Assembly: GCF_013177675.1 (NCBI RefSeq)
Contig: NZ_CP042652.1
Location: 2,666,001-2,730,000 of the forward strand
DNA from: Arcobacter acticola
GTDB taxonomy: Bacteria > Campylobacterota > Campylobacteria > Campylobacterales > Arcobacteraceae
DNA: 64,000 bases
Direction of reading: 5' to 3'
Part shown: in pieces, positions 1 to 64,000 of the stretch
How the letters are laid out: each line of letters starts with the position of its first letter
Numbering within the stretch: position 1 is the stretch's first letter
Position numbers and translations under genes: made by a program
The notes under the pieces: generated by a model
What the model saw: only the letters and a program-made list of their open reading frames with translations
Told to the model about the DNA's origin: nothing
Database searches by the model: none

Positions 1-481
1 ACAAACTTTTGCAACTGTTGGTGTATTAGCTGTTAGTTGTGGTGATGAAGTTAACTATGTTAATGCTAATTTTATTGCAAAAGAAAAAGGAATTGACCTT
101 ACAAATTCTGAATTCTCTAATCATAGTGGATATCAAAATAAAGTTTCAATTAATATCACTACTCCAACAGGAGTAAAAACAATTTCAGGAACAGTATTTA
201 ACGAAGATGTTCAAAGAATCGTAGAAATAAATGGATTCCCACTTGATATTGAGCCAAAAGGTAAAATGATCATTATGAGAAATCATGACGTTCCAGGTGT
301 AATTGGTGAAGTAGGAAAGATTTTAGGTAATAATAATATTAATATTGCTGACTTTAGATTATCAAGAGGAAAAGATGGTGCATTAGCTGTTATTCTTATT
401 GATGAAAAAGCTTGTTCAGATGTATTAAAAAAACTTGATAGTTTAGAAGCTGCTATTGCAGTTGCTTACGCAGAAATTTAA
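1..481 (+). CDS. serA: D-3-phosphoglycerate dehydrogenase, C-terminal part
   Basis: The open frame enters from the left edge (first full codon at base 2) and ends with TAA at 479-481, so only the last ~159 residues are present. They comprise the end of the intervening (ASB-like) regulatory domain, with a segment reading TPTGVKTISGTVF, followed by a C-terminal ACT domain (GKMIIMRNHDVPGVIGEVGKIL). In long-form SerA the ACT domain binds L-serine and gives feedback control over oxidation of 3-phosphoglycerate, the first step of serine synthesis. The NAD-binding catalytic part lies outside the window. efp follows after 9 bases, so the two are probably co-transcribed. The assignment rests on the domain pair and is fairly secure. 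Confidence 0.88.
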   Translation, partial: QTFATVGVLAVSCGDEVNYVNANFIAKEKGIDLTNSEFSNHSGYQNKVSINITTPTGVKTISGTVFNEDVQRIVEINGFPLDIEPKGKMIIMRNHDVPGVIGEVGKILGNNNINIADFRLSRGKDGALAVILIDEKACSDVLKKLDSLEAAIAVAYAEI

Positions 482-490
482 GGAGAAAAT

Positions 491-1051
491 ATGGCAATTG
501 GTATGAGTGAATTAAAAAAGGGATTAAAAATCGAAGTTGATGGTGTTCCTTATAAAATTACAGAATATCAACATGTAAAACCTGGTAAAGGTGCTGCATT
601 TGTTAGATGTAAAATTAAATCATTTTTAAATGGAAAAGTAATCGAAAAAACTTTCCACGCTGGTGATAAATGTGAAGTTCCAAATTTACAACAAAAACAA
701 ATGCAATTTTTATATGATGATGGTGAGATGTTACAATTTATGGATAATGCAACTTACGAACAAGAAGGTTTAACTTACGATCAAGTAGGTGAAGCATTTG
801 ATTGGATTATTGATGGAATGACTTGTGATATGATGTACTATAATGGTAAAGCTATCACAGTTGAACCACCAATGGTTGTAGAACTTAAAATTGTAGAAAC
901 TCCACCAAACTTTAAAGGTGATTCTCAAGGTGGTAGAAAACCTGCTACTTTAGAATCAGGTGCAGTTGTACAAATTCCTTTCCATATTCTTGAAGGTGAC
1001 ATTATTAAATGTGATACAAGAACTGGTGAGTACCTAGAAAAAGTAAAATAA
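491..1051 (+). CDS. efp: Translation elongation factor P
   Basis: A 186-residue protein of normal EF-P length. It starts [18 protein letters not shown] and shows the KOW-like N domain with the tip loop [10 protein letters not shown], followed by two OB-like domains (last part [15 protein letters not shown]). EF-P binds between the ribosomal P and E sites and relieves stalling at polyproline. The lysine in PGKGAA matches the lysine that EpmA beta-lysylates in gammaproteobacteria; neither EpmA nor EpmB is in this window, so modification is not shown. An AAGGAG Shine-Dalgarno sequence lies 5-6 bases upstream, overlapping the end of serA. A clear terminator follows. Confidence 0.97.
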
Positions 1052-1058
1052 AAAGATT

Positions 1059-1099
1059 AAGCTATATCGTGGAAATACTGCGATATAGCTTTCTTTTCT
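1059..1099 (+). terminator. Terminator after serA-efp
   Basis: An 11-bp perfect stem (AAGCTATATCG, 1059-1069, with CGATATAGCTT, 1081-1091) and an 11-base loop, followed by a T-rich tract. It lies 8 bases after the efp stop. Confidence 0.85.
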
Positions 1100-1199
1100 T
1101 CAGTCACTGACCTTGGTCAGCTCCCTCTTCAAATAAAACTCTATCTTGATTTCGACGATAAATCTTAACCTTTTCAATGTTTTGTATTAAAATAAATTT

Positions 1200-2207
1200 T
1201 TAAACTTTTCTTTTTAAAAACATAATTTTTTCTTCTCCAATATAGTTCTCATGTACTATTTCAAAATCTATATTTATTTCATTTAAGGCATTAATTCCAT
1301 TTCTTATTTTTGGACTTACTATTAATACAATATAATCAATTCTTTCTTTTAATATATTCATTAAATTATAAACACCTTCAACCATTACTAGCTTATGATC
1401 TAATAATTTAAATAAATCATCACTTATTATAACTTCTCTATTTGGTACTTTAAATAGTGGGATATTATTATCAAATATTTTATTTTTACTATATATCATT
1501 ATTTTAGGCGCACGTCCAGCTATATATCTTGCATCCAAGGTTGGTTTATCTATTCGTACAGTATTTCCACCTATTAGCATTAAATCAACTTTATCTCTTA
1601 ATGTATGTACATATAATTGACTCATTTTTGAAGATACGGCTCCATCTATACAGCCATTTAGCGTTTGTGCCATTTTATAAAAGATAAATGTTCCGCTACT
1701 CCACTTTATAAATGGATATAAGAGATTATAGGCTTCTTTTTTCATACATCCTATACTTACACTAATATTTACACTTTTTAGTGTTTCTATACCACCTGAG
1801 GCTAGTTTATTTATATCTTCATGGGCAATGATTACTCTTTTTGGTTTTAATTCTTTTAATAAGTTTGCACAAGATGGAGTTTTACCTATGTGATTGCAAG
1901 GTTCAAGCGTAACAAAAATTTCGCAATCATTAAAATATCCATTATGATTTTCTAAAAAAAAAGTATGAATATCTAAAGAACTATTTTTCATTTTTAATAT
2001 TGAATTTGGATATTCAAGTAAGTATGCAGCTTTTAGTGCATTTACTTCTGCATGGGGCATTCCAGCTTCTTTATGAGCTTCTATTGATAATAACTTACCA
2101 TCTTTTACAATAACACAACCAACAGCTGGATTTGGGTATGTTAAAAGCTGATATTTCCATGCTTCATCAATAGCTAATTTCATATAAAAATTATCATCTA
2201 TTTTCAT
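1200..2207 (-). CDS. ribD: Bifunctional riboflavin biosynthesis deaminase/reductase RibD
   Basis: The 335-residue protein has an N-terminal cytidine-deaminase-like zinc domain with ligands and catalytic Glu visible as H52-A-E54 and PC104...C113 (LEPCNHIGKTPSC). A reductase domain follows (MAQTLNGCIDG, LMLIGGNTVRIDKPTLDAR). It deaminates the pyrimidine from GTP cyclohydrolase II and reduces the ribosyl side chain in riboflavin synthesis. Residues ~66-95 form an insertion between the two zinc half-motifs (LLEYPN...HTFFLENHNGYFND), which I believe is longer than in E. coli RibD. It lies 98 bases after rimP, beyond a hairpin, so it may be transcribed separately. No strong SD is seen before the ATG. 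Confidence 0.93.
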   Translation of the reverse strand: MKIDDNFYMKLAIDEAWKYQLLTYPNPAVGCVIVKDGKLLSIEAHKEAGMPHAEVNALKAAYLLEYPNSILKMKNSSLDIHTFFLENHNGYFNDCEIFVTLEPCNHIGKTPSCANLLKELKPKRVIIAHEDINKLASGGIETLKSVNISVSIGCMKKEAYNLLYPFIKWSSGTFIFYKMAQTLNGCIDGAVSSKMSQLYVHTLRDKVDLMLIGGNTVRIDKPTLDARYIAGRAPKIMIYSKNKIFDNNIPLFKVPNREVIISDDLFKLLDHKLVMVEGVYNLMNILKERIDYIVLIVSPKIRNGINALNEINIDFEIVHENYIGEEKIMFLKRKV

Positions 2208-2275
2208 TGTTTATCGCTTTTGGTTTAATTTTTTTTGGGGAGGTAGTATATAAGAAGTAGTGTTAATGTGTAGTA

Positions 2276-2302
2276 AAATTAATAGAGGATCTCTATTAAT
2301 TT
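2276..2302 (-). terminator. Hairpin/terminator after rimP
   Basis: Twelve-bp perfect inverted repeat (arms 2276-2287 and 2291-2302, loop GAT) directly downstream of rimP on the minus strand. The minus-strand sequence after the stem is only moderately U-rich (TTTTACT), so termination may be partial. Confidence 0.6.
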
Positions 2303-2305
2303 ATT

Positions 2306-2734
2306 TTACCACTCGAAATAAGTAGCAGCTGAAAGAATTGAATCATAAGTGATTTCTTCATCTGCAAATTCAGTTTTTACTATTATTTTTTGATCATCAG
2401 CAAAAATCAATTCACCTTTATAAGTTTCAGTTGCAAAATCTTTAACTTTTACTTTTTCGCCTACAGATGCTTTAAAATGCTCTTTTGTTCTAAGTTTTCT
2501 TTCAATTCCAGGAGAGCTTACTTCTAAAATATATTCGCCATTCATTGGTTCATCAACATCTAATATTGGTGAAATCATTCTTGAAATTTCAGCACATTTA
2601 TCTAAGCTAATTCCACCTTCAGCTGTTACTAATACTCTAAAGATATTTCTATCATGTGCTTTTGTGCTCACGATATCATAAAGATTAGCGCCTAAACTTT
2701 CTACTGCTAATTTAATTGATTGTTCTAAACTCAT
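2306..2734 (-). CDS. rimP: Ribosome maturation factor RimP
   Basis: A 142-residue protein with the RimP two-domain pattern: the N-terminal core contains [24 protein letters not shown] and then [13 protein letters not shown], and the C-terminal SH3-like part contains [17 protein letters not shown]. RimP acts in 30S subunit maturation (binding of S19 and S12 to the 3' domain). The start codon overlaps the end of rbfA by 4 bases (ATGA), so the genes are translationally coupled. It is part of the conserved infB-rbfA-rimP ribosome cluster. Confidence 0.95.
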
Positions 2735-3090
2735 TCTTCTTCACTTTTTGTTTTTCTTATTTGAGCAAATAATGCTTCAATATTTTTTGATTTCTCTAAT
2801 GATGTATCATTTAAAAATGTAAAGTTAGGACACTTATACCAACCTGTACTTGCTAGTATATGTGTTTTAATTCTTCCATTTGCTTTGTTTAGCAATGAAA
2901 TAATATCTTTAATTTCAGTTTTATCATAATCAGAGCCATCAAAATATACAATAGCATCATACTTTCCATTTTTACAGTTAACTGCTGTAATTGGCAAAGA
3001 GTTAATTCTGCTATCAACTAAATTTGATAAAGCTTCTGGAATTAACTCCATAAGTAATGATTCTGTTCTTTGTAAATTTATACTTTTCAT
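2731..3090 (-). CDS. rbfA: 30S ribosome-binding factor RbfA
   Basis: The 119-residue protein begins [21 protein letters not shown] and has the RbfA KH-like fold signatures [24 protein letters not shown]. RbfA binds the 30S subunit near helix 1/central pseudoknot and assists late maturation and cold adaptation. It lies 2 bases downstream of infB and overlaps rimP by 4 bases, the usual order in Campylobacterota. Confidence 0.92.
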
Positions 3091-3092
3091 TC

Positions 3093-5801
3093 TTAGTTAT
3101 CTACTGATACTTTTTCTTCAATTTGAATAAATGTTTCGATGAAATCTCCAACTTTAATATCATTGAATTTATCAAACATAATACCACACTCATAACCATT
3201 AGCAACTTCTTTAGCATCATCTTTAAATCTTTTTAATGATGAGATTTTACCTGTATAAGTAACAACTCCATCTCTAATGATTCTTGCATGTCCACCTCTG
3301 ATAACTTTACCATCTGTTACTAAACATCCAGCAACTGTTCCTACTTTTGGAACAACGAATGTATCTCTAACTTCAGCTTGACCTGTATTTTCTTCACGAA
3401 TTACTGCACTCATCATACCTGATAACGCATCTTTAACATCATCAATTAAATCATAAATGATTGAATAAGTATTAATAGAAACACCATCTGCTTTTGCTTT
3501 TGCTTTTACAGAACCTGTAGGTCTTACGTTAAATCCTAGGATAATACACCCTTCAGATGCACCTGCAAGAACTAAGTCAGACTCAGTGATTCCTCCAACT
3601 GCTGCATGGATTACTTTTACTTTTACTTCATCATTTGCAATTTTTTCTAATGAACCTTTAATTGCTTCTAAAGATCCACCAACATCTGTTTTAATAATTA
3701 CAGGAAGTTGTTTGATTTTACCTTCAGCAATTAATCCACTCATCTCTTCTAGAGAAACTTTAGTAGATTTAGATAATTCTTTTGCACGTGCATGTTCAGC
3801 TCTAGTAGTTGCAATATCTCTTGCTTCTTTATCAGAATCCATAACAACCATAACAGTACCAGTTGTTGGAACGTCATTTAGACCTAAAACAGTACCTGTT
3901 TCAGAAAGTCCAAGTTCTTTTACTGCATTTCCATTATCATCAGTAATTGCTTTTACTCTACCAAAAGTAGTATCACAAACGATATTATCACCAATTCTTA
4001 ATGTACCATTTTGAACGATAATAGTAGCAACTGGCCCTCTTCCTTTTTCAAGTGAAGATTCAATAACAGCAGCTTTAGCTTTTGCAGTTGGATCAGCTTT
4101 TAATTCTAGTAATTCTGCTTGAATTAATATATTTTCTAATAAATCTTCAATACCTTCACCTGATTTTGCAGATACTCCGATAAATTCTGTATTTCCACCC
4201 CAATCAACAGGTGTCATACCTTTTTCAGCCATTTGAGCTTTTACCATATCGATATTTGCAGTTTCTTTATCAATTTTATTCATAGCAATAATAATTGGAC
4301 AACCACTTGCTTTTGCATGAGCAATAACTTCTTCAGTTTGAGGTTTAACACCATCATCAGCAGCAACAACAATAATAACGATATCTGTAATAGCAGTACC
4401 TCTTGATCTCATAGCAGAGAAAGCAGCATGTCCTGGAGTATCAACAAATGTGATTTTTTGTCCATTTTTCTCAACTGTATAAGAAGAGATATGTTGAGTG
4501 ATTCCACCTGCTTCACCTGAAGCTATTTTTGAAGATCTAATTTTATCTAATAATGATGTTTTACCATGGTCAACGTGTCCCATAATAGTAACAACAGGTG
4601 GTCTAGTCACAAATGATGAATCATCAATATCTTCATCACCATCATGATAGTCTCCAACATAATTTACATCTTCTAATGCATCTCTTACTGTTACTTCAAT
4701 TCCAAACTCTTCACCAAGAATCTCTAACTCATCTTGTTTTAAGAAGTCATTTTTAGTAACCATCATTCCTAATGAAAATAATACAGTTATAACTTCAGCA
4801 GGTGATTTACCACAAGCTTCAGCAAACTCATAAACTCTAATATCTTCAGGAATTGTAACTTCAGTTATTTCTACAGTTTCTTGAGTTCTAGCTATTCTTT
4901 TCTTTCTTTTTCCTCTTTTTAAACCTTGAGGTGCATTACCAAAAGCAGCTGGTCTTGAAGATCTTGATTGTTTAGCTGGATTTTGAGGTTTTGGCTCATC
5001 AAAAATTTTAAGATTATCATTTAATCCCATATCAAGTAAAACAACTTCTTCACCTAATAATGAATCATCAGAACTTGAAAATTCATCACTATAAGTTCTA
5101 TCAAGTTTTTTACCATGATCTTGAGCTTTAACGATAGTTTTCTTTTTCTCTTTTTTAGGTCTTGACTTTTTCATATCGTCAAAGTTATTCTTTAAATTCT
5201 CAGTAACTGTATCTTCTTCGTTTCCACCAAGAATTTCACTTAAAGATTTCATTTGTTTTTTAGGTTGTACTTCAGATTCAAAAGTTTTTTCAACAGGTGC
5301 TTCAACTTTTGGCTTTTTCTTCTTGATAATAACTAGACCTCTTCTTTTAGGCACTATTTTATTAACATTGTCAGGATTAACATCAGGTTTGTCAAGTTCT
5401 TCTTGAGGTTTTGAAGGTGCAGGCTTTATATTTGGCTTAGAAATTACAACTTTTTTTAATTCTGGTTTTTTTCTAACTTCAGTATCTTTCTTTTCAATAG
5501 TTTCAACTTTTGTTTCACTAACTATTACTTCTTTAACTTTAGTAGTTTTATTTTCCATATCTTCTGTTTTATTTTCAGTTGTTTTCTCAACAACTTTTTT
5601 AGGCTTAGCTACTGGCTTAACTTCTAATTTTGGACTTTTTCCAGTCATTATATAATTAGTTATTTCCTCAGCATCTTCAAATGATACTGCACTTTGGGGT
5701 GATTTAAGTTCTATTTTTAAATCTTTAGCCTTTGCAATTACTTCTGCACTAGTTGCTCCCGCTTCTTCTGCAATCTCATAAACTCTTACTTTATCTGACA
5801 T
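3093..5801 (-). CDS. infB: Translation initiation factor IF-2
   Basis: The 902-residue protein opens with an IF2_N helical motif ([24 protein letters not shown]). A long charged low-complexity linker rich in Lys/Pro/Glu covers residues ~60-300, then a second IF2_N motif ([18 protein letters not shown]), the G domain with G1 GHVDHGKT near residue 408, DTPGHAAF and NKID, and the C-terminal IF2 domains. It delivers formyl-Met-tRNA to the 30S subunit and promotes subunit joining. The start overlaps ylxR by 11 bases. Length and domain order are normal. Confidence 0.98.
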
Positions 5802-6066
5802 CTGTTAGCATCTCCTTAAGTTGTGTGACATACTTATCTTTATTTTTACACTCTTTGCAAAGTGATTTTTCAATTCTTTTAAAATCTTTTCCATTTATAT
5901 CTGACTGTAAGATATTTTCACAATCACTACAAATATAAAAACTTCTACCGTAATTATTGTAAAACAATAATTTTTTATCTTCACATTTTAGTCTTAGTAA
6001 CTCTTTTTGTTCAAATTTGCCTTTGCAAACGACACAGGTTCTTAAGATCATTTTTGAATTAGCCAA
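5791..6066 (-). CDS. YlxR-family (DUF448) protein
   Basis: A 91-residue protein with the YlxR signature RTCVVCKGKFEQKELLRL near the N-terminus. Two further Cys pairs follow (CSDC, CKEC), giving three CxxC motifs that could bind a metal. YlxR proteins are small, basic RNA- or nucleic-acid-binding proteins encoded in nusA/infB operons. The position directly before infB, with an 11-base overlap, fits the family. The alternative start MILRTCVVC (5 codons downstream) cannot be excluded. Confidence 0.85.
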   Translation of the reverse strand: MANSKMILRTCVVCKGKFEQKELLRLKCEDKKLLFYNNYGRSFYICSDCENILQSDINGKDFKRIEKSLCKECKNKDKYVTQLKEMLTDVR

Positions 6067-6102
6067 GCATTATACCTAAAATATACTTAATATCAAAAAT
6101 AA

Positions 6103-6984
6103 TCAAATTTCTATTCTCACACCAACATTATCAAAATCAGCTGTGAAGACTTTAAAATGAGGAAATCTTAGCTTTAATGCTTTCTCCAAATTTTTACTAT
6201 CATCTGCATAGGACATTGAAAACAGTGTAGAACCTGAACCTGATAAAGTACTCATTAAAGCACCCTCTTTTAAAGATGTTTTTTGTACATCAAAAAGCTC
6301 TGGCATTTGCTTCATTCTGTATTTTTGATGAATTTGATCAAACGAAGCATGCTTCAACATCTCCCAATCTTCAGCCATAAATGCAGCTGTTAATAACGAT
6401 GAATGAGAAATATTAAATACTGCATCTTCCTTTGAATATTTAAAAGGTAATGTTTTTCTAGACAATTGCGTTGAAATTGCTCTATTAGGTACTACAATAA
6501 CTGCTTTTAAATTTTTTGGAATTGCTTTATTAATATATCTTACTTCATTTTCTTGAACGCAAGCTACATTAAATCCACCCATAACAGCAGGTGTTATATT
6601 ATCAGGATGATTTTCATAAGCTAATGCTAAATTTAATAATTTATCTTTTTCAAGTTTTATTCCCTCAATTGCGTATGCACTGGCAATTGCTGAAACAATA
6701 ACTGCAGATGAACTTCCTAATCCACGTGAAAGTGGAATCTCATTTTGAAATTCAAATCTAAAATGTCTTTTTTTATATGATAAATTATGATAAAAATCAT
6801 TAAATATAGATATAAACATATTGTTATCTTTTAAAGCAGGATTATTTGCACCCTCACCTTTTAAAGATACACTATGAAATTTTGATGGTCTGATTATTAC
6901 TTGGTTTTTCATAGATATTGCTAAACCTAAGCAATCAAAACCTGGGCCTAAATTTGCACTTGTAGCGGGAACGCTTACTTTCAT
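6103..6984 (-). CDS. thrB: Homoserine kinase
   Basis: The 293-residue GHMP kinase starts [20 protein letters not shown]. The ATP-binding loop is [12 protein letters not shown] (residues ~84-95), and the C-terminal motif is [12 protein letters not shown]. It phosphorylates L-homoserine on the way to threonine. It sits between tsaB and ylxR in the minus-strand operon (14-base gap to tsaB, 36 to ylxR). The closeness to infB is typical of the phylum. Confidence 0.95.
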
Positions 6985-6998
6985 CCATTTCCTTCTTC

Positions 6999-7451
6999 TT
7001 AAACAGCTGGTAAATTATATATTGGCAGTGTTTCTTGATTAAAATTATATTTTTCTATACACATAGGTAATTTAAAGTCGCGAATTATACTATCTTTTTC
7101 TAAAAAATCTACTTTAATTTCCTTATCTTGTTTTATAAAATACTTTTTACCAAGGGCTTTAATAGGAGAATTTTCATTGAATTCAAAGCCATCAATAGCT
7201 TTAAATTCAATTTTTTTTGTTATACATATTGTTTTTAGAAATATATAAGCTACTTTAATAGCCATAAAAGATCCAGGAGAATTAACATAAGTAATTGTAT
7301 TAATATCATATTCATCTAAAAGTTTAGTAAATAAACTAGGCAATAAATCCGATGTTTTACCATCGAGTTTATGCTCAACAATTAATTTTTTATTTTCATA
7401 AACACCTACTAATAAAGGGTTTGAAATAGTTATAGCTAAAATTTCTATCAA
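6999..7451 (-). CDS. tsaB: TsaB-like tRNA threonylcarbamoyladenosine modification protein
   Basis: This 150-residue protein has the TsaB opening ([23 protein letters not shown]) and the conserved core [21 protein letters not shown], which matches the G-x-G-S-F-T-G-x-R region of TsaB in a degenerate form. TsaB is the scaffold that bridges TsaD and TsaE in synthesis of t6A37 in tRNAs. At 150 residues it lacks much of the second ASKHA lobe of E. coli TsaB (~230). A shortened form appears usual in this phylum, which I cannot verify here. It is placed between lpxC and thrB. Confidence 0.72.
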
Positions 7452-7462
7452 ATAATTAAACC

Positions 7463-8368
7463 TTAATTCTCAACTTTTGAATATGCCATTTCAAATACAA
7501 CAGCTTCAGAAGTAGCTTCTTCTAAATCAATTATTTCATAATTTGATTCATCTTCATAAAGTTTCTTTGTAAGTAAATGATTTAAATGATGACTTCCAGC
7601 AACTGCATCATATTCACCAACCAAAGTATATTCTAAAAGTGCCATATCACCAATTGCATCTAAAATTTTATGCCTTACAAACTCATCATCAAATCTTAAA
7701 CCTTCAGGATTTAAAACCTTAGATTGATCAAGTACAATAGCATTTTCCATAGAACCACCTTGTGCTAATCCTATACTTCTTAAATATTGAACTTCATGTA
7801 AAAACCCAAATGTTCTAGCTCGACTGATATTCTCTTTATATTCAGCAATTGAATAATCAAAGTGGAAATTTTGTTTTCCAATAGCAGGATGATCAAATGT
7901 AATTTCAAAATCATATACAATTCTATTAGAAGGTTTTAGAGTAACTCTTTTACCTTCAGGTGTTGTAATTTCAACTTGCTTTTTGATTTTTATAGCTTTT
8001 TTTGATTTATCAAGCTCTTTTATTCCAGCTTCTTCAATGAGCATACAATATCCAGCTGAACTTCCATCAAGTACAGGAACTTCATCATTATCAATCACTA
8101 CTCTTAAGTTATCAATTCCATAAGCATAAACAGCTGATAAAAGATGCTCAATTGTAGAAATTACAACTCCATCTTTACCAATTACTGTAGCCATCTTAGT
8201 ATCAACTACATTTTCTCTTTTTAGTGGAATTGTAACACCTGCATCTACCCTATAAAAAACTATACCCATATCACTATCAAGTGGTTCTAGTTTCATTTTT
8301 ACAGGAACGCCTTTATGTAAGCCAATACCTACAATTTCTATACTTTTTGCAATTGTTCTTTGTTTCAT
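7463..8368 (-). CDS. lpxC: UDP-3-O-acyl-N-acetylglucosamine deacetylase LpxC
   Basis: The 301-residue protein starts MKQRTIAKSIEIVGIGLHKG and carries the zinc site elements HLLSAVYAYGIDNL and HKILDAIGD (His and Asp ligands), plus a C-terminal HHLNH. LpxC catalyses the committed step of lipid A synthesis, removing the acetyl group from UDP-3-O-acyl-GlcNAc. The ATG overlaps the stop of the upstream M23 peptidase gene by 4 bases. Length is typical. Confidence 0.97.
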   Translation of the reverse strand: MKQRTIAKSIEIVGIGLHKGVPVKMKLEPLDSDMGIVFYRVDAGVTIPLKRENVVDTKMATVIGKDGVVISTIEHLLSAVYAYGIDNLRVVIDNDEVPVLDGSSAGYCMLIEEAGIKELDKSKKAIKIKKQVEITTPEGKRVTLKPSNRIVYDFEITFDHPAIGKQNFHFDYSIAEYKENISRARTFGFLHEVQYLRSIGLAQGGSMENAIVLDQSKVLNPEGLRFDDEFVRHKILDAIGDMALLEYTLVGEYDAVAGSHHLNHLLTKKLYEDESNYEIIDLEEATSEAVVFEMAYSKVEN

Positions 8369-9771
8369 TTTGCACTTCCATTTGCTGGTGCTGTACTTCC
8401 ATTTATTATTTTCACAGCATCATTTATAGTTTTATTAACGTTAGTCTTCATCCAATCAAAATCAAGCCACTCATTTGGATTTACTTCAATTCCTTGAACT
8501 AACATACCAAAGTGTAAGTGATCCCCAAATACAGCTCCTGTAGAACCTGTATTACCTATTTTATCTCCAGCTTTTACTTCATCATTAACTTCAACATTTA
8601 AACTACTTGTATGTGCATATAAAGATCCTATTCCATAACCATGATCAATAATAGCAGTATCTCCATAGATTCCTAAATATCCTTTAAATATAACTTTTCC
8701 AGGATTTGATGTAAATATTTCTGCTCTTTTAACACTTGCCCAATCCATACCTAAATGCCAAGCTTCATCAATTTTTATATCATTATAAAAATAATGTCTT
8801 CTTTCACCAAATTTAGCAAAAGTTGCTGCATTTGGTAATCTAATAAAAGGTTTAATATCAAAAGGATTATTAGAGTTATTCATAAGATTTTTTCTTGCAA
8901 CTTCTCTTATAGTTTTAACATTTTTTTCTCTTAGCTCTTTGTTTGTTTTCACAAAAGTTTCAACTACATTATTAGGAACATTCATTTCACTATTTTCTAA
9001 AACGTGTTTACTTACATTGTTTACAAAATCATCTGAAATTTTGATATCATCAATTTTTTCTTTAAAGTTCTTAATATAAAAAGGTACTTTCGCTTCTGTT
9101 TTATTTCCTGCTAAATCCACAGCAACTACATTTACTCTTTTAAATTCTTTAATATCAATAGGCCAAGTAATTACAGAAATATAGAAGTTTTTCTTATAAA
9201 AAGGAAATAATTCAAATACCTCTTCATCATTAAATGAAATATAGTAATCTTTTATATTCTCATCATTGATCTCTACAACAATAACTCCACTTCCACCTTG
9301 TCTTAATAAGTATGAATTTGTAATTACATTTGCTACTGGACTTTTTTTATCAATAATTATTTTAGAATTACTAACTGTATGATTTCCTTTAAAAAAGTTC
9401 CATTTACTTGTATCATAAACTTCTACTTTTAAAGTAGCTTCTTTAGGTTTATAAAATTCATCAGATTGTGGAGGCATTACATCTAATTCAATAATTCCAT
9501 TTTCATTTTTTATAACTTTAGTTTCTAATTTTATCTTTTTTTCACCATCAATAAAAAAGATATCATAAGATTTTATTTGTGTATCATCTGCAATTGCAAC
9601 ATTTATTGGCTTTTGAAAATTCCAATAAATTTCATTTTGTACTTTAATTTGTGGTGCACTTCTCTCAAACATATTAGAGAACAACAAAAACACAACTGCT
9701 GATAAAAAAATGATAAGGCCTATATAAATTCCTAAACCTTTAATACTGTATTTATTATTTGTAAACTTCAA
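8365..9771 (-). CDS. Membrane-anchored M23 family peptidoglycan endopeptidase
   Basis: A 468-residue protein with one N-terminal membrane segment (residues ~12-31, GLGIYIGLIIFLSAVVFLLF), a long periplasmic region with beta-rich modules, and a C-terminal LytM/M23 domain. The zinc site is complete: HLGMD (HxxxD) and DHLHFGM (HxH), with the usual DHGYGIGSLYAHTSSL segment. Such enzymes cut peptide crosslinks in peptidoglycan; in helical Campylobacterota several control cell shape. I cannot say which shape protein this matches. It overlaps nrnA by 17 bases and lpxC by 4, so it is co-expressed with lipid A synthesis. Confidence 0.88.
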   Translation of the reverse strand: MKFTNNKYSIKGLGIYIGLIIFLSAVVFLLFSNMFERSAPQIKVQNEIYWNFQKPINVAIADDTQIKSYDIFFIDGEKKIKLETKVIKNENGIIELDVMPPQSDEFYKPKEATLKVEVYDTSKWNFFKGNHTVSNSKIIIDKKSPVANVITNSYLLRQGGSGVIVVEINDENIKDYYISFNDEEVFELFPFYKKNFYISVITWPIDIKEFKRVNVVAVDLAGNKTEAKVPFYIKNFKEKIDDIKISDDFVNNVSKHVLENSEMNVPNNVVETFVKTNKELREKNVKTIREVARKNLMNNSNNPFDIKPFIRLPNAATFAKFGERRHYFYNDIKIDEAWHLGMDWASVKRAEIFTSNPGKVIFKGYLGIYGDTAIIDHGYGIGSLYAHTSSLNVEVNDEVKAGDKIGNTGSTGAVFGDHLHFGMLVQGIEVNPNEWLDFDWMKTNVNKTINDAVKIINGSTAPANGSAK

Positions 9772-10741
9772 AAATTTCCTTTAAAACTATTTCTTTTGCT
9801 TTTTCTACATCTATCATATCTAAGGTACATCCAGCTGCGTTATAATGGCCACCGCCATCAAACTCACCTGCAATCTTAGCAACATCAATTTTTCCCTTAG
9901 ATCTTAACGACACCCGTGAAACTCCATTTACAACTCTTACAAAAAAAGCGATTTTAACTATGGCAATACTCATAATCATATCTAAGGCATCTTCACAATC
10001 CCTATTATGAGCACCTGTCTCTTTAAACCACTCTTCTTTTGCAAATATGGAAGCTACTTCACCCTCTTTAAAAAGTTCTAAACTATTTAAAACTTTTGGA
10101 ATAATTCTATATTTTGCCAAAGAATCTCTTCTTAAAAGCTTATTTGCAATCTCAGAAGGGCTAGCACCACATTCAACTAAAAAGTTTGTTTTCTCAAAAG
10201 TCAGCTCATCACATCTTCCTAATGAAAAAGCTAATGTATCATCATAAATCCCCACATAAAGTGCAGTTGCTGAATCTTTTGTAATGTATAATCCATTATG
10301 TTTAAAAAATTCAAATACTAATTCAGCTGTTGAACTTTTCATAGGATCTACGATATTTACTACTCCAAAATGATTATTTGATTTGTGATGATCAAAGTTT
10401 ATAATTGGAATAGATGGATCAGGAGTAAATCCTAATCTTTTAAAAGTACCACAATCTACTGTAATAATCAAATCAAAAAATGCTGGTAATTGATCTGAAA
10501 TTTTATCAAATCTTGGTATAAAATCAAGATTTTGTGGTAAATCAGCACTTATATTAAATACCTTATGTTTGATTTTATTTTCATGAAATAAGTTTGATAA
10601 AGCCAATGCTGAACCAATAGAATCAGGATCTGGATTTACATGTGTAACAATTAATATATATCTACTTTTTTCAATAAGTTCTAATGCCTTAGTATGTTCT
10701 GCCATATCAACTTTATTGCTTATTATAAAATCTTTTTTCAA
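9755..10741 (-). CDS. DHH-family phosphoesterase (NrnA-like oligoribonuclease/pAp phosphatase)
   Basis: The 328-residue protein has the DHH domain motifs THVNPDPDSIGSALAL (residues ~34-49), TVDCG and NFDHHKSN, and a DHHA1 domain ending in GGGHYNAAGCTL. NrnA-type enzymes degrade nanoRNAs and dephosphorylate 3'-phosphoadenosine 5'-phosphate using Mn2+. All metal ligands expected for the family appear present. It lies 8 bases after nadC and overlaps the M23 gene. Whether it works as nanoRNase or pAp phosphatase in this organism is inference. Confidence 0.85.
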   Translation of the reverse strand: MKKDFIISNKVDMAEHTKALELIEKSRYILIVTHVNPDPDSIGSALALSNLFHENKIKHKVFNISADLPQNLDFIPRFDKISDQLPAFFDLIITVDCGTFKRLGFTPDPSIPIINFDHHKSNNHFGVVNIVDPMKSSTAELVFEFFKHNGLYITKDSATALYVGIYDDTLAFSLGRCDELTFEKTNFLVECGASPSEIANKLLRRDSLAKYRIIPKVLNSLELFKEGEVASIFAKEEWFKETGAHNRDCEDALDMIMSIAIVKIAFFVRVVNGVSRVSLRSKGKIDVAKIAGEFDGGGHYNAAGCTLDMIDVEKAKEIVLKEIFEVYK

Positions 10742-10749
10742 AATAAGTC

Positions 10750-11571
10750 CTAATCAAACTTCATAGAAAAATCAAGCCAAGTTGCTTGATGAATAATACT
10801 TCCACTACTAATAGCATCAACGCCTGTAGAGGCATATGTTTTAATAGTATCAAGATTTATATTTCCACTAGCTTCCAATAAGATATGTGGATAATTGGTA
10901 TTTCTAAAAGTTACAACTTCTTTTATTTGTTCAGTAGTCATATTATCACACATAATAATATCACCACCTGCATGCATAGCTTCCTTAACTTGCTCAAAAG
11001 TTTCACATTCGATTTCTATTTTAGTAACCCATGAGATTCTTTTTCTTGCTTTTTTTACAAACTCTTCAAGATTGTCAATTGTTCTTAAGTGAGTATCTTT
11101 TAACATCAAACAATCATCAAGTCCAAGTCTATGATTAATAGCCCCACCAACTCGTGATGCGTATTTTTCAAAATCTCTTAACTGTGGTCTTGTTTTTCTA
11201 GTATCAAGTAAAACTACACCTGTACCTTCTATAAGTTTTGCATATTTATTTGCCATAGTAGCAATTCCACTTGCGTGTTGAAGCATGTTTAAAAAAGTTC
11301 GCTCAGATGATAATAAAATAGATGCTTTCCCCTCAAGTTCGGCAATAATATCACCCTCTTTGATTTCATCTCCATCATTTTTTAAAAATTTACAATCAAA
11401 CTTTTCAGTTCTTGCTAATACCTTTGCGTATTGAACACCTGCTAAAATACCATCTGATTTACAAATAGCACGCGCAGTAAATCTTCCTTTGGGAGCAACA
11501 TCGAAGAATAAATCTCCTCTACCATTATCTTCGATAATGGCATTTTTTACAAACTTCTTTATATTAATCAT
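10750..11571 (-). CDS. nadC: Nicotinate-nucleotide pyrophosphorylase (carboxylating)
   Basis: The 273-residue protein has the NadC core: ERTFLNMLQHASGIAT, DTRKTRPQLRDFEKYA (the substrate-binding TRKTRP motif), GGAINHRLGLDDCLMLKDTH, and a C-terminal EASGNINLDTIKTYASTGVDAISSG. It converts quinolinate and PRPP to nicotinate mononucleotide in de novo NAD synthesis. It overlaps nadA by 4 bases; the two enzymes act in consecutive steps. Confidence 0.97.
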   Translation of the reverse strand: MINIKKFVKNAIIEDNGRGDLFFDVAPKGRFTARAICKSDGILAGVQYAKVLARTEKFDCKFLKNDGDEIKEGDIIAELEGKASILLSSERTFLNMLQHASGIATMANKYAKLIEGTGVVLLDTRKTRPQLRDFEKYASRVGGAINHRLGLDDCLMLKDTHLRTIDNLEEFVKKARKRISWVTKIEIECETFEQVKEAMHAGGDIIMCDNMTTEQIKEVVTFRNTNYPHILLEASGNINLDTIKTYASTGVDAISSGSIIHQATWLDFSMKFD

Positions 11572-12557
11572 ACTTCAAACATCCTTTCTAATGCTACTTT
11601 TGCCCACTTTGCTGTATCTTCTGAAACAAAAATCTCTGTTTCTTTACTAATTTTATCATCTTTTATAGATTTTAGTGTGTTATAAACATCTTGTAAAGTT
11701 GTCTCATTCATTGTTGGGCACTCAGGTTTTGTTGAACTTAATATATATGTATTTTTATCTCTTAATCTACTTACCATATTAAACTCAGTTCCAACAGCTA
11801 TTTTTTGCTCAGGATCTAAGCCTTTTATATATGTAATCAATTGAGAAGTTGAACCTACAAAATCAGCTGCATCACAAACACTTGGATCACATTCAGGATG
11901 AACTGCAATTAAAATATCTGGAAATCTTTCTCTATAAAACTCTATATCTTCTACTGAAAACTGTTGATGAACAGAACAAAATCCATTATAACAAATAATA
12001 TCAGCTTGCTTTAAATCACTTCCATCACCAACAATTGCAGATTTTAAATTTAATGATTTTGCAAAGTTTTGACCTAAACATCTATCAGGAACAAAAAATA
12101 TCTTTTTCCCTGATTTTAAACCTTTTTCAATAATTTTATATGCATTTGATGAAGTACAAACCATTCCACCCATTTGTCCAACTTTTGCTTTAACAGCTGC
12201 ACTTGAGTTTATATATGTAATTGGTAAAATCTCATCATTTGAGATTCCAGCTTCATTTATTTTTTTTAGATTCTCTTCATAATATCCAACATCAATCATT
12301 CTAGCCATTGCACAACAAGCAATTTTTGGCATAAGAACAGTTTTTTCTGGACTCATAACTTTTACACTCTCACCCATAAAACCAACACCACAAAATACAA
12401 CATATTTTGAGTCTGTAAGCATTACTTTTTTTGCAAGTTCTAGTGAGTCACCTGTAATATCTGCTAACTCGAATACTTCATCTCTTTGATAGAAATGAGC
12501 AACTAAAGTTACATCTAATTCTTCTTTTAATTTTATTATTTCATTTTTTAAATTCAA
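11568..12557 (-). CDS. nadA: Quinolinate synthase A
   Basis: The 329-residue protein has the NadA signatures AHFYQRDEVFELADITGDSLELA near the N-terminus, FCGVGFMGES, GGMVCTSSNAYKI, HPECDPSVCDAADFVGSTSQLI and GTEFNMVSRL. The conserved cysteines in these segments hold a [4Fe-4S] cluster. It condenses iminoaspartate with dihydroxyacetone phosphate to quinolinate. It is first in a minus-strand run starting beside the divergent plsY. No nadB is in the window. Confidence 0.97.
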   Translation of the reverse strand: MNLKNEIIKLKEELDVTLVAHFYQRDEVFELADITGDSLELAKKVMLTDSKYVVFCGVGFMGESVKVMSPEKTVLMPKIACCAMARMIDVGYYEENLKKINEAGISNDEILPITYINSSAAVKAKVGQMGGMVCTSSNAYKIIEKGLKSGKKIFFVPDRCLGQNFAKSLNLKSAIVGDGSDLKQADIICYNGFCSVHQQFSVEDIEFYRERFPDILIAVHPECDPSVCDAADFVGSTSQLITYIKGLDPEQKIAVGTEFNMVSRLRDKNTYILSSTKPECPTMNETTLQDVYNTLKSIKDDKISKETEIFVSEDTAKWAKVALERMFEV

Positions 12558-12582
12558 AATAAGCCTTCAAATTTTTATTAAA

Positions 12583-12611
12583 TGTGAATATAACAAAATT
12601 TTAGTTATAAT
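12583..12611 (+). promoter_or_regulatory. Likely plsY promoter
   Basis: A perfect -10 TATAAT (12606-12611) with a weak -35 (TGTGAA, 12583-12588) at 17-bp spacing in the nadA/plsY divergent region. The transcript would start about 12618, roughly 60 bases before the plsY ATG. Confidence 0.5.
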
Positions 12612-12678
12612 CTCATTTAATTAAGTAAAATAAACAATTTAAGTTCCTTTAAATAAGGAGCATTATAAAAGGTAATAG

Positions 12679-13302
12679 ATGGATTTTTTCACAAATACAA
12701 ACATTTTATTTTTTTTAGCAGCATACCTAATAGGATCTATTCCTTTTGGTTCAATATTAGCTAAAACATTTGCTGGAGTTGATATAACAGCAGCAGGAAG
12801 TAAATCAATTGGGGCAACTAATGTTCTTAGAGTTGTAAAAGAAACAAACCCAAAACTTGCAAAAAAGCTAGGTCTTGCAACTGTGATTTTAGATGCATTA
12901 AAAGGAACTTTAGTTTTATTAGTTGCTATGTATTATGGTCTTAGTGAATCTACACTTTGGGGAGTTGCAATTCTTGCAGTTTTAGGACACTGTTATTCTA
13001 TATACTTAGGTCTTGAAGGTGGAAAAGGTGTTGCAACTGGTCTTGGAGTTTATTTAGTACTTATTCCAATTCCTACTATTATTGGAGCTGTTGTTTGGAT
13101 AGTATGTGCAAAAGTTTTAAAAATATCTTCTTTATCATCACTACTTGGACTTTTAGCTGTTGTAATAAGTGCTAGTTTTTTAAATAATGGTTTAAATGTA
13201 GGTTCAAATATACCTATGTATATAATCGCATTTATCATTATATATAAACATATTCCAAATATTATCAGAATGATAAAAGGTGAAGAGAAAAAAGTTATAT
13301 GA
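12679..13302 (+). CDS. plsY: Acyl-phosphate:glycerol-3-phosphate acyltransferase PlsY
   Basis: A 207-residue multi-pass membrane protein with the three PlsY motifs: GSIPFGSILAK, GSKSIGATNVLRV and LEGGKGVATGLGVYL. PlsY transfers an acyl group from acyl phosphate to glycerol-3-phosphate, starting phospholipid synthesis together with PlsX. The ATG is preceded by AAGG about 8 bases upstream. folB follows after 25 bases, across an 11-bp hairpin that contains the plsY stop codon. Confidence 0.95.
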   Translation: MDFFTNTNILFFLAAYLIGSIPFGSILAKTFAGVDITAAGSKSIGATNVLRVVKETNPKLAKKLGLATVILDALKGTLVLLVAMYYGLSESTLWGVAILAVLGHCYSIYLGLEGGKGVATGLGVYLVLIPIPTIIGAVVWIVCAKVLKISSLSSLLGLLAVVISASFLNNGLNVGSNIPMYIIAFIIIYKHIPNIIRMIKGEEKKVI

Positions 13303-13312
13303 CTTTTTTCTC
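13285..13312 (+). terminator. Hairpin at the plsY stop codon
   Basis: An 11-bp inverted repeat (arms 13285-13295 and 13302-13312) around the plsY TGA. The stem is A/T-rich and not followed by a long T tract, so it may be a weak attenuator between plsY and folB rather than a full terminator. Confidence 0.4.
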
Positions 13313-13327
13313 TACATATAATTAGCA

Positions 13328-13639
13328 ATGAAAATAGAAATCAATAATCTTACATTTAAATGTATTATAGGAATACTTGATTTTGAACGTATTAAAAAAC
13401 AAAGAGTTATTCTAAACATATCTTTTGAATATCTCTTTACAAAAGATATGTTTATAGATTATGCAGAAGTATCATCTCTTTTAAAATCTACAATGAAAAC
13501 ACAAAAGTTTCTTCTTCTTGAAGATGCTATTTTATATATAGAAAATCTACTATTACATATATACCCTATCACAAACCTACAAATCAAAATCTCAAAACCA
13601 GATATTTTAAAAGATTGTATAGTTACATTATCAAACTAA
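13328..13639 (+). CDS. folB: Dihydroneopterin aldolase
   Basis: The 103-residue protein begins MKIEINNLTFKCIIGILDFERIKKQRV, the FolB pattern (V-G-x-x-x-x-E-R), and contains a conserved lysine in LQIKISKPD. FolB cleaves dihydroneopterin to hydroxymethyl-dihydropterin in folate synthesis. It is slightly shorter than the ~120-residue norm. Its last ~14 codons (13589-13630) recur at 13918-13958 on the far side of the RNA module. The two copies end in TLSN with different codons (TCA AAC here; AGT AAT TAT there), suggesting that this 3' end was recently exchanged or duplicated. Confidence 0.88.
   Translation: MKIEINNLTFKCIIGILDFERIKKQRVILNISFEYLFTKDMFIDYAEVSSLLKSTMKTQKFLLLEDAILYIENLLLHIYPITNLQIKISKPDILKDCIVTLSN
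13589..13630 (+). repeat. Direct repeat: folB 3' end, copy 1 (in folB)
   Basis: Forty-two bases at the folB 3' end that match 13918-13958 with a single one-base gap. With its partner it brackets the first RNA/small-peptide module. Confidence 0.9.
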
Positions 13640-13645
13640 CAAATA

Positions 13646-13674
13646 TTGACATAAGAATTTTAATATGTTAAAAT
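13646..13674 (+). promoter_or_regulatory. Consensus sigma70 promoter of RNA module 1
   Basis: TTGACA (13646-13651), 17-bp spacer, TAAAAT (13669-13674). The same geometry with a perfect TATAAT precedes module 2. Transcription should start near 13681. Such a full -35/-10 pair is rare in this window and suggests a strongly expressed RNA. Confidence 0.85.
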
Positions 13675-13680
13675 CCTTTT

Positions 13681-13768
13681 ATGTAAAACATGAAAACTCT
13701 TGTAGGAGTGACTACCTACTAGTTTATTCACCGAAAGGGTAAGGAATTTTTTCCTTACCCTTTTTTTT
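13681..13768 (+). ncRNA. Predicted ~88-nt antitoxin-like RNA, module 1
   Basis: Runs from the predicted start to the end of a strong terminator. The first ~18 bases (13682-13699) are complementary to the SD/start region of the downstream 20-codon ORF: 13682-13694 pairs with 13810-13822 and AACTC at 13695-13699 with GAGTT at 13803-13807. A hairpin follows (stem 13702-13706/13715-13719, loop AGTGACTA), then the terminator. The loop matches the loop of the hairpin behind the ORF. The RNA is predicted, not shown. Module 2 (18339-18424) has the same plan. I do not recognise a known RNA family. Confidence 0.7.
13734..13768 (+). terminator. Intrinsic terminator of RNA module 1
   Basis: Thirteen-bp perfect stem (13734-13746/13751-13763), TTTT loop, and an 8-T tract at 13761-13768. 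It separates the promoter-proximal RNA from the small ORF. Confidence 0.92.
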
Positions 13769-13812
13769 GTGGGTAGTGTTGGGTGGGAGTGATAAATGAA
13801 AGGAGTTCTTTC

Positions 13813-13875
13813 ATGTTTTACAAAATGGTAGTATTACTTTTAATATTCTTAATATTTGCTATTAAGTTATATTAA
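13813..13875 (+). CDS. 20-residue hydrophobic peptide, putative Ibs-like type I toxin (module 1)
   Basis: ATG at 13813 follows AAAGGAG (13799-13805) by 7 bases. The product MFYKMVVLLLIFLIFAIKLY has one predicted membrane span flanked by Lys. The module 2 peptide aligns over its full length (both contain LLLIFLIFAI and end in Tyr). In size, pattern and ending it resembles the 18-19-residue Ibs toxins of E. coli (recalled from memory). The SD and start codon are complementary to the 5' end of the RNA encoded upstream, and codons 6-7 pair with 13904-13909. Membrane toxicity is inference; a regulatory small membrane protein is the alternative. Confidence 0.72.
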   Translation: MFYKMVVLLLIFLIFAIKLY

Positions 13876-13879
13876 TAAA

Positions 13880-13901
13880 AGGGGGAACTAGTCACTCCCC
13901 T
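13880..13901 (+). other. 3' hairpin of module 1 with antiloop
   Basis: Stem AGGGG/CCCCT (13880-13884/13897-13901) with a 12-base loop containing TAGTCACT, the exact reverse complement of the upstream hairpin loop AGTGACTA (13707-13714). There is no T tract, so it is not a terminator. The same hairpin occurs in module 2 with a compensating base change. Confidence 0.75.
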
Positions 13902-13917
13902 GTTACTACTTACTCAA

Positions 13918-13958
13918 ATCTCAAAACAGATATTTTAAAAGATTGTATAGTTACATTA
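13918..13958 (+). repeat. Direct repeat: folB 3' end, copy 2 (remnant)
   Basis: Forty-one bases matching 13589-13630 inside folB. Read in the folB frame it continues into AGT AAT TAT TAG, giving an alternative FolB C-terminus LSNY. It looks like the displaced original folB end. Only this fragment is present. Confidence 0.88.
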
Positions 13959-14018
13959 AGTAATTATTAGCAAGCTATTGTACCTTTAATATAGGACACT
14001 TTTTGTCTCTTCATAGCA

Positions 14019-14077
14019 TTAACGAAGCATTAATATGGCGTTAACTAAATACTACCTTAAATTAACAGAGAATTAAC
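14019..14077 (+). promoter_or_regulatory. 11-bp-phased TTAAY repeats upstream of porin 1
   Basis: TTAAC at 14019, TTAAT at 14030 and TTAAC at 14041 lie exactly 11 bp apart, with a further pair TTAAC 14062 / TTAAC 14073 also 11 bp apart. Direct repeats at one helical turn are typical binding sites of OmpR/PhoB-type response regulators. Porin 2 has the same arrangement. The regulator is unknown. Confidence 0.6.
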
Positions 14078-14119
14078 AGTCAAATTGTAACTTTAAGAAA
14101 ACTTTAAAATTTAGTGGTG

Positions 14120-14228
14120 TAGAATGGCCGTAACGGAATATCGGAAAAGGTTTAAAACCAAAAGTTTTAGATGAGTTCGCGCGCTCCGATATACTGAAAA
14201 AAGATTTCGAAATTTTAGGAGAACACAA
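14120..14228 (+). promoter_or_regulatory. Porin 1 promoter (-10) and structured 5' leader
   Basis: A -10 box TAGAAT (14120-14125) would start an RNA near 14132, leaving a ~97-base leader before the ATG at 14229. The leader holds an 8-bp outer stem ATATCGGA/TCCGATAT (14138-14145/14185-14192) enclosing a small GGTTT/AAACC hairpin and a GCGCGC run that stands out in this A/T-rich DNA. An AGGAG SD lies at 14217-14221. Porin 2 lacks this leader. It may be a translational control element; nothing more can be said. Confidence 0.5.
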
Positions 14229-15407
14229 ATGAAAAAAATCGCAAAATTAAGTTTAGTAGCTGCTATTGCAGTTTCAGGATTAACGGCAGCTAACGCTACA
14301 CCATTAGAAGAAGCAATCAAAGGTGTTGATGTTTCTGGTACAGTTGTATATAGATATGATGACAGAACTACTGATAATGCAACTGCAGATGGTTTTAGTA
14401 ATGAATCAAACAATAGTTATAAAGTTGCACTTAATTTAAAATCTTCAATTAATGATGATTTAACATTTAATGCAAGAACAATTATCGGTGACAGCACAGG
14501 TATGGCTGAAGTTGGTGATTCTACAACTGGTGCAGATGGTGAAGCAACTTTTGGTTTATCACATGCTAACTTTGCATATACAGGTATCATGAATACAACT
14601 GTTATTGCTGGTAAACAAGCTGTTCCATCTCCATTTGCTGTTCAAGCTGATGCTGCAGGAAATGAAAATACTGGTACAGGTATCACTTCTTTAACAACTG
14701 TAGGTCCTGTTACTGTAGCTGCTACATACTTAAATCAAACTAACTTATTTGGTAGTACAACTGGACAAGATATTGCTGGTTTAGGATTAATGGGTGATTT
14801 AGGTCCTGTAGCATTAGACGGATGGTATTTACAAGCTTTAGAAAGCAATTCAGCAAATGATGATGGAGCTTCATTATATACACTTGGTGCAAAAGCAAAA
14901 GTTGAAATGGTTGAATTAACATCTAGATATTCTGCAATTGATCCATCAGCTTCTGGAATGGATACAGAATCAATTGCAAAAGTTGGAGCAAAAGCTAAAT
15001 TTGGTATCGTTACTGCGTCTGTAGATTATGGTCAATCAAATGATTCAGATAGTTATGCTTCTTTAATTGGTTTAGCTCATAGTGCAACAACATCTCCTGA
15101 TGCTGATGCTGATGTTAATTTACAAGCATGGGCTTTAAACCTTAACAAAAATGATGCACAATTAATTAAAGCAACATTAGGTGTTGATGTATTAGCTAAT
15201 GTAAACTTATCAGCTACTTATGCAGATTTATCAGTAGATTCAGCTGCAAACTCTGATGCTTCTGAATACTATGGTCAATTAACATATAAAATGGGTAAAA
15301 ACTTCATGACATATGCTAGAATTGGTCAAGTTGAGTATGATGTTGCTTCAGGTGTTGCAAGCAAAGATAATACAAGAGGAAGATTACACGTTCAATATAC
15401 TTTCTAA
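14229..15407 (+). CDS. MOMP/PorA-like outer membrane porin 1
   Basis: The 392-residue precursor has a signal peptide ending ...AANA (residues 1-23), then TPLEEAIKGVDVSGTVVYRYD, the same opening as the Campylobacter major outer membrane porin. It has alternating beta-strand pattern throughout and ends with HVQYTF, a terminal Phe typical of BAM-inserted beta-barrels. It should form a general diffusion porin. A second full paralog lies 0.9 kb downstream and a third, broken one at 18.1 kb, so this is a tandem porin array. A strong terminator follows. Upstream are phased TTAAY repeats and a structured leader. Confidence 0.9.
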   Translation: MKKIAKLSLVAAIAVSGLTAANATPLEEAIKGVDVSGTVVYRYDDRTTDNATADGFSNESNNSYKVALNLKSSINDDLTFNARTIIGDSTGMAEVGDSTTGADGEATFGLSHANFAYTGIMNTTVIAGKQAVPSPFAVQADAAGNENTGTGITSLTTVGPVTVAATYLNQTNLFGSTTGQDIAGLGLMGDLGPVALDGWYLQALESNSANDDGASLYTLGAKAKVEMVELTSRYSAIDPSASGMDTESIAKVGAKAKFGIVTASVDYGQSNDSDSYASLIGLAHSATTSPDADADVNLQAWALNLNKNDAQLIKATLGVDVLANVNLSATYADLSVDSAANSDASEYYGQLTYKMGKNFMTYARIGQVEYDVASGVASKDNTRGRLHVQYTF

Positions 15408-15442
15408 TTTGAAAGATAGTATTTAACTACTAAACTTACTTT

Positions 15443-15477
15443 AAAAGGGTTGAAGATTTTTCTTCAACCCTTTTTTT
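15443..15477 (+). terminator. Terminator after porin 1
   Basis: Stem AAAAGGGTTGAAGA with TCTTCAACCCTTTT around a TTTT loop, followed by T7. Confidence 0.93.
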
Positions 15478-15555
15478 ATTCTTAAATTTCTTATTATTAC
15501 TTTACTCTTAAACTATTTATGATAAAATCTAGAAAATTTAAAAAAGGATTTTATC

Positions 15556-16182
15556 TTGAAAAAAGCAATTCTTTCATCAATACTATTATTAAGTTCAACT
15601 TCTATTTTCGCTGATACTACTATGTGTTTCAAAGAAAATCATCAATCTATGTCAACTATTGAAAATACACCTTTAGATGGTGGTATTTGTGCAGGTAAAA
15701 ATACAATAGCAGATATGAAAGCAAAAGGTTGGTTAGTAGATGATATAAAAATATCTCAATCAGCAAACGGTATGAACTTTATCTATGTTCTTAAAACTCC
15801 AGGATCTCAAATGGCGTCACAATCAAATTTTTCAGGAAACCAAGCTGATATGGAAGCTAGAATCTTAGAAAAACTAGAGAAGAAAAAAGAAGCTGAAAAA
15901 GTTGCAAAAGAAATTCAAATTAAAAAAGATTTATCAGTTGATGGTAAAAATATCTATGTTAATAAATGTCAATCATGTCATGGAGAAAAAGGTGAATCAA
16001 CAGTAGGTGGATACTCAAGACCTCTTAATACATTAAGTTCAGAAGAAATGAGACACTCAATTAGTGGATATACAAATGGAACTTATGATAGAGGAAGAGC
16101 ATCAGTTATGAGACCAATTACATCTACTCTTACATATGTAACTTTAGATAAAGTTAGTGCATATTTAGAGTCAATTAAATAA
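15556..16182 (+). CDS. Periplasmic c-type cytochrome
   Basis: The 208-residue protein starts at TTG (SD AAAGGA about 9 bases upstream) and has a signal peptide cut near ...STSIFA. It has an N-terminal Cys-containing region (MCFKENHQ...GGICAGK), a charged helical linker (LEKLEKKKEAEKVAKEIQIKK) and a C-terminal single-heme domain with C138-Q-S-C141-H142. A Met ligand may be in ASVMRPI. It is a mono-heme class I-like cytochrome of unknown partner. It sits between two porin genes and has its own spacing and promoter region; a link to porin function is not implied. Confidence 0.82.
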   Translation: MKKAILSSILLLSSTSIFADTTMCFKENHQSMSTIENTPLDGGICAGKNTIADMKAKGWLVDDIKISQSANGMNFIYVLKTPGSQMASQSNFSGNQADMEARILEKLEKKKEAEKVAKEIQIKKDLSVDGKNIYVNKCQSCHGEKGESTVGGYSRPLNTLSSEEMRHSISGYTNGTYDRGRASVMRPITSTLTYVTLDKVSAYLESIK

Positions 16183-16226
16183 CAAATACTAAAAAATAAA
16201 AGGAATGAATACTTTTTACTCATTAA

Positions 16227-16278
16227 TTAATGAAGTATTAACTAATAATTAACGATTTATAAGTAACTTATAAGTAAC
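16227..16278 (+). promoter_or_regulatory. 11-bp-phased repeats upstream of porin 2
   Basis: TTAAT 16227, TTAAC 16238 and TTAAC 16249 are spaced exactly 11 bp. They are followed by a perfect tandem 11-mer TTATAAGTAAC at 16257-16267 and 16268-16278. This matches the TTAAY phasing upstream of porin 1 and suggests a shared OmpR-like regulator. A -10 like sequence TATAGAAT follows near 16292. Confidence 0.6.
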
Positions 16279-16323
16279 ATTCAGATAATTTTATAGAATA
16301 AATATTACAAAAGGATTACAAAT

Positions 16324-17451
16324 ATGAAAATAACAAAATTAAGTTTAGCTACGATTATTGCAATCGGAAGTTTTTCTGCTGCAAATGCACAAAATTTAGA
16401 AGACGCTATTAAAAATGTAGATATCTCAGGAACAGCAGCATACAGATATAATGACTATGAGACAAGTACAGGATCAAATAACTATAAAGTTGCTACAAAT
16501 TTAAAATCTGGAATCAATGACGATTTAGCTTTTAATTCAAGAATAATTATTGGAAATGCAACTAATCCTGCATCTTTAGATACAGGTGAAGCTGATTCTG
16601 AAGCAGAATTTGGATTATCAGAAGCAAACTTCGCGTATAGTGGTGTACAAAACACAACTATAACTGCAGGTAAACAAGGAATTGCAACTCCATTTACTAT
16701 TGATAGAGATGCAATGGGTAACGAGCAAACAGGAACAGGACTTGTAGCAACTTCAAACCTTGGAATGGTTTCTTTAACTGGTGGATTCTTCAATCAAACA
16801 AATTTAAGCAGTACTGATGGTGAAGCTCCAATAACATCTGGAACAATAGATGGTGGAGAAGATGTATACTTTGCAACTGCAAACCTTACAGTTGAAAATG
16901 TTACTTTAGACTCAACTTATATTAACTTATTAGACACTTTAGATGGTTTTACAGTTGGAGCAAAAGCTAAATTTGATGTTGCAGGTATTCAAATGAATCC
17001 ATATGCAAGATATTCATCAATTAACTTTGATAACTATGCAAAAGACAATACTTTATGGAAAATTGGTACAGATGCACAAATGGGAATCTTTGGAGCATAC
17101 GTAGCATACGGTCAAACAAATGAAGAAGGTGGAGAAACTGGTCTTGACTATAGTTCAGATACAGGAATGGATGACCACTGGAGAGTAACATTAACAGGTG
17201 TAGCTGATGCTTCAGTTGTTTATGCTTCTGTAAATACTCAAGTTACTGATGCAGTAAATGTATCAATTAATTATTCAGATATGAATGTAGGAAGTGCTAA
17301 TACAGCAGGTGATGTAGATCAAAATGAAATTTATGGTCAAGTAAGTTACCAAATGTCTAAAAACTTTAAAACATTTGCAAGACTTGGTCAATACGATCAA
17401 GATGGAGATACTTCAAACATGGGTAGACTTCACGCACAATACTCTTTCTAA
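16324..17451 (+). CDS. MOMP/PorA-like outer membrane porin 2
   Basis: The 375-residue precursor has a signal peptide ending ...AANA (residues 1-22), then QNLEDAIKNVDISGTAAYRYNDY, beta-strand periodicity and a terminal Phe (HAQYSF). It is clearly paralogous to porin 1 (same opening, an NFAY segment near residue 100, and the C-terminal MSKNFKTFARLGQ). SD AAAGGA precedes the ATG. Its 3' end and the bases after the stop (17401-17473) recur at 18181-18253 behind the yefM-yoeB pair. Confidence 0.9.
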   Translation: MKITKLSLATIIAIGSFSAANAQNLEDAIKNVDISGTAAYRYNDYETSTGSNNYKVATNLKSGINDDLAFNSRIIIGNATNPASLDTGEADSEAEFGLSEANFAYSGVQNTTITAGKQGIATPFTIDRDAMGNEQTGTGLVATSNLGMVSLTGGFFNQTNLSSTDGEAPITSGTIDGGEDVYFATANLTVENVTLDSTYINLLDTLDGFTVGAKAKFDVAGIQMNPYARYSSINFDNYAKDNTLWKIGTDAQMGIFGAYVAYGQTNEEGGETGLDYSSDTGMDDHWRVTLTGVADASVVYASVNTQVTDAVNVSINYSDMNVGSANTAGDVDQNEIYGQVSYQMSKNFKTFARLGQYDQDGDTSNMGRLHAQYSF

Positions 17452-17473
17452 TCTGAAAGTTTAAACTACAAAA
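17401..17473 (+). repeat. Direct repeat: porin 3' end, copy 1
   Basis: The last ~50 coding bases of porin 2 and ~22 bases after its stop, repeated with few mismatches at 18181-18253. The two copies bracket yefM-yoeB. Confidence 0.88.
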
Positions 17474-17480
17474 CAAAAAA

Positions 17481-17511
17481 GGCTTAGAGTTAAACTCTAA
17501 GCCTTTTTTTT
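17481..17511 (+). terminator. Terminator after porin 2
   Basis: Ten-bp stem GGCTTAGAGT/ACTCTAAGCC with a TAA loop and an 8-T tract. Confidence 0.93.
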
Positions 17512-17513
17512 AA

Positions 17514-17563
17514 TTGACTTACTTTATAAATTCTGATAAAATCTTTAAAATGACAATATATTG
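17514..17563 (+). promoter_or_regulatory. yefM-yoeB promoter and probable operator
   Basis: TTGACT (17514-17519), 17-bp spacer, TAAAAT (17537-17542). The 10-bp palindrome CAATATATTG (17554-17563), flanked by two TGACA copies, lies at the expected transcript start and just before the SD. YefM/YoeB pairs repress their own promoter through palindromes, so this is the likely operator. Confidence 0.65.
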
Positions 17564-17578
17564 ACAAAAGGATTTAAA

Positions 17579-17830
17579 ATGCAAGCAGTTTTTTACTCAC
17601 AAGCAAGAAATAATCTAAGAGAAATTATAAATAAAGTATGTGATGATTTTGATGAATATATTATTACTACAAAAGATGAGAAATCTGTAGTTTTGATTTC
17701 ATATGAAGAGTATAGTTCAATGAAAGAAACAATATATCTTTTATCTTCAAAAAATAATAGAGATAGATTAAATGATGCCGTAGAACAAATAGAAAACTCA
17801 AAATTTCTTAAAAAAGAAATTGATTTATGA
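17579..17830 (+). CDS. yefM: YefM-family antitoxin (Phd/YefM)
   Basis: An 83-residue protein from the ATG at 17579, chosen because AAAGGA lies 8 bases upstream and MQAVFYSQARNNLREIINKV aligns with the YefM start. The upstream TTG at 17561 would add six residues with no family support. The N-terminal Phd-like fold binds DNA and represses the operon. The acidic C-terminal part (KNNRDRLNDAVEQI...KKEIDL) would wrap the toxin. The stop TGA overlaps the yoeB ATG by 4 bases (ATGA). Confidence 0.93.
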   Translation: MQAVFYSQARNNLREIINKVCDDFDEYIITTKDEKSVVLISYEEYSSMKETIYLLSSKNNRDRLNDAVEQIENSKFLKKEIDL

Positions 17831-18087
17831 TTATTGGATTTGCAGATGAAGCATGGGAAGATTATCAATATTGGTCTTTAAATGATAAAAATATATTCAA
17901 AAGAATAAATTTATTAATCAAAGATATAAAAAGAAATCCCTTCGATGCTAATGGACTTGGAAAACCAGAAAGACTAAAAGAAAATTTTCAAGGATACTTT
18001 TCAAGAAGAATAACATCAGAACACAGACTAGTATATAAAATAATCGATGATTTGATAATCATAGCTCAATGTAGATATCATTATTAA
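17827..18087 (+). CDS. yoeB: YoeB-family mRNA endoribonuclease toxin
   Basis: The 86-residue protein aligns over its full length with YoeB: EAWEDYQYW, LIKDIKRNPF, GKPERLKENFQGYFSRRITSEHRLVY and the C-terminal CRYHY. The catalytic residues known for YoeB (Glu in KPERL, Arg in SRRIT, His-Tyr at the end) are all present, so it looks intact. It cleaves mRNA in the ribosomal A site. The pair lies between porin 2 and a porin remnant and is probably a recent arrival. Confidence 0.94.
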   Translation: MIIGFADEAWEDYQYWSLNDKNIFKRINLLIKDIKRNPFDANGLGKPERLKENFQGYFSRRITSEHRLVYKIIDDLIIIAQCRYHY

Positions 18088-18120
18088 TCCAAAATAAAAT
18101 ACAAGACTTTGATTTTTTTT

Positions 18121-18231
18121 AATGTATCAATTAACTATTCTGACTTAAACGCTGGTTCAATATCAAAGGACAAGAATCAAGATAGAGATACTTCAAACAT
18201 GGGTAGACTTCATATGCAATACTCTTTCTAA
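18121..18231 (+). pseudogene. Remnant of a third porin gene (3' end only)
   Basis: Thirty-six codons in frame read NVSINYSDLNAGS...RDTSNMGRLHMQYSF and stop, matching the last strands of porin 2. About 25 codons equivalent to the penultimate strands (GQVSYQMSKNFKTFARLGQ) are missing, and there is no start or signal peptide. The divergence from porin 2 (Leu for Met, His-Met for His-Ala) and its own terminator show that it was a separate porin gene, now 5'-truncated and internally deleted, probably when yefM-yoeB arrived. Confidence 0.85.
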
Positions 18232-18253
18232 TCTGAAAGTTTAAACTACAAAA
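18181..18253 (+). repeat. Direct repeat: porin 3' end, copy 2
   Basis: Partner of 17401-17473. The match runs through the stop codon into noncoding DNA (CTGAAAGTTTAAACTACAAAA-like) and then diverges into a different terminator. Confidence 0.88.
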
Positions 18254-18256
18254 TAT

Positions 18257-18290
18257 AAAAGTGTTGGAGATTTTCTTCAACACTTTTTTT
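18257..18290 (+). terminator. Terminator of the porin remnant
   Basis: Stem GTGTTG/CAACAC extended by A/T pairs, followed by T7. It resembles the porin 1 terminator in layout. Confidence 0.85.
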
Positions 18291-18303
18291 ATTTTTAAAA
18301 TTA

Positions 18304-18332
18304 TTGACATGAAAAAAATATTTAGATATAAT
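18304..18332 (+). promoter_or_regulatory. Consensus sigma70 promoter of RNA module 2
   Basis: Perfect TTGACA (18304-18309), 17-bp spacer, perfect TATAAT (18327-18332). The transcript should start near 18339. Confidence 0.9.
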
Positions 18333-18338
18333 TTTTTT

Positions 18339-18424
18339 ACGAATGACATTTACTTCTTTTGTAGGAGTGATTACCTACAAATAAGTATCGAGGGAAAAGG
18401 TTTATACCTTTTCCCTTTTTTTTT
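18339..18424 (+). ncRNA. Predicted ~86-nt antitoxin-like RNA, module 2
   Basis: Same layout as 13681-13768. The 5' segment ATGACATTTACTT (18343-18355) is perfectly complementary to AAGTAAATGTCAT (18460-18472), which contains the start codon of the downstream ORF. Bases 18356-18360 can pair with the SD, using two G-U pairs. The hairpin has stem TGTAGG/CCTACA (18360-18365/18374-18379) and loop AGTGATTA; a strong terminator follows. The 5' segment differs entirely from that of module 1 yet fits its own target. Predicted only. Confidence 0.72.
18391..18424 (+). terminator. Intrinsic terminator of RNA module 2
   Basis: Eleven-bp perfect stem (18391-18401/18406-18416), TTAT loop, and a 9-T tract. 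Stem sequence differs from module 1 but position and strength match. Confidence 0.92.
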
Positions 18425-18465
18425 GGGCAGAGAGGGCGGGAGTGCTTATTTAAAGGAGTAAGTAA

Positions 18466-18528
18466 ATGTCATATCGTATAGCAATACTACTTTTAATATT
18501 TCTTATTTTTGCAATAAGAGCATATTAA
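18466..18528 (+). CDS. 20-residue hydrophobic peptide, putative Ibs-like type I toxin (module 2)
   Basis: ATG at 18466, with AAAGGAG at 18452-18458. The product MSYRIAILLLIFLIFAIRAY has a basic residue at 4, one hydrophobic span and a basic-x-Tyr end. It shares LLLIFLIFAI with the module 1 peptide, and the ending Ala-Tyr is like several Ibs toxins. Codons 6-7 (18481-18487) are complementary to GTATTGC at 18556-18562. Start region and SD are complementary to the 5' end of the RNA encoded just upstream. Function is inferred. Confidence 0.74.
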   Translation: MSYRIAILLLIFLIFAIRAY

Positions 18529-18532
18529 TAAA

Positions 18533-18554
18533 AGGGGGAACTAATCACTCCCCT
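18533..18554 (+). other. 3' hairpin of module 2 with antiloop
   Basis: Stem AGGGG/CCCCT (18533-18537/18550-18554). The loop contains TAATCACT, the exact complement of the module 2 upstream loop AGTGATTA. Compared with module 1, a C-to-T change in one loop is matched by G-to-A in the other. Confidence 0.78.
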
Positions 18555-18623
18555 GGTATTGCTTCCTAACCAACTTTTATACAAACTTAAAGTATAATTC
18601 TTTTTTTTAAAGGATTACGATAA

Positions 18624-19718
18624 ATGGATGCATACGAATATTCAGAGCTATTAAAACTTCTAAATACTAAACTTAAAAACATAAAAGGTATTTTAAAACC
18701 TGATGAATTAAATAAAAGATTAGATGAAATAAAAGAAGAAGAAGCTCAACAAGATTTTTGGAACAATGTAGAAAATGCTACGAAAATCGGTATTGAAAAA
18801 AATAGAATCTTAGGAAAATTAAATAAATTTAATAAAGCAAATGATTCACTAAAAGGTACAAATGAGCTTTATGAGATGGCAAGCGATGAAAAAGATGAAG
18901 ATACTTTTGAAATGCTTTACGAAGAAGCTCCTGAGCTAGAAAAACTTATAAAATCAACTGAAATATCTGTAATGCTAAGTAATCCAGATGATGCATCAAA
19001 TGCTATTGTGTCTATTCATCCAGGAGCTGGAGGAACAGAATCTCAAGATTGGGCTTCAATGCTTTATAGAATGTATTTAAGATGGGCTGAAAGAAATGAT
19101 TTCAAAATCGAATTACTAGATTATCAAAATGGTGAAGAAGCTGGTATCAAAGATGTTTCTTTTATAATCAAAGGTGAAAATGCCTATGGTTATATGAAAG
19201 CTGAAAATGGTATTCATAGGTTAGTTAGAATCTCTCCATTTGATTCAAATGCAAAAAGACACACATCATTTTCATCTGTAATGGTAAGTCCTGAAGTTGA
19301 TGATAATATTGATATTGTAATCGAAGATAAAGATATAAGAATAGATACATATAGAGCAAGTGGGGCTGGTGGTCAACATGTTAATAAAACAGAATCAGCT
19401 ATTAGAATCACACATATTGCTACAAATATCGTAGTTCAATGCCAAAATGATAGATCACAACATAAAAATAAAGCAAGTGCTATGAAAATGCTTAAATCAA
19501 GACTATATGAGCTAGAACTAGAAAAACAACAAGCTTCTAAAGATGGTGTTGAAAAGAGTGATAATGGATGGGGACATCAAATTAGATCATACGTTCTTCA
19601 GCCATATCAACAAGTAAAAGATAGTAGAAGCAATATTGGTTACTCAAATGTTGATGCTATTTTAGATGGTGATATTACAAAAATAATAGAAGACGTATTA
19701 ATAGCAACTGCAAAATAA
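18624..19718 (+). CDS. prfB: Peptide chain release factor 2
   Basis: The 364-residue RF2 has the codon-recognition tripeptide SPF (in [14 protein letters not shown]) and the catalytic GGQ ([15 protein letters not shown]). The reading frame is continuous from ATG: the TGA-dependent +1 frameshift used for autoregulation in E. coli prfB is absent. A -10 TATAAT lies at 18593-18598, and AAAGGA precedes the ATG. It releases proteins at UGA and UAA. Convergent with the addB-like gene across a shared hairpin. Confidence 0.97.
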
Positions 19719-19730
19719 CTTAAAATATAT

Positions 19731-19755
19731 ATAGAGAATAAATCTTATTCTCTAT
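19731..19755. terminator. Bidirectional hairpin between prfB and addB-like gene
   Basis: Eleven-bp perfect stem ATAGAGAATAA/TTATTCTCTAT with loop ATC, overlapping the last codons of the minus-strand gene. No long T tract on either side. Confidence 0.6.
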
Positions 19756-22114
19756 TACAAATGATAATATAAGGGCAGTAAGTACAGTTATTTTTATCTT
19801 CACATTTAGAAAAATAGATTTCATTTTTTGAGATTTCTTTTAGTTCATTAAACTTTTCGCACAACAATTCAAGTTTTTTATCAAGTGCAATTTCATTTAT
19901 TAATTGTGTGTTGCTTAAATCATAATAATAAGCTTCTATTTTGTCTGTTTTGTACATTTCACTCATGGCAAGATAATAAAACTCTAATTGAAAATCATCG
20001 GTTTTTTCATAGTTTTTTAAAGTATCAACACTCAAAGTTGAAGATGTTTTGTAATCAATAACTTCATAACTGTCTTCAAAAGAATCAATCCTATCAATTA
20101 CACCTTTGATTTTTATTCCTTCAAATTCGCATGAAAATGATTTTTCTAAGGCTATAATTTTTCTATGTTTAAGTCTTTGTTTATCAAGTAAATAAAACTC
20201 ATATAACTTTTTCTTCCAAATTTCTAAATCCAAAATCAAGAATGGATTTGTACTTTTGTATTTATTAAATAAAGATTCAATTTTTTCAAAACTTAATTCA
20301 GTACTATTTTCATCTAAAGTGTAGAAATCTTCTAAAATAGAGTGAATAATATCACCTAACTCATAAGCCTTAGGTTTGAGCGATATGCTGTGTTCTTTGA
20401 GTTTTAATATATACTGTAGATAAAACTTTCTTTTGCACTGTAAATAGGTTTTAAATGACGTTGCTGACCATGTAAACATCGATAAATCTATTTTTGCTAT
20501 TATCTCTTCTTCAATATGTTTTATTTTATGATTATCATAAAGTATATGCTTATATGCATTGTCATTTGTATCTGTTTTTATATACTTATCAAAAAGTTCA
20601 TTTGCAAATCTTGATATTTGATTTGTATCAGAGTTCACATAAGTTACAAAAACATTTTTTGAAGAATCAATTAATCTTTTATAATAGTATTTTTGTAATG
20701 ATTCCCTATCAAATTGAGTTGGAAGATTTGATAGTTGTTTTAGTTTTGTTGATAAAAACTTATCTTTTACAGAAATTTTTGGAATAAATGATTCATTAAA
20801 ATCACAAATAATAACAGTATCAAACTCAACTGCTCTAGTTTCCAAAAGTCCAAGAACTGTAATTTTTCCTGAATTTACATCATCAAGGGTAAGTTTTACT
20901 AATTTTTGCAAAAATATTTTATATACATCTTTTAATAAAATTACATTATCATTTGAAAAAACTATGATATTTAGTTTATAAAGAAGTTCTTCATACTTTT
21001 CTAGTAACTCTACACTACTCTCTTTTGATTTTATAAACTCAGAAATAAACTCAAAACTCTCTTTTGTAGCTCTTTTATTCCAAATTGGTTTTATATTTTT
21101 ATCAATAAAGTTTTTATCTAATTTCAAGAAATCAAGATTTGAAATATGTTTAATATCATCTTCACTTAAATATGAATATATAGCATAAGCAACTTGATAA
21201 AGATTTGTATTTTTGATAGTTTTACCCATAGCATAGTTAAAATACTTTTCTGTATCAAATAACTGTATGTATGAAGCAAAAGTTTCATCAGGTAATACAA
21301 GTGCTATTCTTGAAGGATTTACACCTTTTTGAACTGATTTTACTATTGAGTCTTTTATATATGCGATTTGATTTAATCTTGAAGAGAAACCTTTGATTTC
21401 TAAAGATTGAAGATTCTTTTTATTTTTTTCTTCTTGTAAAACTAGTTTATTTGTTAAATCAATTTTATAGTTAAAATCTATTTTCAAATCTATATTCATA
21501 TTTTTGAAAACTTCTAATGATCTTTGGTTATATGTATTTGAATAGAAATTAATTTTTACATTGATAAATTTTGATATTTTTTCTACTATTTCAAATTCTA
21601 CTTTTGTAAAATATCCTTCAAAATGTAACTCTATCTCTTCAAATTTCTTTAAAAAATTTTCATTTATTTTATAGTGATTATCTAAGTTTATTCTATCTAC
21701 ATAAGAATTTTTTTCTAATATATTTATATAGTTAGTTTTTATAGTTTCAAGAATTTGTAAGTGCTCTAAATAAAAATCATAAGTATCTACATTTTGAATA
21801 TCTTTGATTTCTACTTTTTCACTTGCTAGTTCTAAAAAGAATCTATATATATAATCGCTTTGTTTTAAAAATTTTGTAAAATTATCTGAAATTCCAAGTT
21901 TTTGGATGTTTGTATTTTTTATTGCTTCACTTAAAAAAAGAACTCTTTGTTCTTCTTCACAATATTTCATATTATTAAGATTGATTGATTTTTTAAAAAG
22001 TTCATCAATAGTGAGGGTAAAAGGCAAAAGAGTATTAGAACTCTTTTGCGTTGAAATAAAATTTCTAATTGACCTTGATGTAGGAAAAACTAAAAGTTTT
22101 TTTTTAAATAGCAT
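19745..22114 (-). CDS. AddB-like PD-(D/E)XK nuclease of the RecBCD/AddAB type
   Basis: The 789-residue protein starts MLFKKKLLVFPTSRSIRNFIS, like AddB, whose N-terminal helicase-like fold lacks a good Walker A. A middle region has LVLPDETFASYIQLF and VIICDFNESFIPK. The C-terminal nuclease is SWSATSFKTYLQCKRKFYLQY, then GVIDRIDSFEDSYEVIDYKTSS (the D...DYK catalytic pattern). It ends with CTYCPYIIIC; together with C in YLQCKRK this gives the four Cys of the AddB iron-sulfur clasp. It would act in double-strand break repair with AddA, which is not in the window. It overlaps the FixH-like gene by 11 bases. Confidence 0.82.
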   Translation of the reverse strand: MLFKKKLLVFPTSRSIRNFISTQKSSNTLLPFTLTIDELFKKSINLNNMKYCEEEQRVLFLSEAIKNTNIQKLGISDNFTKFLKQSDYIYRFFLELASEKVEIKDIQNVDTYDFYLEHLQILETIKTNYINILEKNSYVDRINLDNHYKINENFLKKFEEIELHFEGYFTKVEFEIVEKISKFINVKINFYSNTYNQRSLEVFKNMNIDLKIDFNYKIDLTNKLVLQEEKNKKNLQSLEIKGFSSRLNQIAYIKDSIVKSVQKGVNPSRIALVLPDETFASYIQLFDTEKYFNYAMGKTIKNTNLYQVAYAIYSYLSEDDIKHISNLDFLKLDKNFIDKNIKPIWNKRATKESFEFISEFIKSKESSVELLEKYEELLYKLNIIVFSNDNVILLKDVYKIFLQKLVKLTLDDVNSGKITVLGLLETRAVEFDTVIICDFNESFIPKISVKDKFLSTKLKQLSNLPTQFDRESLQKYYYKRLIDSSKNVFVTYVNSDTNQISRFANELFDKYIKTDTNDNAYKHILYDNHKIKHIEEEIIAKIDLSMFTWSATSFKTYLQCKRKFYLQYILKLKEHSISLKPKAYELGDIIHSILEDFYTLDENSTELSFEKIESLFNKYKSTNPFLILDLEIWKKKLYEFYLLDKQRLKHRKIIALEKSFSCEFEGIKIKGVIDRIDSFEDSYEVIDYKTSSTLSVDTLKNYEKTDDFQLEFYYLAMSEMYKTDKIEAYYYDLSNTQLINEIALDKKLELLCEKFNELKEISKNEIYFSKCEDKNNCTYCPYIIICNRE

Positions 22115-22661
22115 TTGTTTTAATATAAAGATATCCAGTTATTCCATCAACAACAAAACTTCCTGTAATAATCCAGTTATTTGACTCTTTAATTTCAAAG
22201 TCAGCAATGTAAGTTTTGTCATTTTCAACAAAATCACCATTACTTAATAACTTGTCACTATCATTTGAAATAGTTTTGCTAAGAATCAAATCAATTTTAA
22301 CATCTTTTTTTTCATTTGTAATTTTATCACTAACAGTAAGTTTTAAACTATTTTTTCCAACTTTTAATGAATCTTTATTTACAGAGAATTTTTCAATTAC
22401 TCTTTGTGAATATCTAATATCTTCAGTTGTCAATGCAAATTGTTTATCATTGATAAAAAAATCAAAATTATATTTTGATCTAAATAATACATTTGAATCC
22501 ATCATTTCATTATAATGCTCTTCAACATCTTGATATTTTTTCATAAAACTATTATCTTCTATTACAGGTACAGAAACTGCACTTTTAATAGTCCAAATAA
22601 TCATACCAATGGTAAAAGTAAAAATTCCAATAAACAATAAAGGCCAATAATTTCTTTTCAT
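22104..22661 (-). CDS. FixH-like membrane protein of the cbb3 oxidase cluster
   Basis: A 185-residue protein with one N-terminal membrane span (WPLLFIGIFTFTIGMIIWTI), a predicted periplasmic domain with beta pattern, and a conserved start MKRNYWP typical of FixH/CcoH-like proteins. FixH-family proteins assist copper handling or assembly of cbb3 oxidase. The position, four genes downstream of ccoP on the same strand, supports this. Family membership is by pattern and context. Confidence 0.65.
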   Translation of the reverse strand: MKRNYWPLLFIGIFTFTIGMIIWTIKSAVSVPVIEDNSFMKKYQDVEEHYNEMMDSNVLFRSKYNFDFFINDKQFALTTEDIRYSQRVIEKFSVNKDSLKVGKNSLKLTVSDKITNEKKDVKIDLILSKTISNDSDKLLSNGDFVENDKTYIADFEIKESNNWIITGSFVVDGITGYLYIKTNAI

Positions 22662-22665
22662 ATTT

Positions 22666-23295
22666 TTATTTTCTTTTTCTTAAAATTGCGTAAGTATATG
22701 CTAATAATCCTAAAACAATCAATGTATACATAAGAACTCGCCATATAGTACTAGATACTTTTCCAGCATTTCCTATACTTGACTCTAGTTTAATTTGATT
22801 TGCTTCTGCAATAGTATCAGCAATAGCAGCATATCCATTTAATGTAGCAGCACTAACTTTTGCAAATAAAGTATTTTTATCTTGTGATGCTAATAAAGGA
22901 ACTATATATCCGTCTAAAATATCATTTTTATCAAGAATATCTTTAAAGTCATCAGAAAAAAGTAGATTAACATGTGTTTCTTCAACTGCAATAGTTAATA
23001 AAACATATGGTTCTTCTAGTGTTGATATTATTTGATTTTCACTATTTTTAATGAAATCAATTTTATCTTTTGTTTTAACATTTTCGCCTAAACCTAAATT
23101 AGATTTTGCATACACATATATATTAACACCTAATTTAGACTTAACTTCAGCACCAATTTCGTTGATTTTAATAGCGGCTCTATCATCTATTAATTTATCA
23201 TCATTTAAGATAAATTGTTGAGCGCTTAAATTTGAGCATAAAAAAAGCAGAAGTGAAAAAATCACTCCCACTTTCAAAAAATTAATTTTTTTCAT
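22666..23295 (-). CDS. TPM-domain membrane protein
   Basis: A 209-residue protein with signal peptide (residues ~1-25, ending LSAQ), a TPM-like domain (FILNDDKLIDDRAAIKINEIGAEVKSKLGVNIYVYAKSN...EPYVLLTIAVEETHVNLLFSDDF) and a C-terminal membrane span followed by RKRK. TPM proteins are extracytoplasmic and act in assembly or repair of membrane complexes (photosystem II in plants); bacterial roles vary. It starts 1 base after the 30-residue gene and is part of the cco operon, so an oxidase assembly role is plausible but inferred. Confidence 0.72.
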   Translation of the reverse strand: MKKINFLKVGVIFSLLLFLCSNLSAQQFILNDDKLIDDRAAIKINEIGAEVKSKLGVNIYVYAKSNLGLGENVKTKDKIDFIKNSENQIISTLEEPYVLLTIAVEETHVNLLFSDDFKDILDKNDILDGYIVPLLASQDKNTLFAKVSAATLNGYAAIADTIAEANQIKLESSIGNAGKVSSTIWRVLMYTLIVLGLLAYTYAILRKRK

Positions 23296-23296
23296 A

Positions 23297-23389
23297 TTAA
23301 CCTATGAATATCTTAGCCGAATTAAAGAAGCTAAAATACAATGTCACAATTGCAGATACTACAAGTAATATACCAATAATTTTATCCAT
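23297..23389 (-). CDS. 30-residue single-span membrane protein in the cco operon
   Basis: ATG at 23389 with AGGAG 7-8 bases upstream. The product starts MDKIIGILLVVSAIVTLYFS and ends FFNSAKIFIG: one membrane span and a short tail. It fills the only gap between the DUF4006 gene and the TPM gene (1 base before the latter), so it is surely translated within the operon. Small extra subunits are known for cbb3 oxidases (for example CcoM in Pseudomonas), but I cannot say this is one. Confidence 0.7.
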   Translation of the reverse strand: MDKIIGILLVVSAIVTLYFSFFNSAKIFIG

Positions 23390-23399
23390 TTTAGTCTCC

Positions 23400-23663
23400 T
23401 TATTTAACTAGAATATAATTTTTATTTTGTTCTTCTGAAGATTTTTGTTCTTTATCAGAAAAAACACTTCCAGAAGTTAAACCATTTAAATCTTGATTGA
23501 TTTTATAAAAATTAGTTGATTCATCTTGTTGTACTTTTATACCAAATACAGTTAATACAACTAATATAGTTAAAAGCAAAACTGTTGCAATTAACATACC
23601 AGTAATACCATTTAATTTAAAGATTCCTCTTTCATTTTCGTTCATTTGCGTATTTCCAGCCAT
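23400..23663 (-). CDS. DUF4006-family small membrane protein
   Basis: The 87-residue protein has one central membrane span (GMLIATVLLLTILVVLTVFGI) preceded by ERGIFKLNGITG, the pattern of the DUF4006 proteins that follow ccoP in Campylobacterota. The C-terminal third is polar. It begins 1 base after the ccoP stop. A role in cbb3 oxidase assembly or stability is inferred from constant position only. Confidence 0.78.
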   Translation of the reverse strand: MAGNTQMNENERGIFKLNGITGMLIATVLLLTILVVLTVFGIKVQQDESTNFYKINQDLNGLTSGSVFSDKEQKSSEEQNKNYILVK

Positions 23664-23664
23664 G

Positions 23665-24555
23665 TTACTCTCCTAAACTTCTTAAATATGCACCTAGTGC
23701 TTTTTGTTGAGTTTCATTTAGTCTTCCATCAAAACTTGGCATGATACCAATATTTGATTTTTTACCATCTTTTAGAACAGCAGTAACTAATGCATCGTCA
23801 TAAGCTCTAATATTTGGTGCAACATATTCTATACCGTTTCCATCAACGCCATGACATCCAGCACAAACCGCATACATTGCAGGTTGTTCACCTTTGAATC
23901 CACCTGCCACATAAGCAGCAACTGCTTCAATATCTGCATCTTCTGTTAACATCATTGGAGGCATTCCAGCTGGATATGCAGTTGCTAAACTATTAGAACC
24001 ATTTTTAATAACATGCACAACTTGTTCTTTTGAAATTCTTTTTGTTAAATTTTGAGCTTTACCATCAATACCTTCAGCATCAACTCCATGACAAGGTGCA
24101 CATTGAACTAAAAATGTTGACTGCCCCATTGCTTTTAAAGTTTCTTCAGATGGATTTTCCCATTTTTTCTCAAATTTAGCATTATAATCTAATGTCTCTT
24201 CATTCCATTGACCAATTTGTGAAAAACTATTAATTGGATAACCAATAGCCATGTACCAAAACATCCAAATAATAGTTCCAATAAATGCTATTGCCCAACC
24301 TGTTGGAAGTGGATTTCTATATTCACCAATACCGTCCCATTTTTCTTCAGCTAAATCACCACTCGCAGTGTCATTTTTCATTTGATTAACGTATTTAAGT
24401 GCAGTAAATACAGTAATTGTAATAATAGCTGCAGCACCTAACATTGTTAAACTGTTAATATAATCATCCCCGTTAAAAGCATCACCTGCTACAAAGTAAG
24501 TTCCTGCTAATAAAGCGATGATAAGAATTATTCCACCTATAATCATAGACTTCAT
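23665..24555 (-). CDS. ccoP: cbb3-type cytochrome c oxidase, diheme subunit CcoP
   Basis: The 296-residue protein has two N-terminal membrane spans (residues ~4-24 and ~36-54), a third near GWAIAFIGTIIWMFWYMAIGYP, and two cytochrome c domains with CAPCHGVDAEG and CAGCHGVDGNG. It carries electrons from periplasmic donors to CcoO and CcoN. Lies 1 base from ccoQ in the ccoNOQP operon. Confidence 0.96.
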   Translation of the reverse strand: MKSMIIGGIILIIALLAGTYFVAGDAFNGDDYINSLTMLGAAAIITITVFTALKYVNQMKNDTASGDLAEEKWDGIGEYRNPLPTGWAIAFIGTIIWMFWYMAIGYPINSFSQIGQWNEETLDYNAKFEKKWENPSEETLKAMGQSTFLVQCAPCHGVDAEGIDGKAQNLTKRISKEQVVHVIKNGSNSLATAYPAGMPPMMLTEDADIEAVAAYVAGGFKGEQPAMYAVCAGCHGVDGNGIEYVAPNIRAYDDALVTAVLKDGKKSNIGIMPSFDGRLNETQQKALGAYLRSLGE

Positions 24556-24556
24556 C

Positions 24557-24787
24557 TTATTTCTCCTTATTATCTATATCTTTATCATTTTTTCTTTCTT
24601 CAAGAGGAGAAGAAACACTTGAATCATCATGAACAAGGTTAGAATATTTTTCATAATCTCTTTCACCTGTTTTATCCCTTTTATACATAGAATAAGCATA
24701 TGAGTAAAATAATACAAAAACAACTAAAATCAAAAAGAATTTAGCATAACCTTGAACTGTTAAAAGTGTTTCATAATCCATAGACAA
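24557..24787 (-). CDS. ccoQ: cbb3-type oxidase small subunit CcoQ
   Basis: A 76-residue protein with a single N-terminal span (FLILVVFVLFYSYAYSMY) followed by a charged tail (KRDKTGERDYEKYSNLV). It stands between ccoO and ccoP, the usual ccoQ place. It is slightly longer than typical CcoQ. Confidence 0.88.
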   Translation of the reverse strand: MSMDYETLLTVQGYAKFFLILVVFVLFYSYAYSMYKRDKTGERDYEKYSNLVHDDSSVSSPLEERKNDKDIDNKEK

Positions 24788-24790
24788 CCT

Positions 24791-25474
24791 CTATTTTAAA
24801 GAATTTAAATATGCAATTAATGCAACTATTTCAGGAATTTGACCATTTGCAACAGCATCTTTTATCGCCTGATTTTTCATATCAGCAGCAATTAACTTAG
24901 CATCTTCTTTTGCTTTTGCAACTGCAGCTTCATATTCACCAAGTTCAACATCAACAACACCATCACCATCTAAATCTTGATCATATGGAGTTGCGAATAC
25001 TGTTTTAACTGTATAAGCTTCTGCATATGCAGTATCTAAATCAGCAATATTAGTAAACTGATGTTTGTATGCTGGCATAATACTTCCAGGAACAACTGCA
25101 GCTGGTTCCATCATATGATTTTCATGCCAATCAGTAGTTCTATAGTTACCAACTCTCATTAAATCTGGACCAGTTCTTTTTGATCCCCATAAGAATGGTC
25201 TATCATAAGCATACTCACCTGATAAAGAATACATACCGTATCTATCAGTTTCAGCTTTAAAAGGTCTAATTAACTGTGAGTGACAAGCGTTACAAGAATC
25301 TTTAATATAAACTTGTCTACCAGCTAACTCTAAAACACTGTATGGTTTTGTACCAACAGTTGGTCTTGATTGTTTTGCAAAATCTGGAATAGTTTCAATA
25401 ATACCCGCAAATGCAACAAATAAAAATACTAGTACCGCAAAGAAAAACGGTCTTTGTTCAAACCAATGAAACAT
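24791..25474 (-). CDS. ccoO: cbb3-type oxidase monoheme subunit CcoO
   Basis: The 227-residue protein has an N-terminal anchor (PFFFAVLVFLFVAFAGIIETIP) and one heme site, CNACHSQLIRPF, with GPDLMRVGNYRTTDWH downstream; the Met ligand is probably in PGSIMPAY. Residues ~160-205 hold a Glu/Asp/Ala-rich insertion (DLDGDGVVDVELGEYEAAVAKAK) with a DxDxDG-like loop. It transfers electrons between CcoP and CcoN. Confidence 0.96.
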   Translation of the reverse strand: MFHWFEQRPFFFAVLVFLFVAFAGIIETIPDFAKQSRPTVGTKPYSVLELAGRQVYIKDSCNACHSQLIRPFKAETDRYGMYSLSGEYAYDRPFLWGSKRTGPDLMRVGNYRTTDWHENHMMEPAAVVPGSIMPAYKHQFTNIADLDTAYAEAYTVKTVFATPYDQDLDGDGVVDVELGEYEAAVAKAKEDAKLIAADMKNQAIKDAVANGQIPEIVALIAYLNSLK

Positions 25475-25488
25475 AATTTCTCCTTTTC

Positions 25489-26955
25489 TTATGCAGCTAC
25501 TGGTGTAGCATTAACAGGTTCTTTATCAAGTACTCTTCCACATCTAATAGTTTTATAAATATTATATGCGAACATAAAGAATCCGATTAGGTATAGTAAC
25601 CCACCAACAGCTCTGATTGTATAATATGGATGTAATACAGTAACTGTATCAATGAATGAGTAAACTAATGAACCATATTCATCGTAAGCTCTCCACATCA
25701 TACCTTGTGTAATTCCAGCAATCCACATAGAAGTAAAGTATAAAACGATACCTGTAGTTTGTAACCAGAATTGTGTATCCATTAATGATTTAGAGTAAAT
25801 TTCTCTTTTGTACATTCTTGGAACCATATGGAATAATGATGCCATAATCATAAATACAACCCATCCTAAAACACCATCATGTACGTGTCCTGGAATCCAG
25901 TCAGTAAAGTGTGCAATAGCATTTACAGATTTAATAGCTTGAATTGGACCTTCAATAGTTGATAACATATAGAAAGTTGAAGCTAATACCATAAATTTAA
26001 TTAGTGTATTTGATTGTAATTGTTGCCACTCACCCTTCATTGTTAAAAGCATATTAATAGCTGATCCCCATGATGGTAAAATTAAAACAACAGACATTAC
26101 AGAACCCATAGTTTGCATCCAGTCAGGAACAGTTGAATATAATAAGTGGTGTCCACCAGCCCATAAATATACAAACATTAATCCCCAGAACGCTAAGATA
26201 GAAAGTTTATAAGAATAAACATTTTGTCCAGATTCTTTTGGTAAAAAGTAATAAATTAAAGCAATAATTGGAGTTGTGAAAACGAATGCAACAGCATTGT
26301 GTCCATACCACCATTGTACTAATGCATCATTTGTACCTGAATACATTGATACAGAGTGAAGCCATGAACCATAACCTGAAACTAAAGCTGTTGGAACTTC
26401 CATATTATTAAATAAATATAACATTGCAATTGCAATAAAAGTAGCAATGAAATACCATAAAGAAATATATAAAGTTCTTTCTCTTCTAATTCCGATTAAT
26501 CCAAAAATTGAAATACCCCATAAAACCCACCATAAAACAACTAAAATGTCTAATGGCCACTCTAATTCTGCATACTCTTTTGAAGTTGTGTAACCCATGA
26601 AAAGTGTAACAACAGCTAAAAGAATTGTGATAAAATATAACACAAAGTGTAATTTTGCGATAGCCATTAAAAAAGGTGACTCTTTTAATGAAACTTTTAA
26701 TACCCTTTGTCCAATATAATACCAAGCAGCAAAAACACCACTTAAAGTAAAACCAAAAGCAACACCGTTAGTGTGTAAAGGTCTTAATCTACTGAAAGTA
26801 CCATATTCTCCAGCTAAATAATTTAACTGTGGAAACGCCAATTGCAACGCAAGTACAACACCAATAGTCATACCTATGATACCAAACAGAATTGTTGCAA
26901 ATGTAAACGCTTTTGCAACTGAGTAATCGTACTCAATTTGTGCACCGTTTTGCAT
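25489..26955 (-). CDS. ccoN: cbb3-type oxidase catalytic subunit CcoN
   Basis: About 488 residues with a dozen membrane spans. Heme/copper ligands are visible: HTNGVAFGF (low-spin heme His), WWYGHNAVAFVF, GGHHLLYSTVPDW (CuB) and HVHDGVLGW. It reduces oxygen with high affinity, suited to microaerobic growth. The start MQNGAQIEYDY at 26955 is preferred; a TTG immediately before would make one extra Met. AGGAGGAGA precedes it. The ~160-base upstream region contains a pair of TTAAC repeats 11 bp apart (27048 and 27059, plus-strand text). Confidence 0.98.
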   Translation of the reverse strand: MQNGAQIEYDYSVAKAFTFATILFGIIGMTIGVVLALQLAFPQLNYLAGEYGTFSRLRPLHTNGVAFGFTLSGVFAAWYYIGQRVLKVSLKESPFLMAIAKLHFVLYFITILLAVVTLFMGYTTSKEYAELEWPLDILVVLWWVLWGISIFGLIGIRRERTLYISLWYFIATFIAIAMLYLFNNMEVPTALVSGYGSWLHSVSMYSGTNDALVQWWYGHNAVAFVFTTPIIALIYYFLPKESGQNVYSYKLSILAFWGLMFVYLWAGGHHLLYSTVPDWMQTMGSVMSVVLILPSWGSAINMLLTMKGEWQQLQSNTLIKFMVLASTFYMLSTIEGPIQAIKSVNAIAHFTDWIPGHVHDGVLGWVVFMIMASLFHMVPRMYKREIYSKSLMDTQFWLQTTGIVLYFTSMWIAGITQGMMWRAYDEYGSLVYSFIDTVTVLHPYYTIRAVGGLLYLIGFFMFAYNIYKTIRCGRVLDKEPVNATPVAA

Positions 26956-27118
26956 CAATCTCCTCCTACTAATTTTATATACAAGTCACAAAAATGTCAC
27001 TCATTGAAGTAATCATAGCTAAGAGAAACTTAAAAGATACAAAAAAATTAACAGAAAATTAACAATAAAAACTAATTTTAATTATAATTTTTACTTATAA
27101 ATTAAGACATTTTTTATC

Positions 27119-27595
27119 TTATTTATAATTCTTTAAAACTTGTTGTGTTTCCCTTAACATGGTTTTTTTCTTAAGGTCTTCACGTTTATCGTGTAATTTT
27201 TTACCCTCAGCTGTTGCTATTTGAACTTTGATCATATTTTTGTCATTGAAATATAACTTTAACGCAACTAAAGCAATACCATCTTTTGCCACTTTGGTGT
27301 ACATTTTATCTATTTGCTTAGAGTGTAAAAGTAATTTTCTATCTTTTCTTTCATCAGGTCTATATGTAGTATGAGTTGTACTTAAATGTGAAATATGCAT
27401 ATTTAATAAAAATACTTCACCTTTAATAATTCGTACAAATGAGTCTTTTAAATTAACTCTTCCATCTCTTATAGCTTTTACTTCACTACCTTCAAGCACA
27501 ATTCCAGCTTCTATTGTTTCTAAAATAGTAAAATCATGAAATGCTTTTCTGTTTTTAAAAACTAAATTTTTTTTTGTATCTTTATTATTTGCCAT
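27119..27595 (-). CDS. smpB: SsrA-binding protein SmpB
   Basis: A 158-residue protein from [22 protein letters not shown]; this start overlaps the end of ispE by 11 bases and fits the family, while an upstream in-frame ATG (27628) would overlap ispE further with non-family residues. It contains [26 protein letters not shown] and ends [17 protein letters not shown]. SmpB brings tmRNA to stalled ribosomes. The tmRNA gene was not seen in the window. Confidence 0.95.
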
Positions 27596-28358
27596 TGTTA
27601 ACCTTAAAAAATGAACTTCCACTTCCACTAAAATACCAATCTTTCTTACTATAATCTTCTAAATCAGAATATAAACTAAGAGCTGGTTCGTATAAATCAT
27701 TTGCTTTTTTAATATCAAATTCTTTTAATATATCTAAAGATTTCATATTTAATAATTTATTTGATTCTTCTTTAGAAATTTGCTTGTAAAACTTCTCTCT
27801 AAATATTTTAAATATTTCACCTGTATTACATTTTATTTTTGGTGTAATTGTATCTATATTTAATATCTCTTCATCAAATTTTTTTACTATTTCTCCAATT
27901 CCAGTCACATTTGCACTATCATACTCATAAACAAAAAATGGAACATCTGCACCTATTTTAACAGCAATTTCACATAATTCGTCTTTTGATAAATTTAAAT
28001 TACAATATTTGTTTGCCATTATTAAAAAAGTAGCTGCATTTGAACTTCCACCACCAAGTCCTGCAAATTCTGGAATATTTTTTTCTATTTTTATACTATG
28101 ATTTTCAAAAAAATCTTTTACATTTTCATAATCTTCTATTAATTTGTATGCTTTATATACAGTATTTGATTCCATTTTGCAACCAAAATCACCTATAATG
28201 TTAATACCTCTCCTACTAGTTTTAATAAAAGATACAATGTCGTATAAATTATGAACTCGTACAAACCTAGATACGAGTTCATGATAATTATCTCTTTTAT
28301 CAGATATTTTCAAAAAGATATTTACTTTTGCATAAGATTTTTCACACATTTCTAACAT
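27585..28358 (-). CDS. ispE: 4-diphosphocytidyl-2-C-methyl-D-erythritol kinase
   Basis: The 257-residue GHMP kinase has [21 protein letters not shown] at the start, the ATP loop [17 protein letters not shown], and ADVPFFV. It phosphorylates CDP-methylerythritol in the MEP isoprenoid pathway, as does dxs at 48-50 kb in the same pathway. The start overlaps the truB stop by 7 bases; a second Met three codons on ([10 protein letters not shown]) is an alternative. Confidence 0.95.
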
Positions 28359-29206
28359 AGCTTATTTACCTTATTTAATAAATATGATACTTCACCATCT
28401 TTTATCTCTAGAATTGAAAAAAAGTTTTCTAATATAATTAAATATTTTCCATCATCTTTTTCTTCTAAATAATCAATAGATATTTTTCTTCCTGTATTTA
28501 TCCATTCATATGTACCTGAATATTTATTTATAGGTAAATCAATATATTCTAAAGGATCTAAGTCTTTCTCATTATCAAAAAAGAATTTCCCTTCATTTAA
28601 TCTTTCTAAATAAGATAAAGTACCTACTCTTTTAAGTTTTTCAAGTAAGATTTGAGCATATGAACGAATGTATGAGCCTTCACTAACTGTTACATCTATG
28701 GTTATAAAAGGGTGTCTATATGAAATAAATTTTGTTTCATATACATGCATTGTAGATTCTTTTAAAACAACTTCTTCACCATTTCGGGCCATATCATAAG
28801 CTCTTTTACCATCTATTTTTTTTGCAGAAAATTTTGGTGGAGTATATAAGATATCTCCTTTTAGTAAATCAAGCTCTTTTTTTATTAGATTGATATCTAC
28901 TTTATCAACCATTTCTATACTTGTTACTTGCTCAATATCTAAAGACTCAGATTGAGTCCCAAGCCAAACTACAGCTCTATATGTTTTTGGAGTTTTTGCT
29001 AAATACTTAAAAAGTTTTGAGTATTGACCAAAAGCTACAATCAAACATCCTTTTGCAAAAGGGTCTAAAGTTCCGCTAAATCCTGCTTTTTTATTTTTAT
29101 ATTTTTTTTTAATTCTTGTCAAATAAAAATTAGAACTCATAAAAATTGGTTTATTAACCACTATCAACTTATTTATTGATTCTTTGTCATAAAATCTTTT
29201 TTGCAA
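28352..29206 (-). CDS. truB: tRNA pseudouridine-55 synthase
   Basis: The 284-residue protein contains the catalytic region GFSGTLDPFAKGCLIVAFGQYSK (catalytic Asp in GTLDPFA) and KTYRAVVWLGTQSESLD. The C-terminal part is short. It makes pseudouridine 55 in the T arm of tRNAs. Between uvrD (12 bases upstream) and ispE. Confidence 0.95.
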   Translation of the reverse strand: MQKRFYDKESINKLIVVNKPIFMSSNFYLTRIKKKYKNKKAGFSGTLDPFAKGCLIVAFGQYSKLFKYLAKTPKTYRAVVWLGTQSESLDIEQVTSIEMVDKVDINLIKKELDLLKGDILYTPPKFSAKKIDGKRAYDMARNGEEVVLKESTMHVYETKFISYRHPFITIDVTVSEGSYIRSYAQILLEKLKRVGTLSYLERLNEGKFFFDNEKDLDPLEYIDLPINKYSGTYEWINTGRKISIDYLEEKDDGKYLIILENFFSILEIKDGEVSYLLNKVNKLC

Positions 29207-29218
29207 TATTATTTCCAG

Positions 29219-31273
29219 TTATGCTTTTTGAACAAATGAAGATAAAATATCTCTGTGAGTTCCGCCAAAATTGATTGATAATTTATAGTCTTTACCTGCA
29301 TTTGTGGCTTTTAGAACTCTACCCATTCCAAAAATTTTATGCTGTACTAAATCACCTTTTTTAAAGCCTGATTGTTTTTCAATAGTTAAACAACCTTTTA
29401 TTAATCCACTTTCACTCAAAAATCTACTTTTTGTCAGACTTGCTCTTTTACCTTTGTAAAATCTTGAATGAACAAATGATAAAGTTAGGTTATCCATGGC
29501 TCTTGTAATTGCCACATATCCTAATCTTCTTTCTTCTTCTAAATCACTACCATCACCTGTAATTGGGAAAAAGCCTTCTTCAAAACCTATAATAAATAGT
29601 TTTTTAAACTCTAATCCTTTTGATGCATGAATACTCATCATAGAAACTGATTCACCATAATAATCATCATTTTCACTATCTAAGGCAATTTCATTTAAAA
29701 AATCTTTTAAATCTAAGTGTGGATTTTGAATAAAATAATCTCTAAGATATCCATAAAACTCATCAATATTAGCTTGTCTTTCAAAACCATCAGGTAAGTT
29801 ATCATATGATGCTCTATAATCAAATGTTTCTTCAAAACTATCTAAGAATTTCATTTTTGATTCACTAAGTAATTCTTTTAAGTCTAAAATAGAAGCTTCA
29901 AATACTTTTAAAGTTCTTGAATTCTTTTTACCAACTATTGAAGTAATTTCACTTGAATCCAAATTTTGAATTAGATCAAAAATTGATCTTTCACTTTCAA
30001 CTGACTTAGCTTCAAGCTTATCAATAGTTGTTTTTCCAATTCCACGTTTTGGTTTATTAATAATTCTTTTAATTGAGAAATTATCATTTGAGTTTGTTAA
30101 TATTCTAAAATAAGCAATTAAATCTTTAATTTCAGCCCTTTCATAAAACTTCATACCACCAACAAGTTTATAATGAAGTCCTGCTTTATTAAATCCTTCT
30201 TCAAGTGATCTTGAAAGTGCATTTACTCTAAATAATATTGCTATATCTTTAGGGCTGATTCCTTGATCTATTAATTGTTTTATATCTTCTACAATTTTTC
30301 TTGTTTCTTCATTTTCATCATGTGATTCATAAACTTTTATTGAATCACCTTTCATTCTTGTTCCAACTAATTTCTTACCTAATCTATCTCGATTATGTTC
30401 TATTAATTGGTTTGCATGATTTAAAATAGTATCTGTTGATCTATAGTTTTCTTCAAGTTTTACCACAATCGTATTTTCAAAATGCTCAGAAAAATTTAAA
30501 ATATTCTTAATAGTAGCACCACGCCAACCATAAATAGATTGATCGTCATCACCAACAACACAAAGGTTATTATGACTTGTACATAAAAGTCTTAAAAGTC
30601 TATATTGTAGTTCATTTGTATCTTGATACTCATCTACCATTATGTATTGATATTTCTGACTTATTTCTTGGGCTAGTTTAGCATTGTTTTTTAATATTTT
30701 GTAAGGAAGAAGAAGCAAGTCATCAAAATCTACAAGATTGTTTTTTTCTAAATAAGCTTCATATTTTTCATATACCTCTGCTATTTGTTGATAAAGTTTT
30801 AGTTGAGCTGCTTTTACAGCTTCACTTGGAGTCAATAGTGTATTTTTATATTTTGATATTTCAGATACTAAAAGTGCTGTTGTAATATCTTTATCAATTG
30901 ATTTTATAATTCTTTTTTTATCATCTGTATCTATTATAATGAAGTTGTTTTTTCTATTTAATTCTGACATATGAAATTTTAAAAACAATAAACCAAATTT
31001 ATGAAAGGTACATAATAAAGGTGGAGTATTTATCATTGAGGGATCAATCATATTAAATGCCCGTTCTCTCATTTGAGTTGCTGCTTTATTTGTAAAAGTA
31101 AGAGTCAAAATTGATCGAGGATCAATACCAATTGATATTAAATATGCAAGTCTTGTAGTAATCGTTTTTGTTTTACCAGAGCCTGCACCTGCTAGAATTA
31201 ATAGCGGTCCATCTATATGCTGGGCTGCTAATTTTTGTGATTCGTTTAATGATGATAATAAATTTTCAGACAT
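29219..31273 (-). CDS. UvrD/PcrA/Rep-type DNA helicase
   Basis: The 684-residue superfamily 1A helicase has Q motif LNESQKLAA, Walker A AGAGSGKTKTITTRL, TLTFTNKAATQMRER, VDEYQDTN, GDDDQSIYGWRGA, LEENYRS and motif V/VI (SIHASKGLEFKKLF, RRLGYVAITRA). A Tudor-like C-terminal tail (GDLVQHKIFGMGRVL) is typical of PcrA/UvrD. 3'-to-5' helicase for repair or replication. Which of UvrD or Rep it replaces is not clear from sequence, so no symbol is given. Confidence 0.93.
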   Translation of the reverse strand: MSENLLSSLNESQKLAAQHIDGPLLILAGAGSGKTKTITTRLAYLISIGIDPRSILTLTFTNKAATQMRERAFNMIDPSMINTPPLLCTFHKFGLLFLKFHMSELNRKNNFIIIDTDDKKRIIKSIDKDITTALLVSEISKYKNTLLTPSEAVKAAQLKLYQQIAEVYEKYEAYLEKNNLVDFDDLLLLPYKILKNNAKLAQEISQKYQYIMVDEYQDTNELQYRLLRLLCTSHNNLCVVGDDDQSIYGWRGATIKNILNFSEHFENTIVVKLEENYRSTDTILNHANQLIEHNRDRLGKKLVGTRMKGDSIKVYESHDENEETRKIVEDIKQLIDQGISPKDIAILFRVNALSRSLEEGFNKAGLHYKLVGGMKFYERAEIKDLIAYFRILTNSNDNFSIKRIINKPKRGIGKTTIDKLEAKSVESERSIFDLIQNLDSSEITSIVGKKNSRTLKVFEASILDLKELLSESKMKFLDSFEETFDYRASYDNLPDGFERQANIDEFYGYLRDYFIQNPHLDLKDFLNEIALDSENDDYYGESVSMMSIHASKGLEFKKLFIIGFEEGFFPITGDGSDLEEERRLGYVAITRAMDNLTLSFVHSRFYKGKRASLTKSRFLSESGLIKGCLTIEKQSGFKKGDLVQHKIFGMGRVLKATNAGKDYKLSINFGGTHRDILSSFVQKA

Positions 31274-31354
31274 ATTTTCTCCAATATTAAATTATTATAT
31301 CATATATTATATAAATTCATTATTGCTCTTAATTATTTTATATATAAATAAATG

Positions 31355-31369
31355 TTATGATAATCATAA
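31355..31369. promoter_or_regulatory. 15-bp palindromic operator upstream of the LysR gene
   Basis: TTATGATAATCATAA is a perfect palindrome centred at 31362, 21 bases before the preferred LysR ATG. It contains the T-N11-A pattern of LysR sites, and also resembles half of a Fur box (GATAATCAT). Autoregulation by the LysR protein is the simplest reading; Fur cannot be excluded. Confidence 0.55.
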
Positions 31370-31389
31370 TTTATTTTACGGAGGTTATA

Positions 31390-32286
31390 ATGCTTACAGA
31401 TTTTGCAAAACTAGAAACTTTTCTTACAGTAGTAAGGGAGAAATCTTTTTCAAAAGCTTCAGCAAAACTTGGCATTTCGCAACCAGCAGTTACACAACAA
31501 ATGAAATTTATTGAAGATTATTTAGATGTTCAAATCGTTGATAGAAAGAAAAATGGTATAAGACTAACTAAAGAAGGTCAAATGCTTCATGCTATTGCTT
31601 TAAAAATTGAAAAGTGTGTGGGAAATGCTGAAAAAGAGTTATTGAAAATCATGAATAAAAATGTTACTTTTGTATTTGGTGCATCATTTATTATAGGAAA
31701 TTACATATTACCTAGATTTTTAAATAATTTAAAAGAGAATATTCACAATGATGTTTCAATAAATGTATCAGTTTCTCACGAAGCAATCGATGATTTATTA
31801 GATAAAAAGATTGATATAGCATTAGTTGAAAATTATGTTGCAAATGACGATATAGTTTATAGAGAATGGATGGAAGATGAAATTGTAATTTTTTCTAACC
31901 AAAAATTACCAGCTCGTGCAAAAGCAGAAAATTTATTATCATATAAATGGGTATGTAGAAACCCTGAATCAAATACTAGACTTATTTTTAAAGAGAATCT
32001 TGAAAAAGCTAATTTCCCTGATTGTGATACATTTAATGTAACAAGTGAAGTTACAAGTGCTACAACTATTGTTCAAACAGTTTTACACTCAGATAAAAAC
32101 ACAACACCTACAGTATCTATTGTTTCAAGAAATGCTATTGAATCACTTTTAAAAGCAGGCGCTCTTTATGAATCAAGAATCAATAATCAAAAAATGACTA
32201 GAAAACTATATATAGCTTACAGAAAAGATAGAAAACATGATGCATTTGTTGAAAATGTAGTTGATTATCTTTTAAAAATGAAATAA
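31390..32286 (+). CDS. LysR-family transcriptional regulator
   Basis: A 298-residue protein from ATG 31390 (GGAGG 8 bases upstream); an in-frame ATG at 31357 lies inside the operator and is unlikely. Winged-helix domain at residues ~1-60 (FLTVVREKSFSKASAKLGISQPAVTQQMKFIEDYL), followed by an effector-binding domain (TFVFGASFIIGNYILPRFL). Next gene downstream on the same strand is the GNAT-nitrilase fusion, its probable target. Effector unknown. Confidence 0.9.
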   Translation: MLTDFAKLETFLTVVREKSFSKASAKLGISQPAVTQQMKFIEDYLDVQIVDRKKNGIRLTKEGQMLHAIALKIEKCVGNAEKELLKIMNKNVTFVFGASFIIGNYILPRFLNNLKENIHNDVSINVSVSHEAIDDLLDKKIDIALVENYVANDDIVYREWMEDEIVIFSNQKLPARAKAENLLSYKWVCRNPESNTRLIFKENLEKANFPDCDTFNVTSEVTSATTIVQTVLHSDKNTTPTVSIVSRNAIESLLKAGALYESRINNQKMTRKLYIAYRKDRKHDAFVENVVDYLLKMK

Positions 32287-32314
32287 TTATTAGGTAAAAT
32301 CCTAATAATTATTT
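32281..32314 (+). terminator. Terminator after the LysR gene
   Basis: Fourteen-bp perfect stem AAATAATTATTAGG/CCTAATAATTATTT with a 6-base loop, overlapping the stop codon. The right arm ends in TTATTT. Confidence 0.7.
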
Positions 32315-32358
32315 ATAAATAAATCTTTCTTCTTACAAATCTTTCAAAAAGGAAAAAA

Positions 32359-33882
32359 ATGGACACAATAGATAAAATTGAACTTATGTATCTTCAAATC
32401 GAAGACCATAAAAATATCGTTGATTTAATGAACGATGAATATAAACATTTAGATGATTCTTCTTGGACCTATGAAGAGTTTTCTATTTTATTAGAAAAAT
32501 TCCCAAAAGGTCAAGTTGGAATTAAAATCAATGGAGAATTAGCAGGTTTTGCATTAAGCATTGTTGTCGATTATAATAAATTTGATGATTCTCATACATA
32601 TAAAGAAATTACTGGAAATTATACATTTAGTACCCATGATGATAATGGTGATAGTCTTTATGGTGTTGATGTTTTTGTTAGTAAAAAATATAGAGGACTA
32701 AGACTTGGAAGAAGACTTTATGAATTTAGACAAGAACTTTGTGAAGAGTTAAATTTAAAGGGTATTATTTTTGGAGGAAGACTTCCAAATTATAAAAAAT
32801 ATTCTGAAACTTTAACTCCAAAAGAGTATATTTCAAAAGTAAGAGATAGAGAAATTTACGATCCTGTATTAAACTTTCAACTTTCAAATGACTTTTATGT
32901 AAAAAGAGTTTTAAAGAATTATCTTGAAGGTGATGTAGAAAGTTGTGAATATGCTTCTTTATTAGCATGGGATAACATTTATTACACTAAACCTTCTAAA
33001 AAACCAATGTCTGAAAAAACTGTTATTAGATTAGGATTAATTCAATGGCAAGTAAGACCATATAAAAATATTGAAGAAGTATTAGAACAAGCAGAATACT
33101 TTGTAGATGCAGTATCAAACTATAGAAGTGATTTTGCCCTATTCCCTGAATTCTTTAATGCTCCATTAATGGCTGCGTTTAATCATCTTGGAGAAGCAGA
33201 GGCTATCAGAGAATTAGCTAAATTTACACCAAAATTTAAAGAAGAATTCTCTAGACTTGCTATTGCTTACAATATCAATATTATTACAGGTAGTATGCCA
33301 GAACTTGTTGATGGTCATTTATATAATGTTGGTTTTGTATGTAAAAGAGATGGTTCAGTTGAAAAATATGAAAAAATGCATGTAACTCCAGATGAGAAAA
33401 AAGTTTGGGGATTAACAGGTTCTAATAATATTAAAACTATTGATACAGATTGTGGAAAAATCGGTGTACTTATTTGTTATGATAGTGAATTCCCAGAATT
33501 AGGAAGAATCTTAGCTAAAGAAGGAATGAATATTCTTTTTGTTCCATTTTTAACAGATACTCAAAATGGTTATTCAAGAGTAAAAATTTGTGCACAAGCT
33601 AGAGCTATTGAAAATGAGTGTTATGTTGCAATTGCAGGTTGTGTTGGAAATCTTCCTCAAGTTGAGAATATGGATATTCAATACGCTCAATCAGCTGTAT
33701 TTACACCATGTGATTTTGCATTCCCACCAAATGGAATAAAAGCTGAGTCTACTCCAAATACTGAAATGATTTTAGTAGCTGATGTTGATTTAGAATCATT
33801 AAAAGAATTACATAATGTTGGAAGTGTTACAAATCTAAAAGATAGAAGAACTGATATTTACGAAGTAGAATTAAAAAAATAA
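32359..33882 (+). CDS. GNAT acetyltransferase-nitrilase fusion protein
   Basis: A 507-residue two-domain protein. Residues ~10-200 form a GNAT-like domain (GVDVFVSKKYRGLRLGRRLYEFRQ, the acetyl-CoA loop R-G-x-x-x-G-R). From ~220 a carbon-nitrogen hydrolase has the catalytic triad E264 (FPEFFNAPL), K339 (YEKMHVTP) and C373 (LICYDSEFPEL). Such fusions are known as a family; the substrate is unknown, perhaps an amide or omega-amidase type. SD AAAGGA precedes ATG. Flanked by terminators on both sides, so it has its own transcript. Confidence 0.9.
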   Translation: MDTIDKIELMYLQIEDHKNIVDLMNDEYKHLDDSSWTYEEFSILLEKFPKGQVGIKINGELAGFALSIVVDYNKFDDSHTYKEITGNYTFSTHDDNGDSLYGVDVFVSKKYRGLRLGRRLYEFRQELCEELNLKGIIFGGRLPNYKKYSETLTPKEYISKVRDREIYDPVLNFQLSNDFYVKRVLKNYLEGDVESCEYASLLAWDNIYYTKPSKKPMSEKTVIRLGLIQWQVRPYKNIEEVLEQAEYFVDAVSNYRSDFALFPEFFNAPLMAAFNHLGEAEAIRELAKFTPKFKEEFSRLAIAYNINIITGSMPELVDGHLYNVGFVCKRDGSVEKYEKMHVTPDEKKVWGLTGSNNIKTIDTDCGKIGVLICYDSEFPELGRILAKEGMNILFVPFLTDTQNGYSRVKICAQARAIENECYVAIAGCVGNLPQVENMDIQYAQSAVFTPCDFAFPPNGIKAESTPNTEMILVADVDLESLKELHNVGSVTNLKDRRTDIYEVELKK

Positions 33883-33907
33883 AAACTAGAGTCTAACTCT
33901 AGTTTTT
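33881..33907 (+). terminator. Terminator after the GNAT-nitrilase gene
   Basis: Twelve-bp perfect stem AAAAACTAGAGT/ACTCTAGTTTTT, loop CTA, with T5 at the 3' side. Because the arms are A-rich/T-rich it can also serve the converging radical SAM gene. Confidence 0.88.
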
Positions 33908-33917
33908 AACTCAAGAA

Positions 33918-34880
33918 CTAATAATTAAATCCCTCTTTTTCCAAAGCTAATCTAATATTTTTCATTTGTGTATGTTTATCTCTACACCAATCAGGTGATA
34001 ATAATGTACTATCATTAATTCCTGCTGTTATTCTTTGAATAGAAATATTTTCAGGTAAGTTTTTAATTGATTTAACAACTGTATCTATATATAGTTCTTC
34101 ACTTATAGGTGTAAATCTACCCTTTTTAAACTCATTTGTTAAAAGTGTATTTTTTACAACATACAAAGGATGAAATTTAATAGAATCTACTTTTAATTCA
34201 ACTGTTTGTCTAAATGTTTCAAGCATCATTTCTTGAGTCTCTTTTGGTAAGCCATAAATCAAATGACCGCAAACATTTAAACCTTTTTCTTTACTTCTTT
34301 TAATCCAGTATCTCATATTATCAGCTGTGTCTCCACGATTGATATTCACAAGAGTCTCATCATAAAAAGATTGTATTCCAAACTCTATCCAAATTTCTTT
34401 GTCTTTTGACAAATCAACTAAATAATCAAGTATTTCATCTGTAACACAATCAGTTCTTGTTCCAATACTAAGGCCAATTACATTTTCAAAACTAAGTGCT
34501 TTTTCATACAAAGCTTTTAATGTGGCAATTGGTGCATAAGTATTGGTAAAAGATTGAAAATATACTATAAATTTTTTAGTTCCAAACTTATTTTGTAATC
34601 TTTGTTTAGTTGCATTAAATTGCATTTCTAATTGTTTTAATTGATTATCTAAATAGGGATTCTCATTTATTCTAGGATTTAATTTAAACTTAGTTTTCTT
34701 TTCTTGCAAATTAGGACTAAATGAGTCATTTTCACAAAATGAACATCCACCTTTTGCTACTGTTCCATCAATATTTGGACATGTAAATCCTGATATTGAA
34801 ATTGGAACCTTGTAAATTTTTTCACCAAACTTATTTTTTAAATATCGACCAATTGTTAATACATCTTTTAATTCATTCAT
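33918..34880 (-). CDS. TIGR01212-type radical SAM protein
   Basis: The 320-residue protein has the iron-sulfur motif ISGFTCPNIDGTVAKGGCSFCEN, i.e. C-x11-C-x2-C, not the usual C-x3-C-x2-C, which is the hallmark of this Elp3-like subgroup (YhcC in E. coli). Downstream are FIVYFQSFTNTYAP, IGLSIGTRTDCV and EFGIQS. Function is unknown in the family; links to tRNA or amino sugar modification are speculative. It begins 1 base after the purF stop. Confidence 0.88.
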   Translation of the reverse strand: MNELKDVLTIGRYLKNKFGEKIYKVPISISGFTCPNIDGTVAKGGCSFCENDSFSPNLQEKKTKFKLNPRINENPYLDNQLKQLEMQFNATKQRLQNKFGTKKFIVYFQSFTNTYAPIATLKALYEKALSFENVIGLSIGTRTDCVTDEILDYLVDLSKDKEIWIEFGIQSFYDETLVNINRGDTADNMRYWIKRSKEKGLNVCGHLIYGLPKETQEMMLETFRQTVELKVDSIKFHPLYVVKNTLLTNEFKKGRFTPISEELYIDTVVKSIKNLPENISIQRITAGINDSTLLSPDWCRDKHTQMKNIRLALEKEGFNY

Positions 34881-34881
34881 T

Positions 34882-36231
34882 CTACTCTTTTACGAAATAA
34901 TCTCCGTCAAAACTTTCAAGTGCATATTTTCTATCATTTCCTATTGCATTAACTAAATCATCTACTGATAAATACTCTAAAGAGTCTGCTTCTATATATT
35001 TGCAAACTTCTTCTTTAGTCATATTATTTGAGATTAATTCCTCTTTATGTGGTGTATCAATACCATAATAACAAGGGAATTTGATTTCAGGACTCGCAAC
35101 TCTAAAATGTACTTCTTTAGCTCCTGCTTCTTTTAAGATCTTAACGATTCTTTTAGAGGTTGTACCTCTTACAATTGAATCATCTATTACAAGTAAAGAT
35201 TTACCCGCAATTAATGATCGCATAGGACTTAATTTCATTTTTACTTTTAAATCTCTCATTTCTTGCGTTGGTTCAATAAATGTTCTACCAATATAGTGAT
35301 TTCTAATAATCCCATATTCAAAAGGAATTCCACTTTCAGCTGCATATCCAAGAGCCGCTGGAACACCTGAGTCAGGAACTGGAATTACCATATCAGCTTT
35401 AATACTTTGATTTGCATCATTTTTAGCCAATGCTCTTCCCATATTTTCTCTTGTTCTATATACATTTTTACCATCTATTACAGAATCTGGACGAGCAAAA
35501 TATACATATTCAAAAGCACATGGTCTATATTGAGATTCAAATAATTGAATTGATTCTGGCTCATCATAATCTTCACTAAAAATTAACATCTCCCCTGGAT
35601 TTACATCTCTAATAAAATCAGCATCCACTAAATCAAAAGCACAAGTTTCACTTGCAACTATATATCCACCACTTTTTAATTTTCCTAAAGATAATGGTCT
35701 AATACCATATCTGTCTCTTATAACGAATTGTTTTGATCTACTTTGAACAATAAAACAGTATGCACCAATAGTTCTTCCTAGTGCTTCTTTAATTCTATCT
35801 CTTAATCTATCTTTTGTATTTTTTGCAATTAGATGAATTAAATTTTCTGTATCCATTCCCGTTTGGAAAATCGCACCTTTATCAATCAAATCTTGTCTAA
35901 CTTCATCTTTATTAATTAAATTTCCATTATGCACAATTGATATTTCACCAAGTTTATACTTAGCAAATACAGGTTGAGCATCTAAAATAGAGTCTCCACC
36001 TGCAGTTGAATATCTATTGTGACCAATTGCCATATTTCCAACTAATATTTTTAAAGCAGCTTCGTTAAAAACTTCAGAAACTAAACCTCTATTTTTGATT
36101 GTATGAATTTTACCATTACATGATGATGATATACCTGTAGCTTCTTGACCTCTGTGTTGCATTGCAAATAAAGCGATTGAAGCTAACCTTGCAGCATTAT
36201 CATTACCATAAATTCCAACTATTGCGCACAT
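34882..36231 (-). CDS. purF: Amidophosphoribosyltransferase
   Basis: The 449-residue protein starts MCAIVGIYG, so Cys2 becomes the N-terminal nucleophile of the glutaminase domain. It includes AMQHRGQEATGI, GHNRYSTAG, and the PRPP-binding loop LLVIDDSIVRGTTSKRIV. It makes phosphoribosylamine, the first committed step of purine synthesis. purQ, purS and purC lie at the right end of the window. There is a 12-base gap to dapB. Confidence 0.97.
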   Translation of the reverse strand: MCAIVGIYGNDNAARLASIALFAMQHRGQEATGISSSCNGKIHTIKNRGLVSEVFNEAALKILVGNMAIGHNRYSTAGGDSILDAQPVFAKYKLGEISIVHNGNLINKDEVRQDLIDKGAIFQTGMDTENLIHLIAKNTKDRLRDRIKEALGRTIGAYCFIVQSRSKQFVIRDRYGIRPLSLGKLKSGGYIVASETCAFDLVDADFIRDVNPGEMLIFSEDYDEPESIQLFESQYRPCAFEYVYFARPDSVIDGKNVYRTRENMGRALAKNDANQSIKADMVIPVPDSGVPAALGYAAESGIPFEYGIIRNHYIGRTFIEPTQEMRDLKVKMKLSPMRSLIAGKSLLVIDDSIVRGTTSKRIVKILKEAGAKEVHFRVASPEIKFPCYYGIDTPHKEELISNNMTKEEVCKYIEADSLEYLSVDDLVNAIGNDRKYALESFDGDYFVKE

Positions 36232-36243
36232 ATTTAATTTTCC

Positions 36244-37017
36244 TTATAGACCTAAAGCGTCATTGATTGAGTATAATTTTGGATCTTTTCCAATAATCCA
36301 CTTAGCAACTTTTATTGCACCTTTTGAAAAAGTATTTCTAGCTGTTGCTGTGTGATTTAATTCTAAAAATTCACCGTCATTATATAGACCAACTGTATGA
36401 CGACCAACAATATCTCCACCTCTTAATGCCATAACTGCAATTTCATTTTTAGTTCTAGCACCAATTTGTCCATCACGTCCTGAAATTCTAACTTCATCTA
36501 AATCTAAGTCTCTAGCATTTGCTGCATGTTCTGCAAGTGTTAATGCTGTTCCTGATGGAGAGTCTACTTTATGTCTATGGTGTTGTTCAACAATTTCTAT
36601 GTCAAAATCACTCAATGTTTTTGATGCAAGTGCTACTAGTTTATTTAAAACAGCAACACCTAAACTCATATTAGTAGCATATAAAATAGGTACAATTTTA
36701 CTAGCCTCAATTAATAAATTTTGTTGATGCTTGTTAAATCCAGTTGTTGCAATAACTAAAGGTTTACCTTCACCATTTTCAACAACTTGTGTAAGAAGTG
36801 CTTCTGTAGCAGCTGGTGCAGAAAAGTCAATAACCACATCACTAGAATCTAGTAATACTTTCATATCATTTGTTACAACAGTGCCATCAGGTACTTGTCT
36901 TGTTAATTTATCAAAAACATGAACAGCTGCAACTCTAGCTTGTTCATCATTTGCTAAATCATCAATTAATAAAGAACCAACTCTTCCTGTACTACCTAAT
37001 ATACCTACATTAATCAT
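36244..37017 (-). CDS. dapB: 4-hydroxy-tetrahydrodipicolinate reductase
   Basis: The 257-residue protein has the nucleotide-binding start INVGILGSTGRVGSLL, the loop IATTGFNKHQ, and the active-site signature EQHHRHKVDSPSGTALTLAE. It acts in lysine and meso-diaminopimelate synthesis; lysA, the last enzyme of that route, is at 52-53 kb. 13 bases from trxB. Confidence 0.97.
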   Translation of the reverse strand: MINVGILGSTGRVGSLLIDDLANDEQARVAAVHVFDKLTRQVPDGTVVTNDMKVLLDSSDVVIDFSAPAATEALLTQVVENGEGKPLVIATTGFNKHQQNLLIEASKIVPILYATNMSLGVAVLNKLVALASKTLSDFDIEIVEQHHRHKVDSPSGTALTLAEHAANARDLDLDEVRISGRDGQIGARTKNEIAVMALRGGDIVGRHTVGLYNDGEFLELNHTATARNTFSKGAIKVAKWIIGKDPKLYSINDALGL

Positions 37018-37030
37018 AAATAATTTTTCC

Positions 37031-37960
37031 TTATCCTAAATATTCTATAATATTAACAGCTGCTGTTGCACCATCACCTGCTGCACAAACAACTTGTTTT
37101 GATGCATCAATTCTAATATCTCCAGCTGCATAAAGACCTTTTACTGATGTTCTCATTTTTAAATCAACAATAACTTCACCAGCTTCATTTGTATCACATA
37201 AAAAAGATCCATCTTCTTGTTTTAATGGTGCATTTAATACATCTCTACCTACGAATATAAAAACTCCAGGAGTTGGTAATTCTCTAATTTCACCTGTTTC
37301 TTTTGATTTAACTCTTAAACCAAGAACTCCACTTGTATCTCCAAATACTTCTTCAACAGTTACATTTGTAACTTCTTCAATATTTTTTGTATGTTTCATA
37401 TGTTCTATTGTACTTGGTGCTGCTCTATATGTATCTCGTCTATGAACTAAATAAACTTTCGAACAAAGTTTTGCTAAATAAACAGCCTCTTCAATAGCAG
37501 AATCTCCACCACCAACAACAGCTACTTCTTTTCCTTTATAGAAAAAACCATCACAAGTTGCACAAGTAGAAATTCCTCTTCCGAAGAATTCATTTTCACC
37601 TTTAAATCCAGCACGTCTAGGAACTGAACCTGTTGCCATTAATACAGATTTAGCTTCATATGTTTTACCATCAACACCTGTAATATTAAAAATATCATTA
37701 TTTTTTGTAATTGAAGTAATTTGATTCATTTCATGTTTTAAACCAAATCTTTGACATTGCTCAGGCCAATTTGCCATTAAATCCATTCCTGATACAATTT
37801 CAGCTTGACCTGGATAGTTTTCAATTTCTGAAGAACCTGTAATTTGACCTCCAGGCATACCCATTTCAAACATTACAACATTTTTTAATCCACCTCTAGT
37901 AGCATATAAACCAGCTGTTAATCCAGCAGGTCCTCCACCAATAATCGCTAAGTCTAACAT
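37031..37960 (-). CDS. trxB: Thioredoxin reductase
   Basis: A 309-residue flavoprotein: FAD motif [20 protein letters not shown], redox site [16 protein letters not shown] (CATC), NADPH motif [16 protein letters not shown], and the C-terminal [27 protein letters not shown]. It reduces thioredoxin, encoded just upstream by trxA. A perfect minus-strand TATAAT (38108-38113) could be its promoter. Confidence 0.97.
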
Positions 37961-38202
37961 ATAAAATCCTTATTTTAATAAATTGAATAATCTATAGCAT
38001 TTTTTAAACCACAATAATACTAAAATATTTGTAAGTTTCAGGTTAAATAAACCCTAAAGATTGAGGATAAATTTTATCATTTAATAATTTATATAAACCT
38101 TAATTGTATTATAATAAGGAATATTATCATTCAAAAAATTTAGAAATAAAAAAGGGAGAAGTAAAACACTTCTCCCTTTTTTTTATATTGTATTTGTATT
38201 TA
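37961..38202. other. trxB-trxA intergenic region
   Basis: About 240 A/T-rich bases. It holds a minus-strand -10 TATAAT (38108-38113) leading to trxB and the trxA terminator at its right end. I see no small ORF with an SD here. Confidence 0.5.
38148..38184. terminator. Bidirectional terminator below trxA
   Basis: Fifteen-bp perfect stem AAAAAAGGGAGAAGT/ACTTCTCCCTTTTTT, loop AAAAC, with T runs on both strands. It ends the minus-strand trxA transcript. Confidence 0.92.
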
Positions 38203-38520
38203 TTATAATAAAGAGTTAATTTTATCAGTGAAAGCTTGTTTTGAAGAAGCTCCAACCATTTGATCAACAACTTCACCATTTTTCATAAATAAAATAGTAG
38301 GAATAGATCTAATTCCATATTTAACTGCTAAATCTTGCTCTTCATCTGTATTTACTTTACAAATGTTTGCTTTTCCTTCGAAATCTGCAGCTAATTCTTC
38401 AATAACTGGAGCAATCATTCTACAAGGTCCACACCATGGAGCCCAGAAATCTACCATAGATACGCCTTCTTTTGTAACTTCTTCAAAGTTTGCTGGAGTT
38501 AATTCAACATATTTTCCCAT
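38203..38520 (-). CDS. trxA: Thioredoxin
   Basis: The 105-residue protein has the active site FWAPWCGPCRMIAPV (WCGPC) and the cis-Pro loop IRSIPTILFM. Length is standard. It reduces cytoplasmic disulfides and is recycled by TrxB, the next gene. Divergent from alaS. Confidence 0.98.
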   Translation of the reverse strand: MGKYVELTPANFEEVTKEGVSMVDFWAPWCGPCRMIAPVIEELAADFEGKANICKVNTDEEQDLAVKYGIRSIPTILFMKNGEVVDQMVGASSKQAFTDKINSLL

Positions 38521-38707
38521 TTTATTTCCTTATTATTAATTTTAATTTTCGTCATTTTTATTTAATATACTTATATATAATTAAACTAAATCATTATAAC
38601 TTGTAAAAACTTAAATTTAGTTTTACATTATTTAACTTTGATATATAATCAATCCTAAATAATTATTTCGTTAAAATAAGTGAATTTAATTTAATATGGA
38701 TAATTTT

Positions 38708-41263
38708 ATGGATATCAGAAAAGAATATTTAGAGTTTTTTAAAAGTAAAGGTCATGATGTAATCTCATCAATGCCACTAGTTCCAGATGATCCTAGCTTA
38801 ATGTTTACAAATGCAGGAATGGTTCAATTTAAAGATATATTTACAGGTGCAGTACCAAAACCTGCAAATCCAACTGCAACTTCTTGTCAGCTTTGTATAA
38901 GAGCTGGTGGAAAGCACAATGACTTAGAGAATGTTGGCTACACAGCAAGACATCATACTTTATTTGAGATGTTGGGGAATTTTTCTTTTGGTGATTATTT
39001 CAAAGAAGACGCAATTGCTTATGCATGGGAATTTATAACTGTTAATTTAGCACTTCCAGTTGATAAACTATGGGTTACAGTTCATGATAGCGATGATGAA
39101 GCTTTTAATATCTGGACAAAATATATTGATTCTTCAAGAATCATAAGATTTGGAGACAAAGACAATTTCTGGTCAATGGGTGATACAGGAGCTTGTGGTC
39201 CTTGTAGTGAAATTTTTTATGATCAAGGTGATGAGCATTTTAATACACCTGAAGATAAAATGGGTGGAGATGGTGATAGATTCTTAGAAATCTGGAATTT
39301 AGTTTTTATGCAATATGAAAGAACAGCAGATGGAAAATTAAACCCATTACCAAAACCATCAATTGACACAGGAATGGGACTTGAAAGAGTTATTGCTATT
39401 AAAGAAGGTGTTTTAAATAACTTTGATTCATCTAACTTCAAACCTATTATTGAAAAAATTGAAGAACTAGCTTCTAAAAAAGCTGATAAAAGTTCAATTG
39501 GTTCATATAGAGTAATTGCAGATCATTTAAGAGCTACATCATTTATGTTATCTCAAGGTATTTTATTTGGAAATGAAGGAAGGCCTTACGTATTAAGAAG
39601 AATTCTAAGACGTGCTGTTAGACACGGTTACTTATTAGGATTTAGAAAACCATTTATGGGAAAACTTCTTGATACACTAATTTCTATTTTAGGTGGACAC
39701 TATACTGAATTAATAGAAAATAGAAATTTTATAAAAGAGCAATTAACATTAGAAGAAGATAGATTCTTCAAAACTATTGATTTAGGAATGTCTTTATTTA
39801 ATGAAGAATTAGCAAATACTAAAGAAGTTTTCTCAGGAGAAATTGCATTTAAATTGTATGATACTTATGGATTCCCATTAGACTTAACAGAAGATATGTT
39901 AAAAGATAAAGGACTAAAAGTAGATTTAGGTAAATTTGATGAACTTATGAGTGCACAAAAAGCAATGGCAAAAGCTGCATGGAAAGGTAGTGGAGACGCT
40001 TCAAATGAAGGTGATTTTAAACAATTAATTGAAAAATATGGAATCAATGAATTTGTAGGTTATGATAACGTTACATATAAATCAAAAATTCTTGCACTTT
40101 TAGATGAAAACTTTAAAGAAGTTAAAACTTTAGAAAAAGGTTCAACTGGTTGGGTAATGCTAGATAAAACTCCATTTTATGCTACAAGTGGTGGGCAAAA
40201 TGGTGATATTGGTGCATTAGAAGACAATAAGCATATTGCAATTATTGAAGATACATCAAAATTCCATGGTTTAAATCTTTCAAAAGTTAAAATTGAGCAC
40301 TCAAATATAAACCAAGGTGAAAGAGTTGAAGCTGTTGTTGTAAATAGATATGAAGTTGCAAAACATCATAGTGTTACGCACCTTTTACAAAGTGCATTAA
40401 AAATGGTTTTAGGTGAAACTGTATCACAAGCTGGTTCATTAAATGATGCATCAAGATTAAGATTTGATTTTACATATCCAAAAGCTATGACAACTGAGCA
40501 AATTGATGAAGTTGAAGATTTAGTTAACTCAATGATTGCTCGAGGAATTGCTGGAAATGTTGAAGAATTACCAATTGAACAAGCAAAAGGCAAAGGTGCT
40601 ATTGCTATGTTTGGTGAAAAATATGGAGACATGGTAAGAGTAGTTAGTTTCTCAGATGTTTCAGTTGAATTTTGTGGTGGAACTCATGTAAAAAACACTG
40701 CTGATATTGGAAGTTTTTATATTGTAAAAGAATCAGGCGTAAGTGCAGGAGTTAGAAGAATAGAAGCTGTTTGTGGGGCAGCTGCAATTGCTTATACAAA
40801 AGAGATTATTAATTCAATGAATGAAATTAAATCTGAAATTAAAAATAATGATGTTATTACTGGTATTAAAAAATTAAAAGATCAAATTAAAGATCTTAAA
40901 AAAGAACTAGAAGCGGCGGTTAGTCAAACAAGTGCTCCAATTAGTGAAGAAGTAATAGGTGATACAAAAGTTGTAGTAGCTATAGTTGAAAATGGTGATT
41001 TAAAGAAAATCGTTGATGATATGAAAAATTCAAATGAAAAACTAGCTATTTTATTACTTCAAGCTAAAGATGATAAAGTATTGATAGTTGCAGGAAGTAA
41101 AAACACAAATATCAAAGCAGGTGATTGGATTAAAAATATTGCTCCAATCGTTGGTGGAGGTGGAGGTGGAAGACCTGACTTCGCACAAGCTGGTGGAAAA
41201 GATGTAACAAAAGTTGAAGATGCAAGAATTGCTGCACTTGCATACGCTAAAGAAAATTTATAG
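38708..41263 (+). CDS. alaS: Alanyl-tRNA synthetase
   Basis: About 851 residues from [18 protein letters not shown], the start expected for the family in this phylum; an upstream in-frame ATG at 38696 would add MDNF, and neither has a strong SD. Class II core ([33 protein letters not shown]), editing domain with [12 protein letters not shown] (HxxxH) and CGGTH (the zinc-binding CxxxH partner), and the C-Ala domain with [16 protein letters not shown]. It charges tRNA-Ala. Confidence 0.96.
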
Positions 41264-41272
41264 GAAGTAATC

Positions 41273-41752
41273 TTGAGCGAATTATTTAATAACTTTTCAT
41301 CTTCAATTGTTTTTTTACATGTAATTTCTGCTGTAATTTGGGTAGGAGGAATGATAGCAATTAGATTTGCTGTTCATTACTCTATTCAAGAAATTGAAGA
41401 ACCAAAAATTAAATTAGGAAGAACACTAGAAAATTTACGAAGATTTTTCAATATGGTAATTCCTGCTATTTTAGTTCTTTTAATTACAGCTATTATAATG
41501 ATAATAGCTCTTGGATTTAAAGGTACTGAACTTTATACTATAGTAATCGTAAAAGAGATTATATGGACAGTAATGACTATTATTTTTATCACTATATATA
41601 TGAAAAGAAATAAAGCTCAAAAAGCTTTTAATAGTGGTGATTTTGCAAATGCTAAAAATGACCTACTTCCAATTGCAACTTATTATATACCAGCAAATAT
41701 AATCTTAGGGATTGTTGCTATATTCTTAGGAATAACACTTAGAGGATTTTAA
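41273..41752 (+). CDS. Four-span membrane protein, CopD/DUF-type
   Basis: A 159-residue protein starting at TTG with GGAAG about 7 bases upstream, just after alaS. Four predicted membrane spans, with HVISAVIWVGGMIAIRFAVHY in the first, typical of CopD-like or related heme/copper membrane domains (conserved His and Trp). The third and fourth spans contain TYYIPANIILGIVAIFLG. Function unknown. The pairing with alaS may be only transcriptional. Confidence 0.6.
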   Translation: MSELFNNFSSSIVFLHVISAVIWVGGMIAIRFAVHYSIQEIEEPKIKLGRTLENLRRFFNMVIPAILVLLITAIIMIIALGFKGTELYTIVIVKEIIWTVMTIIFITIYMKRNKAQKAFNSGDFANAKNDLLPIATYYIPANIILGIVAIFLGITLRGF

Positions 41753-41780
41753 TAAAGATTTATTTTTATAAATCTTTATT
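41751..41780 (+). terminator. Terminator after the alaS operon
   Basis: Thirteen-bp stem with a TTTT loop (41751-41763/41768-41780), A/T-rich, with a short T-rich end. Confidence 0.7.
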
Positions 41781-41799
41781 TGAAATTTTAAATCTAGAC

Positions 41800-41828
41800 T
41801 TGACATAATTCTTATTTTTTCTTAATAT
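41800..41828 (+). promoter_or_regulatory. Promoter of NlpC/P60 lipoprotein 1
   Basis: GACTTGACATA context: TTGACA (41800-41805), 17-bp spacer, TAATAT (41823-41828). The same promoter, including the flanking AGAC, precedes lipoprotein 2. Confidence 0.7.
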
Positions 41829-41861
41829 AATAAATATACTTTATTATAAAGGTCTGTACTT

Positions 41862-42434
41862 ATGCATTTTAAAATTTTTCTTACATTTATTTTTTCAATT
41901 ATTATTTTTACTGGTTGTTCTCAAAAATATGAAGATCAAAATGTTAATTATAGAAATTACAACACTCAAAAAAGTAATCTTCAGAAAAGATATTTAAATA
42001 TGCTAAAAAACAATAACTATGTTTTAAATAATAGATATATAGATTTTAATACAGCGCAACAAATAGATTTTAATACCTCACTAATAGAATTTTATGAAAA
42101 TTGGTCTGGAGTAAAATATGAGTATGGAGGTAATTCTAGAAGTGGTATTGATTGTTCATCATTCATACAAATGGCTTATAAAGATAATTTCAATATAGCA
42201 TTACCAAGAACAACAGATTCACAAGCAAATATTGGAATAGAAATAGACAAATCTCAACTTGAAATGGGTGACTTAGTTTTTTTTAAAACTAGTTCAAGTT
42301 CAAATCATGTGGGAATTTATCTAGAAAATGGTAAATTTATGCATGCCTCAACTAGTGTAGGAGTAACAATTTCTTATTTAGACAATATTTATTTTGATAA
42401 ATATTATTGGAAAGCTCAAAGGATAATTTATTAA
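41862..42434 (+). CDS. NlpC/P60-family lipoprotein 1
   Basis: The 190-residue protein has a lipoprotein signal with lipobox FTGC (Cys ~20) and a C-terminal NlpC/P60 domain: the catalytic Cys is in RSGIDCSSFIQMAY, followed by SSSNHVGIYL (His) and FMHAS (third polar residue His). NlpC/P60 enzymes hydrolyse D-gamma-glutamyl-diaminopimelate bonds in peptidoglycan stem peptides. This is the first of three tandem paralogs; the linker between lipobox and domain is the variable part. Outer-membrane anchoring is inferred. Confidence 0.88.
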   Translation: MHFKIFLTFIFSIIIFTGCSQKYEDQNVNYRNYNTQKSNLQKRYLNMLKNNNYVLNNRYIDFNTAQQIDFNTSLIEFYENWSGVKYEYGGNSRSGIDCSSFIQMAYKDNFNIALPRTTDSQANIGIEIDKSQLEMGDLVFFKTSSSSNHVGIYLENGKFMHASTSVGVTISYLDNIYFDKYYWKAQRIIY

Positions 42435-42455
42435 GTAAATTTCTAATATTTACTT
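42433..42455. terminator. Hairpin between lipoprotein 1 and the minus-strand lipoprotein
   Basis: Eight-bp inverted repeat AAGTAAAT/ATTTACTT around a 7-base loop, overlapping both stop codons. Weak. Confidence 0.45.
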
Positions 42456-43016
42456 ATCATATATACTTTCTCTTTCTCTTGAAAAGTATGAATTTATAAA
42501 ATTCATATTTACTAAACTTTTTGAATAATCACTTTTAAATCTTAATTTATCTACATATGTATTAGTATAAGCTTTATCAAATTTCTTTCTCAATGATGAA
42601 TAATATTTTCCTTCATAATCTAAAATAAATAAATCTTCATATGTTGAATACTTATAGATTAAATCAACATAATATTTATCATCTATTATATATGTAGTAA
42701 ATTCATAATTATCATAATCTACTCTTTCAATAACCTTCATTGACTTTAATTTTAAAGTTGATTTAAATAGATATTCAAAATTTCCTCTTTGAAAACTATT
42801 CCAAGAGCAAGAATTATCTAAATTTATATATTCACTAAATAATCTACCATATTCCTTATCATTTATATTAGATATATATGAAAAATTTGCACAAGAATCT
42901 GAAGTATTTTTTTTCGTAAGTTCCGTAAATTCACTCATATTATCACTTAAGTTATTGATAGAATTACATCCATAAATTGATAAACATAAAATAAAAATGA
43001 CTAAAAAATTTCTCAT
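42450..43016 (-). CDS. Small lipoprotein of unknown function
   Basis: From the ATG at 43016 (AAGGAG upstream) the protein has 188 residues. An ATG at 43073 is in frame but would remove the signal peptide from the N-terminus. MRNFLVIFILCLSIYGCNSIN has a lipobox IYGC. The rest is Asn/Lys/Tyr-rich with no recognised domain and ends SRERESIYDK. It is inserted on the opposite strand between NlpC/P60 lipoproteins 1 and 2. I do not recognise it. Confidence 0.6.
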   Translation of the reverse strand: MRNFLVIFILCLSIYGCNSINNLSDNMSEFTELTKKNTSDSCANFSYISNINDKEYGRLFSEYINLDNSCSWNSFQRGNFEYLFKSTLKLKSMKVIERVDYDNYEFTTYIIDDKYYVDLIYKYSTYEDLFILDYEGKYYSSLRKKFDKAYTNTYVDKLRFKSDYSKSLVNMNFINSYFSRERESIYDK

Positions 43017-43066
43017 AATTACTCCTTCAAAATAAGAAAATATTATACTCCTAAAACAGTTAAGAC

Positions 43067-43095
43067 TTGACATATTTTTTATTTTCTACTAATAT
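43067..43095 (+). promoter_or_regulatory. Promoter of NlpC/P60 lipoprotein 2
   Basis: TTGACA (43067-43072), 17-bp spacer, TAATAT (43090-43095), with the same AGAC-TTGACATA left end as the lipoprotein 1 promoter. It overlaps the divergent lipoprotein's control region (minus-strand TATAAT near 43030-43035). Confidence 0.7.
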
Positions 43096-43132
43096 AAGAA
43101 AAAAATTTTGTCTTTAAGGAGCTACTGTTCGT

Positions 43133-43753
43133 ATGAATTTTAAAAATTTACTAATAATATCTATGTGTATTTACCTATTTACCGGATGTTCTTACAAAAG
43201 TATGGAACAGAGTATAGATATGACAGATAATAATACAAATTCTACTTTTAGAAGTGCTTCTTTAGAAAATACAATAAATCAAAAAGATTTAAAATATAAT
43301 AAATACAAGACAAACTCAAACATTCAAGCTAAAAATGACACATTTCAAGATAATGATTACGCTAATAGTAATACAACAATTAAACAGGATTTAAATACTG
43401 ATTTATATGATTTTTATGCAAAATGGGAAGGTGTAAGATATAAATTAGGAGGAGAGTCAATGACTGGTATTGATTGTTCTGCTTTTATTCAAAAAGCCTT
43501 TGAAGAAAAACTAGCTTTAGAAATGCCTAGAACCACTTTATTACAAGCGAAGGTTGGCAAAGAAGTAAATAAAGATGAACTTGAAGTTGGAGATTTAGTT
43601 TTTTTCAAAACAGGAAGAACTAAACATGTAGGTATTTATATGGAAAATGGGAAATTCATGCATGCTTCTACAAGTAATGGTGTAACAATTTCGGAGTTAA
43701 ATAATTCTTACTTTGCTAAGAATTATTGGAAAGCCCAAAGAATAATAAATTAA
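43133..43753 (+). CDS. NlpC/P60-family lipoprotein 2
   Basis: The 206-residue paralog of lipoprotein 1. Lipobox FTGC (Cys ~19), a Ser/Asn/Lys-rich linker to residue ~95, then the NlpC/P60 domain: GIDCSAFIQKAF (nucleophile), KHVGIYMENGKFMHAS. SD AAGGAG. lipoprotein 3 follows after 18 bases, so the two form an operon. Duplicated together with its promoter. Confidence 0.9.
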   Translation: MNFKNLLIISMCIYLFTGCSYKSMEQSIDMTDNNTNSTFRSASLENTINQKDLKYNKYKTNSNIQAKNDTFQDNDYANSNTTIKQDLNTDLYDFYAKWEGVRYKLGGESMTGIDCSAFIQKAFEEKLALEMPRTTLLQAKVGKEVNKDELEVGDLVFFKTGRTKHVGIYMENGKFMHASTSNGVTISELNNSYFAKNYWKAQRIIN

Positions 43754-43771
43754 TAAAATCAAGGAGTAATA

Positions 43772-44419
43772 ATGATCAAGAAAACCTTTCTACTTTTACC
43801 TGTAGTGTTGCTATTTACAGCATGTAGTAATAAAGATGTTCAAGTGAACTCTAATGAAGTTAGACCAAATGAAATAACTCTTTCATATAGTGAATATAAA
43901 AACTTGTATGAATCAAAAAATCAAAAAGTAAAAAACAAGCCTATTGCTAAATATGAGCCTATCATCACTCCAGAAGAGTACAAAAAGCTTGTACTGACAG
44001 AAGATAAAGAAGAAATTACTGATACAAAAATAAGTAAAGTAGATGAAACACCTATAAAAAAACAAGCTTTTACAGAGTTTTATAATGAATGGAAAAATGT
44101 AAAATATAAAATGGGTGGGATATCAAAAACTGGGATAGATTGTTCAGCATTTACTCAAAAAATTTATAAAGATAAATTTGGTATAGAGTTATCAAGAACT
44201 ACAAGAACACAGGTTAATGAAGGCGTAGAAGTAGCAAGATCAGAACTTCAGCCAGGTGACTTAGTTTTCTTTAAAACAGGGAAAACAGATAGACATGTTG
44301 GTATTTATGTTGGGAATAATAAATTTTTACACTCATCAATAAAAGGTGTTAAATATACAAGCCTTGATAAACCTTTTTATAAAAAGAACTACTGGACATC
44401 TAGAAGAATTATTGATTAA
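43772..44419 (+). CDS. NlpC/P60-family lipoprotein 3
   Basis: The 215-residue paralog: lipobox FTAC (Cys ~19), a longer linker with EITLSYSEYKNLYESKN and PEEYKKLVL, then GIDCSAFTQKIY (nucleophile), DRHVGIYVGNNKFLHSS and a C-terminus close to the others (KKNYWTSRRIID versus AKNYWKAQRIIN). All three catalytic positions are kept. SD AAGGAG. Confidence 0.9.
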   Translation: MIKKTFLLLPVVLLFTACSNKDVQVNSNEVRPNEITLSYSEYKNLYESKNQKVKNKPIAKYEPIITPEEYKKLVLTEDKEEITDTKISKVDETPIKKQAFTEFYNEWKNVKYKMGGISKTGIDCSAFTQKIYKDKFGIELSRTTRTQVNEGVEVARSELQPGDLVFFKTGKTDRHVGIYVGNNKFLHSSIKGVKYTSLDKPFYKKNYWTSRRIID

Positions 44420-44734
44420 TTCTTCTAAAATCTAAAAGAATCAAACTACTCAAGAGGCTTTTAAAGTCTCTTTCTAAAAAACTTCATACTACTGCAATTA
44501 AAAATAAACCATATATATCTATATTTAAATGTTAAAGAATACTCTAAAGAGTTCAATTACTTAAATATTAAAAATAAACATAAAAAGAAGATGAAAAATG
44601 TGGGGAAAGTTTAGTAAAAAATAAGGTAAACGCAAGTAATTTGTAATTTAGGAAGCAGAAAGGATACAAATGAAATACGCTAGGCCTTATTTGAAATAAT
44701 TTTACAAAAGTTATATGATAATTGTATGATTTTC
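44420..44734. other. 315-base gap after lipoprotein 3
   Basis: Mostly unexplained A/T-rich DNA. It holds a 10-bp hairpin across the stop codon of lipoprotein 3 (44401-44427) and a terminator-like hairpin at 44452-44475. Beyond that I see no SD-preceded ORF longer than ~10 codons, no tRNA fold and no clear repeat. Short words such as GGGGAAAG suggest a degraded sequence, but nothing can be identified. Confidence 0.5.
44452..44475 (+). terminator. Terminator after the NlpC/P60 operon
   Basis: Ten-bp stem (44452-44461 with 44463-44472, one G-U pair) ending in TTTCT. Confidence 0.6.
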
Positions 44735-46021
44735 TTACATCAAAATGTAATTTGATAAAATAAATAAACAAAATGTACAAACTAAGTACATTTTTATTGC
44801 ATAAAATATATTTAATTTTAGTATTTCTTTTGCATCATAATTATATCTAGCCACAATTGTAAGATTTAAACCTGAAAATGGTGAAGTTGAAACAGTAGTT
44901 GACCAAGCCATTAAAAAAGTAATAGCCAATAATGTATGGTTTACTCCACTTAAAAAGTCTCCGATTACTGCGATTGTAATAATTGGATGAATACCAACAA
45001 ATCCTAATATAATAAAAATTGCTAATAAAATTGAGGCTACGAACCAATCGAATTCTTTAAAGGGAACTTGGAAGTTTAATCCTAAAAGGATAGAACCGAC
45101 CAAAATACCAAACATACCAGCAACTAAAAATAAAGATAATTCCGTCTTCATTTTTGGTAGTTCTTCTAAAATATGATTTTTTAATTTTATTTTAGATTTT
45201 AAATAACTATATTTAACTGGTATAACAATAATTGTTAATACAAATGAAAATAGTGATATCAAAATTATGACTTTTATCTCAGGGAAAAATGTATGAGTAA
45301 GTAAAACAAAAGAAGCTAAGATTATAGGCAGATAAATAGTATCAAAAGAAATTGGATAACCTCTAAATTCAATTAAATTAAATTTTTTATCTTTTTTTAC
45401 TTCTAAATATGTAATTAAAAACCCAATTAAAGCCAAAACAATACCATTTAAAACTATAGTTAAGGTATTTAATTTTGGTGCATAAGTAATAGCTGCTGCA
45501 AAAGCAACGAAAAAAGGTGACCAATAAGCATCACTTGCAAATGCTCTTGTAAGTAAAACTATTTGAGTATTTGTCAAAGATGCTTTTTTATACATTTTAT
45601 CTGCAACTAAAATAAGAGAAGATAGATTAATTACAGAACCAAAAAGATGAACGCCTAAATATGTTTTTAAAAATGAAGCTTCACCTTTTGGAAGTTCTTT
45701 TATTTTTGCTTTTTTAGGCGTTGCAATTAGCCTTAGAAAGCCAACTGCTATTAAAAGGGTAATTAGGTATTGATTTACAGTAAAAACCTTATAGAAGTCA
45801 ATTTTGTAATCATTTACAATACAAAGTAAAAAAGTTAAAAAACTTAATGCAAAAAGAGTATAAAGAAATTTTTTATTTTTTAAACTTGAAAACAATAAAA
45901 TAAAAGCAAACCATGAAAAAGAACCTGAAACTATTAATAAATCTTTTTGGAAAAAATATGAATATATACTAATTATAAATGATAGAAAGATTAATATTCC
46001 AGCAATATTTGATTTATTCAT
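44735..46021 (-). CDS. Multi-span membrane protein, possible ion/carboxylate transporter
   Basis: A 428-residue protein with about 11-12 predicted membrane spans and short loops. Two similar halves seem present, each with a helical hairpin containing small residues (VNLSSLILVADKMYKKASLT; MAWSTTVSTSPFSGLNLTIVAR), which resembles the anion-permease/ion transporter superfamily. I do not recognise the exact family. It starts the base next to the EamA gene stop, so the two are one operon. Confidence 0.55.
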   Translation of the reverse strand: MNKSNIAGILIFLSFIISIYSYFFQKDLLIVSGSFSWFAFILLFSSLKNKKFLYTLFALSFLTFLLCIVNDYKIDFYKVFTVNQYLITLLIAVGFLRLIATPKKAKIKELPKGEASFLKTYLGVHLFGSVINLSSLILVADKMYKKASLTNTQIVLLTRAFASDAYWSPFFVAFAAAITYAPKLNTLTIVLNGIVLALIGFLITYLEVKKDKKFNLIEFRGYPISFDTIYLPIILASFVLLTHTFFPEIKVIILISLFSFVLTIIVIPVKYSYLKSKIKLKNHILEELPKMKTELSLFLVAGMFGILVGSILLGLNFQVPFKEFDWFVASILLAIFIILGFVGIHPIITIAVIGDFLSGVNHTLLAITFLMAWSTTVSTSPFSGLNLTIVARYNYDAKEILKLNIFYAIKMYLVCTFCLFILSNYILM

Positions 46022-46906
46022 TTACTTAACTTTTTTAAAAAACATAGTTAAATATATTCCAATAGCTATTAGAACAATTCCCACTATATGATAAAATTCT
46101 AAAACTTCTCCTAAAAATATATAAGCCAAAATTGCTCCAAAAATAGGCATCAAGTGAGCAGATTGTCCAGCTTTATTAGCACCTATTTCAATAGTTGCCA
46201 TATTCCAAAAATAAAATGATAGTATTGAAGGGAATATTACTATATAAATAAGTGAATATAAAACTTCTTTATTTGATAAAAAACTAAACTCTAGGCTATA
46301 ACCTTGTAATATAAATGCAATATATAAAATCATTACACCAATAAAACTTGTAATTGTTAAAAAAGAAAAAGAGCTTAAGTCTTTTGGTTTAAATTTTAAT
46401 AGTACCGAATAAATTGCCCAATCAAGTGCAGCTAAAAGAATCCATAAATCACCTGGAGTAAAATTTAGTTCTAATATATGATTTATATCCCCTTTCAAAA
46501 TAAGATATAAAACACCTAATGTTGATAAAAGCACACCCAATATTTGTATTTTCGTAATTGCAATTCTAAATATAATACTTGAAATTAGTATTATAAAAAT
46601 TGGGGTACTTGAATTTATTAAAAGTGCATTTGTAGCACTTGTAGTTTGTAAGCCGTAATATAAAAAAGTATTAAAACCAGCAATTCCAAAGGCACCAAAA
46701 ACTACAAGAAGTAAAGAATCTTTTTTAAATCCTAATATTAAATCTTTGTAATTAATAAAAATATATGGAAGCAATAAAACCAAAACAAAAAACCATCTAT
46801 AAAATGATAATTGCATGGGCTCGATACTAGTTGATATATATCTACCTGTAATAAAATTTCCTGACCAAAATAAAACTGCTAAAACTAAAAATATATAATA
46901 TTTCAT
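46022..46906 (-). CDS. EamA-family (DMT) transporter
   Basis: A 294-residue protein with ten predicted membrane spans in two five-span repeats (first: FLVLAVLFWSGNFITGRYI; second: LWILLAALDWAIYSVLLKF), typical of EamA/RhaT drug/metabolite transporters. The signature SFYFWNMATIEIGANKAGQSAHLMPIFGAILAYIFLGE is in the second half. Substrate unknown. Adjacent to the transporter-like gene downstream, divergent from maf. Confidence 0.88.
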   Translation of the reverse strand: MKYYIFLVLAVLFWSGNFITGRYISTSIEPMQLSFYRWFFVLVLLLPYIFINYKDLILGFKKDSLLLVVFGAFGIAGFNTFLYYGLQTTSATNALLINSSTPIFIILISSIIFRIAITKIQILGVLLSTLGVLYLILKGDINHILELNFTPGDLWILLAALDWAIYSVLLKFKPKDLSSFSFLTITSFIGVMILYIAFILQGYSLEFSFLSNKEVLYSLIYIVIFPSILSFYFWNMATIEIGANKAGQSAHLMPIFGAILAYIFLGEVLEFYHIVGIVLIAIGIYLTMFFKKVK

Positions 46907-46999
46907 CTAATCTATTTTCTTCTTTACTAATAATTGATAATTTTTTTAAAAAGCAATTATATACAAATTGAGTATAATTCAAATAAAAAAAGGTATAAA

Positions 47000-47545
47000 T
47001 TGATTAGACTTGGTTCAAATTCACCAACACGTGCAATTATTCTTAAAAATTATGGAATTGATTTTATTCAAAATGGTGGTAATTTTGATGAAGACTCAAT
47101 TAAAACAATAAATCCAAAATCTTTTTGTTATGAAGCAACAAAGGGAAAATTTGAAGAACTATATAAAAAATATGGAATAGTTGATATGCCCCTACTTGTT
47201 GCTGATTCTGTTGTAACGTGTGAAGGAAAACTTTTACGAAAAGCAAAAGATTTGGCTGATGCTAAAAACATGCTAGAACTTCAAAGTGGAAATAAAACTT
47301 CTGTTATTACTTGTATGATTTATAAATCAAAAGAAAAAGAAATTATTGATATTTCAGTTACAACATATGAATTTTTACCTTTTGATAAAAAACATATGCA
47401 AGAGTATTTAGACTCAGGAGAATGCTTTGGAAAAGCAGGAGCTATTATGGTTGAAGGATTTTGTAAACCTTATATAAAAAATGTTATTGGATTTGAAAGC
47501 ACAGCCATGGGATTATGTGTAGAGAAATTAAAATTCTTTCTTTAA
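47000..47545 (+). CDS. maf: Maf-family nucleotide pyrophosphatase
   Basis: A 181-residue protein from TTG at 47000 (AAAAAGG upstream); MIRLGSNSPTRAIILKNYGI is the Maf opening (S-x-S-x-R). The long upstream extension from 46934 is A/T-rich and not family-like. It has LVADSVVTCEGKLL (catalytic Asp region) and GAIMVEGFCKPYIKNVIGFES (G-x-x-x-V-x-x-x-x-G pattern). Maf proteins are house-cleaning NTPases for non-canonical nucleotides. Confidence 0.9.
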   Translation: MIRLGSNSPTRAIILKNYGIDFIQNGGNFDEDSIKTINPKSFCYEATKGKFEELYKKYGIVDMPLLVADSVVTCEGKLLRKAKDLADAKNMLELQSGNKTSVITCMIYKSKEKEIIDISVTTYEFLPFDKKHMQEYLDSGECFGKAGAIMVEGFCKPYIKNVIGFESTAMGLCVEKLKFFL

Positions 47546-47575
47546 CATATAAGAAAAACTACGATTACAAAATAA

Positions 47576-48046
47576 CTAATTTAAAAGATTTTTTATTATT
47601 GTAATCATTCCTTGATGTAAATTATAAATAGACATTGGAAAATCTAAACTATCTTCATCTATTATATTAACTCTATTTGAAGATAGATAAGTTCCTAACT
47701 TTTCAAGATCGATATAACTATATTTAACATTATTGTAATCAGTTCTTACTAATTCATTTTTTTCGTTACTTTCTTGGATAATAAAAGCCAATGTTTTTAA
47801 ACAAACTAAATCACTCCATCTAAAAAAAAGTTCACTATCTATTGTATTTACAATTTGTCCTTCTGGATTAAATAGGATATTTTGTTCTTTTAAAGGTAGT
47901 AATACAGATAAAATAGCTTCAGTAAAAGGAATGATTTTTTCTTTCCAAAAATCGGGTTCTTCACTATTTTTTAGCTTATCTTCTAAAACTTTTATTATTT
48001 CTTCTTGTGAAGAATTTTGTAGTAATTTTGTAAAGTTATCATTCAT
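47576..48046 (-). CDS. Hypothetical protein coupled to dxs
   Basis: A 156-residue soluble, acidic, mostly helical protein starting MNDNFTKLLQNSSQEEIIKVLEDKL. No signal peptide, no Cys pairs, no motif I recognise. Its ATG overlaps the dxs stop by 1 base, so it is translationally coupled and last in the dxs operon. Function unknown. Confidence 0.75.
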   Translation of the reverse strand: MNDNFTKLLQNSSQEEIIKVLEDKLKNSEEPDFWKEKIIPFTEAILSVLLPLKEQNILFNPEGQIVNTIDSELFFRWSDLVCLKTLAFIIQESNEKNELVRTDYNNVKYSYIDLEKLGTYLSSNRVNIIDEDSLDFPMSIYNLHQGMITIIKNLLN

Positions 48047-49851
48047 TATTTCACCTTTAATACAAGTTGTTCTGGTAATAATTCTAGACTCTCTTCGATT
48101 ATTTTAGTATCACCATGCTCTATAAAATTATCTCTATACTCAAAACTTGTTACTTGGACATTTTTAATTTTTTCATCATTTAAAACTTCTAAAATTGCAC
48201 TTGCAACTCCACTTTGTTTTTGAGAATCAGAAAAAACATACCAATCATCATATTTTTTAGAAAGTTCAACTAAAGTATCTTTATCAATAGGTTTTACAAA
48301 TCTTAAATCCAAAATAGCTATATCATCATTATGTAAAGATTCAGTATCAATAGCTCGGCTAACCCCTGCTCCATATCCTATGAATAATTTGTTTGAACTA
48401 CCATCTTTTAAAAGTTCTGCTTTCCCTAGGGTAAATGCAGTGGAATCATATTCAAGCTCTTTAAAGGCTCCTCTTGGATATCTAATTGCACATGGAGATG
48501 TTAAAGTATAGGCGAACTCTAAACCTTCCACCAAAGTTTTATTATCTCGAGGAGCAAATAAAATCATATTTGGAATAAATCTTAAAAATGAAATATCAAA
48601 TGCACCTTGATGTGTTTCTCCATCATTTCCAACAATTCCTGCTCTATCCATAGCAAAAACAACAGGAAGATTCATAATACAAACATCATGTATTATTTGA
48701 TCAAATCCTCTTTGAAGAAAAGTTGAATATATAGTGATAAATGGTTTAAATCCTTCTTTTGCCATAGCAGCCATTGAAGTAATAGCATGTTGTTCAGCAA
48801 TTGCCACATCCCAAAATCTATCTGGGAATTTATCCATAAGTTTATTTATACCCGTTCCACTTGGCATCGCAGCTGTTACTCCAACCACATTATCATATTT
48901 ACATGCAAGAGATGATAAAGCATCTGCAAATACAGCCGTTGCTGCTTTTGGTGCTTCTTTTTTTACAAATGCTCCATCTTCCACATTAAAAGGTCCAACT
49001 CCATGCCAATGTTCATGTTGACCTTCTGCAATTTTATAACCTTTACCTTTTACTGTTCTTGCATGTACAATAACAGGTTTATTCATTGCTTTTGCAATTT
49101 GTAAAGTATCAATTATTTCATCAATATCATGACCATCAATAGGACCTATATAATCAATCCCCATCTCTTCAAATAAAATACCAGGAGTAATAAGCTTTAA
49201 AGCTTCTTCCATTCTTTTTGCTATATAAGTTGTACCTTCTGGCATATTATTTTTAATAAATTTATCAACTTTTCCTTTAAACCCTTGATAATATTTTCCA
49301 GCTAGAATTTTTGAAAGATATTTAGAAATTGCTCCAATAGGTTTTGCAATTGACATCTCATTATCATTTAAAATAATTACAACAGGTAGTTTAATATCAC
49401 CTAGCTCATTTAACGCTTCATAAACCATTCCAGCAGTCATAGAACCATCACCAATCATAACAACTGGTACTCTATTTTCTTTTTTTAAAGCAATTGCCTT
49501 AGCAGCTCCCACAGCCAATGAAATAGAAGTTGAACTATGTCCAGCTACAAAATAATCTGCACTACTCTCATTTGGTTTTGTAAAACCACTAAGTCCACCA
49601 AATTGTCTTATGCTTTCAAACTCCTCCCAACGTCCTGTTAAAAGTTTGTGGGGATAACACTGATGAGATACATCAAAAATAAAAGGATCACTATATGCAT
49701 CAAATACATAATGCATACCAAGAGTTAATTCAACAGCCCCAAGTGTAGATGAAAAATGTCCACCCTTCCTTGATACCACATCAATAATTCTATCTCTTAT
49801 CTCTTGTGATAATGTTTCTAACTCTTTTAGTGATTTATCTTTTATTTCCAT
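48046..49851 (-). CDS. dxs: 1-deoxy-D-xylulose-5-phosphate synthase
   Basis: The 601-residue thiamine-diphosphate enzyme has the cofactor motif MIGDGSMTAGMVYEAL...LNDNEMSI, the His-rich start GHSSTSISLAVG, KGKGYKIAEGQHEHWHG, and the transketolase-like DRAGIVGNDGETHQGAFD. It makes deoxyxylulose phosphate from pyruvate and glyceraldehyde-3-phosphate for the MEP pathway. In a run with hisC upstream (12 bases). Confidence 0.97.
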   Translation of the reverse strand: MEIKDKSLKELETLSQEIRDRIIDVVSRKGGHFSSTLGAVELTLGMHYVFDAYSDPFIFDVSHQCYPHKLLTGRWEEFESIRQFGGLSGFTKPNESSADYFVAGHSSTSISLAVGAAKAIALKKENRVPVVMIGDGSMTAGMVYEALNELGDIKLPVVIILNDNEMSIAKPIGAISKYLSKILAGKYYQGFKGKVDKFIKNNMPEGTTYIAKRMEEALKLITPGILFEEMGIDYIGPIDGHDIDEIIDTLQIAKAMNKPVIVHARTVKGKGYKIAEGQHEHWHGVGPFNVEDGAFVKKEAPKAATAVFADALSSLACKYDNVVGVTAAMPSGTGINKLMDKFPDRFWDVAIAEQHAITSMAAMAKEGFKPFITIYSTFLQRGFDQIIHDVCIMNLPVVFAMDRAGIVGNDGETHQGAFDISFLRFIPNMILFAPRDNKTLVEGLEFAYTLTSPCAIRYPRGAFKELEYDSTAFTLGKAELLKDGSSNKLFIGYGAGVSRAIDTESLHNDDIAILDLRFVKPIDKDTLVELSKKYDDWYVFSDSQKQSGVASAILEVLNDEKIKNVQVTSFEYRDNFIEHGDTKIIEESLELLPEQLVLKVK

Positions 49852-49863
49852 TTCTTCAATACT

Positions 49864-50970
49864 TTATTTTAAATTTTCTAATACTTCGTCTAATTGTTCA
49901 AATACTTTTGTATTTTGCTCATTTCTTCCAATTGTAATTCTAATTGCATTTTGACCATAACCAGTTAAATCTCTTACAATTACTCCTCTTTCAAGAAGTT
50001 TTTGAGCAACTTCTTTTGAAACAAATTTATCAGCAAATTTAATTGTAATAAAATTTGTGTATGAAGGAATATATTCAAATCCTTTAGATTTTGCATACTC
50101 TTCATATCTTGTCATCTCTTCAAAGTTTTTTGCAATACACTCATTTACAAACTCTTCATCTTTAAGTGCTTCAATAGCAGCTGCAAGCGTTAAAGTTGTA
50201 ATATTAAATGGAGCTCTTAATTTATATAAAGTTTTTATAATATTAGCTTGAGCAATACCATAACCAACTCTCATTCCACCAAGAGCATAAGCTTTAGAAA
50301 ATGTTCCTAAATAGATTGTATTTGGGAATTTAGTTATTAAATCTTTAGCTACAATTCTTTTTTTCTCATCTTTAAAAGATGCATACTCTTGATAAGCTCC
50401 ATCAACTACAACTAATGTATTTGAATCTATTGTCTCTAAAAAAGCATAAACATCATCTTTATCTACACATTCACCTAATGGATTATTTGGTAAACATAAA
50501 AATATAACATCAGCTCCATGCTCTTTATATAATTTTGAAAACTGCTCAAGATTATGTTGATCATCTTCAGTTTTAATAATAGTTGCACCTGTTTGTTTTC
50601 CATAAATTTCATACATTGCAAATGTTGTTTTTGCCATTAAAATTTTTGAATCTTTTTCACATTTTGCATGTACACAAAATTCTAAAATTTGGTCACTTCC
50701 AGAGCCAATAATTACATTTGAACTTTCAACTTCAAATTTATTTGCTAATGCTTCTTTTAATTCATACATTGAATCATCAGGATAAACAAACATATTTTTT
50801 GCTAATTCTTGAATCTTTGCAGTAACTTTTGGACTTGTTCCATAAGGATTTTCATTTGAAGCTAATTTGATTACACTTTCAGGTTTTACACCATACTCTC
50901 TTACAACTAGTTCTATTGGTTTTCCAGCTTCATAAGTTGTAACATTTTCTAATACTTTATTAAATTGCAT
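49864..50970 (-). CDS. hisC: Histidinol-phosphate aminotransferase
   Basis: The 368-residue PLP enzyme has [42 protein letters not shown] and the PLP Lys in [20 protein letters not shown]. It could also transaminate aromatic precursors, which would fit its place just after pheA (9-base gap). Confidence 0.93.
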
Positions 50971-50979
50971 CTTTATTTC

Positions 50980-52056
50980 CTAAATATCATTTATTTCTTT
51001 AACATACGATCCTAATACTTTAACACTATTTTTGTATTTTAGTAGGATATTTTTAACATTTTCATCATCTTTATGTCCATCAAAATCAATAAAGAAAATT
51101 GAATTTCCTTCAACAATATGTGATTTAATTTTTGTTAAATTTATTCCAGCATTATTAAAATCTGTTAAAAATTCAACTAATACACCTTGTCTATCTGGTA
51201 ATTTTACTAAAATTGATGTTTTATCATTTCCACTTTGAGCATTTTCAAAATCACTTATTATAAAGAATCTTGTTTTATTATTGTCTTTATCTTCAATATT
51301 TTCAAATAGAATAGGAAGATTATGTAACTTTGCCCCAACATGTGCACAAATAGCAGCAGTTTCAGGTTCACGTGCAGCTAGTTTCGCAGCTTTTGTTGTA
51401 GATTCAACTGGTATTTGTTCAACTTCATCAAGACCCATATTTGTTAAAAATTTTCTACACTGATCAAAAGCGATATCTTTTGAATATATTCTTTTTATAT
51501 CTTTTATTTTATCGCAAGTAGTTGCAAGTGTATGATGAATATCCAATACAACTTCAGCAATAATTTTTAAATTATATTCACTTAAACAAGTAATTGTATC
51601 AGTTACGATTCCATTTGATGAATTCTCAATAGGAATCACACCAAACTTTACTTTTTTAGTGTTAACTTCTCTAAAAACACCCTTTATAGAACTAACTGAA
51701 ATATATGAACTCATAGCTCCAAATCTTCCTTCAGCAGCCTGATGAGTAAAACTTCCTTCAGGTCCTAAATAAGCTATATTTTCAGGTAATTCAATATTTC
51801 TTGAAATTGCAAAAATCTCTAAGAATAGTGCTTCAATGGCACTTCTATTTAATAAACCATTATTTTCACTATTGATTTTTTCCAATCTATCAATAATAGC
51901 TTTTTCCCTTTCAGGTCTATATATTGCTCCACCACTTTTTGCTTTTAAAGCACCAACTTGATGAACAATATGCATTCTTTCGTTGATTAATTCCAAAAGT
52001 TTATTGTCAATATTATCAAGCTTATTTCTTAAGTCTAATAATCCCTCTTCACTCAT
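50980..52056 (-). CDS. pheA: Bifunctional chorismate mutase/prephenate dehydratase
   Basis: 358 residues in three parts: chorismate mutase helices (residues 1-~85, LRNKLDNIDNKLLELINERMHIVHQVG), prephenate dehydratase (~95-275, IAYLGPEGSFTHQAAEGRFG, ENSSNGIVTDT, DNKTRFFI), and a C-terminal ACT domain (TSILVKLPDRQGVLVEFLTDF) with NLTKIKSHI as the Phe-binding ESRP-like segment. It leads chorismate to phenylpyruvate. hisC downstream could do the final transamination. Confidence 0.96.
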   Translation of the reverse strand: MSEEGLLDLRNKLDNIDNKLLELINERMHIVHQVGALKAKSGGAIYRPEREKAIIDRLEKINSENNGLLNRSAIEALFLEIFAISRNIELPENIAYLGPEGSFTHQAAEGRFGAMSSYISVSSIKGVFREVNTKKVKFGVIPIENSSNGIVTDTITCLSEYNLKIIAEVVLDIHHTLATTCDKIKDIKRIYSKDIAFDQCRKFLTNMGLDEVEQIPVESTTKAAKLAAREPETAAICAHVGAKLHNLPILFENIEDKDNNKTRFFIISDFENAQSGNDKTSILVKLPDRQGVLVEFLTDFNNAGINLTKIKSHIVEGNSIFFIDFDGHKDDENVKNILLKYKNSVKVLGSYVKEINDI

Positions 52057-52076
52057 ATAAAACCTTTTAATATAAA

Positions 52077-53285
52077 TTATTTAATAAACTCTTCTTCTAA
52101 AGCAATTATATCTTCAAAAGTTTCTCTTTTTCTAATTAATCTATCATTTCCATTTTCAATTGCAATTTCAGCAACTCTTCCTCTTGTATTATAGTTACTA
52201 GCCATTGTAAATCCATAAGCACCAGCAGAATAAATAGCTACTAAATCATTATGTTCAGTTTTTGGTAATTCTACATTTTTAGCAAAAAAGTCACCACTTT
52301 CACAAACAGGACCTACAAGATTACAATCTGAAAACTCTTGATTGTCATTTAAAACTTCAATTTTATGATATGCATTATATAGAGATGGTCTAATTAAATC
52401 ATTCATAGCTCCATCAACAATAATAAATCTTTTGTTTCCATTAATTTTTTCATATAAAACTTTTGTTACAAAAGTTCCGCAGTTTCCAACTAAAAATCTT
52501 CCTGGTTCACAAATGATTGTAATATCTAAACCAAACATATTATCTAATACACTTTGTGCATACTCTTTTGTATCAATTAAAACTTCATCTTTATAAACAA
52601 TACCTAAACCACCACCAATATCCATAAATGATAATTCGATTTTTATAGCTTTTAAGTTTCTTACTAAATCAGCAACTATTTTAACAGACTCTTTAATTGG
52701 TTGTAATTGAGTTAATTGAGAACCAATATGACAGTGCATTCCAACAGGGTCTAAACTAGGTGAGTTTTTACATTGGATATACATTCTTTTTGCTGTATCA
52801 ATATCAACACCAAATTTATTTTCATGTAAACCAGTTGAAATATATGGATGAGTTTGAGGATCAATATTTGGATTTACTCTAATAGAAATTCTAGCAACCT
52901 TTCCAAGTTCAGCAGCAATAATTTCAACTCTATTTAACTCAGCGTCACTTTCAACATTTATCATTAAAATATCAAGTTCTAAAGCTTCTTTAATTTCTGA
53001 ATCAATCTTTCCAACCCCTGAAAAAATGATTTTATAAGGAGCAATACCAACTTTTAAAGCACGTTTTACTTCACCAATACTAACACAATCTGCACCTGCA
53101 CCAAGTTGTGCTAAATGCTTAATCACAGATAGATTTGAATTTGCTTTAACAGCATATGCAACAAGTGATTTTCTAGCTTTAAAAGCCCCTTTTAATTCCT
53201 CATATTGTTTTGTAATATGATCAAAATCATACACATAATAAGGTGTTTGATATTTATTTGCTAACTCTTTAAAATTTATACTCAT
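52077..53285 (-). CDS. lysA: Diaminopimelate decarboxylase
   Basis: The 402-residue PLP alanine-racemase-fold enzyme has the PLP lysine in VAYAVKANSNLSV, HCHIGSQLTQLQP, FMDIGGGLGI, EPGRFLVGN, and VGPVCESGDFFAKN with AYGFTMASNYN. It makes lysine from meso-diaminopimelate. The 138-bp inverted repeat lies ~100 bases upstream, between it and fabI. Confidence 0.97.
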   Translation of the reverse strand: MSINFKELANKYQTPYYVYDFDHITKQYEELKGAFKARKSLVAYAVKANSNLSVIKHLAQLGAGADCVSIGEVKRALKVGIAPYKIIFSGVGKIDSEIKEALELDILMINVESDAELNRVEIIAAELGKVARISIRVNPNIDPQTHPYISTGLHENKFGVDIDTAKRMYIQCKNSPSLDPVGMHCHIGSQLTQLQPIKESVKIVADLVRNLKAIKIELSFMDIGGGLGIVYKDEVLIDTKEYAQSVLDNMFGLDITIICEPGRFLVGNCGTFVTKVLYEKINGNKRFIIVDGAMNDLIRPSLYNAYHKIEVLNDNQEFSDCNLVGPVCESGDFFAKNVELPKTEHNDLVAIYSAGAYGFTMASNYNTRGRVAEIAIENGNDRLIRKRETFEDIIALEEEFIK

Positions 53286-53383
53286 TTTTATAATTGTCCT
53301 ATTTTTAAAATCTTAATTTAAAATTTCATTAAATTTAAAAGTAAAATCTTTTTAATTAAAAAATCACACTAAAACTAAAAAAA

Positions 53384-55047
<1,664 letters not shown>

Positions 55048-55051
<4 letters not shown>

Positions 55052-56253
55052 TCGTTGTCGTCCTCAATTACTAAAGCTTTAACACCTGGTAAAATTTTAC
55101 CTTCGATTAACTCTAAAGAAGCTCCCCCACCTGTTGATATAAATGTCATTTCATCTTCGTCACCTGTAACTCTTACAAGGTCAGCTGTATCTCCTCCACC
55201 TACTACTGTTGTAGCAAATGATGATGCAACTGCATGGGAAATTTTTGTACTTCCTTTTGCAAATTTATCCATTTCATAAACACCCATTGGTCCATTCCAT
55301 AAAATAGTGTTTGCATCTTGTAAAGCTTCTGAGAATAATAAAGCACTTGCAGGTCCAATATCAAGTCCCATCCAATCTTTTGGTATTTCTTGAACAGTTA
55401 CAATTTTTGCTATTGCTTCTGCGTTAAATGCTTCTGCTGCAACAACATCAACTGGTAAATAAAGTTTAACACCTAATTGTTTTGCTTGTTCCATAATTTT
55501 AACAGCTTCTGGAATTAAATCTTCTTCAACTAAAGAGTTACCAATTTCATGTCCTAAAGCTTTTAAGAATGTAAATGCCATTCCTCCACCAATAATGATT
55601 TTATCTACTTTTGGTACTAGATTGTGTAATGCTTCTAATTTTCCTGAAACTTTTGATCCACCAACAATTGATATAAAAGGTCTTTTTGGATTATGAACAA
55701 TATGATGGAAAAACTTAATTTCTTTTGCCATCAAAAATCCTGCAGCTTTATGCTCCATATCAAAATATTTGGCAATCCCTTCAACTGATGAGTGGGCTCT
55801 ATGAGAAACTCCAAAAGCATCATTAATATAAACATCTGCCATTGAAGCTAATTTAGAACTTAATTCCTCATCATTTGTAGTTTCACCTTTTTCAAATCTC
55901 ATATTTTCTAATAATAAAATTTCACCAGCTTGTAATTCTTTTGCCATTTGTATTGTTTCGTCACAAATAATACTTGGAGCCATTTTTATTTCTTGTTTTA
56001 AAAGAGTATGTAATCTTTTTGCAATTGGTTGTAATGAGAATTCTTCTTCAAATCCACCTTTTGGTCTTCCAAAATGTGAAGCTAAAATAACTGCACAATC
56101 ATTGTCAATACAATATCTAATAGTATTTAACGCACTTCTAATTCTTCTATCATCAGTAATATTATTGTACTCATCCATTGGTACATTAAAATCACATCTA
56201 ATGAAAATTTTCTTTCCTGATATATCAATATTTTTAATTTCTTGTAATTTCAA
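55048..56253 (-). CDS. pgk: Phosphoglycerate kinase
   Basis: The 401-residue protein has [45 protein letters not shown] and [11 protein letters not shown] plus the end [21 protein letters not shown]. It makes ATP from 1,3-bisphosphoglycerate (or the reverse in gluconeogenesis). 19 bases from gap. Confidence 0.98.
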
Positions 56254-56272
56254 AATGCTTCCTTAGTTAAAA

Positions 56273-57268
56273 TTATTTAGTTGCTACGTGAATACCCATT
56301 TCTACAAGTCTTGTAGAGTATCCCCATTCATTGTCATACCATGATAATACTTTTACCATATTTCCACCGATTACTTGAATAGTATCTATTGGAACTACCG
56401 TTGATAATGTTTCACCATTAAAATCAGAACTTACTCTGTACTCTTCATCAACACCTAAAATACCTTTTAATTTTCCAGTACTAGCATTTTTGAATTCTTC
56501 AATTACTTCAGCAGCAGTAACAGATTTATTTAAAGTAACTGTTAAATCTACTAATGAAACATTTGGAGTTGGTACTCTAATTGCTTGACCATTTAATTTT
56601 CCATTTAAGTGAGGCATTACTTTTCCAATAGCTTTCGCAGCTCCTGTACTTGATGGAGTTAAGTTAGTAGCTCCGGCTCTTCCTTTTCTTGGATCTTTTT
56701 TATCTTTACCATCTAAGATAGGTTGTGAGCTTGTATATGAGTGAATAGTTGTCATTAAACCTTTCTCAATTCCAAATGCATCATCAAGTACACGTGCAAC
56801 TGGTGCTAAACCATTTGTAGTACAAGAAGCATTTGAAACAATTGGTTCACCTGCATATTTATCTTCATTTGCACCAAGTACAAATGTAGGGGTATCATCA
56901 TTTGCAGGAGCACTCATAACAACTTTTTTAACACCATTGTCAATATACGCTTGAACAGATTCTTTAGTTAAGAAAGCACCCGTACACTCTAAAACTACAT
57001 CTGCACCATATGATGCAAAATCTAGTTTAGCAGGTTCTCTTTCATTTAATAATTTAGCTTTATCGTTACCAATATAAATATATCCATCTTCAACTTTTAT
57101 ATCTTGTCGAGGACCATGAACAGTATCATATTTTAGATTATATTGAATCATTTCTTCACTACCACTAGCATTTACAGCAACTAATTCAACATCATTTCTA
57201 CTTGCAACAATTCTTGCAACACATCTACCAATTCTACCCAAACCATTTATTGCAACTTTAACAGCCAT
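56273..57268 (-). CDS. gap: Glyceraldehyde-3-phosphate dehydrogenase
   Basis: The 331-residue protein has the NAD motif INGLGRIGRCVARI, the active-site Cys in VSNASCTTNGLAP, and the C-terminal WYDNEWGYSTRLVEM. First gene of the gap-pgk-tpiA-fabI run. Divergent from nadD across ~90 bases. Confidence 0.97.
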   Translation of the reverse strand: MAVKVAINGLGRIGRCVARIVASRNDVELVAVNASGSEEMIQYNLKYDTVHGPRQDIKVEDGYIYIGNDKAKLLNEREPAKLDFASYGADVVLECTGAFLTKESVQAYIDNGVKKVVMSAPANDDTPTFVLGANEDKYAGEPIVSNASCTTNGLAPVARVLDDAFGIEKGLMTTIHSYTSSQPILDGKDKKDPRKGRAGATNLTPSSTGAAKAIGKVMPHLNGKLNGQAIRVPTPNVSLVDLTVTLNKSVTAAEVIEEFKNASTGKLKGILGVDEEYRVSSDFNGETLSTVVPIDTIQVIGGNMVKVLSWYDNEWGYSTRLVEMGIHVATK

Positions 57269-57356
57269 ATTTTCCCTTTATATAAATCTAAGTGTAGATA
57301 TTTTATCGAAAAATTGCTATAATAATATTTAAGTATATTACAAAGGTTTTAAATAG

Positions 57357-57899
57357 GTGCGAATTGCAATATTTGGTGGAAGTTTTGACCCATTACATTT
57401 GGCACATGTTGCTATTGTACAAAATGCATTGAACAAACTAGATATTGATAAATTAATTGTCGTTCCTACTTATCTAAACCCTTTCAAAAGTAGCTTTTAT
57501 TTAGATCCACAAACTAGATTTGAATTATTAAAAAAAGTTTTTATAAAATTTGAACAAGTTGAAGTTTCCAATTATGAAATAAATCAACTGGCTCCAAGTT
57601 ATTCTATTAATACTGTAAATTATTTAAAAGATTTATATAATCCATCAAAGATTTATCTAATCATTGGTGAAGATAATATGGAAAATTTAGAAAAATGGTA
57701 TAAGTATGATGAATTAAAAAAACTTGTAGAATTTGTAATTGCTTCTAGAGCTGGATTTGAATCAAAAAAAGCTAACGAGTTTAAATGTTTGGATATAAAT
57801 ATTGATATTAGTTCAACACAACTAAGAGAAAAAATCAATTTAGATTATATTCCAAGAGAAATTAAAGATGATATATTAAATCTTAACAAAAAAAGGTAA
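57357..57899 (+). CDS. nadD: Nicotinate-nucleotide adenylyltransferase
   Basis: A 180-residue protein starting at GTG with the nucleotidyltransferase motif IAIFGGSFDPLHLAHVAIV and the C-terminal ISSTQLREKI (ISST-x-x-R). It adenylates nicotinate mononucleotide in NAD synthesis, the step after NadC (10.7 kb). rsfS follows 5 bases later. Confidence 0.96.
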   Translation: MRIAIFGGSFDPLHLAHVAIVQNALNKLDIDKLIVVPTYLNPFKSSFYLDPQTRFELLKKVFIKFEQVEVSNYEINQLAPSYSINTVNYLKDLYNPSKIYLIIGEDNMENLEKWYKYDELKKLVEFVIASRAGFESKKANEFKCLDINIDISSTQLREKINLDYIPREIKDDILNLNKKR

Positions 57900-57904
57900 A
57901 GTTT

Positions 57905-58234
57905 TTGAGCACTAGATTAGAAAACATTAAAAAAATATTAGATGACAAAAAAGCGGAAAATATAGAAATTATTGATTTAAGATCAAAAGACTATATAGTT
58001 GATTATGTTGTAATTGCTACAACATTAAATCCAAAACATGGATATGCATTATTAAACTACTTAAGAACTGATTTAAAACCAACAGGTGAAGAATTTTTAA
58101 GAGTAGATGAAGATGATGAATGGACTATTATTGATTTAGGTGATATGTTTATTCACTTAATGAGTGAAAATTATAGAAAAAAATATTCACTTGAAGATTT
58201 TTTATCTAAATTAGGTACAAAAGAAGAGGAATAA
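57905..58234 (+). CDS. rsfS: Ribosome silencing factor RsfS
   Basis: A 109-residue protein at TTG start: MSTRLENIKKILDDKKAENIEIIDLRSKDYIVDYVVIATTL and GDMFIHLMSENYRKKYSLEDF. RsfS binds L14 and blocks subunit joining when nutrients fall. nadD-rsfS is a conserved pair. Confidence 0.95.
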   Translation: MSTRLENIKKILDDKKAENIEIIDLRSKDYIVDYVVIATTLNPKHGYALLNYLRTDLKPTGEEFLRVDEDDEWTIIDLGDMFIHLMSENYRKKYSLEDFLSKLGTKEEE

Positions 58235-58235
58235 A

Positions 58236-58260
58236 AAAAGGAGAGAATTTACTTCTCTCC
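58236..58260. terminator. Bidirectional terminator between rsfS and the argS operon
   Basis: Stem GGAGAGAA/TTCTCTCC around TTTAC, overlapping the stop of the 40-residue gene, with an A7 on the left (a T7 tract for the minus strand). Confidence 0.85.
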
Positions 58261-58371
58261 TCCTTTCATAATTTTGTTGTAATTTCCAGCAGCATCTCTT
58301 GCACCGCCCATATTGTCTGTATAAATTGCATAACCAACAATTATAACTAAAATTAATATTACCCATTTCAT
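58249..58371 (-). CDS. 40-residue membrane protein coupled to argS
   Basis: ATG overlaps the argS stop (TAATG). The product starts MKWVILILVIIVGYAIYTDN and continues MGGARDAAGNYNKIMKGGEK: one N-terminal membrane span and a short hydrophilic tail. Its stop lies inside the operon terminator, so it fills the space exactly, supporting real translation. No function can be given. It is too short for many gene finders. Confidence 0.68.
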   Translation of the reverse strand: MKWVILILVIIVGYAIYTDNMGGARDAAGNYNKIMKGGEK

Positions 58372-59960
58372 TACATTATCTCCTTAGCTTTTATTCCTAA
58401 TAATGATAATCCAACATTTATGCTTAATGATGCAATACTAAGAACTTTTAAATAAGTATTTTGCTCATCACTACCTATTACCTTATGTTCATTGTAGAAC
58501 TTATGTATGCTTGAAGCTAATGAATATAAATATTCAGTAATTTTTTGCATATCTCTTTTTGTAAAGGCTTCATTTAAAATTGATTCTAAAAGTAAAGATT
58601 CATAAACTAAGTTTAATCCATCTTGATTTAAACCTTCAAAACTTATATCTTTTATATCTTCAAAAGTAATTCCAGCTTTAACAAAAACCTGATTGATTCT
58701 TGCATGTGCATAATTAATATAAAAAATTGGATTAGATGAATCTTGATTTTTCAACATATCAATATCAAACTCTAAATGTGTATCACTTTTTCTTGTTAAA
58801 AATATAAATCTTAAAGCATCTGATCCTATCTCTTCTGTGATATCAGACATCAAAATAACATTACCAGCACGCTTACTCATTTTATAAGGCTCACCACCTT
58901 TTAAAAGTTGAACCATTTGAGAAAGAATTACTTCAAGTTTTGAAGAATCAAAACCTGTAAATTCAATTGCAGCTTTAACCCTTGTTATATATCCATGATG
59001 ATCAGCACCCCAAATATTTATATACTTATCAAATGGTCTATCAAATTTATTTTTATGATAAATTATATCACCTGCAAGATATGTAGGTATTCCATTGTCT
59101 CTTACAACAACTCTATCTGAATCATCACCATAAGCAGTTGATTTAAGATAAATCTTTTCATCTTTTTCATAAAGTGAACCATTTTTTTCTAAAACTTCTT
59201 TTGTACTATCCCAAGATGGATATAAAGATTTTTCAGAAACAAAATTATCAAATTCTATACCTAAATCTTTTAAATCTTTAATTATGATATCCATAACTAA
59301 ATCTTTTGAAAAGAATGCTATATCTTTATATTTTGATTCATCATAAATGATTTCTTTTCCAAACTTTTGAATTACTACATTGGCAATATCAATTAGATAA
59401 TCACCTCTATAATAAGTTTCTGGATATTCAACTGTTTCATTAAATATAAAATCTCTTGCAGCTAAACATACAGATAAACCTAAAAGATCCATTTGTGCAC
59501 CAGCATCATTGATATAATATTCTGTTGTAATATCATAACCTAGATATTTTCCAACACGAGCAAGTGAATCACCTGCAATTGCTCCTCTTGCATGACCTAT
59601 ATGTAAAGGTCCAGTTGGATTTGCAGAAACATACTCTAATAGAATTTTTTCATTTTTTTTATCTTGTCTTGCATAATCATTTCTATTTGATAATGCATCA
59701 TCCACTAATGATTGTAAAAATGAAGTTGATAGTTTAAAGTTTATGAAACCTTTTACCGCTTCCACTTTTTCAAACATTGAACAGTTTTCAAACTTTAAAA
59801 CTAATTCATCAGCAATAGTCATAGGTGATTTTTTTAATTCTTTAGCCAAAGAAAATGCAACGGGAGTTGCATAATGACCAAAAGAAATATCTTTTGGTTT
59901 TTCTAAGACTACACTTGTATTTAAAGTTTTTTCAATAAATTCTTTTACTAAATTTTGCAA
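58371..59960 (-). CDS. argS: Arginyl-tRNA synthetase
   Basis: The 529-residue class I synthetase has the HIGH motif as SANPTGPLHIGHARGAIAGD and KMSK-like YKMSKRAGNVILMSDITEEIG, and the DALR anticodon-binding C-terminus (HKFYNEHKVIG). Slightly shorter than E. coli ArgS (577). Overlaps a 40-residue gene downstream; tatA is 9 bases upstream. Confidence 0.97.
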   Translation of the reverse strand: MQNLVKEFIEKTLNTSVVLEKPKDISFGHYATPVAFSLAKELKKSPMTIADELVLKFENCSMFEKVEAVKGFINFKLSTSFLQSLVDDALSNRNDYARQDKKNEKILLEYVSANPTGPLHIGHARGAIAGDSLARVGKYLGYDITTEYYINDAGAQMDLLGLSVCLAARDFIFNETVEYPETYYRGDYLIDIANVVIQKFGKEIIYDESKYKDIAFFSKDLVMDIIIKDLKDLGIEFDNFVSEKSLYPSWDSTKEVLEKNGSLYEKDEKIYLKSTAYGDDSDRVVVRDNGIPTYLAGDIIYHKNKFDRPFDKYINIWGADHHGYITRVKAAIEFTGFDSSKLEVILSQMVQLLKGGEPYKMSKRAGNVILMSDITEEIGSDALRFIFLTRKSDTHLEFDIDMLKNQDSSNPIFYINYAHARINQVFVKAGITFEDIKDISFEGLNQDGLNLVYESLLLESILNEAFTKRDMQKITEYLYSLASSIHKFYNEHKVIGSDEQNTYLKVLSIASLSINVGLSLLGIKAKEIM

Positions 59961-59969
59961 TACTTTCTC

Positions 59970-60200
59970 TTATACTTGTTTTGATTCATTTTTATCAGCA
60001 GTAGTAGCTTCTGATTTTTTTTCAAGTTCATCTGATTTTTTAACTTCAGCAACTTCATCTTCATCATCTTTTACAGCTTTTTTGAAGTTCTTAATTCCAG
60101 AACCTAAACCTTTTGCTAATTCTGGTATTTTCTTACCACCAAACAATAATAAAACTACGAACGCAATTAATAACCACTCCATACCACCAGGCATACTCAT
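59970..60200 (-). CDS. tatA: Sec-independent translocase subunit TatA
   Basis: A 76-residue protein with N-terminal span [37 protein letters not shown] (FGxKKxPELA motif and amphipathic helix) and an acidic tail. TatA forms the variable pore of twin-arginine export of folded proteins. The gene order tatA-argS is conserved in this phylum as far as I recall. Confidence 0.93.
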
Positions 60201-60266
60201 GACTTATCCTTCTAATGAATTTTGCGAATATTATAACTATATAATGCTTAAAGAATTTTTGAAAGA

Positions 60267-60653
60267 CTATTTTAAAATGTAATGGATTAGTTTATAGCCA
60301 CTACCTGCTGCAATAATTGTGCCAAATAAATTTAATGCAATATTTGTAAGTGCTAGGTAAATTGAAGTACCAAATAGTAAATAAGATTCAATAGCAAAAG
60401 TGGAATATGTAGTTAAAGCACCTAAAAAACCTGTTGTAAGAAATGCTTTTAGATTTACTGAAACCGTATAATGTGAGAAATAGGCAAATAAAATCCCTAT
60501 TATAAAAGAGCCTATGAGATTAACAAGAAGAATTCCTAAAGGAAATTCTATAGGTATATGTTTATTTGTAAAGTGTACAGCATAAGCTCTAGCAATTGCT
60601 CCTAGAAATCCTCCAAGACCAATAGCTAAAATTGTTTGCCAACTAAGAGACAT
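60267..60653 (-). CDS. crcB: Fluoride channel FluC/CrcB
   Basis: A 128-residue four-span protein: GLGGFLGAIARAYAV (Gly-Arg signature), PLGILLVNLIGSFIIGI, TTGFLGALTTYSTFAIE (the Na+/F- site loop). It exports fluoride. Overlaps plsC by 11 bases. No fluoride riboswitch is seen upstream. Confidence 0.93.
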   Translation of the reverse strand: MSLSWQTILAIGLGGFLGAIARAYAVHFTNKHIPIEFPLGILLVNLIGSFIIGILFAYFSHYTVSVNLKAFLTTGFLGALTTYSTFAIESYLLFGTSIYLALTNIALNLFGTIIAAGSGYKLIHYILK

Positions 60654-61329
60654 AGTTCTTATACTCTTTATTAAAAGTTTCTTTCATATTTTCTTCTGTT
60701 TGTTCAAACCAATCTGTTGTTTTATCAGCTTGAATAGGATCTAAAAAAACAACTTTTACAATTCCAGGAGATGCTTTTAAACTTTTTGAATCAACAATAT
60801 TTCTTGTATTAAACAAAACAATTGGTTGTACTTTTAGATTATATTTATTTGCAATCATCTTAGCACCTGGTCTAAAACTTAACATTTTAGTGCCATCACT
60901 TCTTGTACCTTCTGGAAACATAGCAATTGGTCTTTTTTTATCAAGTCTATCTTTTGCTTCTTTTAAAAGGTGAATTAAACCTGCTTTATTTTCCCTATCT
61001 ACACTTATCATTTTTGGAGCTTTTATGATATGTCCAAAGAAGAAAAGATCTGCTATCTCTTTTTTTGCAACCCATGCTAAATCTCTATTATGAATATGTT
61101 CTATTACAATAATATCGAGTAAAGATTGATGATTCATTAAAACCATATCACATGAATTATCTAATTTTCCTTCTGTTTCTATTTTAATACCTAAAAGAAA
61201 AATTTGAAAAGACATCCATGCTTTTATTACTTTATGAGTATGCTTTCTAAATGTGTACATTAGAATAACAGTGATTGCTACTGTAATTGAAAATTGTATT
61301 AAAAGTATGATTCCTCTAATTCGTTTCAA
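60643..61329 (-). CDS. plsC: 1-acyl-sn-glycerol-3-phosphate acyltransferase
   Basis: The 228-residue protein has an N-terminal span, the catalytic NHQSLLDIIV (HX4D), MFPEGTRSDG (block III) and PIVLFNTRNI. It makes phosphatidic acid, next step after PlsY (12.7 kb). Overlaps the BatD-like gene by 14 bases. Confidence 0.93.
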   Translation of the reverse strand: MKRIRGIILLIQFSITVAITVILMYTFRKHTHKVIKAWMSFQIFLLGIKIETEGKLDNSCDMVLMNHQSLLDIIVIEHIHNRDLAWVAKKEIADLFFFGHIIKAPKMISVDRENKAGLIHLLKEAKDRLDKKRPIAMFPEGTRSDGTKMLSFRPGAKMIANKYNLKVQPIVLFNTRNIVDSKSLKASPGIVKVVFLDPIQADKTTDWFEQTEENMKETFNKEYKNYVS

Positions 61330-62386
61330 AACTATCTTCCTTTATCCAACCAATAAAATCATTATCAAGTCCTAGAACTTTTATAAAACCATTTTTTCTT
61401 TGTAAGATTTCAATTTTTTGATCACTGTCAACTTTAAAAAATATAGTTGAATTTTTAGTTGGTAAAATATAAATATATGAATCTTTTTTTACAATTCCCT
61501 TACTATTTGGTAAATTATATAAAAGTGCAACAATAAAAGCTACAAGGGTTAAAGCCATTAATATTTTATTTCTTTTTACTAAAAGTAAAATAAGAAATAG
61601 TACAAAAATTACTATAGAAAATATTTTTTTATATTTCTCAAAATTAGAATCATTTGGATTTAAATCCGTTTGAGTACTAACTAATTCATTTTGCAAAATT
61701 AAAGGAATCTTTACATCTTTAAAACTTTTTGTTGCTAAATTATAATAAGTAAAAACAACTTTTTTCTCATAAATAGGAGTAACAAAATAGTAAACTAGAT
61801 TTTGTGTACCACCATCATCTTTAATATTTGAAACACCTTGTTCACTAATACCTTGCAATTTAAAATCTTCTAAATTTGAGTTTTGCGCATCAACATCAAT
61901 TATTGTTAAAGCTTCTTTATTATTATATTGTTTAGTTTTATAAGCTTTTAATACAAATTTGTCAGCTATTATTCCTGAGAATCTAGTATCTCCTGTACCA
62001 ATATCTGAATATCTAAGTGTAGGGCTTGATAAATCACTAACATCAATTGTAGAACCATTTGACAATAGCTTAACACTAATATTTGGTAATCTAAAATTAC
62101 CTTGCTTTATTTTAAAATAATAACTATTTTCATAAGTATCATTTGATACTTTTCTCCAAGGGCTATTTGGATTTAAAACACTTGCATTTGATGAGTCTGA
62201 AAAAGATGTTGACAAAGTATCAAAATTATTTGTTGTAATTAAAGCTTTAACAATAACTTCTATTTTTTGATTTTTGTATGCTTGATTTGGAACTTTTTTA
62301 TAAGAAAGATATAAATTTTTTGCAGCAAAAAGATTTATAGATAAGAAAATATTTAATAAAATTATTAGATAAAATGTTTTTTTCAT
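61316..62386 (-). CDS. BatD-like membrane protein with C-terminal SH3 domain
   Basis: A 356-residue protein with signal peptide (ending LFAA), periplasmic beta-sandwich regions (YKNQKIEVIVKALITTN; LTIIDVDAQNSNLEDFKLQ), two membrane spans near residues 255-300 (IFSIVIFVLFLILLLV, ILMALTLVAFIVALLY), and a C-terminal SH3b-like part (KDSYIYILPTKNSTIFFKVDSDQKIEILQRKNGFIKVLGLDNDFIGWI). Oxygen-tolerance BatD proteins share the first part; the assignment is tentative. Confidence 0.6.
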   Translation of the reverse strand: MKKTFYLIILLNIFLSINLFAAKNLYLSYKKVPNQAYKNQKIEVIVKALITTNNFDTLSTSFSDSSNASVLNPNSPWRKVSNDTYENSYYFKIKQGNFRLPNISVKLLSNGSTIDVSDLSSPTLRYSDIGTGDTRFSGIIADKFVLKAYKTKQYNNKEALTIIDVDAQNSNLEDFKLQGISEQGVSNIKDDGGTQNLVYYFVTPIYEKKVVFTYYNLATKSFKDVKIPLILQNELVSTQTDLNPNDSNFEKYKKIFSIVIFVLFLILLLVKRNKILMALTLVAFIVALLYNLPNSKGIVKKDSYIYILPTKNSTIFFKVDSDQKIEILQRKNGFIKVLGLDNDFIGWIKEDSFETN

Positions 62387-62391
62387 TTTTC

Positions 62392-62428
62392 TTTTTACAA
62401 AAAGAGAAAAATCTCTTTATTGTAAAAA
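62392..62428 (-). terminator. Terminator after purQ
   Basis: Stem TTTTTACAA/TTGTAAAAA continuing inward to AAAGAGA/TCTCTTT with one bulged A. Overlaps the purQ stop. Confidence 0.75.
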
Positions 62429-63088
62429 ACCTTTCAACATATTAATACCATCTGTTGAGCCTAATAATTCCTCGATTGCACGTTCAGGATGTGGCATTAA
62501 ACCAAAAACATTTTTTTCTTTATTACAAATACCTGCAATATTTGATACTGAACCATTCATGTTTACAACACTACCATTATTATCACAGTATTTTAAAAGG
62601 ATTTGTCCATTTTCTTCTAAATCTTTTAATCCAAGAGAATCAATATAATAATTTCCATCATGGTGAGCTACTGGAATATTTAATACTTCATCTTTTTTTA
62701 ATAACGATAAGAAAGCATTGTCATTATCAACAACTTTTAAAGTATGGAATTTTGAAATAAAATGTAAAGAATCATTTCTTTTCATAGCACCTGGTAATAA
62801 TCCAGCTTCTAATAAAATTTGGAATCCATTACAAATTCCTAATACTTTTCCGCCCTTTGCAGCATAAGCTTGAACAGAATCCATAATAGTTGCAAATCTA
62901 GCAATTGCACCAGATCTTAAATAATCTCCATAAGAAAATCCTCCAGGGATTACTAATAAATCTGTATCTTCAGGAATATTTTTTTCTTTATGCCAAATAA
63001 TTTCTACTTCGCAACCTAATTGCTCAAAAGCGTATTTTGTATCATATTCACAGTTTGTTCCCGGAAATTGTAATACTGAAATTTTCAT
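62417..63088 (-). CDS. purQ: Phosphoribosylformylglycinamidine synthase subunit PurQ
   Basis: The 223-residue class I glutaminase: VIPGGFSYGDYLRSGAIA, nucleophile Cys in VLGICNGFQILLEAGLLPGA, and the C-terminal HPERAIEELLGSTDG. It supplies ammonia to PurL with PurS, encoded 1 base upstream. Confidence 0.97.
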   Translation of the reverse strand: MKISVLQFPGTNCEYDTKYAFEQLGCEVEIIWHKEKNIPEDTDLLVIPGGFSYGDYLRSGAIARFATIMDSVQAYAAKGGKVLGICNGFQILLEAGLLPGAMKRNDSLHFISKFHTLKVVDNDNAFLSLLKKDEVLNIPVAHHDGNYYIDSLGLKDLEENGQILLKYCDNNGSVVNMNGSVSNIAGICNKEKNVFGLMPHPERAIEELLGSTDGINMLKGFLQ

Positions 63089-63089
63089 A

Positions 63090-63335
63090 TTAACCTACTA
63101 TTTCTATATCGTAATCTTCAATAACTGTATTAGCTAAAAGTTTTTGACACATTTTTGTAACTTCTTCTTTTGCTGCTGCTTCATCTGAAGAATTTAATTC
63201 TATAATAATTTGTTTACCAATTCTTACATCTTTAACTAAATCTTTAAAACCTAATGTATCTAACGCATGATGCGTTGCTTTACCTTGATCGTCAAGTACA
63301 CCTTGTTTTAATCCTACATTTACAATTGCTTTCAT
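63090..63335 (-). CDS. purS: Phosphoribosylformylglycinamidine synthase subunit PurS
   Basis: An 81-residue protein: VNVGLKQGVLDDQGKATHHALDTLGF...VRIGKQIIIEL, and ANTVIEDYDIEIV. It joins PurQ and PurL in the three-subunit form of FGAM synthase. 1 base from purQ. A minus-strand TATAAT lies in the gap before it. Confidence 0.95.
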   Translation of the reverse strand: MKAIVNVGLKQGVLDDQGKATHHALDTLGFKDLVKDVRIGKQIIIELNSSDEAAAKEEVTKMCQKLLANTVIEDYDIEIVG

Positions 63336-63424
63336 TTGTCACCTTCAATTTATATTTTTGCGATTATATCTAAAACTGCCTTATAGCATTTTAGACAAGG
63401 AAGTCAATGCTTCCTTTGTTGAAA

Positions 63425-64000
63425 CTATTTACTTAATCTATTTAAGATAGTTGTATATCCACTCAGAATTTTGTCTTTAATAGTTTGAGGAACATTTACT
63501 TCTAATTTTTCACCAGGTTTAAGATCTTTTGATTTTTCTTTCCAGTTATTAGCTTTTCCAAAATCTCTTAAAAGTTGTTTATCCATTGAAATATAATTAG
63601 CCGCATCAAAATCTTCTTTTGAAATAAATCTTGAACTCTCAGGAGTTAATACTTCATCACCTAAAACCCATTCACCTTTTGAGTTAACAAATATTTCAAA
63701 TTTTGTATCAACAACAATAATACCTCTAGCTTCTGCAAATGCTGTGAAATCTTTAAATAACTTTTCAAGACTTGTAACAATTTCAGGAAATTTAATTCTT
63801 ACTTTTTCACTATTTAAAGGTTCATCTTTAATACCTTTAGTTGTAGGAGTAAAGATTGGTGTTTCAAACTTAGACCATTGTGGTAAATCTGAAGGTAAAT
63901 TTAAACCGTATGGATCATTTCCATTTTGACAAGCATCAAATAATGAACCTGTTAAATAGTTTCTATAGATTAATTCAAATTGAACTACTTCTCCATCAAT
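63425..64000 (-). CDS. purC: SAICAR synthetase, C-terminal part (N-terminus off the window)
   Basis: An open minus-strand frame enters at the right edge and stops with TAG at 63425-63427, giving 191 residues. It contains VQFELIYRNYLTGSLFDACQNG, FPEIVTSLEKLFKDFTAFAEARGIIVVDTKFEIF (the PurC D-T-K-F-E-F-G region), LTPESSRFISKEDF, and ends VPQTIKDKILSGYTTILNRLSK. Some parts resemble the longer bacterial/yeast-like PurC. It condenses CAIR with aspartate. It runs toward purS across 89 bases, which contain a hairpin (AAGGAAG...CTTCCTT). Confidence 0.92.
   Translation of the reverse strand: MDGEVVQFELIYRNYLTGSLFDACQNGNDPYGLNLPSDLPQWSKFETPIFTPTTKGIKDEPLNSEKVRIKFPEIVTSLEKLFKDFTAFAEARGIIVVDTKFEIFVNSKGEWVLGDEVLTPESSRFISKEDFDAANYISMDKQLLRDFGKANNWKEKSKDLKPGEKLEVNVPQTIKDKILSGYTTILNRLSK

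Follow-up and report, generated by a model that had tools for sequence, protein, structure and literature searches.

The two porin genes in the window (the whole 64,000-nucleotide stretch of Arcobacter acticola DNA that was analysed) are both preceded by TTAAY words repeated in steps of exactly 11 bp. One can ask whether such words are half-sites of a common regulator and, if so, which genes that regulator would serve. The features of the porin region that bear on this question are as follows.

14019..14045, + strand: distal TTAAY triplet, rungs -74, -63 and -52 relative to the -35 box (from sequence)
14060..14077, + strand: core operator AATTAACAGAGAATTAAC, rungs -31 and -20 (strict site, in 22 genomes)
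14092..14108, + strand: TTTAAGAAAACTTTAAA box at -35, HP1043/HsrA-like (footprint of 28 promoters)
14120..14125, + strand: presumed -10 element TAGAAT, 16 bp from the second TTAA of the box (predicted from sequence)
14229..15407, + strand: porin 1 (family models Campylo_MOMP and Porin_4)
16227..16253, + strand: porin 2 TTAAY triplet (from sequence)
16257..16278, + strand: tandem TTATAAGTAAC with an 11-bp period (conserved part of the porin 2 promoter, 3/3 sequences)
16324..17451, + strand: porin 2 (family model Campylo_MOMP)

All words listed by the initial annotation are present at the positions it gave: TTAAY at 14019, 14030 and 14041, at 14062 and 14073, and at 16227, 16238 and 16249, as well as TTAAC at 27048 and 27059. 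The perfect tandem is likewise there, as copies 16257-16267 and 16268-16278. The triplet pattern was found four times in the window (two places, each on both strands), with 0.04 hits expected. The whole genome (a single contig of 3,019,071 bases, ca. 3.02 Mb) yielded ten hits, i.e., five places, against four hits for a reversed control. All five places are intergenic, and two of them are in the window: one is located before a TonB receptor and beside a Crp-like regulator gene (L002, genome position 649223), one between ResB-like and methyltransferase genes, two before porin 1 and porin 2, and one between TypA-like and EptA-like genes (the neighbouring genes presumably bear these names, which come from sequence knowledge). 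In 464 kb of the genome that include the window and contain 42 kb of intergenic DNA, the two porin triplets were the only ones, and shuffling of the same intergenic DNA produced 0.08 triplets. The equal density in random intergenic DNA that, according to the initial annotation, would speak against a special role of the triplets was thus seen neither in the genome scan nor in the shuffles.

Single pairs of such words carry less weight. The G+C content of the window is 28.4%, and TTAA pairs at a distance of 11 bp are enriched ca. twofold in intergenic DNA generally. Since AATT and TATA pairs likewise peak at 11 bp in the intergenic DNA of 864 kb of the genome, a general A/T periodicity makes a single pair less surprising. 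The periodicity had appeared TTAA-specific in 464 kb; this view was dropped after the 864-kb analysis, and the signal in genome G013 was weaker. The bare pattern TTAAC-N6-TTAAC was also rejected as a regulon marker, for its 20 sites (16 of them intergenic by the ORF caller) stood against 29 in the reversed control, and N6 belongs to a series of 335 pairs over gaps 0-25, or ca. 13 per gap. The short word TTAAC alone is insufficient to define a regulon.

The porin 1 promoter was compared across 28 loci, the own genome included, out of 30 fetched; a porin 2 orthologue (L020) and a locus from another genus (L038) were left out. The sequence TTTAAG-N5-TTTAA is exact in 27 of them, and the remaining one has ATTAAG. 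Between -80 and -5 relative to the box TTAA, 85 of the 109 TTAAY words occupy positions -9, -20, -31, -41/-42, -52, -63 and -74, and most of the off-register words (14) are one and the same word at -24 inside TTAATTAAC. A TTAAY pair with an 11-bp step was present in 23 of the 28 promoters (shuffles: mean 0.28, largest 2). Which rungs are filled varies by species while the register is kept, and the kept register is owed in part to shared descent. The distal triplet turned out to be the more variable part, with rungs -74, -63 and -52 occupied in 5, 8 and 14 promoters, respectively; the most conserved elements are the 14062/14073 pair and the box at 14092-14108, the latter not mentioned before. 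Nine porin loci from beyond the genus were also read: box and pair are both kept in two of them (L210 and L211), and a third (L209) has a box-like repeat only. Downstream, the porin 1 5′ leader is conserved at 14134-14196 and contains a predicted stem with arms 14134-14145 and 14185-14196, in which 5 of 15 predicted pairs are changed on both sides in 17 of 30 leaders; an Rfam search of 13700-17700 returned no family above the gathering score.

The porin 2 triplet was discarded as a conserved element, being absent in L062 (whose protein is 83% identical) and partial in L063. A single mismatch separates its second pair (16236-16253) from the operator described below. A TTATAAGTAA-type tandem followed by a GATAA word is found in the porin 2 promoters of the own genome, L062 and L063. 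The interval between the porins holds a gene for a small protein with a cytochrome c domain (15556-16182).

The sequence AATTAAC-N4-AATTAAC, a repeat in direct orientation with an 11-bp step, forms the conserved core of the porin 1 promoter. A second copy is located upstream of a gene that we take, partly from sequence knowledge, to be ccoN:

25489..26958, - strand: ccoN, cbb3 oxidase subunit (named after the initial annotation and from sequence knowledge)
27012..27034, - strand: TTTAAG-N5-CTTAG-like element and presumed -10 element TATGAT of ccoN (predicted)
27046..27063, + strand, opposite to the gene: core operator AATTAACAGAAAATTAAC (strict site)

The two copies differ at 1 of 18 positions. 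In each, two half-sites follow one another head to tail at a distance of about one helical turn (11 bp), as in OmpR/PhoB-type sites. Across 31 genomes of the genus, 96 strict sites were counted, compared with 12 for the reversed control. When the gap was varied from 0 to 14, 154 pairs were obtained, 96 at N4 and 58 at the 14 other gaps together; among the 56 of these 58 that were listed, 25 have N5. Since the reversed control exceeds the pattern when gaps 0-14 are pooled, the evidence lies in the peak at N4 rather than in the co-occurrence of the two words. At the ccoN site, some overlapping N5 pairs indicate a third repeat. As promoters within one genus, these sequences are non-independent samples.

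The site lies upstream of genes: 51 of 52 occurrences inspected are intergenic, and the remaining one (L239) precedes a TonB start. A search of 864 kb of the own genome that allowed up to one mismatch gave five sites, all of them intergenic, in front of nosZ, porin 1, ccoN, a NosL fusion gene and porin 2. At the two-mismatch level, 41 sites turned up in the same DNA, 27 of them genic, and this sets the specificity limit of the operator search.

The strict site is present before ccoN in all 31 genomes, and an 11-bp TTAA pair is kept 103-106 bp upstream of ccoN in each of the 30 regions read; extra ccoN copies in G021 and G029 are without the strict site. Before porin 1, 23 strict sites were found in 22 of the 29 genomes with a porin 1 match, and seven of these genomes have none there. 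Across the order, where 22 of 27 ccoN starts were found, the best match has two mismatches in 3 promoters, three or four in 17 and five in 2. Thus, ccoN promoters beyond the genus are mostly without the site, and its conservation is claimed within the genus only. The control of the OmpR/PhoB type that had been suggested for both porins and perhaps ccoN is supported in part: a direct repeat common to porin 1 and ccoN is conserved in the genus, and the porin 2 triplet is not.

The 52 occurrences inspected individually (50 in other genomes of the genus and 2 in the own one) and the others, assigned by porin 1 and ccoN coordinates, give the following distribution of the 96 sites: ccoN 31, porin 1 23, TonB receptor genes 23, nosZ 5, NosL genes 5, PCuAC genes 4 and others 5. 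The porin and ccoN part of the set had been foreseen; the copper and cuproenzyme genes that mainly make it up had been missed. Family models were run on representatives only, and the remaining genes were named by sequence likeness. A representative TonB receptor matched the TonB-copper model TIGR01778 with 495.9 bits (cut-off 472.45), and another, truncated one scored 116.8 bits, well under that cut-off. NosL (PF05573) was matched by two representative proteins and PCuAC (PF04314) by one; a truncated NosZ reached 598.5 bits with TIGR04246 (cut-off 625). The motif C..RMDP is present in 19 of 22 TonB receptors scanned and, by inspection, in the 23rd; of the three receptors without it, one scores best with siderophore receptors. 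C..RMDP is presumably copper-linked, as the sole receptor over the TIGR01778 cut-off carries it. The five other sites comprise three beside a YceD-like gene (L221, L243 and L258), where the strict site lies 13 bp away in reverse orientation, one in a helicase-like/chemoreceptor-like interval and one before a small CGM-containing protein, for which no Pfam match was obtained. Apart from these 5 of 96, the sites precede genes of copper uptake or delivery proteins and cuproenzymes, porin 1 being by name no copper protein.

The site was also searched for in 60 genomes over the order. Thirteen have the strict site; nine of them are outside the family and hold 13 sites, and the reversed control gave 3 in the 55 genomes outside the family. 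These 13 sites are located before nosZ (three, one scored genic by the ORF caller), ccoN (one), a NosL-like gene (one), TonB receptors (three, two with C..RMDP), a porin (two overlapping sites) and others (three, two of which are at contig ends of one genome and may be one site). Counting the porin once, 9 of 13 sites precede nosZ, ccoN, TonB or NosL-like genes or a porin. One of the receptors is followed by what is presumably a NosL-like gene and another by presumed TauE/SafE-like and heavy-metal-domain-like genes, all named from sequence knowledge. The two overlapping operators at the porin outside the family (G059; L300, L312 and L353) form three 11-bp repeats in reversed orientation.

Judged from sequence, the site is conserved in its letters, its spacing and its place before ccoN, porin 1 and a copper-related gene set. 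We are confident that the operator and its gene set are real. The gene set suggests a copper and cuproenzyme regulon, for which copper would be the signal to judge by gene content alone. A search of titles and abstract openings of open-licence papers, with subscription papers and preprints outside its scope, returned no description of this operator or of a Campylobacterota copper-acquisition regulon.

The comparison with HsrA/CosR motifs that the initial annotation had proposed provides the best lead to a regulator. A CosR/HsrA orthologue is encoded at ca. 558 kb of the genome (L090); together with the Campylo_MOMP porins, it suggests a member of the Campylobacterota, probably of the Arcobacteraceae. 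Its protein aligns with the solved C. jejuni CosR chain 8UVX with 386 bits and with 2HQR, which we take to be HP1043, with 283 bits. It shares 170 of 221 residues with 8UVX and 73 of 77 over the DNA-contacting region 145-221, residues 184-199 being identical, and the own-genome and G011 proteins are 97.8% identical to each other. Position 51 is an aspartate (D51) in the orthologue and a serine in 8UVX; in C. jejuni CosR, it is reported as N (PMC3139631). A CosS-like kinase gene adjoins cosR in both genomes inspected (L090 and L274), and CosS homologues in A. butzleri as well as CosS-CosR phosphotransfer in C. fetus have been described (PMC3938529). The cosR gene has its own conserved upstream TTAA-N7-TTAA box, similar to the -35 box of porin 1, in the three genomes inspected (L090, L285 and L274), as autoregulation would predict.

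The natural cmeABC site (DNA1) contains TTAAC and TTAAG 10 bp apart, and an engineered rearrangement of it with an 11-bp step, CosR-DNA2, is bound with a KD of 2.5 nM in a complex whose crystal structure is available (PMC10936212). CosR-DNA2 matches our operator at 12 of 14 fixed positions. The published 21-bp C. jejuni CosR consensus (PMC3139631) resembles the operator, by eye, only loosely. HP1043 recognises TTTAAG-N5-TTTAAG (PMC5253667); the porin 1 -35 box fits this repeat except for its last base, A instead of G, and, as for HP1043, lies just upstream of the -10 element, while the AATTAAC core departs from it and agrees with CosR-DNA2. Both types of site are thus present in the porin 1 promoter. 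The CosR orthologue, a candidate on grounds of sequence, has about an even chance of being the reader of the operator.

The same operator and the same copper and respiration regulon could be read by another OmpR-family protein, e.g., a dedicated copper-limitation two-component system, and we consider this a serious, if somewhat less than even, possibility. The genome has 38 Trans_reg_C matches, 37 of them over the cut-off, and 11 of 14 G011 regulators are reciprocal best hits among 30 fetched from G000, so several regulators besides CosR are conserved. The main argument for a different reader is the function of the reported targets: for H. pylori HP1043, these are mainly tRNA, ribosomal, rpoD and energy genes (PMC5253667), and for C. 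jejuni CosR, oxidative-stress and efflux genes, unlike the gene set found here. Against it, no regulator gene recurs beside the targets in neighbourhoods of up to 20 kb. Single response-regulator genes were seen in 6 of 17 neighbourhoods, none recurrent, a count that includes two regulators in one neighbourhood and a weak partial match in L280; order-level neighbourhoods gave one weak regulator match only. In G021, cosRS and another regulator are within ca. 3 kb of the copper receptor's site. CosR has a published DNA that matches the site (PMC10936212).

A reader of another kind, CemR of the HP1021 family, would tie the regulon to oxygen and energy metabolism rather than to copper. The respiratory targets ccoN and nosZ would suit it. 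Respiratory genes escape control in CemR mutants of A. butzleri and C. jejuni, and for H. pylori, ccoN-Q has been reported (PMC11334517), but the HP1021 boxes GGTTGCA and GGTTTCT (PMC10593804) misfit the strict GTTAAT, and the TonB, NosL and PCuAC genes point to copper. A CemR orthologue was looked for in this analysis and none was identified; we consider this reading improbable.

Campylobacterota RpoD promoters show an 11-bp A/T periodicity. That the words merely reflect this periodicity and aid polymerase contact without a specific regulator agrees with the common 11-bp peak of TTAA, AATT and TATA pairs and with the frequent occurrence of TTAA 15-16 and 26-27 bp ahead of -10-like words in intergenic DNA, but is highly improbable given the strict C and flanking A, the single spacing, the return of the site at one set of genes in 31 genomes and beyond the family, and the reversed and distant site at ccoN.

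Known systems share parts of this arrangement. With CosR at C. jejuni cmeABC, it has in common TTAAC/TTAAG half-sites as direct repeats and a near-identical DNA-contacting region; it differs in its step (11 instead of 10 bp) and in the aspartate 51 and adjacent kinase of the orthologue. OmpR itself has a site of different sequence at ompF and ompC. OmpR at ompF/ompC (PMC3139631) is similar in that a member of the OmpR family has several sites in front of porin genes, whereas the gene set here is one of copper and respiration. The NssR/FNR-type site TTAACnnnnGTTAA (PMC1274295), recognised by a Campylobacterota regulator, also has a TTAAC half-site, in an inverted and not a direct repeat.

Promoter geometry was scanned in 41 promoters (24 TonB, 7 nosZ, 6 NosL and 4 PCuAC) with a simple search for -10-like words. 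Such a word starts 10-18 bp past the site in 14 of them (7 TonB, 5 NosL and 2 PCuAC) and in 27, most TonB promoters included, no such word starts within this range; at nosZ, it begins at 42 in five of seven promoters. In the mechanism that we propose, a regulator dimer would bind AATTAAC-N4-AATTAAC with both halves of the direct repeat on one helix face. Where the site lies 10-18 bp before the -10 element (NosL, PCuAC and some TonB promoters), it would replace the -35 box and the regulator would act as an activator. At porin 1, nosZ and ccoN, the site would stand further upstream of another TTAA-type element, and the extra rungs at porin 1 could allow a cooperative array. The regulon would link the entry of copper and its delivery (porin, TonB receptors, NosL and PCuAC) to the cbb3 oxidase and N2O reductase and would probably be raised under copper shortage. 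The most likely reader would be the CosR/HsrA orthologue with its adjacent CosS-like kinase. The chances seem to us evenly balanced that a response regulator of the OmpR/PhoB type recognises the phased TTAAY words as its half-sites in a copper and cuproenzyme regulon, with this orthologue as the likely reader.

We tentatively propose, at less than even confidence, that through this operator the CosR two-component system runs an undescribed copper-supply regulon of the Campylobacterales, made up of porin, receptors, chaperones, cbb3 oxidase and N2O reductase. To our knowledge, few bacterial regulons have been described that serve the acquisition of copper rather than its detoxification. CosR/HsrA is an essential regulator, and an exact candidate operator is now on hand for it. 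If the proposal is true, CosR would be a regulator of copper and respiration rather than primarily of oxidative stress, and a single circuit would tie copper entry to N2O reductase and to the main oxidase used under microaerobic conditions; the group concerned has numerous environmental members and some pathogens.
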